Source: Microbacterium enclense (GTDB taxonomy: Bacteria; Actinomycetota; Actinomycetes; Actinomycetales; Microbacteriaceae). Taken from it: 64,000 nucleotides of DNA. The stretch covers positions 1-64,000 of the forward strand of contig NZ_RBZY01000008.1 in NCBI RefSeq assembly GCF_004022425.1, read 5' to 3'. Position numbers and translations under genes: made by a program. The first letter of the stretch is position 1. The number at the start of each line of letters is the position of its first letter. Under the pieces are notes generated by a model, which made no database searches, was not told where the DNA came from, and saw only the letters and a list, made by a program, of their open reading frames with translations. Below are positions 1 through 64,000 of the stretch, in pieces.

Positions 1-1
1 C

Positions 2-451
2 ACCGCCGAGCCGTACCGCGGCGTGCGCGTCTCACTGCTCGACGATGCCGCGCTCGTCGCCCTGCAGCAGTTGCGGTGCGCCCTCGAGACCGAGGCGCTG
101 CGGATCGTCCGCGACCGCGGCATCCGTCCGCCCGATGTGGATGCCGCGCTCGACGCACTGGCCGCCGCGGAGGCATCCGGCGACTGGCCCGCGACGCTCG
201 ACGCGCACGCCCGCGTGCATCGCGCCCTCGTGGATGCCGCGGACTCGCCGCGCATCGCCGAGGAGTACCGGCGCCTCGACTCCGAGATGCACCTGCTGCT
301 CACGCACGTCCGGCCCGCCTACTCCACGGGCGCCCTGACGACCGAGCACCGCGCGTACGTCGAGGCGGCGCTCGCCGACCCCGAGCACGCGGTTCGGGAG
401 CATTTGGAGCACTCGACACGCATGATCTTCGACGGGCGGCGGGGTCTGTGA
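2..451 (+). CDS. GntR-family transcriptional regulator, C-terminal (FCD) part
   Basis: Partial gene entering from the left edge; 149 residues remain before the TGA. The all-helical sequence has the pattern of an FCD ligand-binding domain of FadR/GntR regulators: an N-proximal RCALETEALRIV helix, a central DWPATLDAHARVHRALVDAA helix with the usual D-x3-H spacing, and a late H (EHRAYVEAALA) that in this family helps bind a metal or organic acid. The winged-helix DNA-binding domain would lie outside the window, so the regulated pathway cannot be read. Family assignment is by residue pattern; effector unknown. Confidence 0.8.
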   Translation, partial: TAEPYRGVRVSLLDDAALVALQQLRCALETEALRIVRDRGIRPPDVDAALDALAAAEASGDWPATLDAHARVHRALVDAADSPRIAEEYRRLDSEMHLLLTHVRPAYSTGALTTEHRAYVEAALADPEHAVREHLEHSTRMIFDGRRGL

Positions 452-491
452 CGACATATCCCGTCACGCGAGGAAACGCCCGTTGGCGGCA

Positions 492-514
492 CCCACGCTC
501 CGGGTTAGCGTGGG
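492..514. terminator. hairpin downstream of the GntR gene
   Basis: A perfect 8-bp stem (CCCACGCT with AGCGTGGG) around a 7-base loop, 41 bases after the GntR stop codon. There is no T-tract, as is common for actinobacterial terminators, so the terminator role is an inference. Confidence 0.4.
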
Positions 515-521
515 GGCACAT

Positions 522-597
522 CGCGGCGATCCGGGCGGTCCCGGGCCTCGGTTCATAACCGAAGGCGTGGCGGGTTCGACTCCCGCCGTCGCGTCCA
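522..597 (+). tRNA. tRNA-like sequence with CAU anticodon, atypical, possibly a remnant
   Basis: The 76 bases fold as a cloverleaf ending in CCA. The 7-bp acceptor stem (CGCGGCG with CGTCGCG) has one G-T pair. The anticodon loop TTCATAA sits on a CTCGG/CCGAA stem with one mismatch. The T-arm is perfect (GCGGG-TTCGACT-CCCGC). Against a working tRNA: position 8 is A rather than T, the D-arm lacks the usual A14 and A21, the variable loop is 6 bases, and the discriminator base is T, which is wrong for a Met or Ile CAU tRNA. It may be a diverged tRNA, a pseudo-tRNA, or the 3' half of a tRNA kept as an integration scar. It directly precedes a toxin-antitoxin-like module. Confidence 0.45.
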
Positions 598-629
598 CTT
601 CTTGTCACCAGGTTGGATCGGCGCGCTAC

Positions 630-650
630 GATATACCACGGAGGTATATC
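630..650. promoter_or_regulatory. palindromic operator overlapping the ribosome binding site of the XRE-MNT gene
   Basis: Perfect 8-base arms GATATACC and GGTATATC around a 5-base spacer. The palindrome contains the GGAGG Shine-Dalgarno of the next gene and an AT-rich stretch that could be its -10 box. This is the expected layout for autorepression by the XRE domain encoded just downstream; that binding is inferred. Confidence 0.75.
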
Positions 651-652
651 GC

Positions 653-1123
653 ATGCCCGACCGCTTCGACCCCCGCCGAGCCGGCACGTTAGTGAAGGCC
701 GCGCGCACCGATCGGCACATGTCTCAGGCCGAACTCGCACGCGCAGCCGGCATGAGCCAGCCCCACGTCGCGGCGATCGAATCCGGGCGGAGGATCATCA
801 GTGCCGAGGTTCTGGAGCGCCTCCTCAGAGAAGCGGATTACCGCCCCAGCCTCGCCCTCGAAGAGCACGCGGATGCCATTGTCGAACGGGCGACTCGGCA
901 CGGGCTGCACGATCTGCGCGTCTTCGGTTCGATCGCCACGGGCAGCGACCACTTCACCTCGGACATCGATCTGCTCGTGCGATTGAGCAGCGGGAGGAGC
1001 TACTTCGACCTCGCGATGTTCCAGAACGAGGTCGAGAAGCTCACCGGTTTCCCCGTCGACGTGATCGTGGATGACGCGAACCGACCGTCGTTCCTCGTCG
1101 ACGCCCCGATGGTCGCCCTATGA
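653..1123 (+). CDS. XRE helix-turn-helix fused to MNT nucleotidyltransferase (antitoxin of an MNT/HEPN module)
   Basis: 156 residues. Residues about 10-65 form an XRE-type helix-turn-helix (MSQAELARAAGMSQPHVAAIESG). Residues about 80-150 are a minimal nucleotidyltransferase with the signature GS-x10-D-x-D: G92-S93, D104 and D106, with a likely third acid at D136. In known type VII systems the MntA enzyme adenylylates a tyrosine of its HEPN partner and neutralises it; here the DNA-binding domain would add operon autoregulation. Start chosen at the ATG preceded by GGAGG inside the operator; an in-frame upstream start lacks a binding site. The next gene overlaps by four bases (ATGA), so the two are translationally coupled. 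Activity is inferred from motifs. Confidence 0.85.
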   Translation: MPDRFDPRRAGTLVKAARTDRHMSQAELARAAGMSQPHVAAIESGRRIISAEVLERLLREADYRPSLALEEHADAIVERATRHGLHDLRVFGSIATGSDHFTSDIDLLVRLSSGRSYFDLAMFQNEVEKLTGFPVDVIVDDANRPSFLVDAPMVAL

Positions 1124-1548
1124 CCGACGGAGCGCCGCCCGACTCGCCGCGCCGCTTCGAGCGCATTCCGCGGACGGAGCGCGACGAGTCGTCGACGAAT
1201 ATCGCGCGAGCCAAGCTCGCCGACCGCCTGGAGGCCATCGAGGCCTTTCTCGGCCACGCTGTCGCGGGCGGCCGGGCCGGGTTCACGCGGAACTCCCCGG
1301 CCTACGCTTCCGGCTCGATGGTGGTCATCCGCGCGGCGGCCCTTTTCGAGCTGCGCGAGTTCGACGCCCTGCTCGGCGACGTTCCCAGCGACGTCATCGA
1401 CGCCATCCGCACGATCAGGAACATCGCTGCCCACGGCGGATATCGCGCCATGAACGACGACGTTTTCTGGACGACGCTGACCGTGCACCTGCCGCCGCAC
1501 CTCGAGCAGTGGCGAGCCTCGCTGGGCCAGGCTCACGCGAGAGAGTGA
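1120..1548 (+). CDS. HEPN-domain (HepT-like, DUF86-type) putative RNase toxin
   Basis: 142 residues, start overlapping the stop of the nucleotidyltransferase gene. The HEPN catalytic signature is at R100-x4-H105 (RNIAAH), followed by GGY. Typical HepT toxins carry R-x4-H-x-Y, and that tyrosine is the adenylylation target; here the tyrosine, Y108, is one residue further from H105. The C-terminal NDDVFWTTLTVHLPPHLEQ matches the usual W-x7-LPP-LE tail. The first 25 residues are charged and probably disordered. Family members cleave RNA, including tRNA; the substrate here is unknown. Coupling to an MNT partner supports a toxin role. Confidence 0.8.
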   Translation: MTDGAPPDSPRRFERIPRTERDESSTNIARAKLADRLEAIEAFLGHAVAGGRAGFTRNSPAYASGSMVVIRAAALFELREFDALLGDVPSDVIDAIRTIRNIAAHGGYRAMNDDVFWTTLTVHLPPHLEQWRASLGQAHARE

Positions 1549-1695
1549 GTCGGGGGTCGGCAGCTCCACTCCCACCTGGTCGGGCCGCCGGCACCTCGTC
1601 GTGACGTGCGATCCCATGGTCGCCGCCACATCGAGCACCATCCACGTGAGCTCGTCACGGGCTCCGGACCGTTTCTTGTCCGGGTGGCCCGCGCC

Positions 1696-2313
1696 TTACA
1701 CCTGCGTGCGAGGTGCGGCCTGATGAAGGGGCGCGAGGGCATTATCGAGTGCCGCTTCCAGAGGCCACGCCGATCCTTCAGGCTGACTGAGGATGAGACC
1801 GCCCTGGATGGCGGCGAGAATGACGGCTGCGATCCGGTCGGCGTCGGCTGCCTGGTCGACCGCACCGGCCTGTTGCATGTGGCGCACGCCTGCCGCGAGC
1901 GCCCCGCGCCAGACGCGCATGCTCTTCGCGAGGATGCGCTCGAGCTCGGAGTCGGTGACCGCTGCCTGAGTCGCGAGCGAACTGATGGGACAGGCCCACC
2001 GACCTCGGCCGACGTAGTAGTCGACGAGCCTGGTCCGCCACCGCTCCCACGACTCCCATGACCCGAGGTCGGTGATCTCCGGCTCCTGTGCCTCCCAGAG
2101 CTGGTTCCACTCCCATTCGGCCACCTCGCGTATGAGCTCGGCCTTGCCACCGGGGAAGTAATGGAACAGCTGGCTCTTGCTGGTCAGAGTCGCAGCCCGC
2201 ACGGTGTCCAGCGTCGTGCCGCCGATTCCTGAGGCGAGAATCTGCTCGCCGGTGGCCGCGATGATTCGTTGCCGGGTCAGACGGCCGCGCTGGGTGAGCT
2301 GCGCCTCGTGCAT
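1696..2313 (-). CDS. TetR-family repressor of the adjacent dehydrogenase operon
   Basis: 205 residues. N-terminal TetR helix-turn-helix at about residues 15-62 (TTLDTVRAATLTSKSQLFHYFPGG), followed by a TetR C-terminal ligand domain containing YYVGRGRWACPISSLA, a stretch resembling the TetR_C_6-like group. It is divergent from the short-chain dehydrogenase at 2367, and the 53-base gap holds two palindromes that are good operator candidates. By the usual logic of such pairs it represses itself and the dehydrogenases until a small molecule, perhaps their substrate, binds. Ligand unknown. The 147 bases between its 3' end and the HEPN gene show no gene. Confidence 0.88.
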   Translation of the reverse strand: MHEAQLTQRGRLTRQRIIAATGEQILASGIGGTTLDTVRAATLTSKSQLFHYFPGGKAELIREVAEWEWNQLWEAQEPEITDLGSWESWERWRTRLVDYYVGRGRWACPISSLATQAAVTDSELERILAKSMRVWRGALAAGVRHMQQAGAVDQAADADRIAAVILAAIQGGLILSQPEGSAWPLEAALDNALAPLHQAAPRTQV

Positions 2314-2329
2314 GGTCCCACTCTATGTG

Positions 2330-2347
2330 CTGGACCGTATGGTCCAG
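2330..2347. promoter_or_regulatory. TetR operator 1
   Basis: Perfect palindrome CTGGACC-GTAT-GGTCCAG in the gap between divergent tetR and dehydrogenase genes. It lies upstream of the putative -10 (TATCAA, 2355-2360) of the dehydrogenase promoter. Shares the GGACC core with the second site. Confidence 0.7.
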
Positions 2348-2360
2348 CCTGTGCTATCAA

Positions 2361-2376
2361 TGGACCATGCAGTCCA
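2361..2376. promoter_or_regulatory. TetR operator 2, overlapping the dehydrogenase start codon
   Basis: TGGAC-CATGCA-GTCCA, a 5-base-arm palindrome containing the ATG at 2367. Occupation would block both transcription start and the first codons. The -10-like TATCAA ends six bases before the ATG, so the mRNA is probably leaderless and the operator sits on the start site. Confidence 0.6.
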
Positions 2377-3164
2377 ATGAAGCCGCTCTCCAATCCCTTC
2401 CCACCGACAGCCGCCTCTTGGGGCGCACAGCGATCGTCACCGGGTCAAGCAGCGGGATCGGAGAAGCGATCGCGCGCGTGCTCGCCGCCTCGGGCGCCAC
2501 GGTCGTCATCAGCGGCCGAGATGTGGATCGTGCGCGGCGGGTGGCGGACCGGATTTCCGCTGGGGGCGGCGCGGCTCACGTCGTGCCGGTCGACCTTGCC
2601 GGTGGTTACGAGGAGATCCGAGAGTTCGCGGCCACCGCTGAACGACAGCTGGGCGGCCGCGTGGACATCCTGGTGAACAACGCCGGCATTTACCCTGCGA
2701 CGTCGACGGTGAATCTCGCGGACGCTGACCTCGATGCGATGCTTGCAACGAATGTGCGCGCGCCCCACGTTCTCGTCGCAGAGGTCGCTCCTGCCATGGC
2801 CACCCGGGGCTCCGGGTGGATCGTGAACGTCGGGTCGTGGATGTCGCGGGTCGGCGTTCCCTTCGGCGCCATGTATACCGCGTCCAAAGCCGCGATCGAG
2901 CAGATGACCCGCACGTGGGCGGCGGAATTCGGCCCCTACGGCGTGAACGTGAACACCGTCTCGCCCGGCGTCACGAGTACGCCGGGGAACGCGGGGAGCG
3001 CTGCAGTCTTGGCGTCCATGACCGCCGCGACGGTCGCGGGACGACCAGTGCGTCCCGTGGATATAGCGTTCGGAGTCCGCTACCTCGTATCGGAGGACGC
3101 GGCATTTCTGCACGGCACGGTCCTGGATATCGATGGCGGCATCACCAAGACCCGGGTCAGTTGA
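2367..3164 (+). CDS. short-chain dehydrogenase/reductase (SDR), first of two
   Basis: 265 residues, classical SDR fold. Cofactor motif TGSSSGIG at 25-32, NNAG at 104-107, catalytic S157, Y170 and K174 (YTASK), and the PG-x3-T loop after the active site. The C-terminal AFLHGTVLDIDGG is the usual SDR ending. NAD(P)-dependent oxidoreductase of unknown substrate. The start is the ATG at 2367: there is no Shine-Dalgarno, but a TATCAA box lies six bases upstream, suggesting leaderless expression. The stop overlaps the next dehydrogenase by one base (TGATG). Controlled by the divergent TetR repressor by inference. Confidence 0.88.
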   Translation: MQSNEAALQSLPTDSRLLGRTAIVTGSSSGIGEAIARVLAASGATVVISGRDVDRARRVADRISAGGGAAHVVPVDLAGGYEEIREFAATAERQLGGRVDILVNNAGIYPATSTVNLADADLDAMLATNVRAPHVLVAEVAPAMATRGSGWIVNVGSWMSRVGVPFGAMYTASKAAIEQMTRTWAAEFGPYGVNVNTVSPGVTSTPGNAGSAAVLASMTAATVAGRPVRPVDIAFGVRYLVSEDAAFLHGTVLDIDGGITKTRVS

Positions 3165-4092
3165 TGAGCGAGCTTTTCGGTGCCCACTCGACAGCACTGG
3201 AGGTAGCGGACGGCCTCGACCTGAGCGACAGGTCGGCGATCGTCACGGGGGCCAGTTCCGGCATCGGCGTCGAGACCGCGAGAGCGCTGGCAGCCGCGGG
3301 CGCGCGCGTCACCCTGGCCGTGAGAGACCCTGCCGCGGGCGGCAGTGCAGCCGACTCGATTCGTGCTTCGACGGGAAATTCCGCTGTGCGCGTCGTGCAT
3401 CTCGATCTCGCCGACCTCGCCACCGTTCACGGTTTCGCCGAAGCATGGTCCGGACCACTTGATCTGCTGGTGAACAACGCCGGCATCATGCATGCCCCTG
3501 AGCGGCGTACCGAGAAGGGGTGGGAAATGCACATGGCCGTCAATCATCTGGGTCACTTCGCACTGGCGACGAGGTTGCTCCCCAGGCTGATCGAGGCCGA
3601 GAGTGCACGGATTGTTTCGGTCAGCTCGAGCGGTCACGCTTCCAGCCCTATCCGCTTCGACGACATGTTCTTCCACCGGGATCCCTATGATCCCGGACTC
3701 GCCTATGCCCAGTCGAAGACGGCGAACGTCCTGTTCGCTCACGAGGCGACGAGGCGATGGCACCGCTACGGCATCACCGCGACGGCAGTGATGCCGGGCG
3801 GCGTCTGGACGAATCTCCAGCGGTTCTGGAATCCCGCAGTACTCGCCGAGATGAAGCGCAGGCACCCCACCAAGACGGTGGCGCAAGGGGCGGCCACATC
3901 GGTCTATGCGGCAACGCGGGCATCGCTTCACGCGGGCGGCCCCTTCTACTTCGAGGACTGCCACCCCGCCGAAGTCGTGACGATGGTCACCGACGGACTC
4001 CACGGCGTCCTACCGCACGCTCTCGACCCGCCGCTGCCGCTCGGCTCTGGGACGTGTCGGCTCAGCTCATCGCCGAAGAACTGGGGGGATAG
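3164..4092 (+). pseudogene. second short-chain dehydrogenase, apparently frameshifted near its 3' end
   Basis: The first 285 or so codons read as a retinol-dehydrogenase-like SDR: TGASSGIG at 29-36, NNAGIMH at 104-110, S154-S156, Y181 and K185 (YAQSK). After LPHALDPP (about 4030) the frame runs on into unrelated sequence, while the adjacent frame gives AAARLWDVSAQLIAEELGG and a stop at 4092, which is the expected C-terminus of this family. One base therefore appears missing in the GC-rich run at about 4026-4036. It could be a true mutation or a sequencing error. Without correction the product would be about 419 residues ending at 4420, overlapping the next gene. Coordinates give the repaired extent. 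Confidence 0.75.
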
Positions 4093-4221
4093 TCAGCGGC
4101 ACGTCAGGCGTCACGCCTATAAAACGAGGCGCATGCCGTGCTGCCTCGGGGCAAGCGCCCGTCAGAGCCGTGGCCCCGACGCCGGTCACGCCGGAATCGG
4201 CCTCCGCGGTACCCTCCCCCC

Positions 4222-4737
4222 ATGCGCCACGTCGCCTTCGTCCGCAATCTCAACCAGGGACAGCGCGGGCACGTCACGACCGCCGATCTCGTCGCGTCGT
4301 TCGTGGATGCCGGATGCCACGACCCCGTGCCGTTTCAGAGCAACGGCACCGTGGTGTTCGGCGGTGACGCCGAGCGCGCCCAGGACGCGGCTCCCATCCT
4401 GGCGGCCCGGGCCGGAGTGAAACGCGAGGTGTTCACCCTCACGCTGGACGAGCTGGGCGACATCGTCTCCGACCACGGCCCGGCTCCCGACGCAGATCGA
4501 CGCGAGCTGACGCTGCACGACGGCGGCTCGATCGTCATCGATGCCGCTACGCAGGCCGAGGCAGCACGACGCCGGTGCACACTGCTCGAGAGCGCGGAGG
4601 GCTGGTCGGTGACGCTCAACGAACGCGACCGCGAATCGAATGCGACGCCCGTCATCGAACGCCTCACCGGTGCGCCCGCCACGTCGCGCGGGCTGCCGAC
4701 GCTGATACGACTCGTCGCACGATTCCCGCGCGCATGA
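4222..4737 (+). CDS. DUF1697-family protein
   Basis: 171 residues. The N-terminus RHVAFVRNLNQGQRGHVTTADLVASFVDAG follows the DUF1697 pattern (hydrophobic strand, R-x-N/I-N-x-G, then a helix), and FQSNGTVVF matches the usual Y/F-QSGN strand. The function of DUF1697 proteins is unknown; they are soluble and single-domain. The ATG is preceded at exactly six bases by TACCCT (4210-4215) with no Shine-Dalgarno, so it is probably leaderless. The 129 bases before it hold no other feature except that box. It carries GGATGCC motifs, unlike the preceding 3.4 kb, marking a return to host-like sequence. Confidence 0.7.
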   Translation: MRHVAFVRNLNQGQRGHVTTADLVASFVDAGCHDPVPFQSNGTVVFGGDAERAQDAAPILAARAGVKREVFTLTLDELGDIVSDHGPAPDADRRELTLHDGGSIVIDAATQAEAARRRCTLLESAEGWSVTLNERDRESNATPVIERLTGAPATSRGLPTLIRLVARFPRA

Positions 4738-4860
4738 CGAAGGCCCGCCCTTCCCGGAAGAATAGCGGACCCTGTTCAGCACCCCGTAGGGCCCAGACGA
4801 TCCAGTGCTCGTCGCAGTTGTCGCCGTGGAGCGCGTGGTGGTGGTGCGTCCCGTTCGCGA

Positions 4861-4983
4861 CTAGCCCTGCCGCCCCTTCCACCGCGGGTTCAGCTTGTTG
4901 ATGACGAACACGCGCCCACGGCGGCGCACCACCTGCGCGCCGGGCTGGTTCTTCAGCGACTTGAGAGAGTTGCGGACCTTCAT
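4861..4983 (-). CDS. rpmJ: ribosomal protein bL36, zinc-independent paralogue (type B)
   Basis: 40 residues, [12 protein letters not shown] at the start and NPRWKGRQG at the end, typical of the longer bL36 type B. It has no cysteine, so it lacks the zinc ribbon of the housekeeping bL36; such C-minus forms replace the zinc protein in ribosomes during zinc starvation. A strong AGGAGG lies before the ATG. The upstream palindrome at 4996-5012 resembles a Zur box, and the divergent neighbour is a CobW-like protein, the usual company of Zur-regulated ribosomal paralogues. Regulation by Zur is inferred. Confidence 0.93.
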
Positions 4984-4995
4984 GGCATCCTCCTG

Positions 4996-5012
4996 TTGAT
5001 AACCGTTCTCAA
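4996..5012. promoter_or_regulatory. putative Zur box shared by the divergent bL36 and CobW-like genes
   Basis: Imperfect palindrome TTGATAAC-C-GTTCTCAA, one mismatch in 8-base arms, with the TGATAAC half typical of actinobacterial Zur sites. It lies just upstream of the bL36 Shine-Dalgarno on the minus strand and about 10 bases upstream of TAGGCT (5021-5026), a likely -10 for the plus-strand gene, so one bound dimer could close both promoters. Confidence 0.7.
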
Positions 5013-5061
5013 TAACAAGATAGGCTGTTCCCCGATTCCCGACAAACGAAGGGCGGATGCC

Positions 5062-6063
5062 GTGGAGACGACGATCGTGACGATGGGCGTGTGCGCGCCC
5101 GAACGGCAGGCCTACGCCGAGCGCACCGCCGTCACGCTGGGCCGCCCGCTGCACCTGCTGAGGTACCGCGATCTCCGCTCGGCGCATGCACTCCCCCAGC
5201 CGCGGCCCCGCACCGACGATGAGCCGGCGGTCGTCGATCTGGGCACCGATGTCGATCTGATTCACGCGATCGCCGCGCGCGGTGGGGTCGACGTCGAAGC
5301 GGTGTGCGTCGTCGACGCCCGGCACATGATCGGCGATCTCCTCGACGACGCGCCGCTCGTGGCATCCACCCCTTCGGGAGATACGCGCGGCGACGTCGGG
5401 GCCCGCGCCCGCCAGGCGGCGCTCGCGCTCGAACTGGCAACCCGGATCGTCTGGGTGAACTGGGAGCAGGTGCCCACCGCAGCCCTCGCGGTCCAGATGG
5501 CGCTCGCGTCGCACCTCAATCCCGGCGCCACCCTCCGCCTGACCCGCGACCCGCGTGCCGACCTGCACGCAACCGGCCCTCGCGCTCACGAGACCGAAGT
5601 GCTGGAGCGGGCCGGGTGGGTGCGCGCGCTCAACGACGAGCACGACCCGTACATGCGCGACAACCGCGTCAGCACGCTGCGGTACGACCAGGTCCGGCCG
5701 TTCCACCCCGCCCGTTTGCAGACCGCTCTCGACCGCCTCGACTACGGCGCCGCCGGACGCCTGGTCCGTTCGGCCGGATTCTGCCGTGTGGCGTCGCGTC
5801 CCGGCATCCTGGCACGGTGGGAGCACGTCGGGTCCGCCATGTGGATCGAACCGATCGGCACGGATGACGGACGCATGGGCCTCGGCCAGGAGATCGCGTT
5901 CACGGGACTCGACCTCTCCGCGCCGCGCCTGCGCCACGTGCTCGACCTCGCGGCCCTCACCGACGACGAGCTCGCGGCCGGGCCGGAGTCCTGGGTCGGT
6001 TTCGACGACCCGCTCCCGGCGTGGCCGACGGTCGAGTCGTCGATACCGGACGCCTCGGACTGA
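5062..6063 (+). CDS. CobW/COG0523-like protein lacking a recognisable P-loop
   Basis: 333 residues. The C-terminal half has the CobW C-terminal signature: [21 protein letters not shown], then [13 protein letters not shown] and [15 protein letters not shown]0523 proteins are GTPases thought to deliver or handle zinc. In the N-terminal third, where GxxxxGKT should follow the first strand, the sequence is [19 protein letters not shown], so Walker A is not visible; the GTPase domain looks degenerate. Start taken at the GTG after GAAGGGCGG; upstream TTG starts would overlap the Zur box. Divergent from bL36 type B with a shared Zur-like site, which supports a role in zinc limitation. Confidence 0.75.
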
Positions 6064-6234
6064 CGGCCACCCCGCCGACACCGTGACGGCGGGAGGAGAT
6101 GCGGCGAAGGGAGGACCGTTGCGCGCGAGAGCATCCTCCCCTCCCCGCATGTCCTCCCGTCGCTACCCCTGGCACCTCTGACGCGCGAGCGCAAGCCGGT
6201 CGCCCGCTCGGCTCCCGTGGGGCACCGTGGCCGC

Positions 6235-6420
6235 ATGAGCACACCTGATCTGCCCTCCCGCCACGCTGACGACGCCCGCGCCGACAGCGGCGCCCCCACC
6301 GATGCCGTCACCGACGACGTCCGCGAGGATGCCGCCGAAGCCGAGGAGAACGTCGACCTCGACGACCACACCGGCGACGCCCTCCACGACGACGCACCCG
6401 CCGCCGAGGGTCACGCCTGA
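6235..6420 (+). CDS. small acidic hypothetical protein
   Basis: 61 residues, very rich in Asp, Glu and Ala (DAVTDDVREDAAEAEENVDLDDHTGD), no hydrophobic core, probably disordered. No family recognised. The stop codon overlaps the proposed CTG start of the DUF72 gene (CTGA), so it may serve mainly for translational coupling. No clear Shine-Dalgarno. It could be spurious, but the frame is open and codon third positions are GC-rich as in real genes here. Confidence 0.45.
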   Translation: MSTPDLPSRHADDARADSGAPTDAVTDDVREDAAEAEENVDLDDHTGDALHDDAPAAEGHA

Positions 6421-7229
6421 CCGCCACGGCCTACGTCGGCACCTCGGGGTGGCGATATCCGAGGTGGCGGGGCGACTTCTACCCGCCCGGCCTCGTGCAG
6501 CGGCGCGAGCTCGAGTACCTCGCGCAGCGCCTCCCGAGTGCTGAGCTCAACGGGTCGTTCTACTCTCTGCAACGTCCCGAGAGCTACCGACGCTGGCGTG
6601 ACGCGGTGCCCGGGGGCTTCGTCTTCGCGGTCAAAGGCTCGCGCTACGTCACGCACATGCTGCGCCTGACGAACACCCGCGTCGCGCTCGCCAACTTCTT
6701 CGCCTCCGGGGTACTCGCACTCGGACCGACGCTCGGGCCCATCCTGTGGCAGTTGCCCGAGCGGGTGCCGTTCGACCCGGACGTGCTCGAGGCGTTCCTC
6801 GGCGAGCTGCCACGGACCACGGCGGACGCTCTGGCCCTCGCGCATGAGCACGACGCCCGTCTCGACGGCCGCTCCTGGCTCGATATCGACGACGATGCGC
6901 CGATCCGGTACGCGCTCGAACCCCGGTCGGAATCCTTTCGCGACCCACGGGCGGAAGAGATCCTGCGCGGGCAGGATGTCTCGCTGGTCCTCGCCGACAC
7001 GGCCGGGCGCTGGCCCGCGTTCGACGCCGTCACCGCCGATCACGTCTACGTGCGCCTGCACGGTTCCACCGAGCTGTACGCGAGCGGGTACACCCCCGAA
7101 GAACTGGACGCGTGGGCCGACCGCGTCCGCCGATGGCGCGAAGACAGAGACGTGTACGTCTACTTCGACAATGACGCGCGCGGACGCGCCCCGCACGACG
7201 CCGTCGCCCTGGACGCACGGCTGCGCTGA
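6417..7229 (+). CDS. DUF72-family protein, probable CTG start
   Basis: About 270 residues. The sequence TAYVGTSGWRYPRWRGDFYPPGL is the diagnostic N-terminus of DUF72 (YecE-like TIM barrel), followed by ELNGSFYSLQRPESYRRW and FAVKGSRYVTH, with GPILWQLPE later. DUF72 proteins are predicted TIM-barrel enzymes of unknown reaction. No ATG, GTG or TTG lies upstream of the conserved N-terminus in this frame; the first GTG at 6495 would delete it. CTG at 6417, overlapping the previous stop as CTGA and six bases after GAGGG, is the best start. Convergent with the ABC permease at 7242. Confidence 0.85.
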   Translation: MTATAYVGTSGWRYPRWRGDFYPPGLVQRRELEYLAQRLPSAELNGSFYSLQRPESYRRWRDAVPGGFVFAVKGSRYVTHMLRLTNTRVALANFFASGVLALGPTLGPILWQLPERVPFDPDVLEAFLGELPRTTADALALAHEHDARLDGRSWLDIDDDAPIRYALEPRSESFRDPRAEEILRGQDVSLVLADTAGRWPAFDAVTADHVYVRLHGSTELYASGYTPEELDAWADRVRRWREDRDVYVYFDNDARGRAPHDAVALDARLR

Positions 7230-7241
7230 TCCACGCCGGGT

Positions 7242-8321
7242 TCAGGCGATGCGCGTCCCGGGCGGGAGGCGTCGCGCCGGCGTCCGGGTCCGGGCGATGC
7301 CCCACGCGAGCAGGCCCCCGGCCAGCACCAGCTGCAGGAACAGCCCGACGAACCAGCTCGGCACCGTCCCGGCGATGCGATCCTCGGTCGAATCCGACGG
7401 CAGGGAGGCGTTGGTGCACGAGTCGTAGGACATGGTGGCCTCGGGCGGGATCTGGGCGATGCGCACGCCCGAGGCGATCTGCGAGAACAGATCCGACGGG
7501 TTGCCGTACGCGTCGTAGGTCGGCGGTGTCGCGTCGGCGAGGATGACGAAGGGGTTCGCCGCGAGCACGCCCCACACGCGATCGAACCGCGGCATCTCGC
7601 TCGTGTACGACGTCGTCGTGCACCCGATCTCCTCGAGGCTCGGGCACTCGGTCGCGTCGTTCGGCAGGTACGGGTCGCACCCGACGGGGATCGCGTTCCA
7701 GTCCACGTCGCGGGTCGTGACCGTCTGTTCGGTCCGCAGGGCCGTGCCGCCCAGGCCGAACGCGATCAGCGTCCCGATCGTCAGCGCCGCCACCAGCAGG
7801 TAGGTCGCCGCGACGGAGAAGACGGGACGGGCCACGATCGCGCTGACCCCGACCCCGATCGCCGCCACGACGCCGACCTCGAGCACCAGGATGCCGAGCG
7901 ACGAGGCGATGACCGCCGGGTTCAGCTCCCCCGCGAACGTCGCGATGACCAGGAACGGCAGCGCCACGACGAGGAAGGCGAGGCCGGAGATCCAGGCCGC
8001 GAAGAACTTGCCCAGCACGATCTCGGTCGTCGTCACCAGCGTCACCTGCACGGGCGCGAGGGTCGCGGCATCCCGGTCGCCGTTGACGGCACTTCCGCTC
8101 AGCGTCGGCGACACCAGCAGCACCAGCAGCAGAACGAACATGATGACGAGCGAGTAGAACCACCCGTTGCCACCGTCGCTCAGCGAGAACGATGAGAACG
8201 ACAGGGTGAGCAACGTGAGCAGGACGACGGCGAAGATGCCGAGCAGCACGTACCAGCCCACCGACCGGACCCGCTGGCGCAGGTCGATGCCGATGACGGT
8301 GCCGAGGCGACGCAGGTTCAT
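7242..8321 (-). CDS. ABC-2 type exporter permease
   Basis: 359 residues. The N-terminal RRLGTVIGIDLRQRVRS segment precedes five or so hydrophobic stretches (WYVLLGIFAVVLLTLL, LVIMFVLLLVLLV, LAFLVVALPFLVIATF, ILVLEVGVVAAIGVGV, YLLVAALTIGTLIAF), a long extracytoplasmic loop with several cysteines (VGCDPY, TECPSLEEIGCTT, YDSCTN), and a final membrane helix near the C-terminus. SPTLSGSAVNGDRDAATLAPV is typical of ABC-2 permeases. Its start overlaps the stop of the ATPase gene by four bases, so the two form one exporter. Substrate unknown. Confidence 0.85.
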   Translation of the reverse strand: MNLRRLGTVIGIDLRQRVRSVGWYVLLGIFAVVLLTLLTLSFSSFSLSDGGNGWFYSLVIMFVLLLVLLVSPTLSGSAVNGDRDAATLAPVQVTLVTTTEIVLGKFFAAWISGLAFLVVALPFLVIATFAGELNPAVIASSLGILVLEVGVVAAIGVGVSAIVARPVFSVAATYLLVAALTIGTLIAFGLGGTALRTEQTVTTRDVDWNAIPVGCDPYLPNDATECPSLEEIGCTTTSYTSEMPRFDRVWGVLAANPFVILADATPPTYDAYGNPSDLFSQIASGVRIAQIPPEATMSYDSCTNASLPSDSTEDRIAGTVPSWFVGLFLQLVLAGGLLAWGIARTRTPARRLPPGTRIA

Positions 8322-9283
8322 TCCGGGCTCCCCTCGGTCGCGCCGTTGCCTCTGAGGTCGAGGAAGGCGTGTTCGAGGTCACCGACCGCGGGCGCGTACT
8401 CAGCGACGGGAATCCCCGCGCCCACGAGGGCTCGGAGCCCCGCAACCGCCGCCGTCTCGTCCGCGAACGGGACGAGGAGGTCGCGGCGGTCGGCGCCGAC
8501 CTCTTCCGGCGCGCGCCCGAGAGCCGCGGCGACCGCGTCACGATCCGCCGCCGCACCCCGCGAAGCGTCGGCCGCGACCCGCACTCGCCACGCGCGCACG
8601 CGCGTCGTCGCCGCCGCGACGCGGTCACGGCCGACCGTTCGCCCGTCGAGCAGGAACACGGCGTCGTCGACGACCTCTTCGAGCTCGGACAGCACGTGGC
8701 TGGAGATCAGGATCGTGCGCCCCTCGTCCGCGAGGCGCCGGAGCAGCACGCGCAGATCGATCCGCGCCTGGGGGTCGAGTCCCGACGCGGGCTCGTCCAG
8801 CAGCAGCACCCGCGGCTCGTGGACGAGGGCTCGCGCGAGCGCCAGCCGCTGCTTCTGTCCGCGCGAGAGCACCCGCGCGGCGGAACCGGCCAGCGGCACG
8901 AGATCGACGAGCTCGAGCAACCGGTCCGCCCGTTCGCGGGCCTCGGCCCGGGAGAGGTCGTAGAGCTGCGCGGTGGCGATCAGCACCTCGCGCGCGGTCA
9001 GGGTCGGCCACGCGCCCAGCGAGTCCGGCATCCATCCGAGAAGGCGTCGCGCACCCGCCGGGTCGGCCACGGGGTCGACGCCGCCGATGCGCATCTCGCC
9101 GCCATCGGGTCGCAGCAGCGACGCCAGCATCAGCAGCAGCGTCGTCTTACCCGATCCGTTCGGCCCGACGAGTCCGGTCACCCGGCCCGGTTCCGCGGTG
9201 AACGTCACGTCGGCCACGGCCGTCACCGTGCCGAACGCCCGCCTCACCTGTACGGCTTCGATGCCCGCGCCCCCTGCGTCCAT
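8318..9283 (-). CDS. ABC transporter ATP-binding protein
   Basis: 321 residues. Walker A GPNGSGKTT at 40-48, signature LSRGQ at 139-143, Walker B LLLDEP at 160-165, and switch histidine in SSH at about 195. The C-terminal 100 residues resemble the extra domain of drug or gliding-type exporter ATPases. Partners with the ABC-2 permease encoded immediately downstream with an ATGA overlap. The ATG lies exactly six bases after TAGGGT on the minus strand with no Shine-Dalgarno, so expression is probably leaderless. Confidence 0.92.
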   Translation of the reverse strand: MDAGGAGIEAVQVRRAFGTVTAVADVTFTAEPGRVTGLVGPNGSGKTTLLLMLASLLRPDGGEMRIGGVDPVADPAGARRLLGWMPDSLGAWPTLTAREVLIATAQLYDLSRAEARERADRLLELVDLVPLAGSAARVLSRGQKQRLALARALVHEPRVLLLDEPASGLDPQARIDLRVLLRRLADEGRTILISSHVLSELEEVVDDAVFLLDGRTVGRDRVAAATTRVRAWRVRVAADASRGAAADRDAVAAALGRAPEEVGADRRDLLVPFADETAAVAGLRALVGAGIPVAEYAPAVGDLEHAFLDLRGNGATEGSPE

Positions 9284-9336
9284 GCCCCCACCCTACGGGG
9301 GCGGTCCGACGGGCCCCGGCGTTTCAGGGCGTTGCT

Positions 9337-10266
9337 TCAGGATGCCGCGAGTGCACGGCCGAGCGCATCGCCCGACGCCCACGCGGTGCGAACCGCGGCG
9401 GAATCCCCCCAGGCGTCGCCACAGAGCGACAGCCCCGGCGAACGGAAGAACGGCTCGCCGGTCGTGCGGGCGGGTCGCGCGAACGTCCACCGGTGCGCGT
9501 GGGCCGCCACCGGTTCGGCGTCGATCCCCAGGAGTCGCCGGGTCGCCGCCGCGACCGGGGCGATCACGGCATCCGGGTCGTCGATCCACCGCTGCGCCGC
9601 CTCTCCGGTCGTGTGGACGACGAGCACCGGCGCCCCGTCGCCGCGGCGATCGCCGTCGTCCGCGATGAACGCGACATCGGGGTGGCCGTTCACGAACGCG
9701 CCGTGCAGGTCGACGGGCCAGCGCCGCGCGTCCCACCGCAGCACGACCGCGATGACCGGCTCCCACTCCTGCGGAGCGACCGGGATGCCGGCCATCAGGC
9801 GTCGCGCCTGCGGTTCGGGCATCGCGAGGACGACCTCGCCGGCATCCTCGCCGTCGACCCGGTACGCCTCGACCCGCTCGACGTCCCGCCCCGACTCGAC
9901 ATCGATGCCGTCGGCCAGGTCGAGCACGAGCGCGCGCGATCCGGCGGGCGCCGCCCAGCGCACCGGCCCGGTCTTGCGCGTCTGACCGCCGTCGACGTCG
10001 ATCGCCGAGAACGTGTCGGTCCACGGCCGGGCGATCCCGCGCGCTTCCCAGTCACCCACGACCCGCGCGAACCGCGCGTCGTCGCCCACGACGAAGTACG
10101 ACGCCCCGAGATCGACCGCGCGCCCGTCGATCGTGCGGCTCGACAGTCGCCCGCCCGGCCGCCGGCCGCGGTCGATCACGCGCACCGAGCGCCCGGCATC
10201 CTGCACCGCCCGCGCGCACGCGAACCCCGAGATGCCGCCACCGACCACCGTCACGTCCACCGTCAT
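9337..10266 (-). CDS. renalase-like FAD/NAD(P)-dependent oxidoreductase
   Basis: 309 residues. The N-terminal dinucleotide-binding motif is VVGGGISGFACARAVQDAG, followed by VIDRGRRPGGRLSSRTIDGRAVDLGASYF, the second FAD contact conserved in amine-oxidase-like and renalase proteins. The C-terminus GLSLCGDAWGDSAAVRTAWASGDALG is the typical closing FAD motif (GD-x10-A-x2-SG). Likely a soluble flavoenzyme; substrate unknown. Start set at the ATG giving MTVDVTVVGGG; an upstream in-frame extension has low-complexity Arg/Ala sequence. It lies between the ABC ATPase and a glycerophosphodiesterase on the same strand with gaps of 53 and 127 bases. Confidence 0.82.
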   Translation of the reverse strand: MTVDVTVVGGGISGFACARAVQDAGRSVRVIDRGRRPGGRLSSRTIDGRAVDLGASYFVVGDDARFARVVGDWEARGIARPWTDTFSAIDVDGGQTRKTGPVRWAAPAGSRALVLDLADGIDVESGRDVERVEAYRVDGEDAGEVVLAMPEPQARRLMAGIPVAPQEWEPVIAVVLRWDARRWPVDLHGAFVNGHPDVAFIADDGDRRGDGAPVLVVHTTGEAAQRWIDDPDAVIAPVAAATRRLLGIDAEPVAAHAHRWTFARPARTTGEPFFRSPGLSLCGDAWGDSAAVRTAWASGDALGRALAAS

Positions 10267-10393
10267 GCCGCCATCCTCGCCTCGGCCGCCGACACGCGGC
10301 CGGGGCTTGCGCCGACGCCCGCGGCGGCACGAGGCCGATCGCCCGGCTCGCTGACGCCCACGGGGCGCGACACCGCTCGCCCGCGGCGTGCGC

Positions 10394-11383
10394 CTACGCC
10401 CGGAAGAACGCCACGCCCAGGTCGGCGTGGTCGACGAACACGCCGTCGAGCTCGGCGTCCCGCAGCACAGCCCATTCGCGCGCGTAGTCGCCGAACGCCT
10501 CCGGGCCGCCGGGGCCGCGGAAGCCCGGCAGCAGGAACCGATTCTCGGGGCGGCACGTCCAGGTGAAGAGGCGCAGCCCGCGCACCCGCGCTTCCGCGAC
10601 GAAAGGAGCCGGACCCCGCGCCTCACCGCGCCGGTCGGGCGCGAGGATCAGTCGCTTGTCGGGACTGATCCCGTCCACCGCCTCGGCGAGCGCGTCGAGA
10701 CCCGCCGGAGTGAGCATCGACGCGTACGGCGTCGCGTCCGCCCCGTCCCGCTCGCGCAGATCCCACGGCGCACCGCTCGTCTCGATCAGCTGGACGAGAG
10801 GAGCCTGGATGCCACGCTCCCGCAGCCGCTGCAGCACAAGAGGCTCGAACGACTCGACGACCAGCGCCGGGTCGTCCCACCATCCGGCATCCCGAAGCTC
10901 CCGCTCCACGAGTGCGGCCATGTCGAACCCCGCGCGCGCGAAGAAGGCCGCGTGCTTGATCTCCAGCACCACGCCGACGCCGCCGACCCGGGCGAGATCG
11001 AGCACATCGCTCAGGCTCAGCACGGGATCGATGTCGTCGTGTTCGGCGCTCGCAGGGCGCACCTCGGGGATCCGCTCGCGGCAACGGAGGGTCCGCAGTT
11101 CCGCCCAGGTGAAGTCCTCGGTGAACCACCCGTCGAGGTGCTCGCCGTCGACCACGGCGGTGCGGCGGCGGTCTGCGAACTCGGGCCGCGCCGACACGTC
11201 GGTGGTGGAGCCGACCTCGTTCTCGTGGCGGACGACGAGCACCCCGTCCGCGGACGGCACGACGTCGGGCTCGACGGCATCCACTCCCGCGGCGATCGCG
11301 CGCTCATACGACGATCGGGAGTGCTCGGGGAGGTAGCCGGGAGCACCGCGGTGGCCGATGATCAGGGGGCGCTTCTCGGGCAC
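10394..11383 (-). CDS. glycerophosphodiester phosphodiesterase (GDPD family)
   Basis: 329 residues. HRGAPGYLPEHS at 10-21 contains the catalytic HRG; EPDV and VVRHE provide the metal-binding Glu/Asp and the second catalytic His of the TIM-barrel GDPD fold. Later LEIKHAAFF matches the conserved E-x-K. The C-terminal LRLFTWTCRPENR and LDGVFVDHADL are typical. Hydrolyses glycerophosphodiesters to glycerol 3-phosphate and an alcohol. No signal peptide is visible, so it is probably cytoplasmic. GTG start six bases after TAGCCT on the minus strand, suggesting a leaderless transcript. Confidence 0.92.
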   Translation of the reverse strand: MPEKRPLIIGHRGAPGYLPEHSRSSYERAIAAGVDAVEPDVVPSADGVLVVRHENEVGSTTDVSARPEFADRRRTAVVDGEHLDGWFTEDFTWAELRTLRCRERIPEVRPASAEHDDIDPVLSLSDVLDLARVGGVGVVLEIKHAAFFARAGFDMAALVERELRDAGWWDDPALVVESFEPLVLQRLRERGIQAPLVQLIETSGAPWDLRERDGADATPYASMLTPAGLDALAEAVDGISPDKRLILAPDRRGEARGPAPFVAEARVRGLRLFTWTCRPENRFLLPGFRGPGGPEAFGDYAREWAVLRDAELDGVFVDHADLGVAFFRA

Positions 11384-11528
11384 CGGGCCAGGCTATCCGG
11401 AGCGGGTGGCGGGCTCCCTCCGCTCATAGCAGAATCCCAGTCGACACAAGGAATCTCGCGGCTTCCTCGGCTAGTGTTGTCGGACAGCACGGTGCTGTGA
11501 TCACCAGCAATTTGGAGTGTGAGTCCCT

Positions 11529-12410
11529 GTGGCCCTCAACAACCCGGCCTTCAACACCCCGGCGTTCCAGGACCCTCGTGCCGGCGCCCAGACCCGTTAC
11601 AGCCCTCCCCCGGCCGCACCCTCGTCGGCAGCCGCCGCCGCGGAGACCGCGAACATCGAGGGCATGTATGCCGCCCCGTCCGCGGGCGCGGTGCAGACCG
11701 ACCGCATGACGGTCGAAGACACCGTCTTCAAGACCCTCGGCCTTTTCGCCGTCCTCATCGTCACCGCCGTCGTCGGCTGGATCTGGACGATGAGCACGGT
11801 CACGGTCGCGAACCCGAGTCCCAACGTCCTGCCGATGATCATCGGTGGTCTCGGCGGCTTCGTGCTCGCGATGGTGGCGATCTTCAAGAAGAAGCCGTCG
11901 GTTCCGGTCTTCATCGCCTACGCCGCGTTCGAGGGTCTGTTCGTCGGAGGCATCTCCGCGTTCTTCGAGTTCCTCTACCCGGGCATCGTGATCCAGGCCA
12001 CGCTCGCGACCCTCTCGGTCGTCGGTGTGACTCTCGCGCTGTTCGCGAGCGGCAAGATCCGCGCCTCCGCTCGCGCCACGAAGATCTTCATGATCGCGAT
12101 GGTCGGCTACCTGGTGTTCAGCCTCGTGAACCTCGGCCTGATGCTCTTCAACGTCCCCCTCGCCGGTGGCGCCTTCGGTCTCCGCAGCGTCGAGATCTTC
12201 GGCATCCCGCTCGGTCTCATCATCGGCGTCTTCGTCGTCATCATGGCGGCATACTCGCTGGTGCTCGACTTCGACCAGATCCAGCGCGGCGTCCGCAACG
12301 GCGCCCCGCGTGTGTACGGCTGGGTCGGCGCCTTCGGCATCATGGTCACCGTCGTGTGGCTGTACGTCGAGATCCTGCGCATCCTCGCGATCCTGCGCGG
12401 CAACAACTGA
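11529..12410 (+). CDS. Bax inhibitor-1/YccA-family integral membrane protein
   Basis: 293 residues. The first 75 are Pro/Ala-rich and cytoplasmic (NNPAFNTPAFQDPRAG at the start). Seven membrane helices follow, beginning at LGLFAVLIVTAVVGWIWTM and ending VVWLYVEILRILAIL. DFDQIQRGVRNGAPRVYGWVGAFG, with its acidic pair, is a hallmark of the actinobacterial branch of the BI-1 superfamily, whose members act as pH-dependent ion leak channels in some bacteria. GTG start with GGAG 12 bases upstream. A TAGTGT box at about 11473 could be the promoter. Followed by a hairpin terminator. Confidence 0.88.
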   Translation: MALNNPAFNTPAFQDPRAGAQTRYSPPPAAPSSAAAAAETANIEGMYAAPSAGAVQTDRMTVEDTVFKTLGLFAVLIVTAVVGWIWTMSTVTVANPSPNVLPMIIGGLGGFVLAMVAIFKKKPSVPVFIAYAAFEGLFVGGISAFFEFLYPGIVIQATLATLSVVGVTLALFASGKIRASARATKIFMIAMVGYLVFSLVNLGLMLFNVPLAGGAFGLRSVEIFGIPLGLIIGVFVVIMAAYSLVLDFDQIQRGVRNGAPRVYGWVGAFGIMVTVVWLYVEILRILAILRGNN

Positions 12411-12430
12411 CGCACTGCACCGTTCACGGA

Positions 12431-12454
12431 GGGCCGTCCCATTCGGGGCGGCCC
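12431..12454 (+). terminator. terminator of the BI-1 family gene
   Basis: 10-bp stem GGGCCGTCCC/GGGGCGGCCC with one G-T pair, 4-base loop, followed by TTCGTCGTTGTC. It starts 20 bases after the stop codon. Confidence 0.75.
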
Positions 12455-12476
12455 TTCGTCGTTGTCGGGCGGCTCG

Positions 12477-12535
12477 TTCAGTGTCCAAGACACGCGGACC
12501 GGACGCCGCGGCATCCGCGTGTCCTGGACACTGAA
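12477..12535. repeat. large imperfect inverted repeat between BI-1 and LigD-like genes
   Basis: Two 22-base arms (12477-12498 and 12514-12535) pair with a single mismatch around a 15-base loop. Each arm itself contains a small palindrome GTGTC-N3-GACAC. It lies 23 bases after the BI-1 terminator and 116 bases before the LigD-like start. It has the look of an intergenic repetitive element or a two-site operator; no coding content. Confidence 0.65.
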
Positions 12536-12650
12536 GCCAAGCGCTCCCGCGCCTCCCTTTCGCGCACGGCGGCCGACCGAACTCGACGCTCGCCGCTTGC
12601 GCCCGCGCAAGGCACTCCCGACCCGGATGCCACGGGGCTACCCTCGCGGC

Positions 12651-13880
12651 ATGAGCCCCGCGAAGACGCCCCCGACGATCCTCGACGTCGACGGTCACGA
12701 GGTCCGGGTCACGAGCCCGGATCGGATCGTGTTCCCCGAGCCCGGCCTGACCAAGCTCGACCTCGTGCGCTACTACCTCGCCATCGCCGACGGGGCTCTG
12801 CGCGGCGCGGGCGGTCGACCGATGGTTCTGAAGCGCTTCGCCAAGGGTCTCGGGCAGGAGCCGTTCTTCCAGAAACGCATCCCCGAGAACCACCCCGACT
12901 TCATCGATACGGCGACGCTGCACTACGCCTCGGGGACGTCCGCCGAAGAGACCGTGATCCGCGACGCCGCCGGTCTCGCCTGGATCGTGAATCTCGGATG
13001 CCTCGACCTCAACCCTCACCCGGTGCGCGCCGAAGACCTCGATCATCCCGACGAACTGCGGATCGACCTCGACCCCATGCCGGGCGTCGACTGGGCGCAG
13101 ATCGTCGATGTCGCCTTCACCGCGCGCGACGTGCTGGAGGACCACGGACTGGTGGGGTGGCCGAAGACGTCGGGATCGCGCGGGCTCCACATCCTCGTGC
13201 GCATCCAGCCCGAGTGGGACTATCCGGACGTGCGCCGGGCGGCGGAGACCGTGGCCCGCGAGGTCGAGAACCGTGCGCCGGGCCTCGCGACGGCGCGGTG
13301 GTGGAAGGAGGAGCGCGGCGAAAGCGTGTTCGTCGACTTCAACCAGAACGCGAAGGACCGCACCGTGGCATCCGCGTACTCCATCCGCCCGCTCCCGGAC
13401 GCGCGCGTGTCGACCCCACTGACGTGGGACGAGGTGCGCGAGCGCCGACCCGAGGAGTTCACGGTGCTGACCGTGCCCGAGCGCTTCGCGGCGACCGGCG
13501 ACCCGCACGCGGGTATCGACGCCGCCGTCGGGTCGCTGGCCGGTCTGCTCGCGCTGGCCGACGAGATGGGGCCGGCCGAGAAGCCTCCCCGCGGCTCGGA
13601 CGGTTCGGGCCGCCGTGCGTCCACCATGCCGCTCATCGAGGTCGCGCGCACGAAGACCAAGCCCGAGGCGCTCGAGGCGCTCGAGCACTGGAAGAGACGG
13701 CATCCCGAGGCGACGGCGGAGCTGCACCCCGCGGACGTGATGCTCGACGGCATGCGCGGGTCGAGCTCGCTCTGGTATCGCGTGCGCGTGAACCTGCAGC
13801 ACGTCCCGGATGCCATCCGGCCCCCGCACGAGCCACTGATCGCCGACTACGACCCCTGGGCGGGCCGCTCCGGTTCCTGA
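12651..13880 (+). CDS. stand-alone LigD-type primase-polymerase (NHEJ polymerase domain)
   Basis: 409 residues, matching the polymerase domain of bacterial LigD with a longer C-terminus. Catalytic D139-L-D141 in ELRIDLDPMPG, SGSRGLHI at 174-181 for nucleotide binding, and D229 in VFVDFNQNAKDRT. The end, RVNLQHVPDAIRPPHEPLIADYDPW, is typical of this group. Such enzymes fill gaps and extend ends, preferring ribonucleotides, during non-homologous end joining with Ku and a ligase. Neither partner is in this window. The ATG lies six bases after TACCCT (12639-12644), so leaderless expression is likely. Its last 34 bases overlap the convergent TetR gene. Confidence 0.9.
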   Translation: MSPAKTPPTILDVDGHEVRVTSPDRIVFPEPGLTKLDLVRYYLAIADGALRGAGGRPMVLKRFAKGLGQEPFFQKRIPENHPDFIDTATLHYASGTSAEETVIRDAAGLAWIVNLGCLDLNPHPVRAEDLDHPDELRIDLDPMPGVDWAQIVDVAFTARDVLEDHGLVGWPKTSGSRGLHILVRIQPEWDYPDVRRAAETVAREVENRAPGLATARWWKEERGESVFVDFNQNAKDRTVASAYSIRPLPDARVSTPLTWDEVRERRPEEFTVLTVPERFAATGDPHAGIDAAVGSLAGLLALADEMGPAEKPPRGSDGSGRRASTMPLIEVARTKTKPEALEALEHWKRRHPEATAELHPADVMLDGMRGSSSLWYRVRVNLQHVPDAIRPPHEPLIADYDPWAGRSGS

Positions 13881-14404
13881 TCGGGAGCGAGCGAGGCGAC
13901 GAGGCGGCGCATCCCATAGAGGTAGGCCTCGTCCAGATCCCCGCCGAGCCGGAAGGCGCCGGCCAGTTCCATCGTCGCGAAGCCGGTCGCCCATGCGGTC
14001 AGCAGTCGAGCCGCATCGAGCGCGTGGGCGGGTCCGACCGCGGCCTCCGTCGCGCGCAGTATGGGTGCGCTCGTGGCGGCGAGCGCCTCGGGGTCGACGA
14101 TTGTCGTGAACAGCAGGCGGAAGGCCTCGGGACGTTCCCGCGCGAACCCCCGGAACGCCAGGAGGAGCGCGTCGAGACCGCCCTCCGCATCCTCCAACCG
14201 AGACGACAAGTCTCGCGCCGCGGCCTCCCCGACGAGTCCGAGCAACGCCTCCCGGTCGCGCACGCGCTTGTACAGCGAGGGAGCCTTCACCCCGACGGCG
14301 ACGGCCACCGCCTGCATGGTGACCGCGGCCGGTCCGCCCGTCTCGAGCAGGCGGATCGCGGCATCCACGATGGCGTCCAGCGAGGTTCTCTCCGGTGTCG
14401 GCAT
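13847..14404 (-). CDS. TetR-family repressor, divergent from a metallo-hydrolase
   Basis: 185 residues. TetR helix-turn-helix at about 8-55 (VTMQAVAVAVGVKAPSLYKRVRDREALLGLV), and a C-terminal domain with FRGFARERPEAFRLLFTTI, resembling the TetR_C_33/WHG group. Divergent from the metallo-beta-lactamase-fold gene at 14471, with a 12-base-arm palindrome between them that is a strong operator candidate. Presumably represses that gene and itself; ligand unknown. Its 3' end overlaps the LigD-like gene by 34 bases on the opposite strand. Confidence 0.9.
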   Translation of the reverse strand: MPTPERTSLDAIVDAAIRLLETGGPAAVTMQAVAVAVGVKAPSLYKRVRDREALLGLVGEAAARDLSSRLEDAEGGLDALLLAFRGFARERPEAFRLLFTTIVDPEALAATSAPILRATEAAVGPAHALDAARLLTAWATGFATMELAGAFRLGGDLDEAYLYGMRRLVASLAPDQEPERPAQGS

Positions 14405-14431
14405 CCACTCTCCCTTGGCTACGGTTATAAG

Positions 14432-14462
14432 CTATCATGGCTACGACACATAGCCATGATAG
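14432..14462. promoter_or_regulatory. operator for the TetR regulator at 13847-14404
   Basis: Perfect inverted repeat CTATCATGGCTA-N7-TAGCCATGATAG. A further related half-site, TGGCTA, lies about 15 bases upstream (about 14416-14421). It sits between the two divergent start codons and ends nine bases before the hydrolase ATG. The AT-rich TTATAA and TATCAT stretches here are the only plausible -10 boxes. Confidence 0.8.
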
Positions 14463-14470
14463 GACCCGCC

Positions 14471-15184
14471 ATGAGACTCAGCCCCTCCCTCCACCGCATC
14501 GGCAACGACATCGTGGCCGCCTACCTCATCGTCCAGCCCGAGGGCCTCACCCTCGTCGACGCCGGCCTCCCCGGCATGTACTCCGACCTCCGTCGAGAGC
14601 TGGATGCCATCGGCCGAGGCATCGACGACATTCGCGGCGTCGTGCTCACCCACGGCGACAGCGACCACGTCGGTTTCGCCGAGCGTCTGCGCCGCGATCG
14701 CGGCATCCCGGTCCTGGTCCACTCCGCGGACGCAGCCCGGGCGCGCGGCGGCGACAAGCCGCGGACGCCGATGGGACCGATGCGCCTCGGACCCCTCCTC
14801 AGCTTCGCCGCCTACGGCGTCCGCAAGGGCATGCGACCGCAGTGGCTGACCGACGTCGTCGAGATCACGGGCGGCGAGACGCTCGACCTCCCCGGCGCCC
14901 CCCGCGTGATCTCGATGCCGGGGCACTCCCCCGGCAGTGTCGCGTTCTTCTCGCCCGCGGTGCGCGCCGTCTTCGTCGGCGACGCCCTGACTACGCGGCA
15001 CGTGCTCACCGGCCGCACCGGCCCCGGTCCCGCGCCTTTCACCGACGAGCCCGAGCAGGCCCTCGCCTCGCTCGACCGGATCGCCGACCTTGATGCCGAG
15101 TGGATCCTGCCCGGCCACGGCCCGGCGTTCCACGGCGCACCGTCCGCCGCGGTCGCCGCCGTTCGGGCCGCCGCGCGCGCCTGA
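14471..15184 (+). CDS. metallo-beta-lactamase-fold hydrolase
   Basis: 237 residues. Metal site H61-G-D-S-D65-H66 (HxDxDH variant of HxHxDH), then MPGHSPGS, VGDAL and LPGHGPAFHG supply the remaining metal ligands. The first helix of the fold is preceded by NDIVAAYLIVQPEGLTLVDAG, as in YflN/lactonase-like members. The family includes lactonases, glyoxalase II and others; substrate unknown. Start at the ATG after AGGA with 6-base spacing; another ATG at 14456 lies inside the operator. Under control of the divergent TetR by inference. Confidence 0.88.
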   Translation: MRLSPSLHRIGNDIVAAYLIVQPEGLTLVDAGLPGMYSDLRRELDAIGRGIDDIRGVVLTHGDSDHVGFAERLRRDRGIPVLVHSADAARARGGDKPRTPMGPMRLGPLLSFAAYGVRKGMRPQWLTDVVEITGGETLDLPGAPRVISMPGHSPGSVAFFSPAVRAVFVGDALTTRHVLTGRTGPGPAPFTDEPEQALASLDRIADLDAEWILPGHGPAFHGAPSAAVAAVRAAARA

Positions 15185-15195
15185 CCCGCGGCGCC

Positions 15196-16551
15196 CTACC
15201 GCCGGGTCGGGCGCGACAGCGCCTCGGCGGCCGCGGCCGCGAGCGTGTGCATCGCCCGCTCGGGGCGCAGCGCCTCCGCGGCTGCGCGCGCCTCGGTCCC
15301 GAGCCGCCGGCGCAGGGCGGCATCCCCGAGGACTCGTGTGAGGGCGGCAGCGAGCGCGTCCTCGTCGCCGTCGGGCACCAGGATGCCGCCCCCGTCGGCG
15401 AGTAGGTCACGGGGTCCGTAGCGGATGTCGTAGGCCACCGCCGGGACCCCGTGGGCGAGGGCCTCGCCGAGCGCGAGCCCCTGTCCCTCGAAGGCCGAGG
15501 TCGTGAGGTAGACCGCGGCCGAGTCGAGGACCGCGCCGGGGTCGTGCGTCACACCGCGCAGAGCCACCGCGTCACCGAGGCCGAGGTCGGCGATGAGCTC
15601 TGCGAGAGCCTCTCGGCTCGGCCCCGCGCCCCAGAGCTCCAACCGCGCCCCGGGACGCTCGGCGACCACGCGGGCGAAGGCGCGGATCGCGTGGTCGACG
15701 CGCTTTCCCGGAGCGACACGGCCCATCACCACGACCGGACCCTCGTCTACGAGGGCCCCGCCGTCGGGCTTCGGGATGCCATGCGGCGCGACCACGTCGA
15801 CCCGGTCGTCGCCGAAGCGCGCCCGTACGTCGTCGCGCTGGCGCGCCGTGGGCCAGAGCACCGCGTCGAACCGCGGGGCCACAGCCAGCCAGCGTTCCCA
15901 CAACGAGTTGATCGGCGCATCGGCGGTGAACGGCGGTTCGAGGTGGATCGTGTGCACGGTGTGGAGGATGCGGGCGTCGGGGTCGTCCCAGTCGACGATC
16001 AGCTCACCGAGTTGCCGCGACTCGCAGATCAGCACGATCGGGCGGTCGATCTCGGCGCGGAGGCCCGCGACGACGTGGGTGAGCCAGGCGCGGTACAGCG
16101 CCCCGAACCCGTCGATCACGCCGAGGGCGGTCCCCGCCGCGCCCCGTACGACGACCGGGGCGGTGGAGAGGTGCCAGTGCGGGTCGACCACGTTCGGCAG
16201 GTCGACGGTCCCCGCCGCGACGCTGCGGTAGTCCAGCGACGGGTCCGCCTCCCCCGGCCGCGCAGCCTCCCGCAGCCATCCCGCGGCGCCGCCGTCCGGG
16301 CCCACCGCCTCGTCGAAGAGGTTTCGGAACACCTCGGATGCCGCCGCCGCCCCGCGCCGCACGAACTCCGCGCGATGCTCGGCGTGCGCGTGTTCGCTGG
16401 CGGGGTCGACCGTGAGCAGAAGCGCCGGAGCACCGGCATCCGCCATCTGTTGCGCCCGCGCGAGGGTGGAGATCGTGTACCCGCCGTCGAGATCGGGAAT
16501 CAGTCGACTCGAGAGGATCAGGTACCACGCGTCGGGGAACGGCACGGACAT
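15196..16551 (-). CDS. GT4-family glycosyltransferase
   Basis: 451 residues with a GT-B fold. The C-terminal domain has VVVMGRVAPGKRVDHAIRAFA (phosphate-binding start), then EGQGLALGEALAHGVPAVAYD, the nucleotide-sugar E-x7-E motif with the GQGL variant typical of GtfA/TagE/TarM-like enzymes that modify teichoic acid or Ser-rich proteins. The following YGPRDLL also fits that group. Likely cytoplasmic or membrane-associated; acceptor unknown. Start chosen at the ATG giving MSVPFPDAWYLIL, since the longer form starts with GlyGlu-rich sequence; GAGGAT lies six bases upstream. Confidence 0.82.
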   Translation of the reverse strand: MSVPFPDAWYLILSSRLIPDLDGGYTISTLARAQQMADAGAPALLLTVDPASEHAHAEHRAEFVRRGAAAASEVFRNLFDEAVGPDGGAAGWLREAARPGEADPSLDYRSVAAGTVDLPNVVDPHWHLSTAPVVVRGAAGTALGVIDGFGALYRAWLTHVVAGLRAEIDRPIVLICESRQLGELIVDWDDPDARILHTVHTIHLEPPFTADAPINSLWERWLAVAPRFDAVLWPTARQRDDVRARFGDDRVDVVAPHGIPKPDGGALVDEGPVVVMGRVAPGKRVDHAIRAFARVVAERPGARLELWGAGPSREALAELIADLGLGDAVALRGVTHDPGAVLDSAAVYLTTSAFEGQGLALGEALAHGVPAVAYDIRYGPRDLLADGGGILVPDGDEDALAAALTRVLGDAALRRRLGTEARAAAEALRPERAMHTLAAAAAEALSRPTRR

Positions 16552-16640
16552 TCCCCCATCCTCTCCCATCCGGCTTCGTCAGCCGGTTCGGGGCGCCCCA
16601 AACCCTCAGCGGACCGACAGAGCCGGAGCAGGCGGAACGC

Positions 16641-18221
16641 CTACTCCCATTCGATCGTCCCCGGCGGCTTCGACGTCACGTCGAGCACCACGCGGTTGAC
16701 CTCGCGTACTTCGTTGGTGATGCGGTTCGAGATCTTCGACAGCACGTCGTACGGCAGACGCGTCCAGTCGGCGGTCATCGCGTCTTCGCTGGAGACGGGA
16801 CGCAGCACGATGGGGTGACCGTAGGTGCGGCCGTCGCCCTGCACGCCCACCGACCGCACGTCGGCCAGCAGCACGACGGGGCACTGCCAGATCTCGGCAT
16901 CCAGGCCCGCTTTGGTCAGCTCGGCGCGCGCGATGGCGTCGGCGTCACGCAGGATCTCGAGACGGTCAGCGGTGACCTCGCCCACGATGCGGATGCCAAG
17001 ACCGGGCCCCGGAAAGGGCTGGCGGCCGACGATCGCCTCGGGGAGGCCGAGCTCGCGGCCGATCGCGCGCACCTCGTCCTTGAAGAGGGTGCGCAGCGGC
17101 TCGACGAGCTCGAACTGCAGGTCTTCCGGCAGCCCGCCGACGTTGTGGTGCGACTTGATGTTCGCGGTGCCCGCGCCGCCGCCGGACTCCACGACGTCGG
17201 GGTACAGCGTCCCCTGGACGAGGAACCGGATCGGCTCACCGTCGGCCTTGGCCTCGGCGACGAGGTCGGCCTGCACCTTCTCGAACGCGCGGATGAACTC
17301 GCGGCCGATGATCTTGCGCTTCTCTTCGGGGTCGCTGACGCCGGCGAGCGCGTTCAGGAACGTCTCGCGCGCGTCGACCGTGATGAGGCGCACACCGGTG
17401 GAGGCCACGTAGTCGTTCTCGACCTGCTCGCGCTCGCCCTTGCGGAGGAGTCCGTGGTCGACGAACACCGCGACGAGCTGGTCGCCCACGGCCTCGTGCA
17501 CCAGGGCGGTCGAGACGGCCGAGTCGACGCCGCCCGACAGCGCCGACAGCACGCGGCCGGTACCGACCTGCTCGCGGATGCGAGCGACCTGCTCGGCGAT
17601 GACGTTGCCGCTGTTCCAGTCGGCGGGAAGACCCGCGGCCTTGTGCAGGAAGTTCTCGAGAACGTGCTGGCCGTGATCGGAGTGCTTGACCTCGGGATGC
17701 CACTGCACCCCGTACATGCGGCGGGTGTCGTTCGCGAACGCGGCGACGGGGGTGTGCGCCGTGCGGGCGAGCACGTCGAAGCCGTCGGGAGCGCGGGAGA
17801 CCTGGTCGCCGTGGCTCATCCACACGTTCTGCTCGACCGGCTGCCCCTCGAGCAGGGTGCCCTCGGTGACGATGGTGGCATCCGTCGCGCCGTACTCGCG
17901 CAGGCCCGTGTTCGCGACCTCGCCGCCGAGCGCCTGGGCCATCACCTGGAATCCGTAGCAGATGCCGAGCGTGGGCACGTCGAGATCGAACACACCCTCG
18001 TCCAGGCGCGGAGCACCCTCTTCGTAGACCGACGACGGTCCGCCGGACAGGATGATGCCCACCGGGTTCTTCGCGGCGATCTCGTCGGCCGTGGCGGTGT
18101 GCGGCACGATCTCGCTGTAGACCCCCGCTTCGCGGACGCGGCGGGCGATCAGCTGGGCGTACTGGGCGCCGAAGTCGACGACGAGGACGGGACGCTGCGA
18201 CGTTTCGGTCTGTTCGGTCAC
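16641..18221 (-). CDS. guaA: GMP synthase (glutamine-hydrolysing)
   Basis: 526 residues. N-terminal class I glutamine amidotransferase with the nucleophile C88 in GICYGFQ, and His/Glu in YGVQWHPEV. The ATP-pyrophosphatase P-loop SGGVDS is at about residue 243, and the C-terminal dimerisation domain ends [18 protein letters not shown], the universal GuaA terminus. Converts XMP to GMP using ATP and glutamine. GTG start with AAGGAC upstream; it overlaps the stop of the DUF3817 gene by four bases. With guaB and guaB3 nearby, this is a guanine nucleotide cluster. Confidence 0.97.
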
Positions 18222-18739
18222 CGGGGTCCTTCCGGGGCGGGGACGGGAGCGGAGGCCTCGGCGGCCTCCCGCTCGGCGAGGTAGGAGCGCACGTTCCGGG
18301 CGGTGCGCACCTCGAGGAAGAAGGAGAGGAAGGGCACGACGCCGCCGAGCGCGAGGAAGACAAAGCGGCGGAACGGCCAGCGCATGAGGCTCCACACGCG
18401 GAAGCACGAGAACAGGTACACGACGTAGAACCAGCCGTGCGCCACGAGGATCGCGAGCGAGATGTTCAGGCCGTCGCCGGTGGAGACGATGTCGCACCCG
18501 TTGCCGCCCGGGAGGAACAGCGAGAACCACTGGCATCCGGGACCGGGGATGGCATCCGCGAACCACAGGAAGCCACCGGATCCGCCCAGGAAGAGTTCCT
18601 TGTGAATGGGCGTGTACTTCAGGATCATCTCGGCGACCAGCAGCAGCAGGCCGACACCGGTGATGACCGAGCAGATCTGGTAGAACTTCAGGGCTCCGCG
18701 GATCGCCGGGAACGAGGCGAGTTTCGGGGCGCGGGGCAT
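18218..18739 (-). CDS. DUF3817 membrane protein
   Basis: 173 residues with an N-terminal [28 protein letters not shown] helix, then a central helix pair ending in [23 protein letters not shown] and a last helix [19 protein letters not shown], matching DUF3817 (YdzA-like) proteins. Residues [14 protein letters not shown] form a cytoplasmic tail. Function unknown; often found beside guaA in actinobacteria. ATG seven bases after TAGACT, possibly leaderless. Confidence 0.85.
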
Positions 18740-18749
18740 GGATGCCAGT

Positions 18750-19622
18750 CTAGTCGCGGGATTCTGCGGAACCTGCCGCGAGGGCCTCGGCCTCGGCGTC
18801 CTCGAGATCTTCCACTTCCTTCTCCCACGCGTCGCGGGCGAGGCGGTACCAGAGGTACAGCGCGAAGCCGGCGAAGATCGCCCACTCGGCGGCGTAGAAG
18901 ATGTTCAGCCAGTTGACGCGCGAGCGCTCCTCGGGGGCCGGTGAGTCGATGGCCTCCACCGGTCCGATCGCGGTCTGCGAGGCGACATAGGACCGGTAGA
19001 CGGAAACGCCGTCGATATCGTGCCAGCGCCCCAGAAGAACGGCGGGCGACATGCGGGTCATGGTCTGCGGGTCGGCGGCGCCCCGGGGCGCGCGCCCCGG
19101 ACCCTCGTCCGAGATCAGGCGGCCGGTCACCGTGACGACGGCGTCGGGCTCGGCGAGCGCCTCAGCACGAAGCGCCGCCGCGGCGCTCTCGGCCGACGCG
19201 GCGTCGCGGGTCCAGCCGACCGCGACCGCGAGCGACGTGGGCGTGGGAGTGTCGTCGAGCCGCAACTGTCCCGTCACCCAGTACCCCTCGACGCCGTCGT
19301 TGTACCGCGAGGAGACGACGAGGAAGTCGGGGGCCACCCACCTTCCGCTCACCTCGACACGCTGCCCCACGAGCGGCTCGGCCAGGTACTCGCCCGGCTG
19401 CGCGACGTCGGCCAACGGCCGGACGATCTCGGTCTGTCCCGGCTCGGACGGAGCCGTGTCGACGGCACGACTCAGCTGCCACTGCCCGAGCCACGCCAGC
19501 ACACCGGCGACGATGAGCGAGAAGGCCAGGAGCGCCAGCCATCGCGGGCGCAGCATGACCTCCCGCAGGGTCGGCGGGAAGACCTGCCGAGGCTCCTGCT
19601 CGATCACCGTGGGAAAGGTCAC
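18750..19622 (-). CDS. SURF1-family cytochrome oxidase biogenesis protein
   Basis: 290 residues. Two membrane helices, RPRWLALLAFSLIVAGVLAWLGQWQLSRA near the N-terminus and NIFYAAEWAIFAGFALYLWYRLARDAWE near the C-terminus, enclose an extracytoplasmic domain, the SURF1 topology. GQWQLSR and VSGRWVAPDFLVVSSRYNDGVEGYWVTGQLRL match SURF1 motifs. Family members help assemble cytochrome c oxidase, possibly haem a insertion. GTG start seven bases after GGAG; the C-terminal tail is acidic. It follows guaB3 with a 13-base gap. Confidence 0.85.
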   Translation of the reverse strand: MTFPTVIEQEPRQVFPPTLREVMLRPRWLALLAFSLIVAGVLAWLGQWQLSRAVDTAPSEPGQTEIVRPLADVAQPGEYLAEPLVGQRVEVSGRWVAPDFLVVSSRYNDGVEGYWVTGQLRLDDTPTPTSLAVAVGWTRDAASAESAAAALRAEALAEPDAVVTVTGRLISDEGPGRAPRGAADPQTMTRMSPAVLLGRWHDIDGVSVYRSYVASQTAIGPVEAIDSPAPEERSRVNWLNIFYAAEWAIFAGFALYLWYRLARDAWEKEVEDLEDAEAEALAAGSAESRD

Positions 19623-19635
19623 GCGGTCTCCGACA

Positions 19636-20757
19636 TCAGTGTCCGTAGGGCGCCACGACGACCTCGACCCGCTGGAACTCCTTGAGGTCGGAGTATCCGG
19701 TGGTGGCCATCGACTTCTTGAGCGCGCCGATGAGGTTCGCGGTGCCGTCGGCCACCGGGGCCGGGCCGTACAGGACCTGCTCGAGCGGGCCCACGCGGTC
19801 GACCGCGACGCGGTGGCCGCGCGGCAGCTTGGCGTGGTGCGCTTCGGGGCCCCAGTGGAAGCCGCGACCGGGCGCATCGGTCGCGCGCGCCAGGGCGACA
19901 CCCAGCATCACCGCATCGGCCCCCATGGCGAGCGCCTTCACGATGTCGCCCGAGGTGCCCACGCCTCCGTCGGCGATCACGTGGACGTAGCGTCCGCCCG
20001 ACTCGTCGAGGTAGTCGCGGCGCGCTCCGGCGACGTCGGCCACTGCCGTCGCCATCGGCGCGTGCAGTCCGAGCGTCACGCGGGTCGTGGACGCGGCGCC
20101 GCCGCCGAAGCCGACCAGGACGCCCGCGGCGCCCGTCCGCATGAGGTGCAGCGCCGCGGTGTAGGTCGACGCACCGCCGACGATGACGGGGACGTCGAGG
20201 TCGTAGATGAACTTCTTGAGGTTCAGGGGCTCGGCGACGCTGGAGACGTGCTCGGCCGAGACCGTCGTCCCGCGGATCACGAACAGGTCGACGCCCGCGG
20301 CCACGACCGTCTCGTACAGGTCGTGGGTGCGCTGCGGGGTGAGGGCGCCGGCCACCGTGACGCCGGCGGCGCGGACCTCGGCGAGGCGATCGCGCACCAG
20401 CTCGGGCTTGATCGGCTCGGAGTACAGCTCCTGCATGCGACGCGTCGCCTCGGAGTCGGGCAGTCCCGCGATCTCGGCCAGGAGCGGCTCGGGATCGTCG
20501 TACCGCGTCCACAGGCCCTCGAGGTCGAGGACACCCAGGCCGCCGAGGCGGCCGAGTTCGATCGCCGTGCGAGGGCTGACCACCGAGTCCATCGGCGCGC
20601 CGAGCACCGGGATCTCGAACGGGAAGGCGTCGATGGTCCACGCCGTCGACACGTCTTCCGGGTTGCGCGTGCGGCGCGACGGAACGACGGCGATGTCGTC
20701 GAAGGTGTAGGCGCGGCGGGCACGCTTGGCGCGGCCGAGATCGATCTCCATGGTCAC
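19636..20757 (-). CDS. guaB3: GuaB3-family IMP dehydrogenase-related protein
   Basis: 373 residues, an IMPDH-like TIM barrel without CBS domains. MEIDLGRAKRARRAYTFDDIAVVPSRRTR is the GuaB3 N-terminus, and VPVIVGGASTYTAALHLMRTGAAGVLVGFGGGA leads to the phosphate site. Where IMPDH has GSICTTR, this protein reads GAASTTR, so the catalytic cysteine is absent at that position, as known for this family. Its reaction is not settled by sequence; a role in purine interconversion is likely from context. GTG start six bases after TAGGCT, a leaderless arrangement; overlaps the TMEM175-like gene by four bases. Confidence 0.9.
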   Translation of the reverse strand: MTMEIDLGRAKRARRAYTFDDIAVVPSRRTRNPEDVSTAWTIDAFPFEIPVLGAPMDSVVSPRTAIELGRLGGLGVLDLEGLWTRYDDPEPLLAEIAGLPDSEATRRMQELYSEPIKPELVRDRLAEVRAAGVTVAGALTPQRTHDLYETVVAAGVDLFVIRGTTVSAEHVSSVAEPLNLKKFIYDLDVPVIVGGASTYTAALHLMRTGAAGVLVGFGGGAASTTRVTLGLHAPMATAVADVAGARRDYLDESGGRYVHVIADGGVGTSGDIVKALAMGADAVMLGVALARATDAPGRGFHWGPEAHHAKLPRGHRVAVDRVGPLEQVLYGPAPVADGTANLIGALKKSMATTGYSDLKEFQRVEVVVAPYGH

Positions 20758-21440
20758 TCCCCCAGCCTACCCGCGCCCTCCGACGCCCCCGGCGATGCGG
20801 GCGGCGGCCCGATCGGATCCACCGGCGCGTCCGTGCCGCGCAGCACCCGGGTCAGCGGACCGTCCAAGAAGAACAGCAGGAAGCCGGCCGAGCCGACCAG
20901 CGGGCTCGCGGCCACGGCCAGAGCGCTGATGATCACGGCGCTCAGCGCCGCTCGCCCCAGACGGCGCGCGTCGGCGGGCGAGAGACCGGGGATCGCACCG
21001 GACCGGAGCGCCCACGCCCACTGGAGCCACCCGACGAGGATCGCGAGGAAGAAGTTCACCGGCAGCAGCACACGACCGATCAGGTAATCGGAGTAGTCGG
21101 TGCCGAGCGAGGAGGTGAACGGAACGAGGACGACCAGGAGGAGTCGAAGGTTGTTGATCCACATCCCCGCGTTGTCGATCCGGGCGATCCATTCGAACTG
21201 CCGGACGTGCGTCATCCACATCACGCACAGGATGAGGAAGCTGATGACGAACGTGAACACCGGGTGCAGCAGGTTCCCCAGCGCTGCGGCGAGATCGGCC
21301 TCGGAGTCGATCGAGCCCAGCGACTGCGACGTCAGCCCCAGCACGAGCAGCGTGGCCGCGATCGCGAAGACCCCGTCGGTGAAGGCCTCGGTGCGTCGCG
21401 CGGAGACGGTCGCCTCGGGGTGGCTCGTGCGCCGGATCAT
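20754..21440 (-). CDS. TMEM175/DUF1211-family potassium channel-like membrane protein
   Basis: 228 residues. The first helix RTEAFTDGVFAIAATLLVLGL carries the F-S/T-D motif that lines the selectivity filter in bacterial TMEM175 channels. Five further hydrophobic segments follow, including FVISFLILCVMWMTHVRQFEWI and LLLVVLVPFTSSL. Bacterial members form potassium-permeable tetramers. Start taken at the ATG six bases after TACGCT on the minus strand. The bidirectional terminator of guaB is upstream at 21475-21504. Confidence 0.85.
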   Translation of the reverse strand: MIRRTSHPEATVSARRTEAFTDGVFAIAATLLVLGLTSQSLGSIDSEADLAAALGNLLHPVFTFVISFLILCVMWMTHVRQFEWIARIDNAGMWINNLRLLLVVLVPFTSSLGTDYSDYLIGRVLLPVNFFLAILVGWLQWAWALRSGAIPGLSPADARRLGRAALSAVIISALAVAASPLVGSAGFLLFFLDGPLTRVLRGTDAPVDPIGPPPASPGASEGAGRLGE

Positions 21441-21474
21441 GCGCACAGCGTAGCGGCGGCGCGGCAGGACGCCG

Positions 21475-21504
21475 AAGGGCCGGGCAGTCTCCTGCCCGGC
21501 CCTT
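21475..21504. terminator. terminator between guaB and the TMEM175-like gene
   Basis: Perfect 13-bp stem AAGGGCCGGGCAG/CTGCCCGGCCCTT with a 4-base loop, 12 bases downstream of the guaB stop. Separates guaB from the co-oriented downstream gene. Confidence 0.85.
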
Positions 21505-21515
21505 TTCGAACACGC

Positions 21516-23117
<1,602 letters not shown>

Positions 23118-23119
23118 TC

Positions 23120-23139
23120 ATTCCCGCGTGGGCGGGAAT
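23120..23139. other. hairpin in the guaB-livH intergenic region
   Basis: ATTCCCGC-N4-GCGGGAAT, perfect 8-bp stem between divergent guaB and livH. Could be an operator or mRNA structure; nothing else is seen in this 251-base gap besides presumed promoters. Confidence 0.35.
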
Positions 23140-23269
23140 CCGGCGATGTCGCCGCAACACGATTCGCTAACGGCGATCGCGCCGAAACACGATCGACACA
23201 TTACGCTCGTAGCGTCGATCGTCGAAGCAGACGAAACGACATCGTCAGCGTTGCCGAACTGGAGACTCC

Positions 23270-24613
23270 GTGGGTCATTCCTCCCCCACCGCGATACGAT
23301 CGCGCACCCTTCCCCGCCCCGCCGTCCTCCTCGTCTCGCTCCTCGCGAGCGCGGTGGCCGTGCTGAGTCTGATGTTGGCCGCACCAGCCCACGCGCAGAC
23401 CACCCCGACTCCCGCCGCCTCCGCAGGAACGGGCGACGTGGCGACGCAGTACACGATCGGCGGCATCATCCGCGCGGACGACGAGCCGCTGGAAGGCGTC
23501 GAGGTGGCCGTCGAGGGGTCCGGCTTCTCGGAGACGGGAACGACCGGCGCCGACGGACGCTGGGCGGTCTCGGTCCCCGGCCCGGGCGCCTACACGGCCA
23601 CGCTCCAGGTCGACACCCTCCCGGACGGAGTCGCACCCCGAGACCCCGACAACGTCACGCGCGACGTCACGATCGGCACCACCAACACGGTGAACGTCCT
23701 CTTCCCCACCGGCGAGGGCACCGCGGCGAGCGGCTCGTTCCTGGACACGCTGTTCTCGCGCTTCATCTACGGCCTGAACTTCGGCCTGCTGCTCGCTCTC
23801 GCCGCGATCGGGATCTCGCTCATCTTCGGCACGACGGGCGTCAACAACTTCGCGCACGGTGAGATGCTCACCTTCGGCGCGATCATCTTCTACGTCTTCA
23901 CCTCGCTCGGGTGGAACCCGCTCCTGGGAGTGCTCCTCACGGTGGCGCTGTCGGCGGCCCTCGGGTGGACACAGGATGCCGTGCTGTTCAAACCTCTGCG
24001 CAAACGCGGGGTCGGGTTGGTCCAAGTCCTCATCGTGACCATCGGTCTCTCGATCGTCCTGCGCTACCTGTACCTCTACTTCTTCGACGGCGGCACTCGG
24101 AACATCGACACCGGCATCACCGACAACGTCACGATCGGTCCGGTGACCATCACCCTCACCTCGCTGATCAGCATGGGCGTCAGCATCGTGATGCTCGCCG
24201 CGGTGGCCTACTTCCTCACGCGGACCCGTATCGGCAAGGCGACCCGCGCCGTGAGCGACAACGCCTCGCTCGCCGCGGCATCCGGGATCAACGTCGACCG
24301 TGTCATCCGCATCGTGTGGGTGCTCGCCGGGGCGCTGACGGGCCTGTCGGGCGTGCTCTACGGCCTTTACCGCGGAGTCACGTGGGACATGGGCTTCGCG
24401 ATCCTGCTCCTGCTGTTCGCGGCGGTGACGCTCGGCGGCCTGGGCAGCGCCTTCGGCGCCCTCGTGGGCTCGCTCATCATCGGCATCATCACGGAACTGT
24501 CCACCATCGTCATCCCCCCGGACCTCCGGTACGCGGTGGCACTGATCGTGCTCATCGGCGTGCTGCTGTTCCGGCCGCAAGGTGTGCTGGGTCGTAAAGA
24601 GCGGATCGGCTGA
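23270..24613 (+). CDS. livH: LivH-type branched-chain amino acid ABC permease with an N-terminal secreted domain
   Basis: 447 residues. Residues 1-43 are a signal peptide (LLVSLLASAVAVLSLMLAAPAHAQ). Residues about 60-145 form a beta domain of the carboxypeptidase-regulatory/CNA-B kind: YTIGGIIRADDEPLEGVEVAVEGSG, then TGADGRWAVSVPGPGAYTATL. From about 155 a standard LivH permease follows, with GTTGVNNFAHGEMLTFGA and, near the end, GGLGSAFGALVGSLIIG. Ordinary LivH proteins are about 290-300 residues without this front part. GTG start five bases after GGAG. First gene of livH-livM-livG-livF. Confidence 0.93.
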   Translation: MGHSSPTAIRSRTLPRPAVLLVSLLASAVAVLSLMLAAPAHAQTTPTPAASAGTGDVATQYTIGGIIRADDEPLEGVEVAVEGSGFSETGTTGADGRWAVSVPGPGAYTATLQVDTLPDGVAPRDPDNVTRDVTIGTTNTVNVLFPTGEGTAASGSFLDTLFSRFIYGLNFGLLLALAAIGISLIFGTTGVNNFAHGEMLTFGAIIFYVFTSLGWNPLLGVLLTVALSAALGWTQDAVLFKPLRKRGVGLVQVLIVTIGLSIVLRYLYLYFFDGGTRNIDTGITDNVTIGPVTITLTSLISMGVSIVMLAAVAYFLTRTRIGKATRAVSDNASLAAASGINVDRVIRIVWVLAGALTGLSGVLYGLYRGVTWDMGFAILLLLFAAVTLGGLGSAFGALVGSLIIGIITELSTIVIPPDLRYAVALIVLIGVLLFRPQGVLGRKERIG

Positions 24614-24624
24614 GGAAGAACGAC

Positions 24625-25605
24625 ATGGACTGGCTTTCGATTCTCAACAACGCCGCGGGCGAGCTCATCAGCCCGACCACCGCGGCCTATGCCCTCGCCG
24701 CGATCGGCCTCAGCGTTCACTTCGGCTACGCGGGTCTGCTCAACTTCGGTCAGGCGGGCTTCATGGCTGTCGGCGCCTACGCCTTCGCCATCGCCACCCT
24801 CTCGCTCTCGGCCCCCGTGTGGCTGGCGATCCTCATCGCCATCGTCGCGTCGGTGCTGTTCGCGTTCATCCTCGGCATCCCGACCCTTCGCCTGCGCGCC
24901 GACTACCTCGCGATCGTGACGATCGCGGCCGCCGAGATCGTGCGCTACGTGGTCTCGACCGTCGGACTCACCAACATCACGGGCGGCTCGCAGGGACTCA
25001 ACGGCTACAACCGCGAGTTCCAGAGCCTCAACCCGTTGCCCGAGGGCACCTACGGCATCGGGCCGTGGACCTACTCGGCGAACGACTGGTGGGTGCGTCT
25101 GTTCGGCTGGGGTCTCGTGATCCTCGCGACGCTGCTGGTCTGGCTGCTGATGCGCAGCCCGTGGGGCCGTGTCGTCAAGGGCATCCGCGAGGACGAGGAT
25201 GCCGTGCGCAGCCTCGGCAAGAACGTCTACTCGTACAAGATGCAGGCGCTGGTCCTGGGCGGCGTCATGGGCGGTCTCGCCGGAGTCGTCTTCATCCTCC
25301 CCCGCGCCGTCCAGCCGGGGAACTACGGCACCGCGCTGACGTTCTTCATCTGGACCGCGCTGCTGCTCGGCGGTGCCGCGACGCTCCTCGGCCCGATCGT
25401 CGGCGCCGCCCTCTTCTGGGTGCTGCTGTCGCTGTCGAACGGCATCATCGTGGGACTTCGCGATGTCGGCATCCTGGGCTTCATGAGCTCCACCCAGACC
25501 GGCCAGGTGCGCTTCATCATCGTCGGGATCGGGCTGATGCTCCTGGTCATCTTCCGACCACAGGGCATCTTCGGCAACAAGAAGGAGCTGTCGTTCAATG
25601 TCTGA
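24625..25605 (+). CDS. livM: LivM-type branched-chain amino acid ABC permease
   Basis: 326 residues. SVHFGYAGLLNFGQAGFMAVGAY is the LivM signature, with further helices and the cytoplasmic coupling loop near GRVVKGIREDEDAVRSLGKN. GGAATLLGPIVGAALFW in the C-terminal part matches the family. Forms the membrane channel with LivH. Eleven bases separate it from livH and its stop lies eight bases into livG, so the operon is tightly coupled. Confidence 0.95.
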   Translation: MDWLSILNNAAGELISPTTAAYALAAIGLSVHFGYAGLLNFGQAGFMAVGAYAFAIATLSLSAPVWLAILIAIVASVLFAFILGIPTLRLRADYLAIVTIAAAEIVRYVVSTVGLTNITGGSQGLNGYNREFQSLNPLPEGTYGIGPWTYSANDWWVRLFGWGLVILATLLVWLLMRSPWGRVVKGIREDEDAVRSLGKNVYSYKMQALVLGGVMGGLAGVVFILPRAVQPGNYGTALTFFIWTALLLGGAATLLGPIVGAALFWVLLSLSNGIIVGLRDVGILGFMSSTQTGQVRFIIVGIGLMLLVIFRPQGIFGNKKELSFNV

Positions 25606-26530
25606 CACGACCCTCACCCACCCCCTGGTGAAGGGCGACGTGGGCCCCGGCTGCGCGAAGGTCGACCCCATCGTCGTCGCCGACGGCGTCACCCGGCAGT
25701 TCGGCGGCCTCAAGGCCGTCGACGTCGAGCACCTCGAGATCCCGCGGGGGCACATCACCGCCCTCATCGGCCCGAACGGGGCCGGCAAGACGACCCTGTT
25801 CAACCTGCTCACCGGCTTCGACAAGCCCAACACCGGTCGCTGGAGCTTCGAGGGGTCCAACCTCGCCGGCGTGCCCGCCTTCAAGGTGTCGCGTAAGGGC
25901 ATGGTCCGCACCTTCCAGCTGACGAAGTCGCTCGGTCGCCTCTCGGTGCTGCAGAACATGCTGCTCGGGGCCCGCGGGCAGAAGGGCGAGAACATCTTCC
26001 GCGCCATGATCCCCTCGATCTGGCGCTCGCAGGAGAAGGCGAACACCGAGCGGGCCGACGACCTCCTGCGCCGGTTCAAGCTGGATGCCAAGCGCGAAGA
26101 CTTCGCCGCGTCGCTGTCGGGCGGCCAGCGCAAGCTCCTCGAGATGGCGCGCGCCCTGATGAGCGATCCCACGCTGGTGATGCTCGACGAGCCCATGGCC
26201 GGCGTGAACCCGGCGCTGACGCAGAGCCTGCTCGGCCACATCCTCGACCTGAAGAAGGAGGGGATGACAGTGCTCTTCGTCGAGCACGACATGCACATGG
26301 TCCGCCACATCTCTGACTGGGTGGTCGTGATGGCCGAGGGTCGCGTCGTCGCGGAGGGTCCCCCCGAGACGGTCATGAGCGACCAGGCCGTCATCGACGC
26401 CTACCTGGGCGCGCACCACGACACGGATCTCGGCGACATGACGACGTCGCAGCTGGAGACCATCCAGGCCGAGGCCGCCGCCGAAGCCGAGGCCGAGCTC
26501 GTCGCCGACGAGAAGGACGGGAAGCTCTGA
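25598..26530 (+). CDS. livG: LivG-type ABC transporter ATPase
   Basis: 310 residues. Walker A GPNGAGKTTLFNLLTG, signature LSGGQRKLLEMARAL, Walker B LVMLDEPMAGV, and the LivG-specific VRTFQLTKSLGRLSVLQNM after the first third. VEHDMHMVRHISDWVVVMAEGR is the H-loop region. The last 40 residues are an Ala/Glu-rich tail. Drives uptake of branched-chain amino acids or related amides with LivF. Stop and next start overlap as TGATG. Confidence 0.95.
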   Translation: MSDTTLTHPLVKGDVGPGCAKVDPIVVADGVTRQFGGLKAVDVEHLEIPRGHITALIGPNGAGKTTLFNLLTGFDKPNTGRWSFEGSNLAGVPAFKVSRKGMVRTFQLTKSLGRLSVLQNMLLGARGQKGENIFRAMIPSIWRSQEKANTERADDLLRRFKLDAKREDFAASLSGGQRKLLEMARALMSDPTLVMLDEPMAGVNPALTQSLLGHILDLKKEGMTVLFVEHDMHMVRHISDWVVVMAEGRVVAEGPPETVMSDQAVIDAYLGAHHDTDLGDMTTSQLETIQAEAAAEAEAELVADEKDGKL

Positions 26531-27306
26531 TGACCGACACCGCCACGCGCACCGCGGTGCTGCGCACCGACGACCTCGTCGCCGGGTATCTGCCCGGGGT
26601 GAACATCCTCAACGGCTGCTCCGTCGACGCCTACCAGGGCGATCTCATCGGCATCATCGGTCCGAACGGCGCCGGCAAGTCGACGCTGCTCAAGGCCATC
26701 TTCGGGCAGGTGAAGATCCGCGGCGGCGCCGTGCTGCTCAACGGCGAGGACATCACCGCGCTCAAGGCCGACAAGCTCGTCGGCAAGGGCGTCGGCATGG
26801 TCCCGCAGAACAACAACGTGTTCCCGAGCCTGTCGATCGAGGAGAACCTGCAGATGGGGCTCTTCCAGCGCCCCAAGGTCTTCGCCGAGCGATTCGAGTT
26901 CGTCACGGGCCTGTTCCCGGAGCTGGGCAAGCGTCGGCGCCAGCGCGCGGGTTCGCTCTCGGGCGGTGAGCGCCAGATGGTCGCGATGGGTCGGGCACTG
27001 ATGATGGACCCGTCCGTGCTCCTGCTCGACGAGCCCTCTGCCGGCCTCTCCCCCGTGCGCCAGGACGAGACGTTCCTCCGCGTCGCCGAGATCAACCGTG
27101 CCGGCGTGACGATCATCATGGTCGAGCAGAACGCCCGCCGGTGCCTGCAGATCTGCCACCGCGCCTACGTGCTCGACCAGGGCAAGGACGCGTACACCGG
27201 CACCGGTCGCGAGCTGCTGACCGACCCGCGCGTCATCGAGCTGTACCTGGGCACGCTCGCGGCCGATGAGGACGCCAAGCGCGACGCACGGGAGACCGAG
27301 GCCTGA
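26530..27306 (+). CDS. livF: LivF-type ABC transporter ATPase
   Basis: 258 residues. Walker A GPNGAGKSTLLKAI, signature LSGGERQMVAMGRAL, Walker B LLLDEPSAGLSP, and VPQNNNVFPSLSIEENLQMG typical of LivF. VEQNARRCLQICHRAYVLDQG contains the switch region. Second ATPase of the Liv transporter. The stop overlaps the proposed CTG start of the following lipoprotein gene. Confidence 0.95.
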   Translation: MTDTATRTAVLRTDDLVAGYLPGVNILNGCSVDAYQGDLIGIIGPNGAGKSTLLKAIFGQVKIRGGAVLLNGEDITALKADKLVGKGVGMVPQNNNVFPSLSIEENLQMGLFQRPKVFAERFEFVTGLFPELGKRRRQRAGSLSGGERQMVAMGRALMMDPSVLLLDEPSAGLSPVRQDETFLRVAEINRAGVTIIMVEQNARRCLQICHRAYVLDQGKDAYTGTGRELLTDPRVIELYLGTLAADEDAKRDARETEA

Positions 27307-28151
27307 TCCGCGCGCGTCCCGTGGGGGCGACGCTCACCCTGGTGGGTGTCGCCCTCGCGGGGTGCTCTACGAACCCTCCCCCGGTGGTTCCGGACGGGCT
27401 GACCGTCTCGGTCGTGCAGCAGCGCGGAGACATCGCACCGGGACGAGCACAGCTGCGCCTCGCCAACGGGTCGGACCGGCCGATCACCGTTGTCGCGGCC
27501 ACGCTCACGTCCGCCGCTCTGTCGGAGCCCGCCGCCTGGTCGGCGCGCCGCGCCACGTCGATCGGCTCCGGTCGCGTCGTCGACCTGCCCCTGCCGCTTC
27601 CCCCGGTGGCCTGCACCACCGACGACGACGGCCCCCGCGTGACTCTCGAGGTCGGGGCTGACGACGGCACCCGAAGCGTAGACATCGCCGCCGACGACCC
27701 CCTGCACGTCCTGGAGCGCCTCAGCGCCACGCAGTGCGATCAGGATGCGGTCGACGCCGTGGCCCACGTCGAGGCGACGGCGGTCGCTCCGCGCGGCGAC
27801 GGCACCGCCGACCTCACGATCTCGATCACTCCGGCCGGCGGCGGCTCGACATCGGCGCTCGATCTCGTGGCACTGCGCGGCACGCCGCTTCTGCGCTTCG
27901 CCGCCGGGGACGAAGCGCCGCTCGGCGCGGCGGTGAGGTCGGGGGACGCGCCGTCGACGCTGAGCGTCGCCGTGACGCCTCGTCGGTGCGACCCGCACGC
28001 GATAGCGGAAGACAAGGTCGGCACGCTGTTCGATCTCGTCGCCCGCCTCGACGGGAAGGACGTCACCCTGTCGCTGGAACGTCCGCAACCGGTCGCCGAC
28101 GCGCTGCTGGCGTTCACCGCCGCCGCGTGCCGCCTGACACCCGCGGGCTGA
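27303..28151 (+). CDS. putative lipoprotein at the end of the liv operon, probable CTG start
   Basis: About 282 residues. A signal peptide RARPVGATLTLVGVALAGC ends in a lipobox (LAGC), after which the protein is a soluble, Asp/Thr-rich domain with several cysteines and no recognised family. Starting at GTG 27321 would leave a signal peptide with no positive charge; a CTG at 27303, overlapping the livF stop as CTGA, adds IRAR before the hydrophobic stretch and fits better. Location in the operon suggests a surface role connected to the transporter, but function is unknown. Confidence 0.6.
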   Translation: MIRARPVGATLTLVGVALAGCSTNPPPVVPDGLTVSVVQQRGDIAPGRAQLRLANGSDRPITVVAATLTSAALSEPAAWSARRATSIGSGRVVDLPLPLPPVACTTDDDGPRVTLEVGADDGTRSVDIAADDPLHVLERLSATQCDQDAVDAVAHVEATAVAPRGDGTADLTISITPAGGGSTSALDLVALRGTPLLRFAAGDEAPLGAAVRSGDAPSTLSVAVTPRRCDPHAIAEDKVGTLFDLVARLDGKDVTLSLERPQPVADALLAFTAAACRLTPAG

Positions 28152-28178
28152 CCCCGTGTGCGTCCGCGTGTGCAGGAA

Positions 28179-28212
28179 GAAGGGCCCGGATGCCGTGGCA
28201 TCCGGGCCCTTC
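28179..28212. terminator. bidirectional terminator between liv operon and livK
   Basis: Perfect 16-bp arms built around GGATGCC and GGCATCC, with a two-base centre, between two convergent genes. The stem ends in GAAGGGCCC/GGGCCCTTC, giving a TTC end on each strand. Confidence 0.92.
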
Positions 28213-28226
28213 CCGATCGGGTCAGA

Positions 28227-29507
28227 TCACTCGTTGAGCGAGCCGAACTCCGTGTTCAGCAGGGTGTACTTGTTGTCGGCACCGTACTGGTAGATACCGA
28301 TGTACGCCTCGGTCGGGTCACCGTTCTCATCGAACGTGATCGGGCCGGAGACACCGTCGTAGTCGATGTCGGTGCCGGCGTTGATCAGCTCGAGGCAGTC
28401 GGCGAACGTCGTGCACTTCTCGCCGCCCTCGGTGACGGACTGCAGGTTGTCACGGATGGCCGTGCCCGAGTCGTCCTTCGCCTGCGCCGCGGCGAGGGCC
28501 GCGACGATGACCGCGTCGTACGACTCCGGCGCGTAGCTGAAGTCGGTCAGCGCGGGGTCGATCTCCTTCAGGCGCGTCTGGAAGTCGGTGTCGGCCGGGT
28601 TGCCGGGCAGCGTGCCCTTGGCGCCCTCGAGCGTGCCGGGCTGGAACTCGTACGAGTTCGAGAGGTTGCCGTCGACGAAGTAGACCTTCGACCCCGCGTA
28701 GCCCTGCGTGTTGACGAGCTGCGGGATGATCGACGACGTCTCCTCGAACGCGATCACGGCGATCGCGTCGGGCTGGGCGGCCAGGAGCTGGTCGACCTGC
28801 GACGTGAAGACGGTGTCGCCCGGGTTGTAGGGAACCGCGACCGAAACCTCGCCGCCGGCGGCCTCGATGGCCGTCGTGGCGTTGTCCTTCAGGCCGATGC
28901 CGTACGGGTCGTTGATGTAGATGATGCCCACGTTCGCGGCGCCGTCGCCGACCATCAGGTTACCGAGCACGCGCCCCTGGAGGACATCCGAGGGGGCGGT
29001 CCGCCAGTAGTACCCGTCGTCGTCGTAGGTCGTGAAGTCGGGCGACGTGTTGGCCGGTGAGATCTGAACGATCCCCGCGTCGACCAGCTGGTCGACGAAG
29101 GTGAACGAGACACCGGACGATGCGGCACCGATCACGACGTCGGCACCCGCACCGACGAGCTCGGTCGCCGACTGGGTGGCGATGTCGGTCGTCGTGTCAC
29201 CCGAGTCACGCTCGGTGAGCTGGGTCGTGAACGGGAATGCGTCGCCGGTCGCCTCAATGTCCTGGATCGCCAGCTTCACACCGGCGACCTCGGGCGGGCC
29301 GAGGAACGCGAGGTTACCGGTGGCGGGAAGGATCGTGCCGACGTGGAAGGTCCCGTCGGCCTCGGACACGGCGCCTCCGCCGGACGATGCGCTGGGGGCG
29401 GCGTCGCCGCCACCGCCGGCGCAACCGGCGAGGACGAGCGCGCTGGCACCGACCAGGGCGAGACCGCCCAGGGCCTTGCCGGCACGCGTACGCGTGAAGA
29501 CGCTCAT
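28227..29507 (-). CDS. livK: branched-chain amino acid ABC transporter substrate-binding lipoprotein
   Basis: 426 residues. Signal peptide with lipobox (LVGASALVLAGCAGGG), then a type I periplasmic-binding fold of the Leu/Ile/Val family: HVGTILPATGNLAFLGPPEVAGVKLAI, VVIGAASSGVSFTF and YINDPYGIG. Delivers substrate to LivH-LivM. It lies convergent to livHMGF with its own promoter region at 29508-29645, an unusual split from the operon. Ligand could be an amino acid or a short amide; not resolved by sequence. Confidence 0.93.
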   Translation of the reverse strand: MSVFTRTRAGKALGGLALVGASALVLAGCAGGGGDAAPSASSGGGAVSEADGTFHVGTILPATGNLAFLGPPEVAGVKLAIQDIEATGDAFPFTTQLTERDSGDTTTDIATQSATELVGAGADVVIGAASSGVSFTFVDQLVDAGIVQISPANTSPDFTTYDDDGYYWRTAPSDVLQGRVLGNLMVGDGAANVGIIYINDPYGIGLKDNATTAIEAAGGEVSVAVPYNPGDTVFTSQVDQLLAAQPDAIAVIAFEETSSIIPQLVNTQGYAGSKVYFVDGNLSNSYEFQPGTLEGAKGTLPGNPADTDFQTRLKEIDPALTDFSYAPESYDAVIVAALAAAQAKDDSGTAIRDNLQSVTEGGEKCTTFADCLELINAGTDIDYDGVSGPITFDENGDPTEAYIGIYQYGADNKYTLLNTEFGSLNE

Positions 29508-29645
29508 AGTGCTCCTTGCTGTGAATGAACGTTCGACGGCACAGGGGTGCCGTCTGGTGTCCTAAACCTAATGGCCCGCACGTTTTCGCCGTGTTGCCGT
29601 TCGTTAACGATGTGCGTCGCCGAGGTCACGGCGTCATAACGCCCC

Positions 29646-30584
29646 CTAGACGGGTTCGGTCACATCCGATATGGCGTGCTGCCGTCGGCGGGCCGCGACG
29701 AGCGAGTCCACGCTCAGCACCGTGAGCGCCACCCACACGAGACCGAATCCGATCCAGCGCTCGAGCGTCATCGGCTCGTGGAGCACCCATACTCCGATGG
29801 CGAACTGGATGATCGGCGCGACGAACTGGATCAGCCCCATGACGGTCAGGGGAGCGCGCCGCGCCCCCGCGGCGAACAGCAGCAGCGGGACCGCCGTGAT
29901 CGCCCCGGCGCAGGCGAGGAGCACCGTGTGCACGGGGCCGTTCGCCCCCAACGTGAGCCCTCCCGTCACGGCGACGACGACCAGCTGGACGATCGCCACC
30001 GGCAGCAGCCAGAAGGACTCGAGGGTCAGTCCGCTGACGGCATCCACCGACGGGCCGATCTGCTTCTTGACCAGGCCGTACACGCCGAACGACAACGCCA
30101 GGGTCAGCGCGATCCACGGGAAGCCGCCGTAGCCGACCACAATCACGAGAACCGCCGCGACCGACAGCCCGATGGCGATCCACTGCACGGGCCGGAGTCG
30201 TTCGCGCAACACCGTGACTCCGAGGAGGACGGTGACGATCGGGTTGATGAAGTAACCGAGGCTCGTCTCGATCACGCGGTCGTTCAGCGCGCCGTAGACG
30301 TAGGTCTGCCAGTTCACGTAGATCAGCGCGCCGGCGAGCGCCGTGAGCCCCAGCAGGCGCGGTTGACGGACGATCACGAGGAACGGGCGCCAGGCCCGCA
30401 GAACCGTCAGGAGGAGCAGGCAGAACACGAACGACAGCGCGATGCGCCAGCCGACCAGCTCCCATGCACCGGTCGGCTCCAACTGCAGGAAGTACAGCGG
30501 CAGCACGCCCCACAGGAGGTAGGCGGCGAGGGCGAACAAGCCGCCACGGACGGCTCCCGAGACGGGCGGCGGAGCGGGGGTCAC
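29646..30584 (-). CDS. rarD: RarD-type EamA-family transporter
   Basis: 312 residues with ten membrane helices. GGLFALAAYLLWGVLPLYFLQLEPTGAWELVGWRIALSF is the RarD N-terminus, and GYFINPIVTVLLGVTVLRERLRPVQWIAIG with LIQFVAPIIQFAIGVWVLHEPM in the second repeat are characteristic. Likely a drug/metabolite exporter; substrate not known. GTG start six bases after TAGGCT on the minus strand, suggesting a leaderless transcript. Confidence 0.9.
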   Translation of the reverse strand: MTPAPPPVSGAVRGGLFALAAYLLWGVLPLYFLQLEPTGAWELVGWRIALSFVFCLLLLTVLRAWRPFLVIVRQPRLLGLTALAGALIYVNWQTYVYGALNDRVIETSLGYFINPIVTVLLGVTVLRERLRPVQWIAIGLSVAAVLVIVVGYGGFPWIALTLALSFGVYGLVKKQIGPSVDAVSGLTLESFWLLPVAIVQLVVVAVTGGLTLGANGPVHTVLLACAGAITAVPLLLFAAGARRAPLTVMGLIQFVAPIIQFAIGVWVLHEPMTLERWIGFGLVWVALTVLSVDSLVAARRRQHAISDVTEPV

Positions 30585-30648
30585 TGCGCCAGCCTAGGCC
30601 CGCGCGGCGCGCCCGTTCTGCCGAGGTTCCCGCATTCCCCGCCAATGA

Positions 30649-30682
30649 CAGAACCCCGGATGCCGAGGCATCCGGGGTTCTG
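30649..30682. terminator. terminator downstream of groES
   Basis: Perfect 16-bp inverted repeat built on GGATGCC/GGCATCC (arms 30649-30664 and 30667-30682), 15 bases past the groES stop. Also upstream of rarD, so it isolates that gene. Confidence 0.9.
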
Positions 30683-30697
30683 AGAATCGCGGAGCGA

Positions 30698-30994
30698 TCA
30701 GCGAACGACCACCGCGAGGACGTCGCGAGCCGAGAGCACGAGGCACTCGTCGGCGCCGAACTTGACCTCGGTGCCGCCGTACTTGCTGTAGAGCACGCGG
30801 TCACCGACGGCGACGTCGAGGGGGACACGGTTGCCGTTGTCGTCGATACGGCCGGGGCCGACGGCGACGACTTCGCCCTCCTGCGGCTTCTCCTTGGCGG
30901 TGTCGGGGATGACGAGACCACTCGCGGTGGTCTGCTCAGCCTCGACCTGCTTGATGACGATGCGGTCCTCGAGCGGCTTGATGGAAACCGACAC
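30698..30994 (-). CDS. groES: co-chaperonin GroES
   Basis: 98 residues. [44 protein letters not shown] is the GroES mobile loop region, and [27 protein letters not shown] closes the fold. Caps GroEL rings during protein folding. No groEL follows, so it is a lone groES, which occurs in actinobacteria where groEL copies are elsewhere. GTG start with AAGAGG upstream. CIRCE elements at 31029-31055 and 31074-31100 point to HrcA repression. Confidence 0.97.
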
Positions 30995-31028
30995 GGTCTA
31001 CCTCTTCTTTCTCGTTACAGAAGACTTG

Positions 31029-31055
31029 TCAGCACTCACGCGGGGAGAGTGCTAA
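31029..31055. promoter_or_regulatory. CIRCE element 1 (HrcA operator) for groES
   Basis: TCAGCACTC-N9-GAGTGCTAA, one mismatch from the canonical TTAGCACTC-N9-GAGTGCTAA. It lies 35 bases upstream of the groES GTG. Confidence 0.93.
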
Positions 31056-31073
31056 TCCGAGTGTAGAGAAGCA

Positions 31074-31100
31074 CTGGCACTCACGCAACGCGAGTGCCAG
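31074..31100. promoter_or_regulatory. CIRCE-like element 2, between groES and the methyltransferase
   Basis: CTGGCACTC-N9-GAGTGCCAG, a perfect 9-9-9 palindrome with the same core as CIRCE. It spans roughly -52 to -26 of the presumed promoter of the divergent methyltransferase gene (-10 TAGGCT at 31114-31119), so HrcA could affect both directions. Confidence 0.85.
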
Positions 31101-31125
31101 CAGAATCGGCACCTAGGCTGGCCCG

Positions 31126-32316
31126 GTGGAGATCGCCGAGCTGACCGCCCTGCTCACCCCCGGAGGGCTCACGCTGCTCGACGAGGTGGGCCCGCTCACG
31201 ACCACCGACGAGGCCGCTCGCGCGGTCTCGCGGTTGCGGGCCGCGGGCCACTCCCCGGATCTCGTCGCCGCCGTCGTCGGCCAGGCGCGGCTGCGCGTGA
31301 AGGCGGCCGCGAAGTTCGGCCCGTTCGCCGACCGCATGCTCTTCACGCGCGCCGGCCTCGAGCAGGCGACGCGGCTGTCGATCGCGGCGCGGCACGCGGG
31401 ACGCTTCCGCGCCGCCGGCGTCGCATCGGTGGCCGACCTCGGCTGCGGGATCGGCGGCGACGCGCTGGGACTCGCGGGGCTCGGCATCCGTGTGCACGCG
31501 GTCGACGCCGACGAGGTCACGGCCGCGATCGCCGCCTACAACCTCGCGCCCTTCGGCGACGCCGTCACGGTGGCGCACGGGCGCGCGGAGGACGCCGACG
31601 CGAGCGCGGTGGATGCCGTGTGGCTCGACCCTGCGCGCCGCACGGCGGGGCACGGCGAGACGCGGCGCGTGGCGGCCGACCAGTGGTCGCCGTCACTGGA
31701 CTGGGTGTTTGCGCTGCTGCAGGAGCGACCGGGCGGCGTGAAGCTCGGACCGGCGTTCGACCGCGAGCTGATCCCGGACGACGTCGAGGCGCAGTGGATC
31801 AGCGCCGACGGCTCGACGATCGAGCTGGTCCTGTGGGCGGGCAGCCTGGCGCGCGGGGGCGTCCGCCGTGCCGCGCTCGTCGCGCGTGGCGACGAGGCCT
31901 GGGAGCTGACGGCCCCCGCCGATGCCCCCGACGCCGAACCCCGCGAACTCGGGGCCTTCGTGCACGAGCCCGACGGCGCCGTGATCCGCGCGCGCCTGAT
32001 CGGGGAGGTCGCCCGCTCGCTGGATGCCGGGATGCTGGCGCCGGGAATCGCCTACCTGACCTCGGACGCGGCGCTCACGAGCCCCTTCGTCTCGTCGTTC
32101 CGCGTGCGCGAAGCGCTGCCGACCGACACGAAGAAGCTCGCGCGGGCACTGCGCGAGCGGAACATCGGAACCCTCGAGATCAAGAAGCGGGGCGTGGACG
32201 TCGACCCCGCCGTGCTGCGCACGCGCCTCTCGCTGCGCGGCGACGAGTCGGCGACGCTGCTCATCACACGCATCGACGGACGCCGCGCGGCACTGCTCGC
32301 CGACCGCGTGGGCTGA
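31126..32316 (+). CDS. THUMP-like class I SAM-dependent methyltransferase
   Basis: 396 residues. Central SAM motif I VADLGCGIGGDALGLAGLG, acidic VDADEV, and WLDPARR as motif IV, then a C-terminal domain with FVSSFRVREALPTDTKKLARALRERNIGTLEIKKRGVDVDPAVLRTRL, matching the THUMP-like domain of actinobacterial RNA methyltransferase-like proteins. Substrate unknown, probably RNA. GTG start six bases after TAGGCT, leaderless. Divergent from groES with a perfect CIRCE-like palindrome over its promoter, which suggests heat-shock regulation. Confidence 0.88.
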   Translation: MEIAELTALLTPGGLTLLDEVGPLTTTDEAARAVSRLRAAGHSPDLVAAVVGQARLRVKAAAKFGPFADRMLFTRAGLEQATRLSIAARHAGRFRAAGVASVADLGCGIGGDALGLAGLGIRVHAVDADEVTAAIAAYNLAPFGDAVTVAHGRAEDADASAVDAVWLDPARRTAGHGETRRVAADQWSPSLDWVFALLQERPGGVKLGPAFDRELIPDDVEAQWISADGSTIELVLWAGSLARGGVRRAALVARGDEAWELTAPADAPDAEPRELGAFVHEPDGAVIRARLIGEVARSLDAGMLAPGIAYLTSDAALTSPFVSSFRVREALPTDTKKLARALRERNIGTLEIKKRGVDVDPAVLRTRLSLRGDESATLLITRIDGRRAALLADRVG

Positions 32317-32320
32317 GGAG

Positions 32321-32749
32321 TCAGACGGTCGAGAGCTGCGGGAGGGCCCACAGCACCCATCCCGCACTGAACACGACGGAGAGCGCGGCGAGAGCGAGCG
32401 CCCAGATCGCCACGCGGCGGCTGTCGTGCGCCCGACGCAGCGAGATGATCGACATCACGATCGCGATCACACCGAGCGGCAGAAGCACACCGGCGAACAA
32501 CGACGCGATCAGCGCGAGGATCGCGACGGCCAGCGCCCACGGCGCGACCGAGGGGGGAGCGACCGGCGCCGGCGGGCTCCACGGGATGACGTGCTCGCCG
32601 AAGGCCGCGCGCTCCAACTGCGCGGTCGGCAGCCGCTCGCCATCGAACGCGTCCCCGGCGGTGATCTGCTCGGCGGCCGTCGGGGCGGGCGGCACGGTGC
32701 CCTCGCTCGCTTTGCGGGCGCGGCGACTGGGCGGCGGCGTCTCGCTCAC
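32321..32749 (-). CDS. DUF4190-type membrane protein
   Basis: 142 residues. A Pro/Ala-rich cytoplasmic front of about 65 residues precedes two membrane helices, [34 protein letters not shown] and [25 protein letters not shown], the DUF4190 arrangement. Function unknown. GTG start overlapping the tsaD stop, at the end of the tsaB-rimI-tsaD operon. Confidence 0.75.
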
Positions 32750-33849
32750 GACGCCACCCGGGTCGCTATGCGGCCGGGGGCCGTGGCATCCGGATCCTCG
32801 GCGACCTGGATCTCGGTCACCGGAAGCGTGGAGTCCGCCCCGAAAGCCAGCGTCGACGGGCGGCTTCCCGACACGATGAGTTCGGCGGCGAGCGCGGCGA
32901 TCATGGCGCCGTTATCGGTGCACAGTCGCAGCGGCGGGATGCGGACGGCGACGCCCGCCGCGGCGGCGCGTTCGGTGGCGACGTCGCGCAGGCGCTTGTT
33001 GGCGATCACTCCCCCGCCCAGCAGCAATCGCGGCACCCCGTAGCGCTCGCACGCGTCGAGCGCCTTGGTGACGAGCACGTCGACGACGGCCTCTCGGAAC
33101 GACGCCGCGACGTCGGCGACCGGCACCGGCTGCCCCGCCGCTTCGTGCTGCTCGACCCATCGGGCAACGGCGGTCTTCAGGCCCGAGAACGAGAAGTCGT
33201 AGCGGTGGGATGCCATGTCGGACGCCCGCGAGAGCCCGCGGGGGAAGCGGATCGCGGTCGGGTCGCCCGACGCCGCGGCGCGATCGATCTCGGGACCGCC
33301 GGGGTACGGCAGCTTCAACAGGCGCGCGACCTTGTCGAACGCTTCACCGGCGGCGTCGTCCATCGTCTCGCCGAGCAGTTCGACATCGCTGGTGAGGTCG
33401 CGGACGAGGAGCAGCGACGTGTGCCCGCCGCTCACCAGCAGCGCGACCGTGGGGTACTCCAACTCGCCGGCCTCCGCGTCGAGGATGTCGGCGGCGATGT
33501 GGCCCACGAGGTGGTTCACCGCGTAGAGCGGCTTGTCGAGGGCGACCGCGAGACCTTTGGCCGCGCCGACGCCGACCATCAGGGCACCGGCGAGTCCGGG
33601 GCCGCTCGTGACGGCGACGGCGTCGATCTCGTCGAGGGTCACGCCGGCCTCGGCGAGCGCCGCGTCGATCGAGGGCTGGAGTGCTTCGAGGTGCGCGCGG
33701 GCCGCGACCTCGGGCACGACGCCGCCGTAGCGGGCGTGTTCGTCCATGCTCGAGGCGATCGTGTTGCTCAGGAGCTGCCGACCCCGCACGATCCCGATTC
33801 CGGTCTCGTCGCAGCTGGTCTCGATGCCGAGCACGAGGGGCGCGTTCAT
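32746..33849 (-). CDS. tsaD: tRNA N6-threonylcarbamoyladenosine synthase subunit TsaD
   Basis: 367 residues. [15 protein letters not shown] is the N-terminal ASKHA motif; [19 protein letters not shown] carries the metal-binding His pair H-x3-[14 protein letters not shown] and [22 protein letters not shown] follow. Transfers the threonylcarbamoyl group to A37 of ANN-decoding tRNAs with TsaB and TsaE. ATG start overlapping the rimI stop (ATGA). Neighbours tsaB and rimI; tsaE lies 3 kb away in the alr operon. Confidence 0.97.
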
Positions 33850-34352
33850 CAGCACCATCCCTTTCCGGCCGTCGCCGCGTCATCGGGTGTGCGCCGGGCG
33901 GCCCACGCCCGCAGGTCGAGCTGCATGACGATCGCGTCGACATCGTCGGGCTGGTAGTACCGCGGGCGGCGACCGACCTCGGCGAACCCTTCCGAGGTGT
34001 ACAGCGCCTGCGCGACGGGATTGTCGGCGCGCACCTCGAGGAAGACGTCGTGCACGCCGCGCCGCTCGGCCTCGTCGAGCAGGTCGGTCAGCAGCGCGCG
34101 ACCGCGGCCGCGCCCGCGCGCGGTCTCGGCGATCGTGATCGTCTGGATGTCGGCATCCTTCGCCCCGCGGGCGGCGCGAAGACCCGCGTAGCCGACGAGG
34201 CGACCGGCCTCTTCGACGACGACGTACCAGCCGTGCGGGGAGGCGAGCTCCTCGCGCATCATCGCCGGGCTCCACGCGTCCGTCGGGAACGACGCGTGCT
34301 CGAGCGCCATGATCGCGTCGAGGTCGTCGAGGGTCGCGGCGCGGGTGCTCAC
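33849..34352 (-). CDS. rimI: ribosomal protein-alanine N-acetyltransferase RimI
   Basis: 167 residues, GNAT fold. The acetyl-CoA P-loop is [19 protein letters not shown], with [31 protein letters not shown] as the RimI C-terminal signature. Acetylates the N-terminus of S18 and perhaps EF-Tu in model bacteria. Stop overlaps the tsaD start and its start overlaps the end of tsaB, giving a compact tsaB-rimI-tsaD block. Confidence 0.93.
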
Positions 34353-34984
34353 GCGCTCACCCGCTTCGGGGCGTGGGCGGCGACGACATCGGGGCTGCGG
34401 AGATAGAGCGGCTCGGAGCCGGCGAGCTCGCGACCGGCGTCGAGCGCGCGGGCGGCGGCGAGCGCGACCATCGCGGCCGAGACGCTCGTCGCGTCATAGC
34501 GCACGGCTCCGGCCTCGGCGAGGCGGGCGTCGAGGTCGTCGCGGGGGCTGAGCGTGGCATCCAGGATCCGGATCGGGAGTCCGTCGTCGTCGATGCCGTC
34601 GTAGACGCTGTACGCGAATTCTCTGCGGCGGGCGTCGGTGACGACGGCGAAGCGCGGCGTCTCTGTGCCGGTGAGGGCGTCGGAGAGCAGGATGCCGAGC
34701 GCGACGCCGTCGTGACTCGGCACAGGGACCACCGGGATGCCACACCCCAGCGCGAACGCGCGCGCGGTGGCGATGCCGACGCGGAGGCCCGTGAACGGCC
34801 CCGGGCCCATGCCGATCGCGACGTGCGTCGGGGTCGGCGCCGCTCGCGAGGCGCGGCGCAGCAGGTCGCCGATGACCTCGGCGTGTCCGAGAGCGTTGGC
34901 GCTCTGCTCGTCGGCGAGCACTTCCCCGTCGCGCGCGATAGCCGCCACCGCGGTGCCGAGGGAGGTGTCGATGCCGATGATCAC
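34349..34984 (-). CDS. tsaB: tRNA threonylcarbamoyladenosine biosynthesis protein TsaB
   Basis: 211 residues. IIGIDTSLGTAVAAI is the N-terminal ASKHA strand; GMGPGPFTGLRVGIATARAFALG is the TsaB signature loop. Forms a dimer with TsaD in the t6A complex. GTG start six bases after TACCCT (34991-34996 on the minus strand), a leaderless arrangement; a longer reading frame upstream is non-conserved. Leads the tsaB-rimI-tsaD-DUF4190 operon. Confidence 0.95.
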   Translation of the reverse strand: MIIGIDTSLGTAVAAIARDGEVLADEQSANALGHAEVIGDLLRRASRAAPTPTHVAIGMGPGPFTGLRVGIATARAFALGCGIPVVPVPSHDGVALGILLSDALTGTETPRFAVVTDARRREFAYSVYDGIDDDGLPIRILDATLSPRDDLDARLAEAGAVRYDATSVSAAMVALAAARALDAGRELAGSEPLYLRSPDVVAAHAPKRVSA

Positions 34985-35037
34985 CGCTCCAGGGTATCCG
35001 GGGCGCCCGACACCGGTGCCGTCGGCGGGTCGCCTGG

Positions 35038-35110
35038 CGCACAACTCCGGCAGAACGTGCCTCGCCGCGTGCAGGTGGCCGCACGCCGGCGGAACTGCCG
35101 GAGTTCTGCG
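35038..35110. repeat. palindromic intergenic repeat, copy A
   Basis: Arms 35038-35056 and 35092-35110 pair at 17 of 19 positions around a 35-base centre. The core GCACAACTCCGGCAGAA recurs in the acpS-glmS gap (38137-38311). Lies between divergent tsaB and the alpha/beta hydrolase gene. Confidence 0.65.
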
Positions 35111-35146
35111 GGCATCCGGCCGAGGCCTCGGCTCCGAACAAGAGGC

Positions 35147-36064
35147 ATGGAACGACAGCTGCGCCGCCTGGTGGTGCCGACGGCCGCGGGGCCGATCGTC
35201 GCGCACGCCGGCCGACGCTCCGCGAGCGCCGTCGCCACGGTGCTGCTGCACGGCGCCGCGGGGTCCTGGAGAACGTGGATGCCATTGCTCGGCGCGGCCG
35301 ATCGGCTCGGCATCCCGCTCGATGACGTCATCGCGATCGACCTGCCCGGGTGGGGCGAGTCGCCGGGTCCGGCCCCCTCCCCGGCGGAAGCGGCGGAGGC
35401 GGTGGTCGCGGTCGCCCGCGCCCTCGGGTATCCGCGGTGGCGCGTCGTCGGGCACTCGCTGGGCGCCGTGATCGCCCTCGACGTCGCGGCGCTGTTCCCG
35501 GCGCAGACCGTCGCCGTCGGCCTCGTCTCCCCCACCGGCGCCGCGGTGCGCGCGGTGATGCGGCGACCGCTCACAGGGTGGACCGCCCTTCCCGCCTTCG
35601 GCGGCATGGTCGGGGCGATGGGGATCCTCCGGGGCCTCGGTCCCCTCGCGCGGCCGCTCCTGCGCTCACTTCGCCGCATCGGCGCGCTGCGGGTGTTCGC
35701 GCGGCCGCTGTTCCGGCATCCGGACCGCGTGGATCCCGAGGTCTCGGACGCGCTGGCAGATGAAATCCGCCCATCGGCATTCCTCTCGGCGGCGCACGCC
35801 GCCCGCGCCCACGACGACGCCGTCTGGAAGCGGATCACCGCGCCGGTCCGGGCCGTGCGCGGTCGCCATGACGTCTTCGCCGGGCGTCAGGACGCACGCG
35901 ACGCCCGCCGCCGCATCCCCGGCTACCGCGAAACGGTGCTCGACGACAGCGGCCACTTCGCCCACGTCGAGCAGGCCTATGAGACGCTCCGCGCTCTGCG
36001 CGACGTCTGGACCGCCGAGCCCGACCGCCGATCGAACGCGACGCGTGACCGCCAGCCGACCTGA
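35147..36064 (+). CDS. alpha/beta-hydrolase
   Basis: 305 residues. LLHGAAGSWRTWMPLL holds the oxyanion HG, VGHSLGAVIAL the nucleophilic Ser, RGRHDVFAG the acid and SGHFAHVE the His, a complete triad. DVIAIDLPGWGESPGPAPS is typical. A lid of about 90 residues, Arg-rich, follows the nucleophile. Esterase or related hydrolase of unknown substrate. Start is uncertain: the ATG has AGAGG too close, and no better binding site is seen. Convergent with tsaE, with only a three-base gap. Confidence 0.82.
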   Translation: MERQLRRLVVPTAAGPIVAHAGRRSASAVATVLLHGAAGSWRTWMPLLGAADRLGIPLDDVIAIDLPGWGESPGPAPSPAEAAEAVVAVARALGYPRWRVVGHSLGAVIALDVAALFPAQTVAVGLVSPTGAAVRAVMRRPLTGWTALPAFGGMVGAMGILRGLGPLARPLLRSLRRIGALRVFARPLFRHPDRVDPEVSDALADEIRPSAFLSAAHAARAHDDAVWKRITAPVRAVRGRHDVFAGRQDARDARRRIPGYRETVLDDSGHFAHVEQAYETLRALRDVWTAEPDRRSNATRDRQPT

Positions 36065-36067
36065 GCC

Positions 36068-36571
36068 TCACGGCCTCCGCGAGACCGTCACCGTCCGCGG
36101 AGCATCCGCGTCCAGGTCCAGGGTGTGCGGGGCGATCTCGCCGCACGCGTTGTCGACGCCTCGTCCGCCGGTCTGGCGGGAGATCTCGATCTCCCACCAG
36201 CCGTCGGCGAGGTGGTCGGCGACGCCGCGGCCCCATTCCACGATCACGACCGAGTGCTCCACGTCGATGTCGAGGTCGTCGAGTTCGACGGCGGCCCCGA
36301 GCCGGTAGGCATCCACGTGCACGAGAGGAGAGCCACCCACGAGCGACGGATGCGTCCGCGCGATCACGAACGTCGGACTCTGGACCGGACCCCGGATGCC
36401 GAGCCCCTCGCCGATCCCGCGGGTCAAGGTCGTCTTGCCTGCGCCGAGCGGACCGGTGAGCACGACCACGTCGCCCGGCTCGAGGGCGCGGCCGAGCGCG
36501 CGCCCGAGCTGCTCCATGTCCGCGGGGCCGGCGACCTCGCGCTCGCCCAGCAACTCGTCGGGAACGCTCAC
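36068..36571 (-). CDS. tsaE: tRNA threonylcarbamoyladenosine biosynthesis ATPase TsaE
   Basis: 167 residues. Walker A LTGPLGAGKTTLTRGIGEGLG, then VQSPTFVIARTHP with the conserved SPTF, and HVDAYRLG and EWGRGVADHL as further TsaE motifs. Regulates the TsaB-TsaD complex through ATP hydrolysis. Its start overlaps the end of alr by four bases. The acpS-alr-tsaE order is the usual actinobacterial one. Confidence 0.95.
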   Translation of the reverse strand: MSVPDELLGEREVAGPADMEQLGRALGRALEPGDVVVLTGPLGAGKTTLTRGIGEGLGIRGPVQSPTFVIARTHPSLVGGSPLVHVDAYRLGAAVELDDLDIDVEHSVVIVEWGRGVADHLADGWWEIEISRQTGGRGVDNACGEIAPHTLDLDADAPRTVTVSRRP

Positions 36572-37689
36572 GCGCCCACCTCCCGTCGCGGCACGCGCGC
36601 ACCGATCCGCGTCACGATCTCGTAGTCGATGGTGTCGGCGGCATCCGCCCAGTCCCTCGCCGACGGCACGCCGAGTGTCGGGTCGCCGAACAGCACCGCC
36701 TCGTCACCGACGGCGACGGGGTGATCGCCGACATCGACGACGAACTGGTCCATGGCGATGCGGCCCGCGACCGTGAAGCGGCGGCCGTTGATCGTCACCG
36801 GGCCGCGGCCCGACGCCTGCCGCGGCACGCCGTCCGCGTACCCGAGGGGGACGAGCGCCAACGTGGTGTCGGTCTCCGTGCGGTACGCGTAACCGTACGA
36901 GACGCCGGTGCCGGCGGGCACACGACGGACCGCGGCGACGGCACCGCGCAGCGTCATCGCGGGACGAAGGCCCAGGTCGGCCGAGGACCGGTCGTGAAAC
37001 GGCGAGATGCCGTAGATCCCGATGCCGATGCGCACCGCGTTCAACCGCGCCTCGGGCAGGGCGATCGCGGCGTGGGTCGCCGCGATGTGCCGGAGCGGCG
37101 GGTTCAGCCCGGCGGCCGCCGCGAGCACGACGCCCTCCGCGAACTTCGCCAGAGCGGCGCGGTCGTCAGCCTCGCTCGTGTTCGACAGGTGCGAGAAGAG
37201 CCCGACGACCCGCAGGCGCCCGATGCGCTCGAGACGCGCGGCCTCGGAGAACACGACGCGCCAGTCCGCGGGCGCGATGCCGTTGCGCGACAGGCCCGTC
37301 TCGATCTTCAGGTGCACCGCCGCGGGCCGGTCGCCCTGCGCCCCCTCCCCCGCTCGCAGCAGCTGGTCGATGTCGGAGATACCCAGCTCGATGTCCTCGC
37401 GGACGGCCTCGGCGAACGACGCTCCGGGGGCGTGCAGCCACGCGAAGAGCGGTGCGCGGATACCCCGTCGCCGCAGGGCCAGCGCTTCGTCGATGTCGGA
37501 GACCCCGATGCGGGTCGCCCCACCGCGGAGCGCCGCGATAGCCGCACGGTGCGCGCCGTGCCCGTACCCCTCGGCCTTGACGACCGCGATGACCTCGACG
37601 CCGGTCAGGCGGCGCAGGTGCCGTACGTTCTCGGCGATCGCGTCGACGTCGATCAGCGCTTCGCGCAGAACTCCGGATGCCATCCTCAT
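36568..37689 (-). CDS. alr: alanine racemase
   Basis: 373 residues. EVIAVVKAEGYGHGAHRAA contains the PLP lysine (K in VKAEGYGHG) at about residue 35; AVRIGIGIYGISP and TGVSYGYAYRTE with the catalytic Tyr, and NGRRFTVAGRIAMDQFVVDVGD, all match Alr. Makes D-alanine for peptidoglycan. Start at the ATG following GGAGGG; it overlaps the acpS stop as ATGA. The Shine-Dalgarno decides this start over the ATG two codons later. Confidence 0.97.
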   Translation of the reverse strand: MRMASGVLREALIDVDAIAENVRHLRRLTGVEVIAVVKAEGYGHGAHRAAIAALRGGATRIGVSDIDEALALRRRGIRAPLFAWLHAPGASFAEAVREDIELGISDIDQLLRAGEGAQGDRPAAVHLKIETGLSRNGIAPADWRVVFSEAARLERIGRLRVVGLFSHLSNTSEADDRAALAKFAEGVVLAAAAGLNPPLRHIAATHAAIALPEARLNAVRIGIGIYGISPFHDRSSADLGLRPAMTLRGAVAAVRRVPAGTGVSYGYAYRTETDTTLALVPLGYADGVPRQASGRGPVTINGRRFTVAGRIAMDQFVVDVGDHPVAVGDEAVLFGDPTLGVPSARDWADAADTIDYEIVTRIGARVPRREVGA

Positions 37690-38069
37690 GCGACGCCCTC
37701 CCGGGTCGGTCCGGTCGGCCCGGCTTCCGCGATGACGTAGGCGGTGGCGAGCGCCGCGTCGTGCGACATGGACAGGTGCAGCGTCGTGATCCCGCGCGCG
37801 GCCACCGTCGCGGCGGTATCCCCGCTCAGGGTGAAAGTCGGGCGCCCCGAGGGCTCGGGCGTCACCTCGATATCCGTCCAGTACACCCCGTCGGATCCCC
37901 CGAGTGCCTTGATCAGCGCCTCTTTCGCGGCGTAGCGGGCGGCGAGCGAGCGGGGCTTGAGCAGCCGCTCCGCCGGCGCGAACAGCCGGGCGAGCAGCCG
38001 CGGGGTCCGCGCGAGCTGCTGCTCGAAGCGCGGTACGTCGACCAGGTCGACGCCGATTCCGACGATCAT
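37686..38069 (-). CDS. acpS: holo-[acyl-carrier-protein] synthase
   Basis: 127 residues. MIVGIGVDLVDVPRFE is the diagnostic N-terminus with the metal-binding Asp; RYAAKEALIKALGGSDGVYWTDIEV carries the conserved AAKEA-KAL motif and Glu; LHLSMSHDAALATAYVIAE closes the fold. Transfers phosphopantetheine from CoA to ACP. Strong GGGAGGG before the ATG. First gene of acpS-alr-tsaE. The 301 bases upstream contain palindromic repeat copies and the glmS terminator but no gene. Confidence 0.96.
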   Translation of the reverse strand: MIVGIGVDLVDVPRFEQQLARTPRLLARLFAPAERLLKPRSLAARYAAKEALIKALGGSDGVYWTDIEVTPEPSGRPTFTLSGDTAATVAARGITTLHLSMSHDAALATAYVIAEAGPTGPTREGVA

Positions 38070-38136
38070 GCGCCCTCCCTGTCTGGCATCCTGTCCATTC
38101 TGCCGTGACGACGGTGTCCGGGCCGCGCGCCGTCCC

Positions 38137-38311
38137 ACGCGCACGACTCCGGCAGATCCCACCGGCCTCGGCCGATCGGCATCCCACCCCGCGCCGTCTT
38201 CCTGAGTTGTGCGGGACTCCCCGGCAGCGCCGATGCACCGGCACAACTCCTGCGGCACCGGCCGCCAAAGCCACATCACGGCATTCCCCCGTCGAGAATG
38301 CCGGAGTTGTT
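38137..38311. repeat. palindromic intergenic repeat, copies B and C
   Basis: Four half-sites related to GCACAACTCCGGCAG, in inverted pairs: one at about 38141-38155 facing GAGTTGTGC at about 38204-38213, and a second with GCACAACTCC at 38241-38250 facing GGAGTTGT at 38303-38310. Related to the element at 35038-35110. No open frame here; the region is 301 bases between acpS and glmS. Confidence 0.6.
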
Positions 38312-38327
38312 CGGCGCGCAAAAGAAA

Positions 38328-38356
38328 GGGGCCGGATGCCAGTGGCATCCGGCCCC
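38328..38356 (-). terminator. rho-independent terminator of glmS
   Basis: Perfect 13-bp stem built on GGATGCC/GGCATCC with a 3-base loop; on the minus strand it is followed by TTTCTTTT, a genuine U-tract. It begins 15 bases after the glmS stop. Confidence 0.93.
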
Positions 38357-38370
38357 GAAAACGTCCGGTC

Positions 38371-40221
38371 TTACTCGACCGTCACCGACTTCGCGAGGTT
38401 GCGCGGCTGGTCGACATCCAGGCCCTTGGCCTCGGCGAGGCCCATGGCGAAGATGTGCAGCGGCACGACGGCCAGGAGCGGCTCGAACATCGGAGCGGCG
38501 AGCGGGATGCGCAGAACCTCGTCGGCCGCCGGAAGAACGGCCGCATCCCCCTCTTCGGCGATCGCGATGACGCGGGCGCCGCGGGCGCGGATCTCCTCGA
38601 TGTTGGACACGACCTTCTTGTGCATCTCCGCGGAACCGCGCGGCGAGGGCACCACGACGAACACCGGCTGACCGGGCTCGATCAGGGCGATGGGACCGTG
38701 CTTGAGCTCGCCGGCGGCGAAGCCCTCGGCGTGGATGTACGCGAGCTCCTTGAGCTTGAGCGCACCCTCGAGCGCGATCGGGTACCCGACGTTTCGGCCC
38801 AGGAACAGCACCGAACGGGTGTCGGCCATCCAGTGCGCGAGCTGCTCGATCCGCGCCTGCTCGGTCTCGAGCACGCGAGCGATCTTGCCGGGGACGGCCT
38901 CGAGCTCCGTCACGGCCTCGACGGCGACGACGGGGTCGACCGCGCCGCGCACGCGACCGACGTGCAGCGCCAGCAGGTAGATCGCCGTGATCTGCGCGAC
39001 GAACGCCTTCGTCGAGGCGACGGCGACCTCGGGCCCGGCGTGCGTGTAGACGATGGCATCCGACTCGCGCGGGATCGTCGCCCCTTGCGTGTTGCAGATC
39101 GACAGCGTCTTGGCTCCGCGCGAGCGCGCGTACTTCACGGCCATGAGCGTGTCCATCGTCTCGCCGGACTGACTGATCGAGACGACGAGGGTGCGGGGCG
39201 AGAGCACCGGATCGCGGTAGCGGAACTCGTGCGCGAGCTCCACGTCGACCGGAACCCGCGTCCAGGTCTCGAGCGCGTATTTGCCCACCATGCCGGCGTA
39301 CGCGGCGGTGCCGCACGCGATGACGAGGATGCGATCGATGTCGGCGAGGAACGCGTCCATCCCGTCGAGCTCGGGGATCTCGACGCGACCCTCGTGGATG
39401 CGACCGCGGATGGTGTTGGCGACCGCCTCGGGCTCCTCCGAGACCTCCTTCGCCATGAACGACGACCAGCCGCCCTTCTCGGCGGCGGAGGCGTCCCACG
39501 TGACCTCGAAGGCCTCGACCTCGACGGGAGCACCGGAGAAGTCGGTCACCTCGACGCCCTCGGGCGTGATCGCGACGATCTCGTCCTGACCGATCGCGAG
39601 TGCCTTGCGCGTGTGCTCCACGAAGGCCGCGACGTCGGAGCCGAGGAAGTTCTCGCCCTCGCCGAGGCCGATGACCAGCGGCGAATTGCGGCGGGCGCCG
39701 ACGACGAGGCCCGGGTGGTCCTCGTGCATCGCGAGCAGCGTGTACGCGCCCTCCAGCCGCGACACCACGGCGCGGAACGCCGCGACGAGGTCGCCGGTCC
39801 GAACGTACTCGCGGCCGATCATGGCGGCCGCGACCTCGGTGTCGGTCTCGCTGTGGAAGGCCACGCCCTCGCCGACCAGCTCGCTCTTGAGCTCGGCGAA
39901 GTTCTCGATGATCCCGTTGTGGATGACGGCGAGCTTGTCGTCATCCGCGAGGTGCGGGTGCGCGTTGGCATCCGTCGGGCCGCCGTGCGTCGCCCAGCGC
40001 GTGTGCCCGATCCCCGTCGTGCCGTCGGCGAGGGGCGTGGATGCCAGATCGTCACGCAACACGGCGAGCTTGCCCGCCCGCTTGCGCATGCCCAGGCCCC
40101 CGTCGCCGTCGATGACGGCGATGCCGGCGGAGTCGTACCCCCGGTACTCCAGCCGCGACAGACCGGCCAGCAGGATGTCCTGGCTCTGCCGAGGACCCAC
40201 GTATCCGATGATTCCGCACAT
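38371..40221 (-). CDS. glmS: glutamine-fructose-6-phosphate aminotransferase (isomerising)
   Basis: 616 residues. Catalytic C2 in MCGIIGYVG, the glutaminase domain through about residue 230, then two SIS domains with SISQSGETMDT and the C-terminal AKSVTVE that enters the active site. Makes glucosamine 6-phosphate for cell wall synthesis. No glmS ribozyme is visible upstream. ATG close after GGAGG, with TAGACT eight bases before the ATG. Located with coaA and glmM in a conserved block. Confidence 0.97.
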   Translation of the reverse strand: MCGIIGYVGPRQSQDILLAGLSRLEYRGYDSAGIAVIDGDGGLGMRKRAGKLAVLRDDLASTPLADGTTGIGHTRWATHGGPTDANAHPHLADDDKLAVIHNGIIENFAELKSELVGEGVAFHSETDTEVAAAMIGREYVRTGDLVAAFRAVVSRLEGAYTLLAMHEDHPGLVVGARRNSPLVIGLGEGENFLGSDVAAFVEHTRKALAIGQDEIVAITPEGVEVTDFSGAPVEVEAFEVTWDASAAEKGGWSSFMAKEVSEEPEAVANTIRGRIHEGRVEIPELDGMDAFLADIDRILVIACGTAAYAGMVGKYALETWTRVPVDVELAHEFRYRDPVLSPRTLVVSISQSGETMDTLMAVKYARSRGAKTLSICNTQGATIPRESDAIVYTHAGPEVAVASTKAFVAQITAIYLLALHVGRVRGAVDPVVAVEAVTELEAVPGKIARVLETEQARIEQLAHWMADTRSVLFLGRNVGYPIALEGALKLKELAYIHAEGFAAGELKHGPIALIEPGQPVFVVVPSPRGSAEMHKKVVSNIEEIRARGARVIAIAEEGDAAVLPAADEVLRIPLAAPMFEPLLAVVPLHIFAMGLAEAKGLDVDQPRNLAKSVTVE

Positions 40222-40274
40222 AGCCTCCGAGTCTACGGGGCGACGCCTGGGGGAACCCCCGGCAGGCCGGCGGG

Positions 40275-41228
40275 TCAGAGCTTGCGCAGGAGCACCGATT
40301 CGACCGTGTGGTCCGCGCCCTTCTGCAGCACCAGCTTGGCCCGGTGACGGGTGGGCAGAACGTTCTCCTCGAGATTGGGCAGGTTGATCTCGCGCCAGAA
40401 CCCGAGCGCGCGCGACACCGCCTCCTCGTCGCTGATGTCCGCGAAGACGCGGAAGAACGACGTCGGGTTGGTGAAGGCGTTGTCCCGCAACGCCAGGAAG
40501 CGATCGACGTACCAGCGCTCGATGTGGGCCGCATCGGCATCCACGTAGATCGAGAAGTCGAACAGGTCGCTGACCGCGACGTCGTTGGGCGTGGGCGGGG
40601 GCTGCAGCACATTGAGCCCCTCGACGATGACGACGTCGGGGCGGTGCACCGTGACGTGCGCGTCGGGCATGATGTCGTACCGCACGTGCGAGTAGAACGG
40701 TGCCCGCACCTCCTCCGCACCGGACTTCACCTCGCTCAGGAACTCCACCAGGGCGCGGCGGTCGTACGACTCGGGGAAGCCCTTCCGGTCCATCAGGCCG
40801 CGGCGCTCGAGTTCGGCGTTCGGGTAGAGGAAGCCGTCCGTGGTCACGAGCTCGACGCGCGGGGTGTCGGGCCAGCGGCTCATCAACTCGCGCAGGAGGC
40901 GCGCGATCGTGGACTTCCCCACCGCGACGGAGCCCGCGACCCCGATGACGAAGGGGGTCGTGGCATCCGATTCGCCCAGGAACTCGCTCGTGTCGGCGCC
41001 GAGGCGTCGGGTGGCGCGGGCATACAGGCTGAGCAGCCGGCTGAGCGGCAGGTACACCTCGGCGACCTCGCGCAGGTCGAGCCGGTCACCGATTCCTCGC
41101 AGCTGCACGACCTCGGTCTCGGTGAGGGGCTGCTCGATGCCCCCGGCCAACCGGGCCCACTCGGCACGATCGATCTGGCGGTAGGGGCTCAGCGACGGTG
41201 CGGGAGCGGCGGTCTCAGCGGCGGACAC
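40275..41228 (-). CDS. coaA: pantothenate kinase (type I)
   Basis: 317 residues. P-loop [17 protein letters not shown] (about residues 97-113), [16 protein letters not shown] and KGFPESYD, all CoaA type I marks, and NVLQPPP with DFSIYVDAD later. Phosphorylates pantothenate, the first step of CoA synthesis, in the cytoplasm. GTG start six bases after TAGCAT on the minus strand; the promoter overlaps that of the divergent Ppx gene, whose -10 is only about 16 bases away. Confidence 0.96.
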
Positions 41229-41267
41229 CCGCCCATGCTACCCGTGAGCCCCCAGTACGCTCGGAGC

Positions 41268-42197
41268 GTGCGACTCGGCGTTCTCGACATCGGTTCCAAC
41301 ACCGTCCACCTGCTGGTCGCGAATGCGCGCGCCGGTGGTCGGCCCACCGCGACGACGTCGCACCGCTCGGTGCTGCGTCTCATGCGCTACCTCGAACCCG
41401 ACGGCTCGATCTCGCCCGAGGGGGTGACGGGCCTCGTGGATGCCGTGACCCAGGCGTGCGAGAGGGCGCGCGCGGAGGGCGTCGACGAACTGCTGGCCAC
41501 CGCGACCTCCGCGGTCCGGGAGGCGACCAACGGCGAAGAGGTCATCGCCCGCATCGAGGACGTCCTGGGCCAGCCCCTGCAGGTGCTGGGTGGCGAAACC
41601 GAGGCGCGGTACACGTTCCTCGCGGTCCGCCGCTGGTTCGGCTGGTCGGCCGGACAGATCCTGCTGTTCGACATCGGTGGCGGGTCGCTCGAGATCGCGG
41701 GTGGCGCCGACGAACTGCCCGAGCTCGCCGAGTCGGTGCCGCTGGGCGCCGGCCGCTCGACCGTGCAGTTCCTCCCGCACGACCCGCCCAGCGAGGACGA
41801 GATCGACGCGCTGCGTCGGCACGCGGCATCCGTCCTCGCCCCCGTCGCCGAACGATTCGCCACTCTTCCGCGCCCGGATCACGTGATCGGGTCGTCGAAG
41901 GCGATCCGCTCGCTCGCGAAGCTCGCCGGCTACCCCGTGCCCGGTTGGTCGGGCATCGACCGCATGGTGCTGCCCCGCAGGGAGCTGAAGGACTGGATCC
42001 CGCGCCTCGCGCGCATCCCCGCGGACGCCCGCGAGGCGCTGCCCGGGATCACCGCCGACCGCACGTTCCAGATCGTCGCCGCCGCGGTCGTGGTCGAGCG
42101 GGCCATGAAGGCGATGGACGTCGACGAGCTCGAGGTCTCGCCGTGGGCTCTGCGCGAGGGAGTACTGCTGCGCTACATCGAGTCGCTGGAGTTCTGA
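41268..42197 (+). CDS. Ppx/GppA-family exopolyphosphatase
   Basis: 309 residues. LGVLDIGSNTVHLLVANA is the N-terminal phosphate-binding motif, ATATSAVREATNGEEV and LLFDIGGGSLEI are the remaining ASKHA signatures. Hydrolyses polyphosphate or pppGpp in this family; two short-form paralogues are usual in actinobacteria. GTG start exactly six bases after TACGCT (41256-41261), leaderless. Divergent from coaA, with 39 bases between the two starts. Confidence 0.92.
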   Translation: MRLGVLDIGSNTVHLLVANARAGGRPTATTSHRSVLRLMRYLEPDGSISPEGVTGLVDAVTQACERARAEGVDELLATATSAVREATNGEEVIARIEDVLGQPLQVLGGETEARYTFLAVRRWFGWSAGQILLFDIGGGSLEIAGGADELPELAESVPLGAGRSTVQFLPHDPPSEDEIDALRRHAASVLAPVAERFATLPRPDHVIGSSKAIRSLAKLAGYPVPGWSGIDRMVLPRRELKDWIPRLARIPADAREALPGITADRTFQIVAAAVVVERAMKAMDVDELEVSPWALREGVLLRYIESLEF

Positions 42198-42269
42198 CCC
42201 ACCTCACTGCCGCGACCGCAGCATCCTCTGGCTTGGGGCGCGTTCCGGCGTTCCGAACCGCAGCGCGCG

Positions 42270-43625
42270 TCAGAGCGCGAGGCGCTCGCGCACGACCTCG
42301 GACAGACGGTCGGCGTGGGTGCGGGCGACGTCCTCGGACGCGGCCTCGACCATGACCCGCACCAGAGGCTCGGTGCCGGAGGCGCGCAGCAGCACACGGC
42401 CGGAGTCGCCCAGGTCGGCCTCCGCCGCGCGGACCGCCTCCTGCACGACGTCGTCGGACACGCGGTCGCGATCGACACCGCGGACGTTCACGAGCACCTG
42501 CGGGTACACGGTCATGATCGCGGCGAGCTCGGCCATCGTCTTGTTCTGCCGGGCCATCTCGGCCACGATGTGCAGACCCGTGAGGAGCCCGTCGCCGGTC
42601 GTGGCGAACTCGCTCATGATGACGTGGCCGGACTGCTCACCGCCGAGCGAGTACCCGCCCTCGTTCATCGCCTCGAGCACGTAGCGGTCGCCTACGGCCG
42701 TCTGCTTCACCTGGATGCCGTGCTCCGCCATCGCGCGATGCAGTCCGAGGTTGCTCATGACGGTCGCGACGAGGGTGTCGTGCGCCAGCGCTCCGCGTTC
42801 CTTCATCGCCACGGCCAGGATCGCCATGATCTGATCGCCGTCGACGACAGTGCCCTCGGCATCCACCGCGAGGCATCGGTCGGCGTCGCCGTCGTGGGCG
42901 ATGCCGACGTCGGCCCCCAGGCGCACCACGGCTTCGGCGAGCACGTCGAGGTGCGTCGAACCGACGCCGTCGTTGATATTCAGCCCGTCGGGGTCGGCAC
43001 CGATCACCGTCACCGTCGCACCGGCGTCACGGAACGTCTCGGGGGAGACTCCCGCGGCGGCGCCGTGCGCGCAGTCGAGGACGACATGGATGCCGTCGAG
43101 CCGGTGCGGAAGCGAGCCGAGCAGGTGCACGACGTACCGGTCTTCCGCGTCGGCGAAGCGACGGATGCGTCCGACACCCGCGCCGGTGGGCTGCAGCCGC
43201 TCCCACTCGAGGGCGCGCTCGATGCGCTCCTCGACGATGTCGGGAAGCTTGGTGCCCCCGCGGGCGAAGATCTTGATTCCGTTGTCGGGAGCGGGGTTGT
43301 GAGACGCGGAGACCATGACGCCGAAGTCGGCGTCACGGTCGGCGATGAGGAACGCCGTCGCCGGGGTCGGGATGACGCCGGCGTCGAGCACATCCACGCC
43401 CGACGAGGCCAGGCCCGCGGCGACCGCCGCCGACAGGAACTCGCCCGAGACCCGTGGATCGCGCGCGACGACAGCGGTGAGGCGGCGGCCTTCGGCCTTC
43501 CGCGCCTCCGCCGAACGGCCCTGGCCCAGGACGACCGCGGTCGCCTGGGCCAGGTGCAGCGCAAGTTCGGCGGTGAGGAGGCCGTTGGCCAGCCCCCGCA
43601 CCCCGTCCGTGCCGAAGAGAGGCAT
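42270..43625 (-). CDS. glmM: phosphoglucosamine mutase
   Basis: 451 residues. [11 protein letters not shown] at the N-terminus, the phosphoserine S107 in [12 protein letters not shown], metal-binding DGDADRC, and GEQSGHVI for sugar recognition. Converts glucosamine 6-phosphate to glucosamine 1-phosphate, feeding UDP-GlcNAc. Follows rpsI with a 14-base gap, the usual order rplM-rpsI-glmM. Confidence 0.97.
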
Positions 43626-43639
43626 CCGGAGCGTCGAAC

Positions 43640-44110
43640 TCAGCGCTTGGAGTACTGAGGCGCCTTACGGGCCTTCTTGAGACCGGCCTTCTTGCGCTCC
43701 TTGACGCGGGCGTCGCGCGAGAGGAAGCCGGCCTTCTTCAGACCCGGGCGGTTGTTCTCGGCGTCGATCTCGTTGAGCGCGCGAGCGATGCCGAGCCGCA
43801 GCGCACCGGCCTGGCCCGAGGGGCCGCCGCCGGAGATGCGGGCGATGACGTCGTAGGCGCCAGCGAGCTCGAGAACCGTGAACGGGTCGTTGATGAGCTG
43901 CTGGTGGAGCTTGTTCGGGAAGTAGTCCTCGATCGTGCGGCCGTTGACCGTGATCGTGCCGGAGCCGGGGACCAGACGCACGCGGGCGATGGCCTGCTTG
44001 CGGCGGCCGACGGCCCCGCCCGGGACCGAGAGCACGGGGCGCTCGGTGGCGACGGCGGTCTGCTCGGCCGGCGTCTCGGTGCTGTAGTTGCTGGGGTCGA
44101 TGTTCGACAC
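43640..44110 (-). CDS. rpsI: ribosomal protein uS9
   Basis: 156 residues. An acidic/Thr-rich N-terminal extension of about 30 residues precedes [25 protein letters not shown], the uS9 core. The end [29 protein letters not shown] reaches the P-site tRNA. Part of the small subunit. The N-terminal extension is common in actinobacteria. 24 bases downstream of rplM. Confidence 0.97.
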
Positions 44111-44134
44111 TGTTTCGTCCTTATCCGGCGGCGC

Positions 44135-44581
44135 TTACTGGGCGACCTGGTCGAAGGTGTACGCGGTGGGCTGCTGGGCACCGTGGGGGTGCTCGGCGCC
44201 GCGGTAGACCTTGAGCTTCTTGAGCTGGGCCGCGCCGAGGCTGTTCTTGGGCAGCATGCCGCGGATGGCCTTCTCGACCGCGCGGACGGGGTTCTTCTCG
44301 AGGAGTTCCTCGTAGCTGACCGACTTGAGGCCGCCCGGGTAGCCCGAGTGGCGGTAGGCCATCTTCTTCTGGAGCTTCTGACCCGTGAGCGCGACCTTTT
44401 CGGCGTTGATCACGATGACGAAGTCACCCGAGTCGATGTGGTTGGCGAAGGTCGCCTTGTGCTTGCCGCGGAGGAGGGCCGCCGCGTGCGAGGCCAGGCG
44501 GCCGAGGACGACGTCGGTGGCGTCGATAACGACCCACTCGCGCGTGACCTCTGCGGCCTTGGGGGTGAAAGTGCGCGTCAC
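44135..44581 (-). CDS. rplM: ribosomal protein uL13
   Basis: 148 residues. [29 protein letters not shown] is the uL13 N-terminus, and [15 protein letters not shown] the C-terminal signature. Large subunit assembly protein. GTG start; upstream of it is a leader of about 138 bases. First gene of rplM-rpsI-glmM. Confidence 0.96.
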
Positions 44582-44746
44582 AGTAGTGCTGCTTTCTTGA
44601 TCGAACGGAGGAGTTCGTGAATCCCGCTCCGGTGGTCGGTTCTCCGGTCGATGGCCGGGCAACTGGGCCGGTGGAGGGCTCACGTTCGGGCAACCCGCTC
44701 GCAGTGAGGCGGGCACCAAAGGGTTAGCTTACGGCATCCGGATGCC
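44582..44746 (-). promoter_or_regulatory. rplM promoter and mRNA leader
   Basis: On the minus strand TAAGCT (44726-44731) is a good -10, giving a leader of about 138 bases before the rplM GTG with at least one GC-rich hairpin (CCCGC/GCGGG near 44695-44715). Just upstream is a perfect 14-base palindrome GGCATCCGGATGCC at 44733-44746, the genome signature motif in tandem inverted form. Ribosomal protein leaders often mediate autoregulation; no known leader class was recognised. The rest of this 306-base gap, to 44887, holds the terminator of the hydrolase. Confidence 0.5.
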
Positions 44747-44803
44747 ACGACCAAACATGGCCGCGCTCCTCGCGACCGGTCGCGTCCTGCCTCCGGGACG
44801 CAA

Positions 44804-44838
44804 CCGTGCCCCCGGCGCCGGTGGAGTCGGGGGCACGG
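44804..44838 (-). terminator. terminator of the alpha/beta-hydrolase gene at 44888
   Basis: Perfect 11-bp stem CCGTGCCCCCG/CGGGGGCACGG with a 13-base loop, about 50 bases past the stop codon on the minus strand. Confidence 0.65.
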
Positions 44839-44887
44839 AACACGCCCTCCGCGGGATCGCGGGCGAGGTCGAGGGCGCGGTGAGGCG

Positions 44888-45724
44888 TCAGCGCTGCAGG
44901 AAATCCCGCAGCACGCGGTTGAACTCGTCGGCGTGGCTGACGTTGACACCGTGCGGGGCGCCTCCCACGACGTGCAGCTCGCTGCCGGGGATCGCCGCGT
45001 GGGTCCGCTTGCCCGAGCCCTCGAAGGGAACGGTCGCGTCGCTGTCGCCGTGCAGGATGAGCGCGGGCACCGAGACGTTGCGCAGGTCGTCACGGAAGTC
45101 GGTCGTAGCGAACGCCTCCATCGACTTCAGCGCGGCGTGGTGGTCGGCCTGGTTCGCGAGACGCTCCGCCTCGGCCTGTTCGGCCGGGGGAACGGCGAGC
45201 GCCCCGTCGACCGAGAAGAAGTCGGTCGTGAACTGGTGGTAGAAGGTCTTCTCGTCGTCCTTGAGCCCCTTCTCCATCCCCGCGGCCGTGTCCGCATCGA
45301 GCGGCCCCTCGGGGTTGTCCTCGGTCTGGGCCAGGTAGGGCGGGACCGCGGCGGCGAAGACGACGCTGTGCACCCGGTCGGTACCGTGGCGGGTCAGGTA
45401 GCGCGCGACCTCTCCCCCGCCCATGGAGAAGCCCACGAGAGTGGTGTCGCGGAGATCGAGCGCTTCGAGCACGGCGTGCAGATCGTCGGCGAAGGTGTCG
45501 TAGTCGTAGCCCGTGCGCGGCTTGTCGCTGCGCCCGAACCCCCGGCGGTCGTAGGTGACGACGCGGTAGCCGGCGCTTTCGAGGGCAGGCACCTGGTGGG
45601 CCCACGATTCGCCCGAGAGGGGCCAGCCGTGGATCAGGACGACGGGGCGTCCTGCCCCGCCGGTGTCGTCGACGTGGAGGTCGATGTCGGTCAGCAGTCC
45701 GTGGTGTGCGGTGATCTCGCTCAT
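44888..45724 (-). CDS. alpha/beta-hydrolase of the chloroperoxidase type
   Basis: 278 residues. LIHGWPLSGESWAHQVPAL, YDRRGFGRSDKP and GFSMGGGEVARYLTRHG with nucleophile S100 match bacterial non-haem chloroperoxidase/arylesterase proteins. LILHGDSDATVP supplies the acid and GGAPHGVNVSHADEFN the His. Probably an esterase or perhydrolase. The start is uncertain: three nested ATGs (45733, 45730, 45724) are available; MSEI was chosen to match family N-termini. Convergent with nothing; followed by a terminator. Confidence 0.85.
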   Translation of the reverse strand: MSEITAHHGLLTDIDLHVDDTGGAGRPVVLIHGWPLSGESWAHQVPALESAGYRVVTYDRRGFGRSDKPRTGYDYDTFADDLHAVLEALDLRDTTLVGFSMGGGEVARYLTRHGTDRVHSVVFAAAVPPYLAQTEDNPEGPLDADTAAGMEKGLKDDEKTFYHQFTTDFFSVDGALAVPPAEQAEAERLANQADHHAALKSMEAFATTDFRDDLRNVSVPALILHGDSDATVPFEGSGKRTHAAIPGSELHVVGGAPHGVNVSHADEFNRVLRDFLQR

Positions 45725-45867
45725 GCCCATCATGCTTCGAGGCCGACCTGCGTGCGCCCGGGCGATTGACGCCGTGCCGGCGAGTTGATATGCGAGAGGG
45801 ACTGGCATATCGGGCGAGCGGACGCAATCACGACAGCAGGGTCGCCTCCGCTCGATAACCTCCCGCC

Positions 45868-46353
45868 ATGGCATCCCTCCGCGTTCCGACCGTCGGCCTC
45901 TCGACCGTGGCGCTCGCCCTCGCCCTGACGTCCTGCGCGCCGTCGCCGACGGTGAATGACGTCGGGTACGAGCGCATCATCGGCGCGGTCGTGCTGGCGG
46001 AGTCGGATGCCGGCGGCCGGGCCTACGCGGTCGAGGTCGACGACGACACGGTCGAAGTGAAAGTCGCCACCGGCGACCGGGCAGTGGAGATCGACGTCGA
46101 CCTGTCCGGCCCGACGGTGACGGATCGTCGCGACGACGCCCTCGACGCGGACGACAGGGAAGCCGTGACGGCGGCGGTCACAACGCTTGCGGACGGCGTG
46201 CGCATCGCCGCTGCGGCTCACCGCGGCGAAGGGGGCATCTCCGAGGTCGAACTGCGGCGCGATTCCGAGACCGCGTGGGAGATCGAGTTCACCGACGGCG
46301 GCGAGGTCGCGGTCGCGGTCGACGACGGCGCGGTCCTGAACGCCGACGGGTGA
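45868..46353 (+). CDS. small PepSY-like lipoprotein
   Basis: 161 residues. Signal peptide with lipobox LTSC (C23). The mature part has alternating short strands (AYAVEVDDDTVEVKVA, GISEVELRRDSETAWEIEFTDGGEVAVAVDDG) with the pattern of PepSY-type domains. Probably an extracytoplasmic lipid-anchored protein of unknown function. ATG six bases after TAACCT, leaderless. Confidence 0.65.
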   Translation: MASLRVPTVGLSTVALALALTSCAPSPTVNDVGYERIIGAVVLAESDAGGRAYAVEVDDDTVEVKVATGDRAVEIDVDLSGPTVTDRRDDALDADDREAVTAAVTTLADGVRIAAAAHRGEGGISEVELRRDSETAWEIEFTDGGEVAVAVDDGAVLNADG

Positions 46354-46364
46354 TTCGACGGCCG

Positions 46365-46502
46365 TCAGATCGGCTCGACGAGGCCGGGGGGGCTCAGTAG
46401 ACCGAGGTCGAACTGATGCCCGTTGATGGCGAGGACGTCGCGATCCCCGTCGGACACGAAGCCCGACGGGGAAACGGCGCTCGCGTCGCTGCGGGGGGTC
46501 AT
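46365..46502 (-). CDS. possible small protein, unrecognised
   Basis: 45 residues (SGFVSDGDRDVLAINGHQFDLG in the middle) on the minus strand in the gap between the lipoprotein and ohrR. No family recognised and no convincing Shine-Dalgarno. The sequence looks more protein-like than chance but may be a fragment of a decayed gene. Confidence 0.2.
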   Translation of the reverse strand: MTPRSDASAVSPSGFVSDGDRDVLAINGHQFDLGLLSPPGLVEPI

Positions 46503-46576
46503 GCGACCCATGGTGCGGGTGCACCCGTTCGAACGGCAGGGCTTGACTTCGGAGACTCCCTCCGATTCACATTGTG

Positions 46577-46591
46577 CACAATTGAATTGTG
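46577..46591. promoter_or_regulatory. OhrR operator
   Basis: CACAATT-G-AATTGTG, a perfect 7-base-arm palindrome close to the known OhrR box TACAATT-AATTGTA. It lies just upstream of the -10-like AACCCT (46595-46600), six bases before the ohrR ATG. Confidence 0.88.
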
Positions 46592-46606
46592 TGCAACCCT
46601 TAGGCC

Positions 46607-47083
46607 ATGCCCGCCGTCGACTCCCTCGTCTGCTTCGCGCTGTACGCCGCCAGCCGGACCACCACCCAGGCCTACCGCGTCCTCCTCGATCCGTGGGACC
46701 TCACCTATCCCCAGTACCTCGCGCTCGTGACGCTGTGGAACGACGGCGACCAGACCGTGAGTGGGCTGGGTGAGGCGCTGCAGCTCGATTCCGGCACGCT
46801 CTCGCCGATGCTCGCCCGCATGGAGTCGGCGGGATACGTCCGGCGAGAACGCCGCACCGATGACGAGCGCGTCGTGACCGTCTCCCTGACCGAGCGCGGG
46901 CGGGAGATGCGCGACGAACTCGCCCACGTCCCGCGATGCATCGCCGTGGGATCCGGCATCCCCGACGCCGACAGCGCCCACGAACTCATCCGCGCCCTCC
47001 ACCAGCTGACGGTCGCCATGCGTGACCTACGCGACCACCCGCAGACCGTGCTCGATGCGGTGGGCGGACAGATCCACACCTGA
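46607..47083 (+). CDS. ohrR: MarR-family organic peroxide sensor OhrR
   Basis: 158 residues. DSLVCFALYAASR near the N-terminus places the redox-sensing Cys (C9) as in OhrR, and LQLDSGTLSPMLARMESAGYVRRERRTDDERVVTVSLTERG is the MarR winged helix with wing. In OhrR, oxidation of this Cys by organic hydroperoxides releases DNA. Upstream palindrome matches the OhrR box, and ohr follows 80 bases later on the same strand. Confidence 0.93.
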   Translation: MPAVDSLVCFALYAASRTTTQAYRVLLDPWDLTYPQYLALVTLWNDGDQTVSGLGEALQLDSGTLSPMLARMESAGYVRRERRTDDERVVTVSLTERGREMRDELAHVPRCIAVGSGIPDADSAHELIRALHQLTVAMRDLRDHPQTVLDAVGGQIHT

Positions 47084-47163
47084 CCACCGCGGCGCCCTCC
47101 GCACCCGGTCCCTCCACGCCTGCCTCCCGGCATCCGTTCGTCCCGATGAAAGGAACCCCACCC

Positions 47164-47583
47164 ATGGACGTCCTCTACACCGCTGAAGCCCTGTCCACCG
47201 GCGAAGGCCGCAACGGCCACGTCGTGGCCGGCGACCAGCTCGACCTGAACGTCGCCGTCCCGAAGGAGATGGGCGGCTCCGGCAACGGCACGAACCCCGA
47301 GCAGCTCTTCGCCGCCGGCTACGCGGCCTGCTTCCACAGCGCGCTGCACGCCGTCGCTCGCGGCCACAAGCTCAAGCTCGAGGACTCGTCGGTCGGCGGT
47401 CGCGTGCAGATCGGCCCGAACGATCAGGGCGGCTACCAGCTCGCCGTGCTGCTGGAGGTCGTCCTCCCCGGCATCGATCGCGAGCAGGCCCAGCAGCTCG
47501 CCGACGAGGCCCACCAGGTCTGCCCGTACTCCAACGCCACGCGCGGCAACATCGAGGTGACGGTCACCGTCTCGGACGATTGA
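47164..47583 (+). CDS. ohr: organic hydroperoxide resistance protein Ohr
   Basis: 139 residues. [20 protein letters not shown] is the Ohr N-terminus; catalytic cysteines C56 (AACFHSAL) and C120 ([12 protein letters not shown]) are both present. A thiol peroxidase that reduces organic hydroperoxides with lipoyl proteins as donor. Start set at the ATG giving MDVLY, nine bases after AGGA. Adjacent to ohrR. Confidence 0.96.
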
Positions 47584-47592
47584 CCCGTCGAG

Positions 47593-47626
47593 GGCAGGGG
47601 ATGCCGGTTGCCCGGCATCCCCTGCC
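47593..47626 (+). terminator. terminator of ohr
   Basis: Perfect 15-bp stem containing GGATGCC/GGCATCC, with a 4-base loop, ten bases after the ohr stop. Confidence 0.9.
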
Positions 47627-47674
47627 GTGTTCCGGGGCAGGCGACCAGGCCCACCCCGTCGTAGGGTGACAGAC

Positions 47675-48322
47675 GTGATCCGCGTGGTAGTCGTCGATGA
47701 CGAAGCCCTCGTCCGTTCGGGCTTCGAACTCATCCTGGGCGCCGCCGACGACATCGAGGTCGTCGCCGCCGTCGACGGCGACCGGGCCGTGGACACCATC
47801 CGCCGCGAACGACCCGATGTCGTCCTCCTCGACATCCGGATGCCGGGACGCAGCGGCCTCGAGGTCCTGGCCGACCTGCGCGACGACGCGGACCGCCCGG
47901 TCATCGGCATCCTCACCACCTTCGACATCGACGAGCACATCGCCCGCGCGCTCCACGACGGGGCATTGGGATTCCTCGTGAAGGACACACCACCGGAGCA
48001 TCTCGCGGCCATGGTGCGCTCGCTGGCCGCCGGCGGGGTCGTGCTGTCGCCACAGGTGTCGCGCACGCTCGTCGAGGGGTACACCGCTGCAGCCGACCCG
48101 GACGCCGTGGATCGCGTCGCCCTCCTGACCGAGCGCGAGCGCGACGTCCTCGAGCATCTCCCGACCGGAGAGTCCAATGCGGAGATCGGCAAACGTCTGC
48201 ACCTGAGCGGCGCAACGGTGAAGGATCACGTCAGCGCGATCCTGGCGAAACTGTCGGTGTCGACGCGACTCGAGGCGGCGCTCATCGCCGAGCGTGCGCG
48301 CCGAGGTGGCGACCGCCGGTGA
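47675..48322 (+). CDS. LuxR-type response regulator
   Basis: 215 residues. Receiver domain with VVVDDEALVR, phosphoacceptor D53 in VVLLDIRMPG, and a conserved K in LVKDTPPEHL. C-terminal LuxR helix-turn-helix: LTERERDVLEHLPTGESNAEIGKRLHLSGATVKDHVSAILAKL. GTG start seven bases after TAGGGT (47662-47667). Its stop overlaps the kinase start by four bases, so regulator and kinase are one operon. Target unknown. Confidence 0.95.
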   Translation: MIRVVVVDDEALVRSGFELILGAADDIEVVAAVDGDRAVDTIRRERPDVVLLDIRMPGRSGLEVLADLRDDADRPVIGILTTFDIDEHIARALHDGALGFLVKDTPPEHLAAMVRSLAAGGVVLSPQVSRTLVEGYTAAADPDAVDRVALLTERERDVLEHLPTGESNAEIGKRLHLSGATVKDHVSAILAKLSVSTRLEAALIAERARRGGDRR

Positions 48323-49449
48323 CGGTCCGCGCGCGCACGCGGCTGGCAGACCTCTCGCGCAGTCGCTGGTTCGCCGTCGTCACCGATCTCGCCCTGGTCG
48401 CGGCGGCGGTGGTCGACGTCGCCGTGCTCCTTCCGATCTGGACGCCGTTCGAGATCGCCGTCGCGGCGGTCGCGGTCGCCGGCCTCCTCGTGCGACGACG
48501 CCTCCCGTGGGTCGCCTTCGCCCTCGTTCTCCCCGGACTGGTCGTGGATGCCATGACCATCGCCGCCCCGATCGCGCTGTATTCCGTCGCCGTCCGCGAG
48601 CGGCGCCTGCCGCCCGTCCTCGCGGCGGGGGCCGTGACCTACGCGTGCTTCCTCCTGCCCGATTGGCAGCTGCCGGAACTGGACTACCTCGCCCCGTCGC
48701 TCCTTTACGCGCTCCTATACGCGGCGACGCCGATCGCCCTCGGCGCCCTGGTGCGGACACGGCGCGACCTCAGCGCCCGCGTGGCCGAGCTCTCCGCCGC
48801 CCGCGCGGCCGAGCGTCTCCGCGACGAGCAGGATGTCCTGCGACGCGAGCGCACCCGCCTGTCGCGGGAGATGCACGACGTCGTCTCCCACCAGGTGAGC
48901 CTGATCGCCGTGCAGGCGGGAGCGCTGCAGGTCTCGTCATCGGACCCTGCGGCCCGGACCGCGGCCGGGGTCATCCGTTCCCTCGCGGTGCGCACCCTCG
49001 ACGAGCTGCGGCAGATGGTCGGCGTGCTGCGCGCCGACGGCGCGCCCACCGGTGGCGACAAGCCGCAGCCGACGCTCGACGACCTTCCGCGCCTGGTCTC
49101 CGACAGCGGACTCCCCGCCGAGCTGATCACCGATACTCCCGCCGACCTCGCCCCGCCGCTGCAGCGCGCGGTGTACCGCACGGTGCAGGAGGGGCTGACG
49201 AATGCGCGCAAGCACGCCCCCGGCGCACCCGTCCGGGTGAGCGTGCGCACGACGACCGCCACGATCGACGTCGTCGTGCGCAACGGCGCCCCCACCGCGC
49301 CCGCCCTCGCCCTCCCGTCGGGCGGCGCGGGCCTGCGCGGCCTGCGCGAACGTGCCGAGCTCCTGGGCGGCCGTCTGGACGCCTCCCCGGAACCCGACGG
49401 CGGCTACCGTCTCCGCGTCACGCTCCCCCGGCGCGGGTCGAACGGCTGA
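48319..49449 (+). CDS. NarL-family-type sensor histidine kinase
   Basis: 376 residues. Four to six N-terminal membrane helices up to about residue 145, then a HisKA_3 dimerisation domain: RERTRLSREMHDVVSHQVSLIAVQAGA with phosphoacceptor H186. The HATPase domain contains VYRTVQEGLTNARKHAPGAPV (N-box) and GGAGLRGLRERAELLGG (G-box). Such kinases pair with LuxR-type regulators, here the coupled gene upstream. No extracytoplasmic sensory domain is evident, so signals may be sensed in the membrane. It ends 10 bases from the convergent PIG-L gene. Confidence 0.94.
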   Translation: MTVRARTRLADLSRSRWFAVVTDLALVAAAVVDVAVLLPIWTPFEIAVAAVAVAGLLVRRRLPWVAFALVLPGLVVDAMTIAAPIALYSVAVRERRLPPVLAAGAVTYACFLLPDWQLPELDYLAPSLLYALLYAATPIALGALVRTRRDLSARVAELSAARAAERLRDEQDVLRRERTRLSREMHDVVSHQVSLIAVQAGALQVSSSDPAARTAAGVIRSLAVRTLDELRQMVGVLRADGAPTGGDKPQPTLDDLPRLVSDSGLPAELITDTPADLAPPLQRAVYRTVQEGLTNARKHAPGAPVRVSVRTTTATIDVVVRNGAPTAPALALPSGGAGLRGLRERAELLGGRLDASPEPDGGYRLRVTLPRRGSNG

Positions 49450-49459
49450 GCGAAGCCGC

Positions 49460-50515
49460 TCAGGACAGGCGGAGCTCCGCCTCGGACTTGGGATAGGTCC
49501 GTCGCAGCCAGTCGCCGAAACCGGGCTGCGAGAGGCACGTGGACGCCTCCGCGCACCGCACCACCGGGTCATCGGCCGCGTAGGTGCGGTACACCTCGAC
49601 CTTGGCATCCAGTTCTTCGCCGACGACGTTGACCGGCTGATCCTTCGAGGGGTAGCCCAGGTAGTACGACATCTGCGCCGGGGCGATGCCGACGACCGGC
49701 GCCGAGGCGCGGACGAGCGATCCGACGCACGAGTGGTCGGGGTGATCGCCGTGGGCGAAGGCGCTCTCGTGGGGCACGTTCGTGCTGATGCGGCGGGGCT
49801 GAGCGGCCGACACCAGTTCGGCCAACGTCGCGGTCAGGCGTGGCAGGTCGTACGCGGGGCCGCCGTCGATCGGGGAGAGTTCGCCGACGTCGCCGTTGAT
49901 GAGCTGCGTGAGTCCGGCCTTTCCCGTGGCCGGGAATCCTTTCCCGTCGAGCCCGCCGTCGGGCAGACGCAGAACGGTGATGGAGAGGCGTGGTTCGTCG
50001 GTCGGAACGAACCGCGTCACGCGGGCACCGCTCGCCAGGAGCAGCTCGCGCTCGTCCCACTCACCCGCGGAGCCGCGCATGTGGTCGTAGGCGGCGCGGA
50101 TGCCGTCTTCCCGCTCGCGGGCGTACTCGAGCCCCTTCCCGGCGTCGCCGGCGGTCACATAGACCGCACGGACGCACGTCCCGGCCGCGATCGCGTCCGA
50201 CAATTCGGGATTGGCGAAGATGATGTCGTCGTCGGCGTGGGCCCAGATCGTCATTGCGGTGTCGAGACCGGGCGATTCGATCGCGGGCGACCGCACCGGC
50301 GGCGCCGTGGGCGCCGGAATCGGACGCAAGGGGCCCCACGCCCCCACCGGACCCCCCGCGCGCCGCAATTGACGCACCAGCAGAGCGCCCGCGCCGACGC
50401 CGACGAGCGCCAGACCGCCAATGATCACGCCTCGCCGGGTCACCCGGATACGACGCGGGTCGCGCACCGCGTCCCCCGTCTCGCCTTCCTCCCCAGAAAG
50501 GTCGTCGTCCTGCAC
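49460..50515 (-). CDS. PIG-L family deacetylase, membrane-anchored (copy 1)
   Basis: 351 residues. A cytoplasmic Asp/Glu/Arg front ends in IRVTRRGVIIGGLALVGVGAGALLV, a membrane anchor with a twin Arg. The PIG-L zinc site appears as IWAHADDDIIFANPEL (variant of HPDDE) and FAHGDHPDHSCVG. LSITVLRLPDGG and the conserved C-terminal FGDWLRRTYPKSEAELRLS match its paralogue at 51535. These enzymes deacetylate N-acetylglucosaminyl compounds; here an extracytoplasmic glycan is likely. Start chosen at the GTG five bases after GGAG; upstream sequence is low complexity. Confidence 0.85.
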   Translation of the reverse strand: MQDDDLSGEEGETGDAVRDPRRIRVTRRGVIIGGLALVGVGAGALLVRQLRRAGGPVGAWGPLRPIPAPTAPPVRSPAIESPGLDTAMTIWAHADDDIIFANPELSDAIAAGTCVRAVYVTAGDAGKGLEYAREREDGIRAAYDHMRGSAGEWDERELLLASGARVTRFVPTDEPRLSITVLRLPDGGLDGKGFPATGKAGLTQLINGDVGELSPIDGGPAYDLPRLTATLAELVSAAQPRRISTNVPHESAFAHGDHPDHSCVGSLVRASAPVVGIAPAQMSYYLGYPSKDQPVNVVGEELDAKVEVYRTYAADDPVVRCAEASTCLSQPGFGDWLRRTYPKSEAELRLS

Positions 50516-50781
50516 TGTCGCTCCGTCCCCTGTCCCCCGCCCGGGCGCGGCGACGGGTTCGGGTCGTCGGCGCTCGGGATGACCGTACGACGGTATCGCT
50601 TCCGGGCTCGCGGGCCGCGACGCGCCACCCGGCATCCCCACCCCGGGGCGGGGATGCACGCGTCGATCGGCGGGGAGCACCCGCCAGACGGCTCGCCTGC
50701 GACCGGGACCGCCGATTACTCAGCGATCGCGCCGGGCGCAAGCCCGCCGCCGTGGCCAGCTCCGTCTTCTATCGTGCCGCC

Positions 50782-51306
50782 ATGGTTGATCTGACCCGCC
50801 CCCAGACCCCCGATCCGTATCCCCTGCTCCCCGCGGTCGCGTCCTTCGACGTCGTGAGCGACGACGTCACCGATGCGCAGCCCCTGAAGGACGACCAGGT
50901 CGCCGCCGGCGGCAACACCTCTCCCCACCTGCGGTGGTCGAACGTGCCCGAGGGCACGGCCTCGTTCACCATCACGTGCTTCGACCCGGATGCTCCGACA
51001 CCGAGCGGCTTCTGGCATTGGGTCCTCGTCGACCTGCCGGCCGACCTCCGCGAGATTCCTCCCGGGTTCGCGGCCGGTGACCTGCCACCCGGCGCGTTCC
51101 ACGTGCGCAACGACGGCGGTCAGGCCGGATTCCTCGGAGCCGCTCCGCCCGAAGGGGATCAGCCGCACCGCTACTTTTACGTCGTGCACGCGGTCGGGGC
51201 GGACAGCCTCGGAGTGGATGCCGATGCGACCCCCGCCGCGGTGTCCTTCGCCCTGGCGTTCCAGACCCGTGGCCGAGCCGTCGTCCACGGCACATTCCAG
51301 CACTGA
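50782..51306 (+). CDS. YbhB/YbcL family (PEBP-like) protein
   Basis: 174 residues. AAGGNTSPHLRWSNVPEGTASFTITCFDPDAPTPSGFWHWVLVDLP is the phosphatidylethanolamine-binding-protein signature with the DPD-x-P and HW ligand residues. HRYFYVVHAVG closes the fold. Bacterial PEBP roles are unclear; some inhibit kinases or peptidases. ATG six bases after TATCGT, leaderless. Located between the two PIG-L genes and possibly a separate unit, followed by a small helical protein. The 266 bases upstream (50516-50781) hold no gene. Confidence 0.85.
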   Translation: MVDLTRPQTPDPYPLLPAVASFDVVSDDVTDAQPLKDDQVAAGGNTSPHLRWSNVPEGTASFTITCFDPDAPTPSGFWHWVLVDLPADLREIPPGFAAGDLPPGAFHVRNDGGQAGFLGAAPPEGDQPHRYFYVVHAVGADSLGVDADATPAAVSFALAFQTRGRAVVHGTFQH

Positions 51307-51317
51307 AAGGCAGCGCG

Positions 51318-51533
51318 ATGCGTGAGAACGAGGACTTCGATCCCGAACAGACCGTGGCCGATATCGAGAACCGCGTGCAGGACCGATTCCCGGATGCCGA
51401 GCCGGCGCTCGTCCACGAGGAGGCCGTTGCGGCCGTCGACCAGTACGCGGACGCGCCGGTGAAAGACTTCGTCGACATCATCGCCGAACGTGAGGCCCGG
51501 GCCCGCGTCGACGAGGCGCTGTCCGAGGACTGA
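51318..51533 (+). CDS. three-helix-bundle dimerisation-type small protein
   Basis: 71 residues, acidic, all helical: VADIENRVQDRFPDAEPALVHEEAVAAVDQYADAPVKDFVDIIAEREARARV. It resembles the actinobacterial three-helix bundle dimerisation domain (V-x-RL-x-RFPD... RDFV-x-LVER-A). Role unknown. AAAGG lies eight bases before the ATG, after the PEBP-like gene, so the two are probably cotranscribed. Confidence 0.7.
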   Translation: MRENEDFDPEQTVADIENRVQDRFPDAEPALVHEEAVAAVDQYADAPVKDFVDIIAEREARARVDEALSED

Positions 51534-51534
51534 G

Positions 51535-52632
51535 TCAGGACATGCGGAGGTCGGCCTCGCTGAGGGGGTACGACCTCCGCAACCACTCACCGAAGTTCCG
51601 GGTCTTCAAGCACGTATCCCGGTCGGCACAGCGGACCACATCGTCCTGCTGGGCGTAGATGCGGTACGTCTCGACCTTGGCATCCAGGACCGCTCCGTCC
51701 AGTGTTCGCGGCAGATCCTTCGACGGGTACCCCACGAAGTACCGGATGCCGGGAGCAGCCGCCGCGTCACGTCCGATGGAATCGCGCACGAGTGTCCCCA
51801 CCGCCGAGTGATCGGGGTGGTCACCGGGGGCGTAGGCGCTCCCGCGGGGGACATGCGTCAGCGTCCGCACGGGGTGCAGTGCGGTGGCGAGTTCGGACAG
51901 CGAGGCCGACAGCTGCGTGCGGTCGACGGCCGGGCCGCCGTCGATGGGAACGAGCGCGCTGATGCCGCCCGCGAGGAGCTTGCTCAGTGTGGCGTGCGCG
52001 GTGGAAGGGAACCCGCCGTCGGTGATGTTGCCGTCGGGGAGGCGGACGAACATCACCGATACCCGCGGATCACCCTGAGGACTCAACCGTTCGAGGCGCA
52101 GTCCCGCGTTCAGCGTCACGACGGTGGAGTCCCACAGTCCCGTCGCACCGCGCATCTGGTTGTACGCCTTCAGGATGCCGAGCTCCCGAGCGTGCGTGTA
52201 CCCCACGTCCTTACCCGCATCACCCGCCGTGAGGAAGACCGTGCGGACGCACTGCCCCGCGGCGAGCGCCTCCGAGATCGTCGGATTGCCGAAGATGAGG
52301 TCGTCGTCCGGATGCGCCCAGATCGTCAGGACCGTCTCGCCGTCGCAGTCCTGAGCCGCGGGTGAGACCGGCGGCGCGGGCGTCGAGAGTGACGCCGGCG
52401 CAGGGGTCGGTGCGGGCGTCGCCGTCGGCGACAGACGCGGGGGTGGAGACGCGCTCGGCGAGGTCGTGATGACGGGGGCGGCATCCGAGGTCGCCGCCCC
52501 GAGGGGCCAGAGGCCGAGCGCACTGGAGAAGACGATGGAGCCCCCGACCAGGAGCACGATGGCGAGGACGGCGACCAAGGCTCCGGGCGCGAACCGAGAC
52601 CGGAGAGGAGTCGACCGGCGCGTGCGTGTCAT
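51535..52632 (-). CDS. PIG-L family deacetylase, secreted or membrane-anchored (copy 2)
   Basis: 365 residues. N-terminal membrane anchor APGALVAVLAIVLLVGGSIVFSSAL, then a Pro/Ser/Thr-rich linker (about 50-90), then the PIG-L domain: IWAHPDDDLIFGNPTISEAL with the HPDD metal site, and APGDHPDHSAVG. The end FGEWLRRSYPLSEADLRMS matches copy 1. Domain architecture points outside the membrane. Paralogous to 49460, with PEBP-like and small genes between, so the pair probably arose by duplication. Confidence 0.85.
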   Translation of the reverse strand: MTRTRRSTPLRSRFAPGALVAVLAIVLLVGGSIVFSSALGLWPLGAATSDAAPVITTSPSASPPPRLSPTATPAPTPAPASLSTPAPPVSPAAQDCDGETVLTIWAHPDDDLIFGNPTISEALAAGQCVRTVFLTAGDAGKDVGYTHARELGILKAYNQMRGATGLWDSTVVTLNAGLRLERLSPQGDPRVSVMFVRLPDGNITDGGFPSTAHATLSKLLAGGISALVPIDGGPAVDRTQLSASLSELATALHPVRTLTHVPRGSAYAPGDHPDHSAVGTLVRDSIGRDAAAAPGIRYFVGYPSKDLPRTLDGAVLDAKVETYRIYAQQDDVVRCADRDTCLKTRNFGEWLRRSYPLSEADLRMS

Positions 52633-52787
52633 CGGCGGTCCCCCCGGGCGTCGCGGTCGTCGGCATCCGGCGTCCGCGAACCGCCGTCGAGTCTAGGCGC
52701 CCGGCAGTGCTTACACCAAGGGAGCATGCCACGGGTGGCTCTTGACGCCGACGCTCCTGTGTGGATGCGGTCCCACCCATCGTCCGT

Positions 52788-52821
52788 ACGGCCGTGTCCC
52801 CCGATCGGTGGACACGGCCGT
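52788..52821. promoter_or_regulatory. hairpin upstream of the exopolysaccharide genes
   Basis: Perfect 12-bp inverted repeat ACGGCCGTGTCC/GGACACGGCCGT with a 10-base loop. It lies in the 334-base gap between the PIG-L copy 2 start and the glycosylphosphotransferase; the remainder of that gap has only a possible promoter (TATCGT at about 52914). It could be a terminator, operator or RNA switch. Confidence 0.45.
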
Positions 52822-52966
52822 CATCTGGGGAAACCCCAGGCGAAGCCTCCCGACCCCCAGGAAACAATTCGTTCATCCAGGGGTGATTCACGGGGTGAGT
52901 TCGGGCTGTTATCGTTCAGCAGGACAGCCGAGATCCGGGACACCCGGGGAAAGGGGCCTACGCACT

Positions 52967-54541
52967 GTGACGTCTGACCTGAAGGTCGGCGCGACATCGA
53001 CGTCGCAGAGCACCGTCGTCGCCATCGACGATGCCCCGACGACGATGGAACCGAGCCGCGGATCTTTTCTGGATCGCGCTCCCCGTTCGGCCACCTCAAC
53101 GCGCGATCGCTGGCGCCAGCGGTATCGCCGGAACCTCATCCTCACCGACCTGGCCGCCCTGATCTGGGTCGTCTACGGCACACAGCTGGCGTGGTTCGGC
53201 ACCGGTAACGCCGCGGTGGCGGCCAGCCGCGACAGTCGGATCACCGACCTCTCCTACTGGGTCTTCTCGGCGGTGCTCGTCGTCGCGTGGATGTGGGCCC
53301 TGTCGTTCATCGACTCCCGCAGCGACCGCGTGCTGGGCACGGGCTCGCAGGAGTACATCCGGGTCATCGACTCCAGCTTCCGACTGTTCGGAACCATCGC
53401 GATCATCGCCTTCCTCACCCAGATCGATGTCGCCCGCGGATACCTGCTGATCAGCTTGCCCGTCGGCATCCTGGTCCTGATCTTCACGCGGTGGCTCTGG
53501 CGGCAGTGGCTGGTCGTGCAGCGCTCGCGGGGCAAATACTCCGCCAACGTCCTCCTCGTCGGGTCGCTCCCCTCCGTCACCCAAGTGGCTCGGGAGTTCG
53601 CCCGCAACCCCAACGCCGGGTACCGCGTCGTCGGGGCGTGCGTGCCGAGCGGCAAAGTCGCCGACACGATCCCGGGCACGGACATCCCCGTGATGGGGCA
53701 CGTGGGAGACATCTCCCGCGCGCTGCAGGTCACGGGTGCCGACACCGTCGCGGTCACCAGCGCCGACGAGCTGCCGGCGGACAAGGTGAAGCAGATCTCG
53801 TGGAGCCTGGAAGCCGGTCGACAGCACCTCGTGCTGGCCCCGAGCATCATCGACATCGCCGGTCCGCGCCTGCACACCCGGCCGGTCGCCGGTCTCCCGC
53901 TCATCCACGTCGAGACGCCGAGGTTCTCCCGCGGGCAGGTCTTCCTGAAGCGCACGGTCGATCTCGTGGCGAGCATCGCCGGAGTGATCGTGCTGAGCCC
54001 CTTGCTGCTGTTCCTCGCCATGGCCGTTCGACTCTCGAGCGAGGGTCCTGTCTTCTTCCGCCAGAAGCGCGTCGGATTCCGCGGGCGCGAGTTCACCATG
54101 ATCAAGTTCCGCTCCATGGTGGTCAACGCCGAGGACCTGCTCGAGCAACTCGCCAAGCAGGAGCGGGATGCCGGTAACGAAGTCCTCTTCAAGATGAAGA
54201 ACGACCCGCGCGTCACCCCCATCGGGCGCATCATGCGCAAGTTCAGCCTCGACGAGCTTCCCCAGCTGTTCAACGTCATCGGCGGATCGATGTCACTGGT
54301 CGGGCCGCGGCCGCCGCTGCCGTCGGAGGTCGCCCTCTACGCTGACCATGTGCACCGTCGATTCCTCGCCAAGCCCGGCATCACGGGCCTGTGGCAGGTG
54401 AGCGGACGTTCCTCCCTGTCCTGGGAGGAGTCCGTGCGACTCGACCTGTCGTACGTGGAGAACTGGACGCTCGTCGGCGACTTCGTGATCCTGGGCAAGA
54501 CCGCTCGCGCCGCCCTGGCGCCGGGCGAGACGGCCGCGTGA
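52967..54541 (+). CDS. exopolysaccharide polyprenyl glycosylphosphotransferase
   Basis: 524 residues. Four to five N-terminal membrane helices, a CoA-binding-like central domain (ANVLLVGSLPSVTQVAREF), then a bacterial sugar-transferase domain: FLKRTVDLVASIAGVIVLSPLLLFLAMAVRLSSEGPVFFRQKRVGFRGREFTMIKFRSM and the end GPRPPLPSEV, with WQVSGRSSLSWEE. Attaches the first phosphosugar to undecaprenyl phosphate. Start set at GTG after AAAGGGG. Followed by UDP-glucose dehydrogenase, suggesting the start of a polysaccharide cluster. Confidence 0.93.
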   Translation: MTSDLKVGATSTSQSTVVAIDDAPTTMEPSRGSFLDRAPRSATSTRDRWRQRYRRNLILTDLAALIWVVYGTQLAWFGTGNAAVAASRDSRITDLSYWVFSAVLVVAWMWALSFIDSRSDRVLGTGSQEYIRVIDSSFRLFGTIAIIAFLTQIDVARGYLLISLPVGILVLIFTRWLWRQWLVVQRSRGKYSANVLLVGSLPSVTQVAREFARNPNAGYRVVGACVPSGKVADTIPGTDIPVMGHVGDISRALQVTGADTVAVTSADELPADKVKQISWSLEAGRQHLVLAPSIIDIAGPRLHTRPVAGLPLIHVETPRFSRGQVFLKRTVDLVASIAGVIVLSPLLLFLAMAVRLSSEGPVFFRQKRVGFRGREFTMIKFRSMVVNAEDLLEQLAKQERDAGNEVLFKMKNDPRVTPIGRIMRKFSLDELPQLFNVIGGSMSLVGPRPPLPSEVALYADHVHRRFLAKPGITGLWQVSGRSSLSWEESVRLDLSYVENWTLVGDFVILGKTARAALAPGETAA

Positions 54542-54614
54542 ACTCCCCGCGCTCCCGCGCGGGTCGACGGCGCGACACTCGCGTGCCGTCTCGCTATGAA
54601 GCTGGAGGAGACCC

Positions 54615-55940
54615 GTGCGTCTTTCTGTGATTGGTTGCGGATACCTGGGAGCCGTCCATGCGGCGGCGATGGCCTCGATCGGACACGAAGTCGTCGGCAT
54701 CGACGTAGACGAGCGGAAGGTGGCCTCCCTGTCGAAGGGCGAAGCACCCTTCTTCGAGCCCGGCCTCCAGGAGATCCTCACCGAGGGCATCGCCTCCGGC
54801 CGTCTGTCCTTCACGACCGACATGTCCGCAGCACAGGGCGCGAAGGTCCACTTCATCGGCGTCGGAACCCCGCAGCAGCCGGGCGGATACGCCGCCGACC
54901 TCACCTACGTCCACGCGGCCGTCGACGGCCTCCTCCCCTACCTCTCCGAGGGTGACATCGTCGCGGGCAAGTCGACCGTGCCGGTCGGCACCGCCGAGTC
55001 GCTCGCACCCCGGGTGTTCGATCGCGGTGCCACCCTCGTCTGGAACCCCGAGTTCCTGCGCGAGGGCTGGGCGGTTCAGGACACCATCGACCCGGACCGC
55101 CTCGTCGCCGGCGTTCCGAGCGCCGACGGCGGCCCGACCGAGGAGGGCGCGCGCACCGCCGACGTGCTGCGCGAGGTCTACCACCCGTCGATCGCCAAGG
55201 GCACTCCCTTCATCGTCACCGACTACGCCACCGCCGAACTGGTGAAGGTGTCGGCGAACGCGTTCCTCGCGACCAAGATCAGCTTCATCAACGCCATGGC
55301 CGAGATCGCCGAGGTCACCGGGGCGGACGTGACGACCCTGGCCGACGCGATCGGGCACGACGCCCGCATCGGCCGCCGTTTCCTCGGCGCCGGCATCGGC
55401 TTCGGTGGCGGCTGCCTCCCGAAGGACATCCGCGCCTTCTCGGCGCGCGCCGAGGAACTCGGCCGCGGCGAGTCGGTGGCGTTCCTGCGCGAGATCGATG
55501 CGATCAACCTCCGTCGCCGCGACCGCGCGGTCGACCTCACCGTCCAGGCGCTGGGCGGGTCGGTCTTCGAGAAGAAGGTGACCGTCCTCGGTGCCGCGTT
55601 CAAGCCGCACAGCGACGACATCCGCGATTCCCCCGCGCTCGACGTGGCCGTGCGCCTGCACGGCCTCGGCGCGGACGTCACGCTCACCGACCCCGCCGCG
55701 ATCGAGAACGCCCGTCGCATCCACCCCCAGCTGACCTACGTCGAAGATCGGGATGAGGCACTTCGCGATGCCGACGCCGTGATCGTCGTGACGGAATGGG
55801 ACGAGTACCGCCGCGAACTCGACCCGGCGCACGCCGCCGCACTGACCGCCGGCCACATCGTCGTCGACGGACGCAACTGCCTGGATGCCGCCGCCTGGCG
55901 CGCCGCCGGCTGGACCTACTACGGCATGGGTCGCCCCTGA
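54615..55940 (+). CDS. ugd: UDP-glucose 6-dehydrogenase
   Basis: 441 residues. N-terminal NAD-binding LSVIGCGYLGAVHAAAMASIGHEVVGID, catalytic C267 in GGGCLPKD, and ANAFLATKISFINAMAEIAE with the conserved Lys. VVDGRNCLD in the C-terminal domain matches. Oxidises UDP-glucose to UDP-glucuronate for polysaccharides. GTG start five to six bases after GGAGGAG. 73 bases after the sugar transferase. Confidence 0.95.
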   Translation: MRLSVIGCGYLGAVHAAAMASIGHEVVGIDVDERKVASLSKGEAPFFEPGLQEILTEGIASGRLSFTTDMSAAQGAKVHFIGVGTPQQPGGYAADLTYVHAAVDGLLPYLSEGDIVAGKSTVPVGTAESLAPRVFDRGATLVWNPEFLREGWAVQDTIDPDRLVAGVPSADGGPTEEGARTADVLREVYHPSIAKGTPFIVTDYATAELVKVSANAFLATKISFINAMAEIAEVTGADVTTLADAIGHDARIGRRFLGAGIGFGGGCLPKDIRAFSARAEELGRGESVAFLREIDAINLRRRDRAVDLTVQALGGSVFEKKVTVLGAAFKPHSDDIRDSPALDVAVRLHGLGADVTLTDPAAIENARRIHPQLTYVEDRDEALRDADAVIVVTEWDEYRRELDPAHAAALTAGHIVVDGRNCLDAAAWRAAGWTYYGMGRP

Positions 55941-55961
55941 CCCGACCCCCACACGAACGCC

Positions 55962-55998
55962 CCGTCGGGCCCGCGGCATCTTGTCGCGGGCCCGACGG
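55962..55998 (+). terminator. terminator of ugd
   Basis: Perfect 14-bp stem CCGTCGGGCCCGCG/CGCGGGCCCGACGG with a 9-base loop, followed by CTTTCC. It begins 21 bases after the ugd stop. Confidence 0.9.
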
Positions 55999-56083
55999 CT
56001 TTCCGCAGTCACCGGTGGGCGGTGGGATCTGCGTCGTCGCGGGGGCGCCGGTTATGCGCACCGTCGTTTACTACGAAACGTCT

Positions 56084-56140
56084 GATTAACCGCTTGACCA
56101 CCTGTGTGAAGTCTTGCTAGGTTCTGCGTAACCGATTAAC
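56084..56140 (+). promoter_or_regulatory. promoter and LacI-type operators of the fructan operon
   Basis: A classical -35 TTGACC (56094-56099) and -10 TAGGTT (56118-56123), 18 bases apart. TAACCGATTA (56129-56138) has the central CG and near-palindromic form of a LacI-family operator at the start site; ATTAACCG recurs at 56085-56092 just before the -35. The regulator at 60902 is the natural candidate to bind. Confidence 0.7.
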
Positions 56141-56185
56141 CAGCCCCGGTCGTCGGCGACATCGTCTCGATGAGGAGTCATCCGC

Positions 56186-57652
56186 ATGGACCAGCGAGGG
56201 TTCTTCCGACCGCCGAACGCGTGGGTTGGCGACGTCATCCCTTGGGAGGAGGACGGCCGGTTCCACCTGTTCTACCTGCACGAATCGCGGCAGGTCCCCA
56301 GGATCGGGATGCCGTGGCACCGCGTCGTCACCGACGATCTCGTCACCTTCGTCGAGACCGGTCCCGCGCTCGCCTCCGGAGGGCCGGATGCCGCGGACTT
56401 CAACGTCTACACCGGCAGCGTCGTCGTGGACGGCGGCATCCACCACGTTTTCTACACCGGGCAGAACCCCGAACGGATCGGCGCGGACGGCCTACCGCTC
56501 CAGGTCGTCCTGCACGCCACCAGCGACGACGGGATGCGCACGTGGGTCCGCCACCCCGATGACACCTTCGGCGCGACCCCGGGCTACGAGACCGCCGACT
56601 GGCGCGATCCCTTCGTCTTCCGCGACGACGAGGCCGGCCTGTGGCGCATGCTGGTCACGGCGCGTCACACCGGCGGCCCCGAGCGGCGACGCGGGGTGAT
56701 CGCGCAGTGCGTCTCCCACGACCTTCGCACGTGGGAGGCCGCCGAGCCCTTCTGGGACCCGCGCCGCTACATCGCCCACGAATGCCCCGAGGTCTTCGAG
56801 TGGAACGGGTGGTGGTATCTCGTGTACTCCGAGTTCAGCGAGTCCTTCACCACGCGCTATCGCGTCTCGCGCAGCCTCCACGGCCCGTGGCGGGTGCCCG
56901 AGAACGACACGATCGACGGACGGGCCTACTACGCCGCGAAATCCGCCGCCCGCGACGGTCGCCGGTTCTTCTTCGGATGGATCTCCTCCCGCGAAGGAGG
57001 CCGCGACGACGGCGCGTGGCAGTGGGCCGGGACGCTCTCGGTTCTTGAAGCAGAGCAGAACGCCGACGGCTCGCTGCGCTTCCATCCGCCGCTGGAGTTC
57101 TCCGCCAGCTTCGGCGAGCGCCTCGGCTCGTCGGCATCCGGAACGGTCCTGTCGGCCCCCGACGGGTACGCCGACCTCGTCCTCCCAACCGACCTCCCCG
57201 CCGCGTTCCGCGTGGACGCCGTCTTCGACATCGCCCCCGGGACGACGGAATGCGGCCTCCTGCTCCGGGCGAGCGCGGACGGCGACGAGGCCTACGTCCT
57301 GCGCCTCGAGCCGCGACGGAACCGTCTGGTGTTCGACCGCTGGCCCCGCCGCCGGACGGGCGGCGAGCAGTGGCAGATCTCGGGGGACGCCCCCCACGTG
57401 ATCGAGCTCGAGCGCCCGGTGACGCTCGATCCGGGCCCGCACCGGCTCGAGGTCGTCGTCGACGGCGACCTGTGCGTCGCCACCGTCGACGGTTCGGTGA
57501 CCCTCAGCACGCGCCTCTACGACCGGACCGACGGTCGCGTCGGCGCCTTCGTCGGCGAGGGCTCCGCGACGGTGCTCTCGCTGGAGATCACCGGCCCCTC
57601 CACCACCGCCGTCCCGGCCGCGTCGCTCGACGACGCCCTCGTCTCGTCCTGA
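56186..57652 (+). CDS. GH32-family glycoside hydrolase, cytoplasmic
   Basis: 488 residues. Five-blade propeller followed by a C-terminal beta-sandwich (about 335-480). The GH32 nucleophile is probably D16 in VGDVIPWEEDGRFHLFYLH, replacing the usual NDPNG; RDP at 140-142 (DWRDPFVF) and the acid/base E199 in ECPEVFEW are present. Cleaves fructosides in this family; specificity unresolved. No signal peptide. ATG eight bases after GAGGAG. First gene of the fructan locus, with its own promoter and LacI-type sites. Confidence 0.85.
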   Translation: MDQRGFFRPPNAWVGDVIPWEEDGRFHLFYLHESRQVPRIGMPWHRVVTDDLVTFVETGPALASGGPDAADFNVYTGSVVVDGGIHHVFYTGQNPERIGADGLPLQVVLHATSDDGMRTWVRHPDDTFGATPGYETADWRDPFVFRDDEAGLWRMLVTARHTGGPERRRGVIAQCVSHDLRTWEAAEPFWDPRRYIAHECPEVFEWNGWWYLVYSEFSESFTTRYRVSRSLHGPWRVPENDTIDGRAYYAAKSAARDGRRFFFGWISSREGGRDDGAWQWAGTLSVLEAEQNADGSLRFHPPLEFSASFGERLGSSASGTVLSAPDGYADLVLPTDLPAAFRVDAVFDIAPGTTECGLLLRASADGDEAYVLRLEPRRNRLVFDRWPRRRTGGEQWQISGDAPHVIELERPVTLDPGPHRLEVVVDGDLCVATVDGSVTLSTRLYDRTDGRVGAFVGEGSATVLSLEITGPSTTAVPAASLDDALVSS

Positions 57653-57701
57653 CCCGCACCACCTCACCCCTACCCGCACCACGACATCAATGGAGATTCA
57701 C

Positions 57702-59039
57702 ATGGTCCACCTCACCCGAGCGGCATCCTGGCTCGCGCTGACCGCCGCCACCGCGCTCGCCCTGTCCGGGTGCGGCGCCACCGGCTCCGCCGGCGACCCG
57801 ACCGACGTCAACCCGGACGGGGAGATCACGCCACGCGAGATCTCCTGGCTGCTGTCGCGTCCGGCCGACGGCGGCGTGATCACGGCGATGCAGAAGATCG
57901 CCGACGAGTACGCCGCCGACCACCCCGGCTTCTCGCTGAACCTCATCACGACACCCGATCGCCCCAGCTACATCCAGAAGTACGAGACCCTGGCCGCCGC
58001 CAACAAGCTGCCCGAGCTCTTCGACACGGATGCCACCCCCTTCGCGCAGAAGCTCGCAGAGCAGGGCCGCATGGTCGACGTGGATCTGCTGCTGAAGGAC
58101 CTCGGACTGTCCGACCAGTACCGCGACGCCGCCCTGAACTACCAGCGCTTCGACGACGACTCGCTCTACATGGTGCCGTTCGAGTTCCAGCTGGAGTTCT
58201 TCTGGTACAACAAGGACCTGCTCGCGCAGGCCGGAGTCGCGGTTCCCGCGACTCTCGACGACTTCGCGCCGATGTGCGCGGCGCTGCGCACCAAGGGCAT
58301 CACGCCGATCGCCCTCGACGGCGCCGACGGCTGGCCGCTCGAGCGGTACATGGCCTACTACCCCTTCCGGCAGGCGGGCCCCGAGTACGTACAGAAGCTG
58401 AAGACCGGCAAGGCGAAGTTCTCCGACGCTCCCGGACGCGCCGCCGCCGACTGGCTGTACGGGCTCGGGCAGGCCGGCTGCTTCCAGGAGGGCTTCTCGG
58501 CCACGGGATACGCCGACGCGCAGGCGCAGTTCACCTCCGGCAAGGCCGCGGTGTACAACATCGGCACGTGGGAGCTGGCGAACCTCGCCACCGACAAGCT
58601 CGACGCGGGCGTGCGCGACAGCGTCGACTACTTCACGCTGCCGACGATCCCCGGCGCCGTGACCGCAGATAACGAGTACGTGACCCCGTCCGGCATCGGC
58701 ATGGCCGTCAACTCCGCCACGTACGACCCGCTCGTGCGCGACTTCCTGCGCTTCGCCCTCGAGCGCTATCCCGCCGAGGTCGCCGCCTCGGGCGCCCTCT
58801 CGCCGACCACGGGCGTGGAGACGACGATCCCGGCGAACGCGACCCCGCTGTACACGCGGGCGATCGAGCAGGCCGGCGACGTGGGCACGAAGATCGCGAT
58901 GCCGTGGGACACCCAGCTCGACCCCGCGACGAACACCCGGCTCCAGCAGGAGCTGACGCTGCTCGTGCAGGGCGACATCACACCCGACGAGTTCGTCGGC
59001 ACGATGGACGCGGCCCTGACGGAGAACGTCGGTGGCTGA
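57702..59039 (+). CDS. sugar ABC transporter substrate-binding lipoprotein
   Basis: 445 residues. Signal peptide with lipobox LSGC (C24), then a family 1 extracellular solute-binding fold: YIQKYETLAAANKLPELFDTDATPF, FEFQLEFFWYNKDLLAQAGV and SGKAAVYNIGTWEL. Likely binds fructo-oligosaccharides by context. The ATG at 57702 is preferred over 57690, being six bases after GGAG. 49 bases downstream of the first GH32 gene and overlapping the permease by eight bases. Confidence 0.92.
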   Translation: MVHLTRAASWLALTAATALALSGCGATGSAGDPTDVNPDGEITPREISWLLSRPADGGVITAMQKIADEYAADHPGFSLNLITTPDRPSYIQKYETLAAANKLPELFDTDATPFAQKLAEQGRMVDVDLLLKDLGLSDQYRDAALNYQRFDDDSLYMVPFEFQLEFFWYNKDLLAQAGVAVPATLDDFAPMCAALRTKGITPIALDGADGWPLERYMAYYPFRQAGPEYVQKLKTGKAKFSDAPGRAAADWLYGLGQAGCFQEGFSATGYADAQAQFTSGKAAVYNIGTWELANLATDKLDAGVRDSVDYFTLPTIPGAVTADNEYVTPSGIGMAVNSATYDPLVRDFLRFALERYPAEVAASGALSPTTGVETTIPANATPLYTRAIEQAGDVGTKIAMPWDTQLDPATNTRLQQELTLLVQGDITPDEFVGTMDAALTENVGG

Positions 59040-59994
59040 CACCCTCGCACCGAGCCGGCCCCGGGTCACCGGGGCCGGCTCCCCCGCCCGGCGTCGCGTG
59101 CCGATGCGCACGTCGATGCTCCCTCGACGATCGGGTCTTGCCGTCGCCGTGTTCCTGGTGCCCCCGCTGCTGCTGTATGGCGCCGCGGTCCTGCTCCCCA
59201 TCGTGCAGTCGCTCGTCCTCAGCCTGTTCTCGTGGGACGGCATCACCGACCTCGCCTTCGTGGGCCTGGACAACTACGTGAAGATGTTCACGCGCGACGA
59301 CGTGTTCTGGACGGCTTTCGGCAACGCGCTCGGCTATCTCGCCATCTGCCTGGTCCTCCAGCTCGGGGGTGCCCTGGCTGTGGCGGGTCTCCTCACCGCC
59401 CTCCCCCGGGCACGGGAACTGGTCAAGACGCTGTACCTGCTGCCGGCGGTCATCTCCACGGTGGCGATCGCGTTCCTCTTCGTCCGCATCTACTCGCTCG
59501 AGCCCGTGGGTCTGCTCAACCAGCTGCTCGCGTGGGTGGGACTCGACGGTCTCCAGACGGCCTGGCTCTCCAACGTGCAGACGGTGCTGGCGGCGGTATC
59601 CATCCCCGAGGGATGGCGTTTCACCGGTCTCTACATGCTCATCATCTACGCGGCGCTCATCGCGGTGCCCAAGGAGCTCGAGGAAGCCGCGCGTCTGGAC
59701 GGCGCCTCCTGGTGGCAGACCTTCTGGCGGATCCGCTTCCCCTACATCCGTCCCGTCTGGATCACCACGACCGTGATGGCCACGACCTTCGCGCTCCGCG
59801 GCTTCGACATCCCGTACCTGCTGACCAACGGCGGACCGGGTCAGGCGTCGGAGCTGCTGACCACCTACATGTACAAGACGGCGTTCGTCCACACCGACTA
59901 CGGCTACGCCAGTGCCATCTCGGTCTTCATCGTGGTCGAGTGCCTCGTCGCGGTGGGACTCATCTTCCTGCTGCTGCGTCGAAAGGACGCGTGA
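59032..59994 (+). CDS. sugar ABC transporter permease (MalF type)
   Basis: 320 residues, six membrane helices. PKELEEAARLDGASWWQTFWRIRFPYIRP is the EAA motif that contacts the ATPase. Partner of the next permease. The ATPase is not encoded in this operon, as is common in actinobacteria where a shared MsiK-like ATPase serves several importers. Confidence 0.93.
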   Translation: MADTLAPSRPRVTGAGSPARRRVPMRTSMLPRRSGLAVAVFLVPPLLLYGAAVLLPIVQSLVLSLFSWDGITDLAFVGLDNYVKMFTRDDVFWTAFGNALGYLAICLVLQLGGALAVAGLLTALPRARELVKTLYLLPAVISTVAIAFLFVRIYSLEPVGLLNQLLAWVGLDGLQTAWLSNVQTVLAAVSIPEGWRFTGLYMLIIYAALIAVPKELEEAARLDGASWWQTFWRIRFPYIRPVWITTTVMATTFALRGFDIPYLLTNGGPGQASELLTTYMYKTAFVHTDYGYASAISVFIVVECLVAVGLIFLLLRRKDA

Positions 59995-60905
59995 TGAGCA
60001 CGACTCTCGCCCCGCCCCCCGTGGCATCCGTCCCCTCGTCCGACGCACCGGAGCCCCGCGCTGTGCACCGCTCCCCGCGGGTGCGTGTGCAGCGGACGCT
60101 GCTGACCGTGACCGTGGTCCTCATCGTCGTCGTACAGGTGTACCCGCTGCTGTGGCTCTTCCTCACGAGCTTCCGCACCGCGTCCGACTTCGCCGGAGCA
60201 GACCCCTTCGCACTTCCGTCGGAGTGGACCCTCGACAACTACGCGCGGGCGTTCGCGACGGGGAACCTGGCGCTGAACATCGCCAACAGCTTCATCGTCA
60301 CCCTCGGCGCGAGCCTGCTGATCGTCGTGGCCGGCATGATGGCCGCGTACGCCCTGCAGGTCCTCGGCTTCCGATTCAGCGGGTTCGTGCGCGCACTGTT
60401 CCTGCTCGGCATCATCGTGCCCGTGCAGATCGCGCTCGTGCCGCTGTTCATCGACTACTCGCAGGTCGGGCTGCTCGACACGCACCTCTCGATGATCCTG
60501 CCGCTCGCGGCGTTCTCACTGCCGATGGGCATCTACCTGTTCTCGTCGTTCTACGAGTACATCCCGCGGGAGCTGTACGAAGCCGCTTCGCTGGACGGCG
60601 CGGGCCCCTATCGGATCTTCCTTCAGATCACGGCGCCGCTGTCGGTGAACACGATCATCACGGTCGTCCTGGTCAACAGCATCTTCATCTGGAACGACTT
60701 CATCTTCGCGAACACGTTCGTTCTGTCCGATGGACTCAAGACGATCCCGCTGGGGCTGCAAAACTACATCGGAGCGATGGGCAACACCGACTGGACGGCG
60801 ACGTTCGCCGCGGTGTGCGTCACGGTGACGCCGCTGCTGCTGGTGTTCCTCGTGCTGAACAAGGCGATGATCGCCGGCCTCGAGAGCGGAGCCACCAAAG
60901 GATGA
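59994..60905 (+). CDS. sugar ABC transporter permease (MalG type)
   Basis: 303 residues, six membrane helices. PRELYEAASLDGAGPYRIFLQITAPLS is the EAA motif. The N-terminal 40 residues are a Pro-rich cytoplasmic tail. Start overlaps the stop of the first permease (TGATG). Completes the importer membrane part. Confidence 0.93.
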   Translation: MSTTLAPPPVASVPSSDAPEPRAVHRSPRVRVQRTLLTVTVVLIVVVQVYPLLWLFLTSFRTASDFAGADPFALPSEWTLDNYARAFATGNLALNIANSFIVTLGASLLIVVAGMMAAYALQVLGFRFSGFVRALFLLGIIVPVQIALVPLFIDYSQVGLLDTHLSMILPLAAFSLPMGIYLFSSFYEYIPRELYEAASLDGAGPYRIFLQITAPLSVNTIITVVLVNSIFIWNDFIFANTFVLSDGLKTIPLGLQNYIGAMGNTDWTATFAAVCVTVTPLLLVFLVLNKAMIAGLESGATKG

Positions 60906-61891
60906 GCACGACGATGCGCGACGTGGCGCGGGCGGCCGGGGTGTCGGTGGCAACCGTGTCGCACGTCGTGAACGATAAGCCGGGCGCGCGGATCGGCGAG
61001 GACGCCCGACGCCGCGTCCACGAGGCGATCGAGGCGCTCGGCTACCGGCCGAACGCCCTGGCCAAGACCCTGTCCGAGGGTAATTCGCGCTTCATCGGCC
61101 TGGTGGCGGATGCCATCGCCACCACCCCCTTCGCCGGACAGATCATCCACGGGGCCCAGGACGAGGCGTGGCGTCACGGCTTCGTCCTGCTCGTGACCAA
61201 CACCGAGGGCAACGCCGCCGCCGAGAACGACGCGATCGCGATGATGCTCGAGCACCAGGTGCGAGGCATCCTGTACTCCACCTGGTACCACCGCGAGATC
61301 GACGTTCCGCCGCCGCTCCAGCACACCGAGACGGTCCTGGTGAACTGCTTCTCCGCCGACGACGCGTTCCCCGCGGTCGTCCCCGACGAGGTTCAGGGAG
61401 GTCGGACGGCCACCGAAGAACTTCTCTCGGCCGGCCATCGACGGATCGCTTTCGTGAACACCACCTCCCCCTCCCCCGCGAAGGACGGACGCCTCGCGGG
61501 CTACCGTGCCGCTCTGGCGGATGCGGGCGTTGCGAGCGACCCCGCCCTGATCTTCGAGGCGGCTCCCGAGCAGGAGGGCGGGTACGACATCGCAGGAGCC
61601 GTCGTCGCCTCCGGTGCCACGGCGGTGTTCTGCCACAACGACCGCGTCGCGATGGGCCTGTACGACGGCCTCCGCGACCGCGGCCTGCGCATCCCCGACG
61701 ACGTGGCGGTGATGGGCTTCGACAACCAGGACGTCATCGCGGCGCACCTGCGTCCGCCGCTGTCGACGGTCGCGCTGCCGCACTACGAACTGGGCGCCGC
61801 CGGCGTGCGCACGCTCCTGGGACTGGAGGCACCCGCGTCGGGTGCGCGCCAGCTCGTGGCCTGCCCGCCGGTCCTCCGGGAGTCGATGTGA
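60902..61891 (+). CDS. LacI-family transcriptional regulator
   Basis: 329 residues. Helix-turn-helix TMRDVARAAGVSVATVSHVVND with hinge ALAKTLSEGNSR, followed by a periplasmic-binding-like effector domain (FIGLVADAIATTPFAGQI). Inside the fructan operon, so most likely its repressor, binding the CG-centred sites near 56084-56140 and released by a fructose-containing sugar. AAAGG lies directly before the ATG; overlaps the permease by four bases. Confidence 0.93.
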   Translation: MSTTMRDVARAAGVSVATVSHVVNDKPGARIGEDARRRVHEAIEALGYRPNALAKTLSEGNSRFIGLVADAIATTPFAGQIIHGAQDEAWRHGFVLLVTNTEGNAAAENDAIAMMLEHQVRGILYSTWYHREIDVPPPLQHTETVLVNCFSADDAFPAVVPDEVQGGRTATEELLSAGHRRIAFVNTTSPSPAKDGRLAGYRAALADAGVASDPALIFEAAPEQEGGYDIAGAVVASGATAVFCHNDRVAMGLYDGLRDRGLRIPDDVAVMGFDNQDVIAAHLRPPLSTVALPHYELGAAGVRTLLGLEAPASGARQLVACPPVLRESM

Positions 61892-63267
61892 GCCTGCCCC
61901 GCCCGCGCCTCCACCTCGCGCCCGCGCGCAACTGGATGAACGACCCCAACGGCCTCGTGCACACCGGCGGCCGGTGGCACGCGTTCTTCCAGTACAACCC
62001 CGCGGGCAACGACTGGGGAAACATGAGCTGGGGCCATGCGTCCAGCCCCGACCTCCTGCACTGGGAGGAGCATCCTGTCGCCCTCGCCCACCGCCCGGGC
62101 GAGCAGATCTTCTCCGGTTCGATCGTGGCCGGCCCCGGGGACGCACTGACGGCGTTCTACACGAGCGCCTACGCCCACGGCATCCAGGCCCAGTCCCGCG
62201 CGACCAGTCTCGACGGCGGCCTCACCTGGACCCCGGATGCCGCCAACCCGGTGCTCGACCGCGGCAGCTCCGACTTCCGCGACCCGAAGGTCATCGCGCT
62301 CCCGGGCCGCGGCTGGCTGATGCTCGCGGTCGAGGCGGTGGAACGGCGCGTCGTCTTCTACGTCTCCGACGACCTGGAATCGTGGCGCGAGACGGGGTCC
62401 TTCGGCCCGCTCGGCCCGACCGGGGTCGTGTGGGAGTGCCCCGACCTCGTGCGTCTCCCGGTCGAGGGATCGGATGCCGCCGCCTGGGTGCTGCTGCTGA
62501 GCACGAACCCCGTGGGCGACGCGCCCGACCCGGCCGGGTCGGCGATGCACTACGTCGTCGGCGACCTCGTCGGCGACGTGTTCCGCGCCGAGGAGGACGT
62601 CCTCCTCCCCGTCGACCACGGCCGCGACTTCTACGCCGGGGTGACGTTCCACGACGCCCCCGGCGGCGCGGCAGTGATGCTCGCGTGGATGAACAACTGG
62701 CGCTACGCCCACGCCGTCCCGACGGCTCCGTGGCGCGGCGCGATGTCGCTGCCCCGCACATTGGGCCTGCGTCGCATCGCCGACGCGCTGCGGCTCGTGC
62801 AGACGCCCATTCTCCCCGCTGCCGTGGACGCGGCGCCGGTTCCGACTTCCGGTATCGCCCCCCACGCGGTGATCGAGATCCGTCGCGACCCCGGAGACAC
62901 CGGGCTCCTGCGGATCCGGCTCGACGGGGAATCGGATGCCGCGGTCGACATCGTGCACGACCCCGCCGCCCGCACCCTCACCGTGTCGCGCACGGGCGAG
63001 GCCGCTCGCGCCTTGCATCCCGACTTCGCCGGCGCGTGCGGCGCCCCGCTGCTGGAGGAGGGCGCGGCGGTGTTCACGATCGTGCTGGACGGCCCCCTCC
63101 TGGAGGTCTTCGCCGACCGGGGTGCCACCGTGCTCTCGCACCTGGTGACCCTCGGCGCCGGCCCCGTGGTCGTCCGTGCCACGTCCGAAGGGTCGGAGTC
63201 CCCCGCCGTGCGCGTCGTCGCGTTCGACGACGCGCAGGAAGGTCGGACGGCTCCGGCGGCCGCCTGA
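61888..63267 (+). CDS. GH32 beta-fructosidase (levanase/inulinase/invertase type), cytoplasmic
   Basis: 459 residues. WMNDPNG with nucleophile D19, FSGS, FRDPK with RDP at 131-133, and E183 in ECPDLVRL: all GH32 motifs intact. C-terminal beta-sandwich with FTIVLDGPLLEVFAD, the usual ending. No signal peptide, so it hydrolyses imported fructosides. GTG start overlapping the LacI stop (GTGA). Confidence 0.95.
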   Translation: MSLPRPRLHLAPARNWMNDPNGLVHTGGRWHAFFQYNPAGNDWGNMSWGHASSPDLLHWEEHPVALAHRPGEQIFSGSIVAGPGDALTAFYTSAYAHGIQAQSRATSLDGGLTWTPDAANPVLDRGSSDFRDPKVIALPGRGWLMLAVEAVERRVVFYVSDDLESWRETGSFGPLGPTGVVWECPDLVRLPVEGSDAAAWVLLLSTNPVGDAPDPAGSAMHYVVGDLVGDVFRAEEDVLLPVDHGRDFYAGVTFHDAPGGAAVMLAWMNNWRYAHAVPTAPWRGAMSLPRTLGLRRIADALRLVQTPILPAAVDAAPVPTSGIAPHAVIEIRRDPGDTGLLRIRLDGESDAAVDIVHDPAARTLTVSRTGEAARALHPDFAGACGAPLLEEGAAVFTIVLDGPLLEVFADRGATVLSHLVTLGAGPVVVRATSEGSESPAVRVVAFDDAQEGRTAPAAA

Positions 63268-63282
63268 CCCCTCCCCACCGAA

Positions 63283-63300
63283 CCGCCGGACACCCGGCGG
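63283..63300 (+). terminator. hairpin between two GH32 genes
   Basis: CCGCCGG-N4-CCGGCGG perfect 7-bp stem, 15 bases after the fructosidase stop and 40 bases before the exported GH32. Could be a terminator or an attenuator setting operon levels. Confidence 0.4.
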
Positions 63301-63340
63301 GTGCATCGTCGTGCCCGCCGATCACGAGGAAGTGAGCATC

Positions 63341-64000
63341 ATGCCGTTCGAGATCTCCCGCCGCACCCTGCTGCAGGGCGCCGGAGCCGGGGCCTTCGGC
63401 CTCGCCCTGGCCTCCGCGGCTCCCGTGGCCGCCCGCGCCACCACGCCGTCGCAACGTGCGATCTACCACATGACCCCGCCGACGGCCTGGCTGTGCGATC
63501 CGCAGCGCCCGATCGTCACGGGCGGGCAGTACCAGCTGTACTACCTCCACTCCGACGTCAACAACGGTCCGGGCGGGTGGGATCACGCCACCACAGATGG
63601 CGTGAGCTTCGTCCACCACGGCACCGTCATGCCGCTCACGAACGGCGTCCCCGTCTGGTCGGGGTGTCTCGTGGTCGACGAGGCGAACACCGCGGGATTC
63701 GGCGCGGGGGCGGTGATCGCGCTCGCGACCCGTCCCACCGACGGCATCCGCAAGTACCAGGAGCAGTACCTCTACTGGTCGACCGACGGCGGGTTCAGCT
63801 TCACGATGCTCCCCGACCCCGTCCTCGTCAACAACGATGGTCGCGCCGCCCAGACCCCGGCCGAGATCGACAACGCCGAGTGGTGCCGCGACCCGAAGGT
63901 GCACTGGGACGCGTCACGCGGTGAATGGGTCATGGCCCTCGGTCGTGCCCGTTACGCCGGCTTCTACACCTCGCCGAACCTCTGGCAGTGGACGTGGCGC
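63341..64000 (+). CDS. Tat-exported GH32 fructan hydrolase, N-terminal part
   Basis: The frame stays open to the window edge; 220 residues are visible. Tat signal peptide ISRRTLLQGAGAGAFGLALASAAPVAARA (RR at 7-8). Then YHMTPPTAWLCDPQRPI, where D53 is the likely nucleophile in a CDP variant of NDPNG, and WCRDPKVHW with RDP at 183-185. The exported partner of the cytoplasmic enzyme, likely to cut levan or inulin outside. The ATG was chosen; an in-frame GTG nine bases earlier is possible, with GAGGA nearby. Confidence 0.88.
   Translation, partial: MPFEISRRTLLQGAGAGAFGLALASAAPVAARATTPSQRAIYHMTPPTAWLCDPQRPIVTGGQYQLYYLHSDVNNGPGGWDHATTDGVSFVHHGTVMPLTNGVPVWSGCLVVDEANTAGFGAGAVIALATRPTDGIRKYQEQYLYWSTDGGFSFTMLPDPVLVNNDGRAAQTPAEIDNAEWCRDPKVHWDASRGEWVMALGRARYAGFYTSPNLWQWTWR

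Follow-up and report, generated by a model that had tools for sequence, protein, structure and literature searches.

Organization of the locus

The window (the whole 64,000-nucleotide stretch of Microbacterium enclense DNA that we analyzed) carries a tRNA-like gene and, just downstream of it, a module of two overlapping genes, predicted to encode an XRE-MNT antitoxin and a HEPN toxin. The features discussed below are the following.

522-593, plus strand: tRNA-like gene with a CAT anticodon, supported by cloverleaf covariation
627-632, plus strand: −10-like hexamer TACGAT, ending on the base with which the operator core TATACC begins
629-651, no strand: inverted repeat with conserved half-sites, the proposed XRE-MNT operator (core 632-648)
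640-644, plus strand: Shine-Dalgarno sequence GGAGG inside the proposed operator
653-1123, plus strand: XRE-MNT antitoxin gene, 156 aa (HTH_3, NTP_transf_2 and structure model)
692-832, plus strand: XRE helix-turn-helix, residues 14 to 60
926-970, plus strand: nucleotidyltransferase motif GSX10DXD, residues 92 to 106
1120-1548, plus strand: HEPN toxin gene, 142 aa, overlapping the antitoxin gene by 4 bases (ATGA)
1303-1305, plus strand: codon of Tyr62, a clade-specific candidate second acceptor
1417-1443, plus strand: motif R100-N-I-A-A-H105-G-G-Y108 with the inserted Gly107, as read from the sequence and from the classification of loci

The original prediction that an XRE domain is fused in front of a minimal nucleotidyltransferase (MNT) domain held up, with HTH_3 matching at an E value of 8.5e-13 and NTP_transf_2 at 3.5e-9. 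The MNT half also matched PADLOC candidate family PDC-S09 (E 1e-20), and the NCBIfam MntA model gave 33 bits, below its cut-off of 60. An AlphaFold model of the protein (pLDDT 85) matched the minimal nucleotidyltransferase 1wot (Z 13.1), the Legionella protein 8xeo (Z 10.0) and XRE regulators. The fusion is not peculiar to this locus: it is common among the actinobacterial relatives that we found. Of the 57 loci taken from class-wide and phylum-wide searches (L048-L104), 16 had profile coverage that reached the XRE domain, and six of these 16 (L060, L063, L065, L067, L069 and L071) scored low and may carry another helix-turn-helix. The related claim that most MNT antitoxins lack a DNA-binding domain needs qualifying, since the Shewanella MNT, which has no predicted domain of this kind, binds and represses its own promoter, as seen by gel shift and a 1.6-fold effect (PMC4621449).

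The MNT gene lies upstream of the HEPN gene, with the same 4-base overlap in 23 of 25 loci. No library model from Pfam, NCBIfam or PADLOC scored above its cut-off against the HEPN protein; the Pfam HepT-like model reached 15.8 bits (cut-off 23.5, E 0.012), which falls short of membership in PF01934 or PF08780. In an AlphaFold model (pLDDT 81), residues 113 to 140 form helix 4. The eight best VIA-align matches of this model were all HepT chains (Z 9.6 to 11.0, 105 to 112 residues aligned, rmsd 2.7 to 3.1), a Z score below 13 counting as weak evidence for helical bundles. Below rank 8, Z was 8.9 or less and three of ranks 9 to 15 were Legionella HEPN chains, and a Foldseek comparison with the PDB returned no match at E ≤0.001. 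A search profile built from 15 relatives of the HEPN protein recovered ordinary RX4HXY HEPNs at all 57 loci L048-L104; a GSX9-11DXD gene was close by at 54 of these. The HEPN gene is under purifying selection in 11 of 12 pairs compared (dN/dS 0.14 to 0.37), the twelfth pair being almost without changes.

A conserved inverted repeat at the start of the XRE-MNT gene

The repeat, CGATATACC-ACGGA-GGTATATCG, consists of two perfect 9-bp arms around a 5-base spacer without symmetry. It spans the end of the −10-like hexamer and the Shine-Dalgarno sequence of the XRE-MNT gene; GGAGG, which falls in spacer and right arm, is separated from the ATG at 653 by 8 bases. The original prediction of a perfect palindrome over the Shine-Dalgarno sequence was therefore correct for the arms and for the coverage of GGAGG but not for the center, and its start, given as 630, was one base late. 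A promoter scan reported no promoter. A candidate −35 element at 602-607 was rejected, as the spacer would be 19 bases long, and we claim none.

With at most one mismatch allowed, the core TATAYCN5GGTATA has one site in the window, against 0.00 expected from shuffles, and TATAYCN5-6GGTATA, matched exactly, has a single site in the 3.4-Mb genome. In all 14 inner-group loci (13 Microbacterium and 1 Agromyces), TATA(C/T)C-N5-GGTAT was found at the same position with a TAnnnT hexamer ending on its first base. Of the three further same-genus loci, L115 and L116 carry the N6 spacing and L004 lacks the operator pattern.

For the wider family we wrote a 12-position pattern, (T/G/C)ATA(C/T)C-N5/6-inverse, post hoc on 46 XRE-MNT starts, and it matched in full 25 of those same 46 start regions and none of 1,707 control windows, 29 of which reached at least 10 positions. 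Among the 31 close ones of the 46, 24 matched in full and all 31 at 10 or more positions. When XRE-type loci were fetched after the pattern had been set, 5 of 19 matched in full and 13 of 19 at no fewer than 10 of the 12 positions. Near-symmetric ATA-type half-sites are present at 46 of 59 XRE-MNT loci. Generic palindrome scoring discriminated weakly (p<0.05 in 11 of 37 start regions versus 4 of 37 upstream control regions) and found nothing in the start regions of L007 and L008 (p 0.92 and 0.98), so the case for an operator rests on the conserved half-sites.

The pair had been described as self-regulated, on the understanding that the palindrome would be conserved with the module in relatives, and the recurrence of its half-sites at XRE-MNT starts agrees with this. 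An XRE autorepressor should combine a helix-turn-helix domain with an inverted repeat that sits at the start of its gene and is conserved along with it, and the sequence shows both here; L004 and a few other loci are without the usual half-sites. Since the proposed operator is unique in the genome and conserved with the module, XRE-MNT looks like a dedicated autorepressor, and we consider autoregulation of the module well supported and very probable.

We compared the recognition helix (XRE-MNT residues 35 to 41) with the half-sites at 59 loci, at 12 of which the helix was not recognized. NxAA, HxAA or HIAG helices mostly go with xATA(C/T)C half-sites, the exceptions being L004, L035, L042, L050 and L051. 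In each of the ten loci whose helix is of the SLAQ type, one arm or both read xATAGC; both arms read TAGTGC in L132 and L134, where the helix is STLAQ. Half-sites of another form explain part of the operator nonmatches. The SLAQ loci lie within one clade, so the shift in helix and half-site counts as one co-change, not many. This joint change of recognition-helix type and half-site, seen in one clade only, may represent a one-residue switch in XRE specificity.

The shifted tyrosine is shared by one clade of HEPN proteins

The HEPN motif reads as originally predicted, with R100, H105 and Y108, and the tyrosine one residue beyond its usual position is a real departure from RX4HXY. The difference is a single Gly inserted between His and Tyr; in a profile alignment with the Shewanella HepT structure 5yep, exactly one residue is missing after His in 5yep. 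Because the alignment is gap-free from Tyr108 to Trp117, the tyrosine keeps the register of helix 4, and it is the link between His and Tyr that is lengthened instead.

Among the HEPN proteins of 113 loci, 70 were HxY, 35 were HxGY and 6 were of the HxGY type with a changed residue: His to Arg in L002, Tyr to Cys in L109 and L140, Tyr to Ser in L111, His to Tyr with Arg to Asn in L141, and His to Arg with Tyr to Cys in L143, where there was also an in-frame stop and, in the frame that was read, no XRE part. L041 is of the HxY type with His changed to Arg, and L044 is a fragment. Dropped from the set were L045 (no HEPN by profile), L105, L107 and L112 (from genomes of the genus and repeating L005, L006 and L007, with identical upstream sequences) and L047 and L128 (the window again).

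For 59 modules we inferred a tree from XRE-MNT together with HEPN, leaving out the Tyr column and any column between it and His; the other 54 of the 113 loci had no XRE part, a low MNT score or a short HEPN. The 38 HxGY-type rows fell on one side of a branch with 98/95 support, which was present in 98% of 200 bootstrap trees. Long branches meeting were flagged for L042 with L145 and for L051 with L083, all of them HxY types. Members of the HxGY clade come from six family groups in the order (f1, f3, f7, f9, f12 and f14), and in the tree the clade adjoins XRE-MNT/HEPN modules that kept HxY. A single Gly insertion would suffice to account for it, and the Gly was presumably gained rather than lost, since HxY is the state of the wider family. 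HxxY is therefore not a common scattered variant, the outcome that would have told against the original prediction, but the usual state of one clade, to which it is confined; judged by sequence, the shift is a property of this clade and not of the gene in the window alone.

The clade has a signature beyond the motif. When 40 members were compared with 61 other sequences (omitting one clade sequence and 11 others of 80 aa or less), the inserted Gly was found in 40 versus 0, Y62 in 38 versus 7, R71 in 40 versus 10 and E77 in 40 versus 11, the helix-2 columns (Y62, R71 and E77) of far relatives being aligned less surely. Position 105 is His in 37 of the 40, and position 108 is Tyr in 36, Cys in 3 and Ser in 1. 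The four members without Y108 all retain Y62 and GSX10DXD. Loss of Y108 may mean that this residue is less strictly needed, that Y62 is a second acceptor or that the genes concerned are decaying. L143 looks broken, and the HEPN dN/dS of 0.175 between L006 and L111, which lacks Y108, speaks against simple decay in that pair. L109, L111, L140, L143, L002 and L141 are natural mutants of Tyr108 or of the RNase His or Arg, most of them beside an intact-looking XRE-MNT.

The module is patchily distributed. Three of the four loci recovered from named genomes are from Microbacterium, in line with the assignment of the window. With the genome of the window included in each count, it was present in 4 of 58 relatives, in 17 of 295 genomes of a genus sample (one, L117, being a different HxY pair), in 18 of 398 of a family sample (one being L045) and, at E ≤1e-8, in 22 of 297 of an order sample (five HxY). 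On the same basis, the profile from 15 relatives found matches in 51 of 394 genomes of a class sample and 52 of 296 of a phylum sample, and all 57 loci read from these searches were RX4HXY. Searches of plasmids gave no HEPN match, and searches of phages gave no XRE-MNT match.

Relation to known HEPN-MNT systems

HepT/MntA of Shewanella oneidensis (SO_3166/SO_3165) resembles the module in having MNT upstream of HEPN, GSX10DXD and Rx4H, and its HepT is similar in fold to our HEPN model (6m6u, Z 11.0; 5yep, Z 9.7), but it has RX4HXY with Y104 and no XRE domain. The Legionella pneumophila HEPN-MNT pair, compared through structures only, resembles the module in its HEPN fold (8xdj, Z 8.8) and in a short MNT that lacks the extra helix at the C terminus (8xeo); unlike the module, it has RX4HXY with Y105, and the text searched describes no XRE domain or operator for it. 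RX4HXY modules of other Actinomycetota (for example L036-L038, L040 and L043) agree with it in the fused antitoxin, in gene order and in the type of half-site found by the start codon, but they lack the inserted Gly, the nearest are without R71 and E77, and their toxins are 23 to 32% identical to that of the window.

The HepT/MntA and Legionella systems AMPylate the Tyr of RX4HXY, two residues after the RNase His (PMC7641770 and PMC11586414). In the Legionella HEPN, RNase activity depends on Q44 and E47 and not on the motif Arg and His (PMC11586414), so reading the motif alone cannot settle the active site of the HEPN in the window. A distant mycobacterial HEPN/nucleotidyltransferase pair showed toxin-antitoxin behavior in M. 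smegmatis (PMC13284704). Makarova et al. described HEPN-RHH domain fusions and, in the relevant section, named no MNT-XRE fusion (PMC2701414). The "Xre-MNT" of PMC8406773 and PMC6266264 refers to Streptococcus suis pairs, and the abstract of the former gives Xre and MNT as two proteins. Our literature search, which took in few subscription papers, found no description of an XRE-MNT/HEPN operon or of RX4HXXY.

Class I HEPN-MNT pairs have been defined by a HEPN beside an MNT, GSX10DXD, RX4HXY and membership in Pfam PF01934 or PF08780 (PMC7641770). The module has the adjacency and GSX10DXD, and in its RNIAAHGGY the Rx4H part is present but the whole is RX4HXXY; the published motif definition of a class I HepT therefore does not cover it. 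It appears to work like a HEPN-MNT system of type VII in the wide sense, to which a HepT-like fold in the structural comparison, weak evidence for a helical bundle, would assign it.

Proposed mechanism and alternatives

We propose, with moderate confidence in the whole, that the module is a divergent chromosomal HEPN-MNT (type VII, HepT/MntA-like) toxin-antitoxin system. The HEPN protein would be a toxin with RNase activity. The MNT half of XRE-MNT would disarm it by adenylylating a Tyr next to the RNase motif, Y108 being the most likely one, while the XRE half would bind the inverted repeat, probably as a dimer, and repress the operon. Loss of antitoxin would then free the toxin and derepress both genes. 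That the module is a toxin-antitoxin system of some kind seems to us highly probable, and its patchy presence (17 of 295 genus genomes, one of another kind) favors this. Transfer of AMP to HEPN by the MNT half is probable; the roles of RNase toxin and AMP donor are assigned by analogy with the published systems (PMC7641770 and PMC11586414). By the same analogy AMPylation at Y108 is likely, and we lean towards Y108 as the main site. Against the proposal stand the absence of RX4HXY and the clade members in which position 108 is Cys or Ser (4 of 40) or position 105 is not His (3 of 40). The sub-cut-off scores of the library models for the HEPN and of the MntA model, the low Z scores and the empty Foldseek comparison also count against it.

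The same changes allow other readings. The modified residue could be Y62, at the start of helix 2, with the inserted Gly marking an active site that was remodeled and gained R71 and E77. The signature counts and the retention of Y62 and GSX10DXD in the four members without Y108 fit this, as does the dependence of Legionella RNase activity on helix-2 residues and not on Rx4H (PMC11586414). We nevertheless regard it as unlikely: position 108 is still Tyr in 36 of 40 members, the published acceptors are tyrosines beside Rx4H, L143, one of the four, looks broken, and Y62, R71 and E77, which lie in columns that are hard to align in far relatives, may be structural. A related and rather doubtful idea is that one Gly insertion founded a clade with a rebuilt active site, in which Rx4H moved relative to the modified Tyr, R71 and E77 became fixed, and Y62 serves as a second or replacement AMP acceptor. 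If it were true, members without Y108 or H105 would remain active toxins controlled by adenylylation, which would amount to a target-site switch within one toxin-antitoxin family.

Retention of GSX10DXD in 41 of 41 clade members, even where Y108 is gone, and the action of published relatives through AMPylation (PMC7641770 and PMC11586414) make it very unlikely that XRE-MNT neutralizes HEPN by tight binding in the style of type II systems, with the nucleotidyltransferase motif and Y108 only structural or of partial help, even though a DNA-binding antitoxin with a conserved operator is the type II pattern and Y108 has been naturally lost in 4 of 40 members. Least probable, and by our estimate quite improbable, is the reading in which an XRE regulator has been domesticated, with HEPN-MNT as its nontoxic cofactor pair; the loss of the RNase His or Arg in a few members (L002, L141 and L143) would suit it, but the patchy presence, the single occurrence of the window's form of operator in the genome and the retention of Rx4H in most clade members speak against it.

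On the proposed toxin-antitoxin reading with Y108 as acceptor, the distance between acceptor Tyr and His changed once, and HxY sister modules and Tyr-less natural members provide a ready test of how strict the geometry of AMPylation is. A HEPN-MNT operon with a recognizable DNA-binding domain and a defined putative operator also makes control by derepression directly testable.

The tRNA-like gene and possible neighboring insertions

The tRNA-like gene upstream of the module has the 7/5 arrangement of acceptor and T arms, and its D arm is unusual in having 5 bp and a 4-base loop. ARAGORN, run on the window, did not call it, and the Rfam tRNA-Sec model gave 36.6 bits, below the gathering score of 47. 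In 18 copies its cloverleaf had 96.5% of cells paired, against 42 to 52% when slid; five pairs had changed on both sides, and the outermost anticodon-stem pair failed in 12 of 18. It is possibly a noncanonical tRNA. At E <1e-10 it was found in 30 of 35 same-genus genomes (that of the window included) and in only 5 of 189 in a family sample.

At 11 of the 16 loci from the genus, this gene is followed by the module within about 320 bases. We searched 14 module loci for a second copy of the tRNA-like 3′ end beyond the HEPN gene; one turned up at p 0.02, no more than chance, leaving site-specific insertion of the XRE-MNT/HEPN module unsupported. In four same-genus genomes (L118-L121), which like L122 were picked for their repeats or matches, a repeat of the tRNA-like 3′ end (23 to 35 bases, 89 to 100% identical) lies 1.3 to 9.2 kb away. 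Between the repeats lie an AbiEii-type gene in L119 (PF08843, E 3.8e-13) and an NTP_transf_8 gene in L121 (E 2.7e-8). In L122 a Fic gene adjoins the tRNA-like gene, with no repeat found. The site has the appearance of a hot spot at which toxin-antitoxin-like cassettes integrate.
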